Notes under the pieces: generated by a model
Seen by the model: the letters and a program-made list of their open reading frames with translations, nothing else
Told to the model about the DNA's origin: nothing
Databases searched by the model: none
Translations under genes and position numbers: made by a program
In this document: positions 1 through 11,377 of the stretch, piece by piece
Layout: each line of letters starts with the position of its first letter
How positions within the stretch are numbered: position 1 is the first letter of the stretch
Assembly (NCBI GenBank): GCA_902783175.1
Contig: CACZQA010000017.1
Span: 1-11,377 of the forward strand
From: an uncultured Coriobacteriaceae bacterium
GTDB taxonomy: Bacteria; Actinomycetota; Coriobacteriia; Coriobacteriales; QAMH01
DNA: 11,377 nt
Direction of reading: 5' to 3'

Positions 1-1092
1 GACCGCCTGGAAAGCCTGCTGTACCGCGCCTACCAGGTGGCTTTGCGTGACCGCATCGTGCTCGTCGGCGCCGAGCAGGCAGAAAAGCCCGCCGACGTCG
101 CCTACATCCGCTTCGGGCGCCAGTACGCCAACGTGGAAGGCGCCTTCGAGGTACGCTACTTCGCCGCGGACGCGAAGCTCTCGGCGGCGCAGCGTTCCAT
201 CGACGAGGGCGGCTGCTGGTACACGGGCATCTTCATAGCACGCGCGGCGCAGGTGCTCGGCGCGCTCGCCTATTCGAGCGATTCCGACGATGCGCCGGGG
301 GAGTTCGGCACGGGTCGTATCGGCGACACGGCGGGCTTTCTCGCGCTGCTCGACCGCAGCTCCTGGCTGCGTCCCGAGGCGCGCGAGCTCATCGAGGCGC
401 TTCCCATGGCAAGCTTCGAGGAGACGGTCCTCGAGCCCACGGCGAACCTCGTCGTCATGCCCACCTCCATCCGCTTCAAGGCCCTCAACTCGCTCGAGGA
501 CATCGACGCGCACCTTGCCCCCGACGCCGCGGGCAACCGCACCGACGGCTCGGCTGCCATCGTCGAAGGACGCGACACGACGGTCATCGAGCAGACGGGA
601 ACGCGGTCTGTCGTCGCCTACGGGGTCTCCGGGCTGCTCGTCGTCGACACGCCCGATGCGCTCCTCGTGGCGGACAAGGCCCAGGCACGCGATGCCGGCA
701 CATTGCTGCGCGAGCTCGAGGCGGCCCGGCTTCCGCAGCTTACGCAGGCGGCCCGCCGGCCGTTCTCGTGGGGCGAGGCGGTGCTGCTCGCCGTGAACGG
801 GGCGTCGGCGACCTGGCAGATCAGCCTGCGCCCGGGCGCCTCCTTCGACACCCTGCACATACCGGCCGCCTACGGCATGTTCGAGGGGCCGTGGGAGCAC
901 TTCGAGGGCACGCTCCACGAGGAGTACACGGTGGCGCAGGGCGCGGTGCGCGTGGAAGGCTACGGCTCCGAGGCGGCGCGGCGACCGGTTCCGGCGGCGC
1001 GTTCGTTCGGAGTCGACGGCAGCGAGGCAAAGCGGGTCACGTGTACCGGCGAGACGGGCGCGACGCTCATCTTGACGGCGGCGCTCGTGTAG
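1..1092 (+). CDS. ManC-like mannose-1-phosphate guanylyltransferase/cupin protein, 5'-truncated, divergent
   Basis: The frame is open from base 1 to the TAG at 1090-1092, giving 363 residues, so the gene begins upstream. The family (ManC/AlgA type) makes GDP-mannose from mannose-1-phosphate and GTP. Numbering from base 1, residues about 18-170 match the second half of the nucleotidyltransferase fold; WYTGIF (73-78) stands where WNSGMF is usual. Residues 178-232 are the typical beta-helix linker, with VVDTPDALLVADK at 214-226. Residues 253-363 resemble the cupin (type II phosphomannose isomerase) module, opening with RRPFSWGE. Several signatures are degraded: the FxEKP position reads YFAADA, the GWSDVGSW position reads RFKALNSL (158-165), and the cupin His cluster is not recognisable. 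Family membership is fairly sure; catalytic activity is doubtful. The usual GTP-binding N-terminus lies outside the window. Confidence 0.72.
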   Translation, partial: DRLESLLYRAYQVALRDRIVLVGAEQAEKPADVAYIRFGRQYANVEGAFEVRYFAADAKLSAAQRSIDEGGCWYTGIFIARAAQVLGALAYSSDSDDAPGEFGTGRIGDTAGFLALLDRSSWLRPEARELIEALPMASFEETVLEPTANLVVMPTSIRFKALNSLEDIDAHLAPDAAGNRTDGSAAIVEGRDTTVIEQTGTRSVVAYGVSGLLVVDTPDALLVADKAQARDAGTLLRELEAARLPQLTQAARRPFSWGEAVLLAVNGASATWQISLRPGASFDTLHIPAAYGMFEGPWEHFEGTLHEEYTVAQGAVRVEGYGSEAARRPVPAARSFGVDGSEAKRVTCTGETGATLILTAALV

Positions 1093-1108
1093 CGGTCCGC
1101 CTGACCGC
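1092..1108 (+). terminator. short hairpin at the manC-like stop codon, possible weak terminator
   Basis: GCGGTC (1092-1097) and GACCGC (1103-1108) form a 6-bp stem with a 5-base loop directly at the stop codon. A run of A (1111-1116), not T, follows on the + strand, so it lacks the classical intrinsic terminator tail. It may be a tail-less terminator or an mRNA-end stabiliser; support is weak. Confidence 0.25.
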
Positions 1109-1153
1109 CGAAAAAAGTCCCGAAATTCGTTTATAAGTGGAAAACCGCCCGAG

Positions 1154-1232
1154 GGGCAGCTCATCGTAGGTGCCCGAATCCACAGAGCGTGTGGAATCCC
1201 GCCGCGAGGCCAACCTGTGTCTCAGCGGCGGG
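1154..1232 (+). other. three tandem hairpins in the dnaB upstream region
   Basis: Three consecutive perfect inverted repeats sit between the manC-like gene and dnaB. They are GGGCA/TGCCC (1154-1158 with 1171-1175), TCCACA/TGTGGA (1179-1184 with 1190-1195, 5-base loop) and CCCGCCGC/GCGGCGGG (1198-1205 with 1225-1232, 19-base loop). No T-tract follows any of them. They could be a structured leader RNA, tail-less terminators or protein-binding sites. Function is unknown. Confidence 0.4.
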
Positions 1233-1247
1233 GTACTGTATATACCC
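1231..1247 (+). promoter_or_regulatory. candidate dnaB promoter/operator palindrome
   Basis: An AT-rich island in GC-rich surroundings contains the palindrome GTATATAC (1238-1245) inside a larger inverted repeat, GGGTA (1231-1235) and TACCC (1243-1247). TATATA or TATACC could act as a -10 element about 45-50 bp before the preferred dnaB start. No convincing -35 is seen, so the promoter assignment is tentative. Confidence 0.3.
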
Positions 1248-1289
1248 TGCACGAATATGAAAAGCACGAGAGAGAGCAGCGAACGTACT

Positions 1290-2666
1290 ATGCCAGAGCT
1301 TGCCTATACCAACAATTCGAACAACGTCGAGCGCATCATGCCGCAGAACATCGATGCGGAGAAGGCCGTGCTCGCGGCCATGCTCCTCGCGCCCGATGTC
1401 GTCGAGGAGGCAATGGCAAAGCTGAGCGCCGACGTGTTCTACCGCCCGGCGCACAAGAAGATCTACGAGGCCATGGAAGACCTCTACAACCGCGGCATCC
1501 CCATCGACCAGCTGTCGCTTGCCGACCGCCTGCAGAGCAAAGGCGAGCTCGATGCCGTCGGCGGCAAGTCCTACATCGTCGAGCTCGGCAACAACACCTA
1601 CGCCCTGGCAAACTGGGCGCACCATGCGGATATCGTCAAGCGCGAAGCGATGCTGCGCGATCTCATCGGGGCCTCCGTGCGCATCACGGCGCTGGGCTAC
1701 GACGCCCCCGACGACCTCGACGCCGTCGTCGAGCAGTCGGAAAAGCTGCTCCTCGACGTCACCAACAAGCGCGTCGCGACAAACTTCCAGTCCATCGAGT
1801 CGCTCGTCGTCGACACGTTCAACGAGCTCAACGAGCTTGCCAAGAACAAGAATCCGTACCTCGGCGTGCGCACCGGATTCAAGGACCTCGACGACCTGTT
1901 CGGCGGGTTCCGCGGGGGCGATCTGATCATCCTCGCCGCACGCCCGTCCGTCGGCAAGACGGCGCTCGCCCTCAACATCGCGAGCCGCGCCGCGCAGCTC
2001 GGAACGGCCGTCGCGTTCTTCTCGCTCGAGATGTCCGCCCAGCAGCTCGTGCAGCGCATCATCGCGACCGAGTCGCGCATCAACGGCAAGAAGCTCCAGA
2101 CGGGGCGCCTGTCCGCGCAGGACTGGACGAGCCTCGTCGACGTCTCGGAGCGCCTCTCCAAGCTCAAGCTCTGGGTCGACGACACGCCGTCGGCCTCCAT
2201 CCTCGAGGTGCGCGCGAAGGCACGCCGCCAGCTCCGCAACGTCGAGCCGGGCAAGGGCATGGTCATCGTCGACTACCTGCAGCTCATGCAGCCGCAAAAC
2301 CAGCGCACCGAATCGCGCCAGGTCGAGATCGCGGAGATTTCCCGTGGCCTGAAGATCCTGGCAAAAGAGCTCGACATGCCCATCATCGCGCTGTCGCAGC
2401 TCTCCCGTGCGGTCGAGTCCCGCCAGGACAAGCGCCCGGTGCTGTCTGACCTGCGCGAATCCGGCGCAATCGAGCAAGACGCCGATATCGTCATGTTCCT
2501 GGACCGTTCGAAGGACGAGCGCGAGGCCGAAAACGAGCAGCGCCCGCCGCTCGGCACGGCAGACGTCATCGTCGCCAAGCACCGCAACGGCGCGCTCGAC
2601 ACGATCCATCTCGCGTTCCAGGCCGACTGCACGCGCTTTGATAACCTCGCTCACGAGCAGTATTAG
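1290..2666 (+). CDS. dnaB: replicative DNA helicase DnaB
   Basis: Hexameric 5'-3' helicase that unwinds the replication fork and recruits primase. From ATG 1290 the protein has 458 residues, normal for the family. The N-terminal domain begins about residue 17 (MPQNIDAEKAVLAAMLLAP), followed by a linker and the RecA-like helicase domain from about residue 190. Walker A is RPSVGKT with G222, K223 and T224; Walker B is VIVDYLQL with D328; then comes the SQLSRAVE motif and the arginine-finger-region string LRESGAIEQDADIV. The Walker A site, a common DnaB intein insertion point, is uninterrupted. ATG 1257 (469 residues) and GTG 1170 are also in frame. I prefer 1290 because the family begins about here and a GA-rich stretch (GAGAGAG) lies upstream, although the Shine-Dalgarno site is poor and ATG 1257 cannot be excluded. 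Confidence 0.95.
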   Translation: MPELAYTNNSNNVERIMPQNIDAEKAVLAAMLLAPDVVEEAMAKLSADVFYRPAHKKIYEAMEDLYNRGIPIDQLSLADRLQSKGELDAVGGKSYIVELGNNTYALANWAHHADIVKREAMLRDLIGASVRITALGYDAPDDLDAVVEQSEKLLLDVTNKRVATNFQSIESLVVDTFNELNELAKNKNPYLGVRTGFKDLDDLFGGFRGGDLIILAARPSVGKTALALNIASRAAQLGTAVAFFSLEMSAQQLVQRIIATESRINGKKLQTGRLSAQDWTSLVDVSERLSKLKLWVDDTPSASILEVRAKARRQLRNVEPGKGMVIVDYLQLMQPQNQRTESRQVEIAEISRGLKILAKELDMPIIALSQLSRAVESRQDKRPVLSDLRESGAIEQDADIVMFLDRSKDEREAENEQRPPLGTADVIVAKHRNGALDTIHLAFQADCTRFDNLAHEQY

Positions 2667-2673
2667 CTACAAT
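2638..2673 (+). promoter_or_regulatory. candidate purA promoter inside the end of dnaB
   Basis: TTGATA (2638-2643) lies 17 bp from TATTAG (2661-2666), which is the last codon and stop of dnaB. The overlapping TACAAT (2668-2673) is an alternative -10. Either would give a leader of roughly 70 bases before purA. Pattern match only. Confidence 0.35.
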
Positions 2674-2681
2674 ACGGGTGA

Positions 2682-4031
<1,350 letters not shown>

Positions 4032-4034
4032 GCC

Positions 4035-5315
4035 ATGAATATCCTTCTGCTGGGCTCGGGCGGGCGCGAATGCGCCATCGCCACCTCGCTTGTCGCCTCG
4101 CCTCACTGCGACGAGCTCTTCGTCGCGCCGGGCAACGGCGGGACGGCGGGCATCGCGCACAACGTGGCGCTCGATGCCGAAGACGGGCAGGCCGTGACGC
4201 GCTTTGCCCAGGAGCATGACTGCGAGCTCGTGGTCATCGGCCCCGAGGCGCCGCTTGTCGCCGGCGTTGCGGACGTCGTGCACGCGGCGGGCATCGACTG
4301 CTTCGGTCCCGGCGCGGCGGGCGCGCGCGTGGAGGGCTCCAAGGACTTCTCGAAGCGCCTCATGGTGAAATACGACCTGCCGACGGCGGCCTATGGCACG
4401 TTCACCGATGCCGATTCCGCCCTTGCCTACCTCAACGAGCACGGCGCGCCGATTGTCGTCAAGGCCGATGGCCTCGCCGCCGGCAAGGGCGTCACGGTCG
4501 CGCAGACCAAGGAAGAGGCCGAGGAGGCCATCGTCGAGTGCTTTGACGGGCGCTTTGGCGCTGCGGGCGCGACGGTGGTCATCGAGGAGATGCTGACGGG
4601 CCCCGAGTGCTCGCTGCTCGCCTTCACCGACGGCCAGACGGTGCTCCCCATGGCGCCCGCGCAAGACCACAAGCGCGCCTACGAGGGCGATACGGGCCCC
4701 AACACCGGCGGCATGGGCGTGTACTCGCCCGTCCCGATCGTCACCGATGACGAGCACGAGCAGATGGTCGACATCATGAACCGCGCCGTCGCGGGCATGA
4801 GGGCCGAGGGAATCGACTACCGCGGCGTGCTCTACGGCGGCTTCATGCTCACCCCGCAAGGCCCCAAGCTGCTCGAGTTCAACGCGCGTTTTGGCGACCC
4901 CGAGACGCAGGTCATCCTGCCGAGGCTAAAGACCGACCTCGTCGAGGTCATGCTCGCCACCGCCGAGAAGCGCCTGGACGAGGTCTCGCTCGACTGGCGC
5001 GACGACTGGGCGGTCAGCGTCGTCCTCGCGAGCGAGGGCTATCCGCTCTCCTACAAGAAGGGCTTCGAGATCACGGGCATCGACGAGGCGGAAAAGCTTG
5101 ACGGCGTGCACGTCTACCACGCGGGCACCAAGCTCGACGGCGACAAGGTGCTCACCAACGGCGGGCGCGTGCTCAACGTGACGGCCCTTGGCGAGAGCTT
5201 CGAGGCAGCGCGCGACCTCGCATACCGGGCATGCGACCTCATCGACTGGGAGGGCAAGACCCTGCGCCGCGACATCGGCGCACGCGCCCTCAAGGGGAGA
5301 AGCGCATGGGACTAG
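4035..5315 (+). CDS. purD: phosphoribosylamine-glycine ligase PurD (GAR synthetase)
   Basis: ATP-dependent ligation of glycine to 5-phosphoribosylamine, the second step of IMP synthesis. The protein is 426 residues, full length. The N-terminal domain starts with [12 protein letters not shown] (GSGGRE 7-12). The ATP-grasp region includes [12 protein letters not shown] (142-153), the signature [18 protein letters not shown] (211-228) and the metal-binding [12 protein letters not shown] (281-292). The C-terminal lid ends RRDIGARAL. It is the mono-functional form, with no PurM or PurN fused. ATG 4035 lies three bases after the purA stop, with GGAG six bases before it. The last 10 bases overlap the Nudix gene, so translation of the two is probably coupled. 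Confidence 0.97.
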
Positions 5316-5902
5316 GCATCGAGGGCGAATGCGACGAGGGGCTGCTGGCGCCCGAGGATAACCCCGCGCTCGACGAGCACATCGTCAACTCGCGTCCGGT
5401 GTACCGCGGCGGATTCCTCAACGTCGACGCGGTCGACATCGTGCTTCCCAACGGCAACGAGAAGGTCCACGAGGTCATCCGGCACCCTGGGGCAGTTGCA
5501 ATCATCGCGCTCGACGGCGAGGGGCGCATCCTGCTCGTGCACCAGTACCGCACCGCACTCGAGCGGGTGACGATCGAGATTCCCGCGGGCAAGCTCGACC
5601 CGGGCGAAGATCCCGCCGAGGCTGCCGCGCGCGAGCTGTCCGAAGAGACGGGCTATCACGCGGGGCGCATGGAGTATCTTGTCCCGATTGCGACGGCCGC
5701 AGGCTACAGCGACGAGATCATCCACCTGTTCATGGCGGCGGACCTGACGCCGGGCGAGGCGCATCCGGACGACGACGAGTTTGTCGCATCGGAGTGGGTG
5801 CCGCTCGACACCCTTATCGACTCCGTGCTCGACGGGAGGATCGAGGACTCGAAGACGGTGATCGGGGCGCTTATCTGCGATTCCCTCCGACATAGGATCT
5901 AA
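5306..5902 (+). CDS. Nudix hydrolase, ADP-ribose pyrophosphatase-like
   Basis: Predicted to hydrolyse a nucleoside-diphosphate derivative, most likely ADP-ribose to AMP and ribose-5-phosphate. The protein is 198 residues. A perfect Nudix box runs from Gly95 to Gly116: G-x5-E101-x7-R109-E110-L-x-E113-E114-x-G116. The preceding IPAGKLDPGE and the HQYR segment (79-82) are typical of the NudF/ADP-ribose group. The first ~20 residues (acidic, [12 protein letters not shown]...) look like a variable extension. ATG 5306 overlaps the end of purD by 10 bp and has GGGGAG seven bases upstream, which decides the start. Its place in the purine block fits recycling of AMP and ribose-5-phosphate. Substrate is inferred from motif context, not proven. 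Confidence 0.88.
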   Translation: MGLGIEGECDEGLLAPEDNPALDEHIVNSRPVYRGGFLNVDAVDIVLPNGNEKVHEVIRHPGAVAIIALDGEGRILLVHQYRTALERVTIEIPAGKLDPGEDPAEAAARELSEETGYHAGRMEYLVPIATAAGYSDEIIHLFMAADLTPGEAHPDDDEFVASEWVPLDTLIDSVLDGRIEDSKTVIGALICDSLRHRI

Positions 5903-5911
5903 TGAAACAGT

Positions 5912-5938
5912 GCGCGGGGCCCACGGCGGGTCCCGCGC
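5912..5938 (+). other. strong GC hairpin between the Nudix gene and purE
   Basis: GCGCGGGGCCC (5912-5922), loop ACGGC (5923-5927), GGGTCCCGCGC (5928-5938). This is an 11-bp stem with a single G-U pair. It begins 10 bases after the Nudix stop and ends 26 bases before the purE ATG. No T-tract follows. It may be a tail-less terminator, an mRNA-processing or stability element, or a control on purE expression. Confidence 0.6.
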
Positions 5939-5964
5939 GTCGACTAAGAGAGGTCTTGACTATC

Positions 5965-6429
5965 ATGGCTGACGAAAAACCGCTGGTTGGCATCATTCTC
6001 GGATCCAAATCCGACCTGCCTGCCATGGACGGCTGCAAGGAAATGCTCGAGAAGTTTGGCGTCCCCTACGAGCTCGTGATCCATTCCGCGCACCGCAGCC
6101 CGGACGACGTGCGCGCCTGGGCCACGAGCGCGGAAGAGCGCGGCATCAAGGTGATCATCGCGGGTGCCGGCAAGGCAGCCGCCCTGGGCGGCGTCGTCGC
6201 GTCGTTCACGCCGCTGCCGGTGGTGGCAATCCCCATGAAGACGAGCGACCTCGGGGGCATGGACTCCCTGCTTTCCACCGTTCAGATGCCGACGGGTGTG
6301 CCGCTGGCGACGGTTGCCATCAACGGCACGAAAAACGCGGCGATCCTTGCCACGCAGATCCTGGGCGTGGCGCTGCCCGAGTACCGCAAGGCCATCGTGG
6401 ACTACAAGAAGGAACTTGCCGAGGGCTAG
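5965..6429 (+). CDS. purE: 5-(carboxyamino)imidazole ribonucleotide mutase PurE (class I-like)
   Basis: Converts N5-CAIR (class I) to CAIR in IMP synthesis; forms a cytoplasmic octamer in the family. From ATG 5965 the protein has 154 residues. It shows GSKSD (13-17) for phosphate binding, SAHRSP (41-46) with His43 equivalent to catalytic E. coli His45, IIAGAGKAAALGG (64-76) and SLLSTVQMPTGVP (101-113). The string GAGKAAALGG carries Ala73 where class I enzymes usually have a His (E. coli His75). The ATG at 5902 gives a non-conserved 21-residue extension through the hairpin and is rejected. ATG 5965 has AGAGAGG upstream, although spacing is long (11 bases). No purK is in the window, so whether the organism uses N5-CAIR or AIR directly is open. 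Confidence 0.95.
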   Translation: MADEKPLVGIILGSKSDLPAMDGCKEMLEKFGVPYELVIHSAHRSPDDVRAWATSAEERGIKVIIAGAGKAAALGGVVASFTPLPVVAIPMKTSDLGGMDSLLSTVQMPTGVPLATVAINGTKNAAILATQILGVALPEYRKAIVDYKKELAEG

Positions 6430-6455
6430 CTTCGAAGGCTCGAAAAATACGCTCG

Positions 6456-6497
6456 AGAGGGGCCGTGGCAGTCGACATGCCGCGGCCTCTTTTTCTG
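6456..6497 (+). terminator. intrinsic terminator after purE
   Basis: The core stem GGCCGTGGCA (6461-6470) pairs with TGCCGCGGCC (6478-6487; one G-U) around a 7-base loop. It extends outward through AGAGG (6456-6460) pairing into the T-rich tail, with TTTTT at 6490-6494. It lies 26 bases after the purE stop and marks the end of the purA-purE operon. Confidence 0.88.
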
Positions 6498-6744
6498 TAG
6501 AGAAGGGGTCGGGAAGAGGCTCGTGTGCTGGCTGTGCGGGCCTCCTGAGAGCGAGCGGAATCCCGGCCCGCAGAACAGCAAGACGCGGCAATGCAAAGTT
6601 GCTAGCGTTTGTCAAGTTATGGGTATTGTTTGTAGCCAATTTTTAAAACCGCAGGTCAGAGGCTTGCAGGTAAAATTCGCGTTCACAGGTCCTCCACATA
6701 CGTTTGCGCTTCGAACGCGGTTTCGCGTAGCCTTTTTGACCATT
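6498..6744 (+). other. structured intergenic region/leader before the RlpA-like gene
   Basis: No gene is supported here. It contains several stem-loops. TGCGGGCC (6535-6542) pairs with GGCCCGCA (6565-6572), and this is extended by GCTG (6531-6534) with CAGC (6576-6579). A second is ACGC-GCAA (6583-6591) with TTGC-GCGT (6599-6608). A third, ACGCG/CGCGT (6715-6719 with 6724-6728), is followed by T5 (6733-6737) just before the start codon. The stretch 6600-6680 is markedly AT-richer and is where a promoter would be expected (TTGTCA at 6609-6614; TAAAAT at 6671-6676), but the two are not correctly spaced. It matches no riboswitch I can recall, including the ydaO c-di-AMP class that precedes some RlpA/Rpf genes. 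Confidence 0.5.
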
Positions 6745-7311
6745 ATGAAGCATTCAAACGCAGCACGACTCATCGCGACGCTCGGCATTGCCGGCGTCAT
6801 GGCATTCGGAAGCTTGAACGCTCCGATGGCAGCGCTCGCCGACGAGCAAGACTCGCAGAGCGCACAGGACACGAGCGGTCTTGTCACCGCCGTCACACGC
6901 GACCTGCCCGGTCAGCTCATGGGCAAGGTCAATCAGATCACCGAACAGCAATGCAGCATGGAGAGCCTGCTCGCCGCTGGCAGCGCGGTCGACGCGGACG
7001 CCTACCGCGCGACGCTTCCCGACTCGGTCTCGTGGAAGAGCTGCGGTGTGAGCACGTATGGCCTTGGAGATGGGCTCATGGGCTCCAATTGCTCCGACGG
7101 CTCGAAGGTCACCACGACGTCCATGGGCGTCGCGCACAAGACGCTGCCGCTCGGCACCTCCATCCAGATCTCGTGCAACGGCAAGGTTGTCAACGCGACC
7201 GTACGCGACCGCGGGCCGTTCGTGGCAGGCCGCGACATCGACCTGCAGCCCGCCGTGGCGAGCGCGCTCGGCTTTAGCGGGGTCGGCAAGGTCGAGTACC
7301 GCGTCTTGTAG
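6745..7311 (+). CDS. secreted RlpA-like double-psi beta-barrel protein
   Basis: Predicted exported cell-wall protein of 188 residues. An N-terminal signal peptide (basic KHSNAAR, hydrophobic core about 8-24) has a likely signal peptidase I site at ALA-DEQ (residues 30-33). There is no lipobox, so unlike RlpA it is not a lipoprotein. After a low-complexity linker the C-terminal double-psi beta-barrel covers about residues 99-188. It carries His131 in AHKTLPLGT and Asp155 in VRDRGPF, the hallmarks of the RlpA family, some of which cleave denuded peptidoglycan glycans. Cysteines at 70, 100, 116 and 144 could form disulfides. No SPOR domain is present. ATG 6745 is chosen because the signal peptide begins there, although no Shine-Dalgarno site is visible. 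It opens a closely packed four-gene run. Lytic activity is unproven. Confidence 0.85.
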   Translation: MKHSNAARLIATLGIAGVMAFGSLNAPMAALADEQDSQSAQDTSGLVTAVTRDLPGQLMGKVNQITEQQCSMESLLAAGSAVDADAYRATLPDSVSWKSCGVSTYGLGDGLMGSNCSDGSKVTTTSMGVAHKTLPLGTSIQISCNGKVVNATVRDRGPFVAGRDIDLQPAVASALGFSGVGKVEYRVL

Positions 7312-7320
7312 CCACCTCAC

Positions 7321-7806
7321 GTGAAGTCCCTCGCAATCAGGCATATCCAGGTCAAGCGTGGCGCCCTCGTTCTCGAGGTGGTAGCACCGCTCTCGACGAT
7401 GCGCGTGCCGGCGGACGCCGCGCGCCGCATGCTCGAGTTGCTCCCCAACCTTGCGCACCATGTCTGCGTGAACGACAACGGCGATACCTTCGGAGACGAG
7501 ATCGCGGGCACCGAAGCCGCGCATCTGCTCGAGCACACCATCATCGAGCTGCAGGGGAAAGCGTACGCGAGCTGGGGCGCGAGCCGTCCGCTGTTCACGG
7601 GGCGCACCTCGTGGAAGAGGAGCCTTGCCGGGGCGCGCTCGACCGGCGAGTCCCTCATGCTCACAACTGTGACGTTCGTGAATGATTTCGTCGCGCTGCA
7701 GGCTGCCGAGTTCGCATGCGGTATCATCGAGTGGGCGTACGATCCCGATACACACACCGCGCCTGACATTGCCGCGCTCGTCGATCGTCTCGCGCAGCTG
7801 GTCTGA
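7321..7806 (+). CDS. stand-alone protein resembling the cyanophycin synthetase (CphA) N-terminal domain
   Basis: Soluble protein of 161 residues. From memory of CphA sequences, its core follows the CphA N-domain pattern: LLPNLAHHVC (40-49), then a GT (63-64) leading into HLLEH (68-72) and ELQ (77-79), then GRT (94-96), then a beta strand TTVTF (115-119) and a final helix. In CphA this domain precedes the ATP-grasp domain, which here is encoded by the next gene. The HxxEH motif is the one seen in M16-type zinc peptidases, and I recall a cryptic hydrolase site of this type in some CphA N domains. The third zinc ligand here is unclear (Asp122 or Glu130). The start is GTG 7321, nine bases after the RlpA-like stop and in the same frame, without a clear Shine-Dalgarno site; ATG 7399 is the alternative. 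Substrate unknown. Confidence 0.7.
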   Translation: MKSLAIRHIQVKRGALVLEVVAPLSTMRVPADAARRMLELLPNLAHHVCVNDNGDTFGDEIAGTEAAHLLEHTIIELQGKAYASWGASRPLFTGRTSWKRSLAGARSTGESLMLTTVTFVNDFVALQAAEFACGIIEWAYDPDTHTAPDIAALVDRLAQLV

Positions 7807-7852
7807 GCGCGCGCTGCACCTGCCTGTGCGGCGTGAGGAGAGGAGCCGAAGC

Positions 7853-8818
7853 GTGCCCTACAAGGTTGCAGTACTCATCGACGACGCTTCCCGCACGAGT
7901 CCGCTCGCGCAGGAGGCAAAGCTCAACATCTGCGACGCGCTCGAGCAGGCGGGGCACGAACCCGTTTTGTTCGAGGCGAACTCCCAGCTCACGGCGATGC
8001 TGCGCCATGAGCGCCCCGATGTCGCCCTCAACGCGACGAGCGGCAAATCCGCCGTCGACGGGTCGATACAGTCGCTTATGGACCTGCTCGGCATCCCCTG
8101 CATCGGCAGCTCGGCGAGCATCCTGCGCCAGGCGTGCGACAAGAGCGCGCTTCCAACGATGCTGCGGCGTTTCCAGTTTGGAGAATACGGCGATGCCGAC
8201 TTCGTCTTGGGCGTGAGGATTCCGAAGAGCGTCTACGAGGGGCTCGGGGGATCACAGGCGCTCGACCTCATCGCGCACCGCATTCCGGCGGGCTATCCAC
8301 TCGTCGTGCGTGCCGGTCACCAGGGCACCAACGTCAAGCCCATCAAGGTCGACGACCCAGCGCAGCTCGGGGTGGCGCTCGCGATCGTCTACGACGCCGA
8401 CCACGACGCGCTCGTGGAAGAGTGGGTCGACGGCGTCCACCTTGCGGTTGGCGTGCTGGGACACGGCCCCGAGGCGTTTGCGCTGCCGCCGGTCGAGCTC
8501 ACCTTCGACGAGGACGGAACGACGGTGGCCACGCATGCCCCCGTGCGCATGGAGTCGCTTTCGGGCGACGAGGCGAACGCGCAGGGCATCCGCAGCGAGA
8601 TAGAGCGCGCCGCGCTCGAGGTACACCGCGCCTACAGCGCCCGTGACCTCTCGTGCATCGACATCATCTGGGACGGCGCGAGCGCGCGGGTGCTCGAGAT
8701 AAACCTCGCCCCCTCGCTCGCCCCCTCATCGGGCTTCACCCTCTCGTGCGATACGGCTGGTATCAGCCTGAAGGCACTGCTCAACGAGCTCATCGAGCAA
8801 GCGATTGCTCGCGGATAA
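7853..8818 (+). CDS. D-Ala-D-Ala-ligase-like ATP-grasp enzyme
   Basis: Cytoplasmic carboxylate-amine ligase of the ATP-grasp superfamily, 321 residues, close to Ddl in length. The N-terminal domain runs to about residue 95. DGSIQSLMDLLGIPCIGSS (69-87) matches the EDGxIQGLLELLGIPYVGS region of Ddl. CDK (95-97) corresponds to the Ddl MDK. VEEWVDG (188-194) matches the VEEFIEG segment. The metal-binding triad is intact: Asp270 in CIDIIW, Glu282 and Asn284 in LEINLAPS. Differences from true Ddl include HGPxGED replaced by NATSGKSAVDG, the VKP lysine replaced by Arg153 (VVRAG), and EINTxPG reading EINLAPS. It is therefore probably not the housekeeping Ddl but a ligase with another acceptor. GTG 7853 is chosen for its strong AGGAG seven bases upstream. 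Confidence 0.82.
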   Translation: MPYKVAVLIDDASRTSPLAQEAKLNICDALEQAGHEPVLFEANSQLTAMLRHERPDVALNATSGKSAVDGSIQSLMDLLGIPCIGSSASILRQACDKSALPTMLRRFQFGEYGDADFVLGVRIPKSVYEGLGGSQALDLIAHRIPAGYPLVVRAGHQGTNVKPIKVDDPAQLGVALAIVYDADHDALVEEWVDGVHLAVGVLGHGPEAFALPPVELTFDEDGTTVATHAPVRMESLSGDEANAQGIRSEIERAALEVHRAYSARDLSCIDIIWDGASARVLEINLAPSLAPSSGFTLSCDTAGISLKALLNELIEQAIARG

Positions 8819-8834
8819 CAAGTGGAGGAGCATC

Positions 8835-10322
8835 ATGTACTGTTTTGAGAAACTGGCTGACGGGCTGTACTGGATCGGCGGAGAAGACGCGCGCCTCGGC
8901 AAGTTCGAGGGCCTGATCCCCGTGCCGTATGGCATGTCCTACAACACCTACCTCATCAAAGACGAGAAGACGGTCCTCATCGACACGATCGACCGCGCGG
9001 TCGAGGAGCGCTTCCTCACCTCGCTCGACTATCTGATCGGCGACGGCACGCTCGACTACATCATCACCCAACATGCCGAGCCCGACCATATGGCCACGCT
9101 CGGGTCGGTCGCCGCGCGCTACCCCGAAGCGAAGATTCTCGCCTCGGCCATGTGCAAGCGCATGGTCTCGCAGTTCTTCGACGACGAGCTCGCCGCGCGC
9201 GTCGAGGTGATCGACGACGGCGACACACTCGAGACGGGCAAGCGCACGCTTAAGTTCCTGAGCGCGCCCATGGTCCACTGGCCGGAGGTCATGATGACCT
9301 ACGACGCCTACGACAAGACGCTGTTCTCGGCGGACGCCTTCGGCATGTTCGGCAGCCTCGACGGGCGCCTGCGCGATATCGACCGCGACTTCGAGCAGGA
9401 CATGCTGCCCGAGATGCGCCGCTACTACGCGAACATCTGCGGCAAGTACGGCGCTCAAGTCGACGCCATCCTCGACAAGATCGAGCCGCTCGACATCGCG
9501 CGCGTGTGCACGCTGCACGGTCCCGTCGTCGAGCACAGCGCCGTGCAGGCAATCCACTCCTACCGCATCTGGGCGGGCTACCAGCCGGAGGTCAAGTCCG
9601 TCGCGATCATGTACGCCTCCATCTACGGCGGCACGCGCGACGTGGCGGAGAAGCTCGCGTTCCTGCTGACCGGCCTGGGCGTCGGGGGCGTCAAGATCTA
9701 CGACGTCAGCGAGGTCGACGCCAGCTACCTGCTCGCCGAGGCCTACCGCGTGAGCAACGTCGTGCTCGCCTGCGCGACCATGAACATGGAGATGAACCCC
9801 AAGATGGCAGACCTGCTCGAGGTGTTTGCGACGCACGGCCTGAAGAACCGCAAGTTCTCGCTCATCCAAAACGGCTCGTGGGCACCGCAGGCCGGCAAGC
9901 GCATGCTCGAGGCGCTCGAGAAAGTCCCGGGCACGCAGATCGTCGGCGATATGTTCACGATCAAGTCGCGCATGAAAAACGAGCAGGAAGGCGACCTCGA
10001 GAAGCTCGCCCAGGCTATCGCCGAATCGGTCGGCGCCGTCGTGACGGCATCCGAGGTGGAGCAGCGCGAGAAGGCTCCCGAGGCAAGTCCCCTGCCCGCG
10101 GGCTTCGTGCCCCCTGTCGCCCCGCCCAAGATCAACGACCCCTACGGTGCGGGGGCGGCAACCAAGCCGACCCAGGTCATCGAGGTCTGGAAGTGCACGT
10201 ACTGCGGCTACCAGGTCGAGGTCCCGCGGGGCACCGACATGTCGAACTTCACCTGCCCGGTGTGCCTGAAGGTGGGCATGTTCAAGAAGATCCGCGAGAA
10301 GATCGTCGAAGTCGAGTCATAA
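8835..10322 (+). CDS. flavodiiron protein (A-type flavoprotein) with C-terminal rubredoxin-like domain
   Basis: Reduces O2 to water and/or NO to N2O, protecting anaerobes. The protein is 495 residues. The metallo-beta-lactamase-like domain carries a complete diiron set: His80-x-Glu82-x-Asp84-His85, His148, Asp167 and His228. Spacings of 62, 18 and 60 residues match the family pattern exactly. A flavodoxin domain (about 254-400) has the FMN loop ASIYGGT (261-267). A proline/alanine-rich linker (about 412-447) leads to a zinc-ribbon/rubredoxin-like module with Cys454, Cys457, Cys474 and Cys477. Only 16 residues separate the two CxxC pairs, shorter than in classical rubredoxin and more like the rubrerythrin tail. 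ATG 8835 has GTGGAGGAG just upstream and lies 16 bases after the ATP-grasp stop. The electron donor and the O2/NO preference are not readable. Confidence 0.95.
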   Translation: MYCFEKLADGLYWIGGEDARLGKFEGLIPVPYGMSYNTYLIKDEKTVLIDTIDRAVEERFLTSLDYLIGDGTLDYIITQHAEPDHMATLGSVAARYPEAKILASAMCKRMVSQFFDDELAARVEVIDDGDTLETGKRTLKFLSAPMVHWPEVMMTYDAYDKTLFSADAFGMFGSLDGRLRDIDRDFEQDMLPEMRRYYANICGKYGAQVDAILDKIEPLDIARVCTLHGPVVEHSAVQAIHSYRIWAGYQPEVKSVAIMYASIYGGTRDVAEKLAFLLTGLGVGGVKIYDVSEVDASYLLAEAYRVSNVVLACATMNMEMNPKMADLLEVFATHGLKNRKFSLIQNGSWAPQAGKRMLEALEKVPGTQIVGDMFTIKSRMKNEQEGDLEKLAQAIAESVGAVVTASEVEQREKAPEASPLPAGFVPPVAPPKINDPYGAGAATKPTQVIEVWKCTYCGYQVEVPRGTDMSNFTCPVCLKVGMFKKIREKIVEVES

Positions 10323-10330
10323 GGCGCGAG

Positions 10331-10371
10331 CTGCCCCACGCGGGCATTTTGACCTGCCGCGCGTGGGGCAG
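10331..10371 (+). terminator. long hairpin without T-tract after the flavodiiron gene
   Basis: CTGCCCCACGCG (10331-10342) is perfectly complementary to CGCGTGGGGCAG (10360-10371). Inside, GGCA (10343-10346) pairs with TGCC (10355-10358), with one bulged G and a TTTTGACC loop. It begins nine bases after the stop codon. TGATGG, not a T-run, follows, so it is a probable tail-less terminator or 3'-end stabiliser. Confidence 0.55.
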
Positions 10372-10427
10372 TGATGGTACTCTTAGAGCTGCTAGATATT
10401 CGTTTTGAAGCGAAGGGCGTGAACATA

Positions 10428-10754
10428 ATGAGCAAGGCTGTTTCCTTTATCGCAGGTGCCGCTGTCGGTGCGGTCGCAGCGCTGATGCTGAGCCCCAATT
10501 CCGGCGAGGAAAACCGCAGGATCGTCACCGAGAAGGCGGCGTACTACAGCTCTCATGGCGACGAGCTGTTCCAGCAGGCAGCTGATGCCGTCCGCGACAA
10601 GGTCAAGAGCGCTCCCGAGGCAAGCGTCGCGACTGCAGACGATATCAGGGAAAAGATCAACGCCGCCCGTGACCGCATCGCAGAGCAGGTCACCCGCAAT
10701 CAGGCGGCCCAGCAGGTCGAGGCAGACGTCTCCGACGTCGCCGCAGCGGAGTAG
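10428..10754 (+). CDS. YtxH-like small membrane-associated protein
   Basis: 108-residue protein. The N-terminal hydrophobic glycine/alanine segment (about residues 5-21, IAGAAVGAVAALML) is followed by SPNSGEENRR. This is the YtxH pattern of a short membrane helix then a P-x-SG-x-E-x-R-like turn. The rest (30-108) is a charged, alanine-rich, probably coiled helix typical of this poorly characterised, often stress-associated family. ATG 10428 has AAGGG ten bases upstream. An in-frame GTG at 10371 would add 19 residues reading out of the hairpin and is rejected. A PRC-barrel gene follows 45 bases later; no specific biochemical role can be assigned. Confidence 0.75.
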   Translation: MSKAVSFIAGAAVGAVAALMLSPNSGEENRRIVTEKAAYYSSHGDELFQQAADAVRDKVKSAPEASVATADDIREKINAARDRIAEQVTRNQAAQQVEADVSDVAAAE

Positions 10755-10799
10755 CGCGCCCCTGTGACGTTTTGTTTGCAGTAAAGGCGTGATACCCGC

Positions 10800-11377
10800 A
10801 TGATCACAACGACCCAGATAGGAAAGAAGCGCGTCTACCTGCGCAACAAGAAGGGGCGCCTGAAAAAGTTCGGCAAAATCCGCGCGGTGGTGTTCCACCC
10901 ATCAAAGCCGCAGGCCATCGGCGCCGTCATCAAGCGCCCCGACTTCTTGCTGATGTTCAAGCGCAAGGAGCGCTTCGTCGCGCTCGACCGCTTCAGGCAG
11001 GTCGAAGGCGGCTTGGAGGTTGTCGACCAAGCCGATTCGTGGGACACGGCGGCGTGCAAGCGTATGGGCGTCGACTACGATTCCTGCATCATCTGGGACT
11101 ACATGCCCATCGTGACCGATGCCGGCCGCGAGCTCGGCAACATCACCGACATCGCGCTCGACGAGGACACGTACGCGATCGACCATGTCGACATCGCGCC
11201 GAACAGCCTGAACCGCGCGATACTCGGCAGCGCGAACATCCCCGTGAACATGATCCGCGGCTACAAGGACAATGCCATCGTCGTCAAAGACGAGATCGGC
11301 GAAATCGAGGAGACCGGCGGCGTTGCCGCGAAGGCGGGCGAGGCGTGGGCAAAGACCAAGCACACCGCGGCGACTAC
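10800..11377 (+). CDS. PRC-barrel domain protein, 3'-truncated
   Basis: The frame is open from ATG 10800 to the end of the window, with 192 residues visible and no stop. Two PRC-barrel-like beta modules are apparent: residues about 5-75 (KKRVYLRNKKGRLKKFGKI... then FVALDRF) and about 98-165, where the second contains DAGRELGNITDIALDED, the common 'G-x-x-L-G-x-v-x-D' motif of PRC barrels. The first module is strongly basic (KKGRLKKFGK, KRKERF). An alanine/lysine-rich segment begins near residue 172 and continues out of the window. PRC barrels act as small binding modules in RimM, photosynthetic reaction-centre subunit H and uncharacterised stress proteins. AAAGG lies 12 bases upstream, a somewhat long spacing. 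Function unknown. Confidence 0.7.
   Translation, partial: MITTTQIGKKRVYLRNKKGRLKKFGKIRAVVFHPSKPQAIGAVIKRPDFLLMFKRKERFVALDRFRQVEGGLEVVDQADSWDTAACKRMGVDYDSCIIWDYMPIVTDAGRELGNITDIALDEDTYAIDHVDIAPNSLNRAILGSANIPVNMIRGYKDNAIVVKDEIGEIEETGGVAAKAGEAWAKTKHTAAT

Follow-up and report, generated by a model that had tools for sequence, protein, structure and literature searches.

The closest described counterpart of the first gene considered here is the N domain of cyanophycin synthetase (CphA), for which a peptidase activity was demonstrated only in 2022, according to the report on CphA1 (PMC9262961). In that report the ligands of the metal, tentatively zinc, are C59, H79 and H83, with E82 as the general base and H57 nearby, and the motif is given as Cx19HxxEH (PMC9262961). 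By contrast to the CphA1 N domain (PDB 7txv, 7lg5), the protein described here, N, is stand-alone, comprises 161 aa and has no fused ATP-grasp or Mur-ligase modules. The product of the adjoining gene, G, shares the fold of DdlB-type D-alanine-D-alanine ligases, from which it differs in having lost the substrate residues and in belonging to an organism that has its own canonical Ddl. In relatives a third gene, A, stands between N and G, a position that sets it apart from the aminoadipate/kynurenine aminotransferases (PDB 1x0m, 3aov, 2egy), with which its product shares the PLP fold I and the conserved Lys and Arg; in the window this gene is missing. A literature search on cyanophycin synthetase and stand-alone ATP-grasp proteins, on Ddl pseudoenzymes and on Ddl-aminotransferase operons in Coriobacteriia returned no such system, which agrees, weakly given that most subscription journals lie outside its coverage, with the statement of the earlier note that the layout is undescribed. 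For the CphA N domain as a metallopeptidase, PMC9262961 was the sole paper returned from 2022 onwards, and two papers bring up cyanophycin along with Eggerthella, in a single mention each.

The window is the whole stretch of 11,377 nucleotides that was analysed. As the earlier note had proposed, it contains a stand-alone CphA-N-like gene adjoining a Ddl-like ATP-grasp gene, and the N profile and the Ddl fold of the second protein confirm this assignment. The features of the locus are the following:

6523..7311, + strand: RlpA-like (DPBB) protein upstream of N, by domain match
7321..7806, + strand: N, a putative zinc metallopeptidase of the CphA-N type encoded by a gene of its own, 161 aa, by homology to the CphA N domain
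7459..7467, + strand: H47 and C49 of N, corresponding in CphA1 to H57 and to C59, which binds the metal, by conservation (CphA1 roles from PMC9262961)
7522..7536, + strand: H68xxE71H72 of N, the HxxEH metal-binding and general-base motif, by conservation in N proteins
7807..7852, + strand: empty slot where relatives hold gene A (PLP aminotransferase of about 415 aa), from the N-A-G order in relatives, including L067 of the same family
7835..7845, + strand: purine-rich stretch 5' of G, a putative ribosome-binding site judged from the sequence
7853..8818, + strand: G, diverged Ddl-like ATP-grasp protein with a decayed substrate site, 321 aa, by PF07478, Ddl fold and 6 of 14 Ddl positions
8579..8623, + strand: helix AQGIRSEIERAALEV, G residues 243-257, a weak candidate for a contact surface, picked as the best conserved stretch in eight G proteins without A
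8654..8656, + strand: Cys268 of G, replacing the catalytic Arg of Ddl (R255 in E. coli DdlB), by alignment with E. coli DdlB

The N protein of the window has the fold of the CphA1 N domain and carries the C-H-H metal site together with the HxxEH motif, in the form C49-x18-H68xxE71H72, where the spacer is x18 versus x19 in CphA1; the residues at the site are H47, C49, F57, H68, E71 and H72. C49, H68, E71 and H72 are invariant in 55 of 55 N proteins and H47 is present in 54 of these, while a 37-member alignment agrees on the conserved site residues. The pattern C-x18/19-HxxEH is found in 66 of 68 N genes, the remaining two having C..HxxEH with a shorter spacer, and a looser pattern recovers the motif in 73 of 73 N genes of a second set of loci. 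Among N proteins, which otherwise diverge, conservation is thus highest at the active site. For N, dN/dS amounts to 0.18-0.35 (point estimates by Nei-Gojobori, six pairs). Judged by spacing alone, the position of R70, the substrate-binding arginine of SuCphA1, would fall on D59/E60 in the window N and not on an arginine. The site is the zinc-peptidase site as described for CphA1 in PMC9262961, and by analogy C49, H68 and H72 would hold the metal and E71 would act as the general base, so that zinc binding and peptidase activity may be expected of the window N. Free-standing and putatively cytoplasmic, N is probably a zinc metallopeptidase that uses the fold of the CphA N domain; no signal peptide was seen by eye in the window N. 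LuxS was not accepted as a relative, since a Foldseek probability of 0.33 came with a TM-score of only 0.22, and a search of the genome contigs with N alone found no relative.

As an independent gene, the CphA N-domain fold with its site exists in at least 332 of the 396 Coriobacteriia genomes sampled (PF18921 matches, one per genome; 271 of the 314 good-quality genomes; 137 of 153 genera), a lower bound because G009 and G058, although unmatched by PF18921, do contain N in their loci L109 and L181 according to the N profile. Among the PF18921 matches listed, which are about half of those in the class, the frames are shorter than 500 aa. In a sample of the phylum the family was matched in 41 of 296 genomes, 21 of which are Coriobacteriia. 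The 20 matches from outside the class score at least 113 bits; 18 of these lie in frames of at least 924 aa, the size of CphA, and two in shorter frames, one of 235 aa and one of 262 aa with a stop. Within these 296 genomes a stand-alone N occurs only in Coriobacteriia. Should the N domain act alone, this would suggest where the CphA module came from and indicate an unassigned peptide pathway in Coriobacteriia. In the family of the window all seven genomes have N, arranged as N-A-G in L067 and L174, as N-G in the window, and as N only in L068, L175, L176 and L177.

The order of the genes was compared in 80 loci from 75 genomes (79 loci and the window, chosen for holding N or G, so that the shares are not class frequencies), with N-A-G in 41, N only in 18, A-G in 10, N-G in 8 including the window, G in 2 and G..N in 1. 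The two genes paired by the earlier note often occur together in Coriobacteriia, as N-A-G or N-G. Some of the N-only and A-G-only loci are two halves of one genome, and in at least two A-G loci (L108, L192) A is cut at the contig end. A second set, chosen by intact-G patterns (the best 80 of 86, so that its shares are not class frequencies either) and overlapping with the first, e.g., in L204/L069, L212/L073 and L280/L072, shows N-A-G in 73 of 80 loci, many of them from Eggerthellaceae by their titles (Gordonibacter pamelaeae, Eggerthella sinensis, Adlercreutzia equolifaciens and others). The exceptions are two loci cut at the contig start (L219, L236), two in which A lies some 6 kb upstream, where the stretch ends (L237, L241), two with two G genes each (L238, L247) and one with G only (L228). 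The class includes gut genera such as Gordonibacter, Eggerthella and Adlercreutzia, in which N likewise clusters with an aminotransferase and an additional Ddl.

Of ten neighboring proteins examined, eight were products of gene A and were identified as PLP aminotransferases, the other two being other genes, among them the flavorubredoxin-like neighbor in the N-only locus L068; L071 also has A. The closest PDB relatives of A are 1x0m and 3aov (364 bits) and the 2-aminoadipate transaminase (255 bits), and the PLP Lys and the MR Arg are kept in 51 of 51 sequences. A MocR/PdxR-type regulator was considered, because the best NCBIfam matches are MocR models, but the alignment starts past their first ~90 residues; A is read as an enzyme and not a regulator, since it is without the MocR N-terminal part and the solved relatives agree. 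Judged from these sequence features, A is an intact aminotransferase, predicted to act on amino acids and 2-oxo acids in the manner of the aminoadipate/kynurenine type. In the genome of the window, which is 83% complete, no close copy of A was found, the best match having 26% identity; a relocation of A within this genome was rejected on these grounds, which at this completeness are not proof.

The window G matches PF07478 and adopts the Ddl fold (model pLDDT 93.1; all 50 PDB matches listed are Ddl), whereas it scores 93.2 bits with the curated NCBIfam model for Ddl (NF002378), below the cut-off of 243; the one deep-branching G tested (L085) passes this cut-off with 328 bits. The same genome contains a separate canonical Ddl, and the window G is an extra, not the housekeeping, Ddl. 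With the C-terminal 199 residues of Ddl as query, 117 of 119 genomes gave a Ddl-type match, canonical Ddl and deep-branching G being mixed in this count. A search for G likewise mixed true G with canonical Ddl at weak E-values. A canonical Ddl in every genome is not claimed, because the single matches of G089, G105 and G117 (E 5.5e-30 to 2e-38) sit at the level of G copies, that of G105 being its G gene.

For a comparison of the substrate sites, G proteins were aligned with E. coli DdlB and scored at 14 Ddl positions; E15, H63, S150, Y216 and R255 are catalytic or substrate residues of DdlB. The changes in the window G are E15T, H63S, K144R, S150T, E187H, deletion of K215/Y216, R255C, G276S and L282G (DdlB numbering), which leaves T, S, T, a deletion and C at the five catalytic or substrate positions; K97, E180, D257, E270, N272 and S281 are retained (6 of 14). 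With the residues that hold both amino-acid substrates lost, the window G would no longer work as a Ddl. It may still bind ATP/Mg and have a new ligase activity, since the six retained residues are in place. Among 32 further G proteins from Coriobacteriales, of which three are degenerate, K215 is replaced by R in 30 and Y216 by L, M or I in 28, while 8 of 10 deep-branching G proteins have kept Y216. The intact G is read as a second, non-housekeeping Ddl-type ligase, whose acceptor pocket is altered by these substitutions in most Coriobacteriales copies.

The decay of G tracks the absence of A. When both N and A stand alongside, 39 of 40 G proteins keep at least 12 of the 14 positions, whereas all eight G proteins next to N without A keep at most 8 (L181 2, L121 3, L180 5, L122, L178 and the window 6, L179 7, L194 8); decay thus affects 8 of 8 without A versus 1 of 40 with N and A (Fisher p 2e-8, the loci being treated as independent). 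The eight proteins come from six genera and three families. The count with A omits L174, in which G is cut by the contig end, and neither group includes L183 (contig edge, 6 of 14) and L191 (9 of 14), which have neither N nor A in view, or the G proteins of the ten A-G loci that show no N, which keep 11 to 14 of the 14 positions. A gene tagged as G in L105, about 5 kb from N, has 14 of 14 as well as K215 and Y216 and was read as canonical Ddl, and L104 and L106 were left out of the analysis (two-base placeholders). The single exception to the link between A and G is L102, where G (6859-7794) keeps 4 of 14 positions and has a very long branch with A and N alongside. In the tree, L102 and the eight G proteins without A group at a bootstrap of 80. 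In the AU test, monophyly of f1 or of f3 was not rejected singly (0.30, 0.53), while both together were rejected at 0.03, a value flagged for an insufficient number of replicates. The G copies without A may share one origin, so that the Fisher value overstates the support. G copies that lack N and A directly alongside are those of L191, L238, L247, L228, L237 and L241; the genome from which L191 stems (G189) also has N-A-G (L101).

The earlier note had regarded the pair as the first two modules of cyanophycin synthetase, and asked of the 7321-7806 product whether it resembles the CphA N domain. For N this homology holds, as the N profile matches all four CphA frames (1e-18 to 1e-21). The G-family profile, however, finds the canonical Ddl of the window genome (7.7e-85) but none of the four CphA frames at E<=10, one of which, from L202, visibly continues from the ATP-grasp part into a Mur-like start; the window G is therefore not an ATP-grasp module of the CphA type, and the reading as a split CphA was rejected. 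No Mur-ligase-like module, fused or adjacent, is found among the scanned proteins flanking the pair on both sides. A Mur ligase as the missing third gene was dismissed, because in relatives an aminotransferase gene fills the place between the two. That N and G form a free-standing two-part enzyme that makes or extends a peptide as the N and G domains of CphA do is therefore very improbable, despite the homology of N and the adjacency of the genes: G resembles Ddl, A encodes an aminotransferase, and for the window copy peptide synthesis or extension, as the earlier note had suggested, is unlikely because most Ddl substrate residues of G are gone.

On balance, and with modest confidence, we favor the view that the pair is a reduced N-A-G cluster in which G, no longer catalytic, acts as a partner of N, and N keeps its own site intact. 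In the complete cluster A would supply an amino acid, the intact G would join it to a D-Ala-like partner, and N would cleave the resulting peptide. In the lineage of the window A appears to have been lost and G to be left without the residues for the two amino-acid substrates; G would most likely have been retained as a non-catalytic partner in contact with N, which would work without A and without catalysis by G. A wider proposal, which we put forward tentatively, is that N-A-G represents a so far undescribed system by which Coriobacteriia make and cut dipeptides, and in which, after loss of A, G became a catalytically dead subunit that binds or controls N, the window being one such pair. The decayed yet retained ligase beside N lends itself well to testing the idea of a pseudoenzyme partner. 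In genus g34, three species of which have a decayed G and no A, dN/dS of this G is 0.13, 0.14 and 0.17 (point estimates by Nei-Gojobori, three pairs), compared with 0.04-0.10 for intact G in four genera (one pair being near-saturated, dS 3.23). The decayed G of g34 is still under purifying selection, and the constraint is relaxed relative to intact G, because dN/dS, though low, exceeds that of intact G; for the window's own G, selection would be presumed from this other genus. Helix 243-257 is absent from deep-branching G and from canonical Ddl and can be put forward weakly as a candidate contact surface for N. As a contact specific to N it was rejected, since it occurs in many intact G proteins, including the intact L187 without N in view, and is missing from several N-A-G loci.

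It is less probable that the window G is a decaying relic on its way out, without present function. The absence of A, the lost substrate residues, the restriction to N in four of the seven family members and the higher dN/dS of G without A than of intact G would all be expected of a relic, but all eight such copies have retained long open frames, and the low dN/dS in g34, albeit in a genus other than that of the window, argues against it. Somewhat unlikely, too, is a change of substrate, in which case G would still act with N, as an ATP-grasp ligase that joins a new carboxylate/amine pair. The six retained residues, the intact 321-aa frame, the confident Ddl-fold model and the 201 member sequences in the 90% identity cluster of the window G are in line with such an enzyme; by contrast, E187 has become H, K144 R and R255 C, and the K215/Y216 loop is deleted. 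Furthermore, other copies without A have lost different ATP/Mg residues (L181, for example, keeps 2 of 14), which indicates loss rather than one new function.

The non-catalytic partner reading is compatible with a further, rather doubtful possibility that concerns the full cluster. Vancomycin-type trios (vanH-vanA-vanX) consist of an enzyme making the second residue, an altered Ddl and a zinc dipeptidase. N-A-G resembles them in this general idea of precursor enzyme, altered Ddl and zinc peptidase, and could, by analogy only, change or police a D-Ala-D-X pool for the cell wall. The intact Coriobacteriales G, which keeps most of the Ddl site with K215 and Y216 changed, the zinc-peptidase type of N, and RlpA-like and polysaccharide-deacetylase genes among the neighbors would suit such a role, whereas A, which we take to be of the L-amino-acid aminotransferase type in its stereochemistry, would not.

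Elsewhere in the window, no tRNA genes were found and a scan for promoters and terminators gave nothing exceeding chance. A 351-aa protein at 37-1092 is weakly similar to mannose-1-phosphate guanylyltransferase/isomerase, far under the curated enzyme cut-off. Directly 3' of G, at 8805-10322, lies a gene for a flavorubredoxin-like protein with ODP lactamase, flavodoxin and rubredoxin-like parts, a relative of which is found directly 3' of N in the N-only locus L068, and a YtxH-like protein is encoded at 10371-10754. Among 59 neighborhoods, in which clusters were named from one representative each, an RlpA-like cluster occurs near N or G in 10, a YtxH-like cluster in 33 and a PRC-barrel cluster in 32, the latter two mostly downstream of N or G. 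Several N-only loci (neighborhoods L087-L103) have a CNNM/CorC-type gene, then N, followed by YtxH, PRC-barrel, polysaccharide deacetylase, MgtE or Nramp genes.

Follow-up and report, generated by a model that had tools for sequence, protein, structure and literature searches.

A free-standing cyanophycin synthetase N-domain protein next to an eroded paralogue of D-alanine-D-alanine ligase in an uncultured Coriobacteriaceae bacterium

In this work, we asked whether two adjacent genes of an uncultured Coriobacteriaceae bacterium, coding for a protein of 161 residues (hereafter the N protein) and for a protein of 321 residues (hereafter the window ligase), form a split cyanophycin synthetase (CphA), as the original prediction from the sequence proposed. 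The stretch of DNA analysed (11,377 nucleotides, hereafter the window) is contig C17 of a genome that is 83 % complete. At a probability of about 0.64, we favour another reading of this locus, i.e. that the N protein is a free-standing metallopeptidase-like protein and that its neighbour is an orphaned, eroded ligase left from an older gene set and belonging to a second family of D-Ala-D-Ala ligases (Ddl), called Ddl2 below.

All genes around the pair (dnaB-like, purA, purD, NUDIX, purE, RlpA-like, N, ligase, flavorubredoxin-like, YtxH and PRC-barrel) lie on the + strand (Table 1). The N gene is separated from the ligase gene by 46 bp, and the latter from the next gene by 16 bp. The homologue search retrieved 30 similar proteins, of which 29 cover at least 84 % of the query and one (P0005) covers 60 %, so that the observation cannot be attributed to chance.

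Table 1. Position of the features discussed in the text, given in nucleotides of the window
Feature	Positions	Strand	Basis and remarks
RlpA-like (DPBB) open frame just 5' of N	6523..7311	+	PF03330, 40 bits; true start probably later
Free-standing CphA N-domain protein of 161 aa; zinc metallopeptidase-like (C-H-H) by prediction	7321..7806	+	PF18921, 36.7 bits; AF2 model; GTG start
C49 codon, equivalent to metal ligand C59 of SuCphA1	7465..7467	+	C in 67/67 loci; role as given in PMC9262961
HxxEH motif (H68, E71, H72), equivalent to SuCphA1 H79, E82, H83	7522..7536	+	All three invariant, 67/67 loci
Ddl2-type ATP-grasp protein, 321 aa, D-Ala site eroded	7853..8818	+	PF07478, 57.1 bits; residue replacements; long tree branch; GTG start
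Flavorubredoxin-like (FprA) gene directly 3' of ligase	8835..10322	+	PF19583, PF00258
YtxH-like protein, part of conserved neighbourhood	10371..10754	+	PF12732, 46.9 bits
PRC-barrel protein, runs off window; part of conserved neighbourhood	10800..11377	+	PF05239

The product of the first gene of the pair is confirmed as a free-standing CphA N-domain protein, and this part of the original prediction was borne out. It scores above the cut-off of PF18921 (Cyanophycin_syn, the CphA N domain; 36.7 against 27 bits, E 4.6e-9) and is matched by the CphA equivalog TIGR02068 at 28.1 bits (cut-off 850) over the N-terminal part of that model only. When an AlphaFold2 model of the protein (pLDDT 92.1, 26 aligned sequences) was compared with the PDB, the 12 best matches were all CphA1 or CphA2 structures, with E <= 0.001 for 8 of the 12 (top match E 2.7e-6; highest TM-score by query 0.71), and a PDB sequence search gave three weak matches, two of which are cyanophycin synthases (E 0.21 and 0.86). 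Unlike CphA1, the N protein carries neither a G nor an M domain, and it accounts for the single PF18921 match of its genome (83 % complete).

Residues of the N protein were compared with those of the CphA enzyme SuCphA1 in an alignment of 67 loci, i.e. the window and 66 others, chosen for the most part among the N matches of highest score and the members of the same family. N is present in all of them by construction, and lineages with weak matches are under-represented because of this choice. PMC9262961 describes in the SuCphA1 N domain a hidden metallopeptidase-like site, C59-H79-E82-H83, with the motif Cx19HxxEH, and reports that primer-independent activity was reduced or abolished by the substitutions H57A, C59A, R70A, H79A and E82Q, that the isolated domain functions in trans and that R70 and E90 both contact cyanophycin, R70 also mattering for activity. 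Our mapping of residues to CphA rests on this paper and on two of five CphA control loci, those in which the motif search found the N region.

The metal site is strictly conserved, C49, H68, E71 and H72 being invariant in 67/67 loci, and the supporting positions nearly so: H47 (position of SuCphA1 H57) is His in 64 of the 67, position 76 (SuCphA1 E87) is Glu or Asp in 66 and F57 (SuCphA1 F67) is Phe in 56. The N protein is thus like the CphA1 N domain, the seat of a hidden primer-making peptidase, in its fold, its C-H-H metal ligands, its catalytic Glu and its supporting His, Glu and Phe. It differs from it in standing alone at 161 residues, in its spacing, which is C-x18-HxxEH in 65/67 loci and x19 as in CphA1 in the other 2 (C, H, E and H being all present), and in the replacement of the R70 and E90 contacts: the R70 position is Arg in 0/67 loci (Glu in the window protein) and the E90 position is Glu in 0/67. 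As the metal site is kept but at least two cyanophycin contacts are replaced, the N protein would most likely cleave a different cytosolic peptide; the reading that fits it best is that of a metallopeptidase standing on its own, with a substrate other than cyanophycin, its activity being a prediction.

The same replacements can be turned the other way. Since the R70 position has lost its Arg in every locus and R70A is harmful in SuCphA1, the N site could be inactive, and the protein could be a non-catalytic peptide-binding or scaffold protein with a purely structural metal site. This would agree with CphA1 enzymes that still produce polymer without an active N domain and with the impaired activity of the R70A N domain of SuCphA1 (PMC9262961). 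We nevertheless regard it as unlikely: the general-base Glu (E82, i.e. E71 of the N protein) is not among the metal ligands named for the SuCphA1 structure, and a structural site would not need E71, a residue kept in all loci.

Free-standing N proteins are not a peculiarity of this strain. PF18921 was detected by profile search in 332 of 396 genomes of the class Coriobacteriia, with one match each, and in 7/7 genomes of the family; among the class matches listed, which make up some of the 332, no open frame is longer than 483 residues and no score exceeds 63.9 bits. In a sample of 396 genomes of the phylum, 56 had a PF18921 match, 32 of them Coriobacteriia. Among the 24 others, 22 scored above 113 bits, and 20 of these had the match in a frame of 924-1334 residues, i.e. 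of CphA size; the remaining two (G555 and G633) have short frames, that of G633 containing a stop. Weaker, short matches (about 53 bits) were found outside the class in G678 and G747. Short frames within the class, as opposed to CphA-sized ones outside it, indicate that in Coriobacteriia the domain is used on its own. What had been described as a peptidase-like part of cyanophycin synthetase is here encoded by a gene of its own, widespread throughout the class, with no CphA-like score among the class matches listed. One N match (G383:C250, locus L102) contains an in-frame TAA.

For the second gene, the original prediction of a Ddl-like ATP-grasp enzyme held up. The 321-residue protein matches PF07478 (57.1 bits, cut-off 24) and, below cut-off, PF01820 (20.9 against 34.6 bits); Ddl models also come first among NCBIfam profiles, although the top match (93.2 bits) is under its cut-off of 243. 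Its PDB sequence matches are Ddl or Van-type ligases, and all 50 listed PDB matches of its structural model (pLDDT 92.6, 29 aligned sequences) are D-Ala-D-Ala ligases. The same genome also carries a canonical Ddl (183.6 bits, G000:C181). The relatives listed for the window ligase outside its own 90 %-identity cluster, which holds 201 member sequences, are 39-50 % identical to it and make up the Ddl2 family. The window ligase is thus a second Ddl paralogue, and not a CphA G domain.

In relatives, the partner of Ddl2 is an aminotransferase of PF00155, closest to LysN-like multi-substrate and 2-aminoadipate aminotransferases (1x0m, 2egy). No orthologue of this gene was detected in the genome of the window (83 % complete), where the best match to it has only 26 % identity. 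Ddl2 copies that have kept this partner are well conserved. In 22 of them, the equivalents of H63, S150, E180, R255, D257, E270, G276 and S281 are invariant and that of E15 is Glu or Asp in 21; the equivalent of K215 is Lys in none of them, and that of Y216 is Tyr in 12. Among these residues we take E15, H63, S150, Y216 and R255 (DdlB numbering) to have D-Ala-binding roles. Like Ddl (PF07478/PF01820), Ddl2 shows the fold and most of the ATP/Mg residues, and the relatives retain most of the D-Ala site as well. The window copy differs by E15->P, H63->S, S150->T and R255->C, by a replacement at G276 too, by K144->Arg and by deletion of the K215/Y216 stretch; it has the fold and ATP-grasp of a D-Ala-D-Ala ligase and lacks its D-Ala-binding residues.

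Loss of the D-Ala site goes together with absence of the partner gene. It was observed in 3/3 N-linked Ddl2 copies without aminotransferase (the window, L105 and L113) and, to a comparable extent, in 0/22 copies with it. The three eroded copies stand on long branches of the ligase tree (0.92 for the window, 1.83 for L105 and 1.38 for L113, against a median of 0.16), and well-supported branches separate them into at least two erosion events, the placement of such long branches being unsure. Two further Ddl2 proteins from the database, P0036 and P0152, have lost part of the D-Ala-site residues.

All three eroded genes are still open frames and may therefore have a new job. The window ligase would then be an active, neofunctionalised enzyme with a new substrate rather than a dying gene or a pseudo-enzyme, as its open frame of 321 residues, its confidently predicted fold, its kept equivalents of D257, E270, N272, E180 and K97, and the size of its 90 %-identity cluster, which shows that it is not a one-off, would all suggest. 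Against these features stand the replaced or deleted residues listed above, the long branch and a partner gene that was not found in a genome 83 % complete, and we hold this possibility to be a real one, though rather doubtful.

To place the pair in its genomic context, linkage was counted over the 67 loci by tblastn, since gene calling missed real genes (e.g. the aminotransferase in L072 and L110). An aminotransferase gene was found downstream of N and on the same strand in 28/67 loci, at -3 to 4261 bp, and Ddl2 came next in 27 of them; a match of 25 % identity in L102 was left out of this count. The order and strand of N and aminotransferase are identical in 28/28 linked loci, across separate families, and the arrangement seen most often among them is N - aminotransferase - Ddl2 - YtxH - PRC-barrel. 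A gene of about 430 residues between N and the ligase had been considered as a Mur ligase and was rejected, its Pfam family being that of the aminotransferase.

The bare N-ligase pair, without aminotransferase in between, was found in 3/67 loci only (the window, L105 and L113), all with an eroded ligase. The expected conservation of the two genes side by side is thus largely contradicted for the bare pair, and what stands of it is that both genes share one conserved neighbourhood. Within the stretch covered, 36/67 loci have neither Ddl2 nor aminotransferase, although L080, which ends at N itself, says nothing on this point; the upstream match of L075 is a canonical Ddl. In four family members (L007, L043, L044 and L046), N is followed directly by the flavorubredoxin gene, without aminotransferase or ligase. 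The YtxH cluster lies near N in at least 36/67 loci and a second cluster, YtxH-like by eye, in at least 17; the PRC-barrel cluster does so in at least 52/67 and the RlpA-like cluster in 18/67. In many loci of deep lineages (L056-L082), the region upstream of N repeatedly contains a Holin-X-like gene, assigned to PF07332 in two cases, and a gene for a protein of about 900 residues, and an RlpA-like gene is common there too.

These counts bear directly on the split cyanophycin synthetase, in which the N protein would dock the growing peptide and the adjacent ATP-grasp protein would extend it. The 46 bp between the genes, the homology of the N domain and the ATP-grasp fold are what this model has in its favour. 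It is opposed by a ligase that is of Ddl type by profile, sequence and fold and that has lost residues kept by its own family, by the many loci in which N stands without ligase, and by the lone PF18921 match in the genome (83 % complete). A search by tblastn with two CphA M domains, which recovered 5/5 CphA control loci (2 of them being the sources of the queries), found no CphA-M-like Mur ligase in the 67 loci, though distant Mur ligases could escape it; the predicted lack of a Mur-ligase module nearby is to this extent confirmed. With a 161-residue N protein, a Ddl-type neighbour and no CphA-M-like match, the N, G and M modules of cyanophycin synthetase are not found together, and we consider a two-part version of this enzyme very improbable.

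The aminotransferase-Ddl2 pair was then surveyed over 65 genomes, 40 with and 25 without the aminotransferase according to a count made by hand (L080's genome, G121, lies outside this set and L047 was not assigned to a genome). Ddl2 is present in 40/40 genomes that have the aminotransferase and lies directly downstream of it in 39 (adjacency in G042 and G367 was taken from tblastn of the loci); in G003, Ddl2 is partial, at a contig end, and in G095 it is unlinked to the aminotransferase. An intact Ddl2 occurs in 0/25 genomes without aminotransferase, whose other Ddl matches were each classified individually and three of which retain an eroded, N-linked copy; the main Ddl match is canonical in 22/22 of these genomes, G001 and G004 having no match and the window genome (G000) being classified separately. 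The idea that Ddl2 is the sole Ddl of these bacteria was discarded, as PF07478 was matched twice at E <= 1e-25 in 42/65 genomes.

The tie of the N gene to this pair is much looser. The aminotransferase lies near N in 28/40 genomes and elsewhere in 12/40. Over 396 genomes of the class, 153 have both N and aminotransferase, 19 the aminotransferase only, 179 N only and 45 neither, i.e. N is present in 153/172 genomes with the aminotransferase and in 179/224 without it (Fisher p 0.019; hand count treating two class samples as the same 396 genomes). N and aminotransferase thus co-occur weakly, and N can do without the aminotransferase-Ddl2 pair; such frequent presence of N without the partner of the ligase also goes against the prediction of a two-part enzyme.

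The position of N beside the pair may then be mere hitch-hiking in a region of envelope genes, with unrelated functions. The near independence of N and aminotransferase, the 12/40 pairs located away from N and the gap between N and aminotransferase, often 100-340 bp in deep lineages, are all in line with this view. It is harder to reconcile with the constant order and strand of the 28 linked loci across separate families, and with a genome outside the class (G678) in which N lies within 8 kb of a related gene set, albeit on the other strand. We take hitch-hiking as a serious possibility that nonetheless falls short of being probable. A coupling of N with Ddl2 is plausible because of the 28 co-linear loci and is weakened by the independent persistence of N; the weak co-occurrence with the aminotransferase and the 12 pairs away from N likewise weaken a functional tie.

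To follow Ddl2 beyond the class, other actinobacterial genomes were searched; many match the Ddl2 query at E <= 1e-60, canonical Ddl included. The best 20 Ddl2 loci were retained, 3 from the class and 17 from outside it. An aminotransferase homologue lies upstream, on the same strand, in 17/17 of these best-scoring outside loci. A gap of about 1 kb separates it from Ddl2 in 5/17, the other 12 leaving no room for a gene coding for the isomerase PhzF, and the three of these five gaps that were opened all hold such a gene (L176 3722-5992, L179 5629-7798 and L180 2670-6367). Both L176 and L179 have YtxH close to Ddl2, and L179 has PRC-barrel as well. L176 is the locus of G678 mentioned above, with a short N protein and an aminotransferase-PhzF-Ddl2 set. 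PhzF had no match in the 67 class loci, and with a PhzF-sized gap in only 5/17 outside loci, the evidence for a D-amino-acid step is weak. A possible undescribed pathway is represented by this outside-class set; open-licence PMC literature yielded nothing on it or on free-standing CphA N proteins in Coriobacteriia. The aminotransferase-Ddl2 pair itself, common to other actinobacterial classes and co-occurring almost without exception in the genomes surveyed, suggests a pathway leading to a dipeptide or a D-amino acid, on which the same literature likewise yielded no paper.

Returning to the favoured reading of a metallopeptidase-like N protein beside an orphaned Ddl2, the ancestral set would probably have worked as follows: the aminotransferase would supply an amino acid that may have been of the D form, Ddl2 would join it into a dipeptide and the N protein would possibly trim or edit the product of Ddl2. 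In the lineage of the window, the aminotransferase would have been lost, as would the D-Ala pocket of the ligase, in an order that we can only infer, and N would continue. What the data show directly is the homology and fold of the two proteins, the conservation of motifs, the gene order, the co-occurrence and the erosion, from which metal binding, catalysis, the substrates, the direction of gene loss and a functional coupling are inferred.

By gene order alone, this set resembles the logic of VanH/VanT - VanA/VanC - VanX, i.e. precursor enzyme, Ddl-type ligase and zinc dipeptidase, in that an enzyme for a building block, a ligase of Ddl type and a protein resembling a metallopeptidase are encoded close together. 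It differs in having an aminotransferase, in some loci outside the class with PhzF, in place of the dehydrogenase or racemase, and the fold of the N protein presumably differs from that of VanX. In its most elaborate form, the likeness would imply a native module in which the aminotransferase (with PhzF in some relatives outside the class) makes an unusual, probably D, amino acid, Ddl2 makes the dipeptide and N removes or edits a competing dipeptide, the module decaying in the window while the peptidase stays. We judge this form quite improbable; if true, a Van-like logic would here serve the ordinary chemistry of the envelope and would employ a peptidase fold so far described from a storage-polymer enzyme.

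Finally, some of the genes that are annotated as D-alanine-D-alanine ligase in these bacteria are members of Ddl2, a second and non-canonical family. Five genomes lacking the aminotransferase (G194, G176, G134, G132 and G222; loci L186-L190) carry yet another Ddl type, 27-38 % identical to all queries, which is neither Ddl2 nor canonical.
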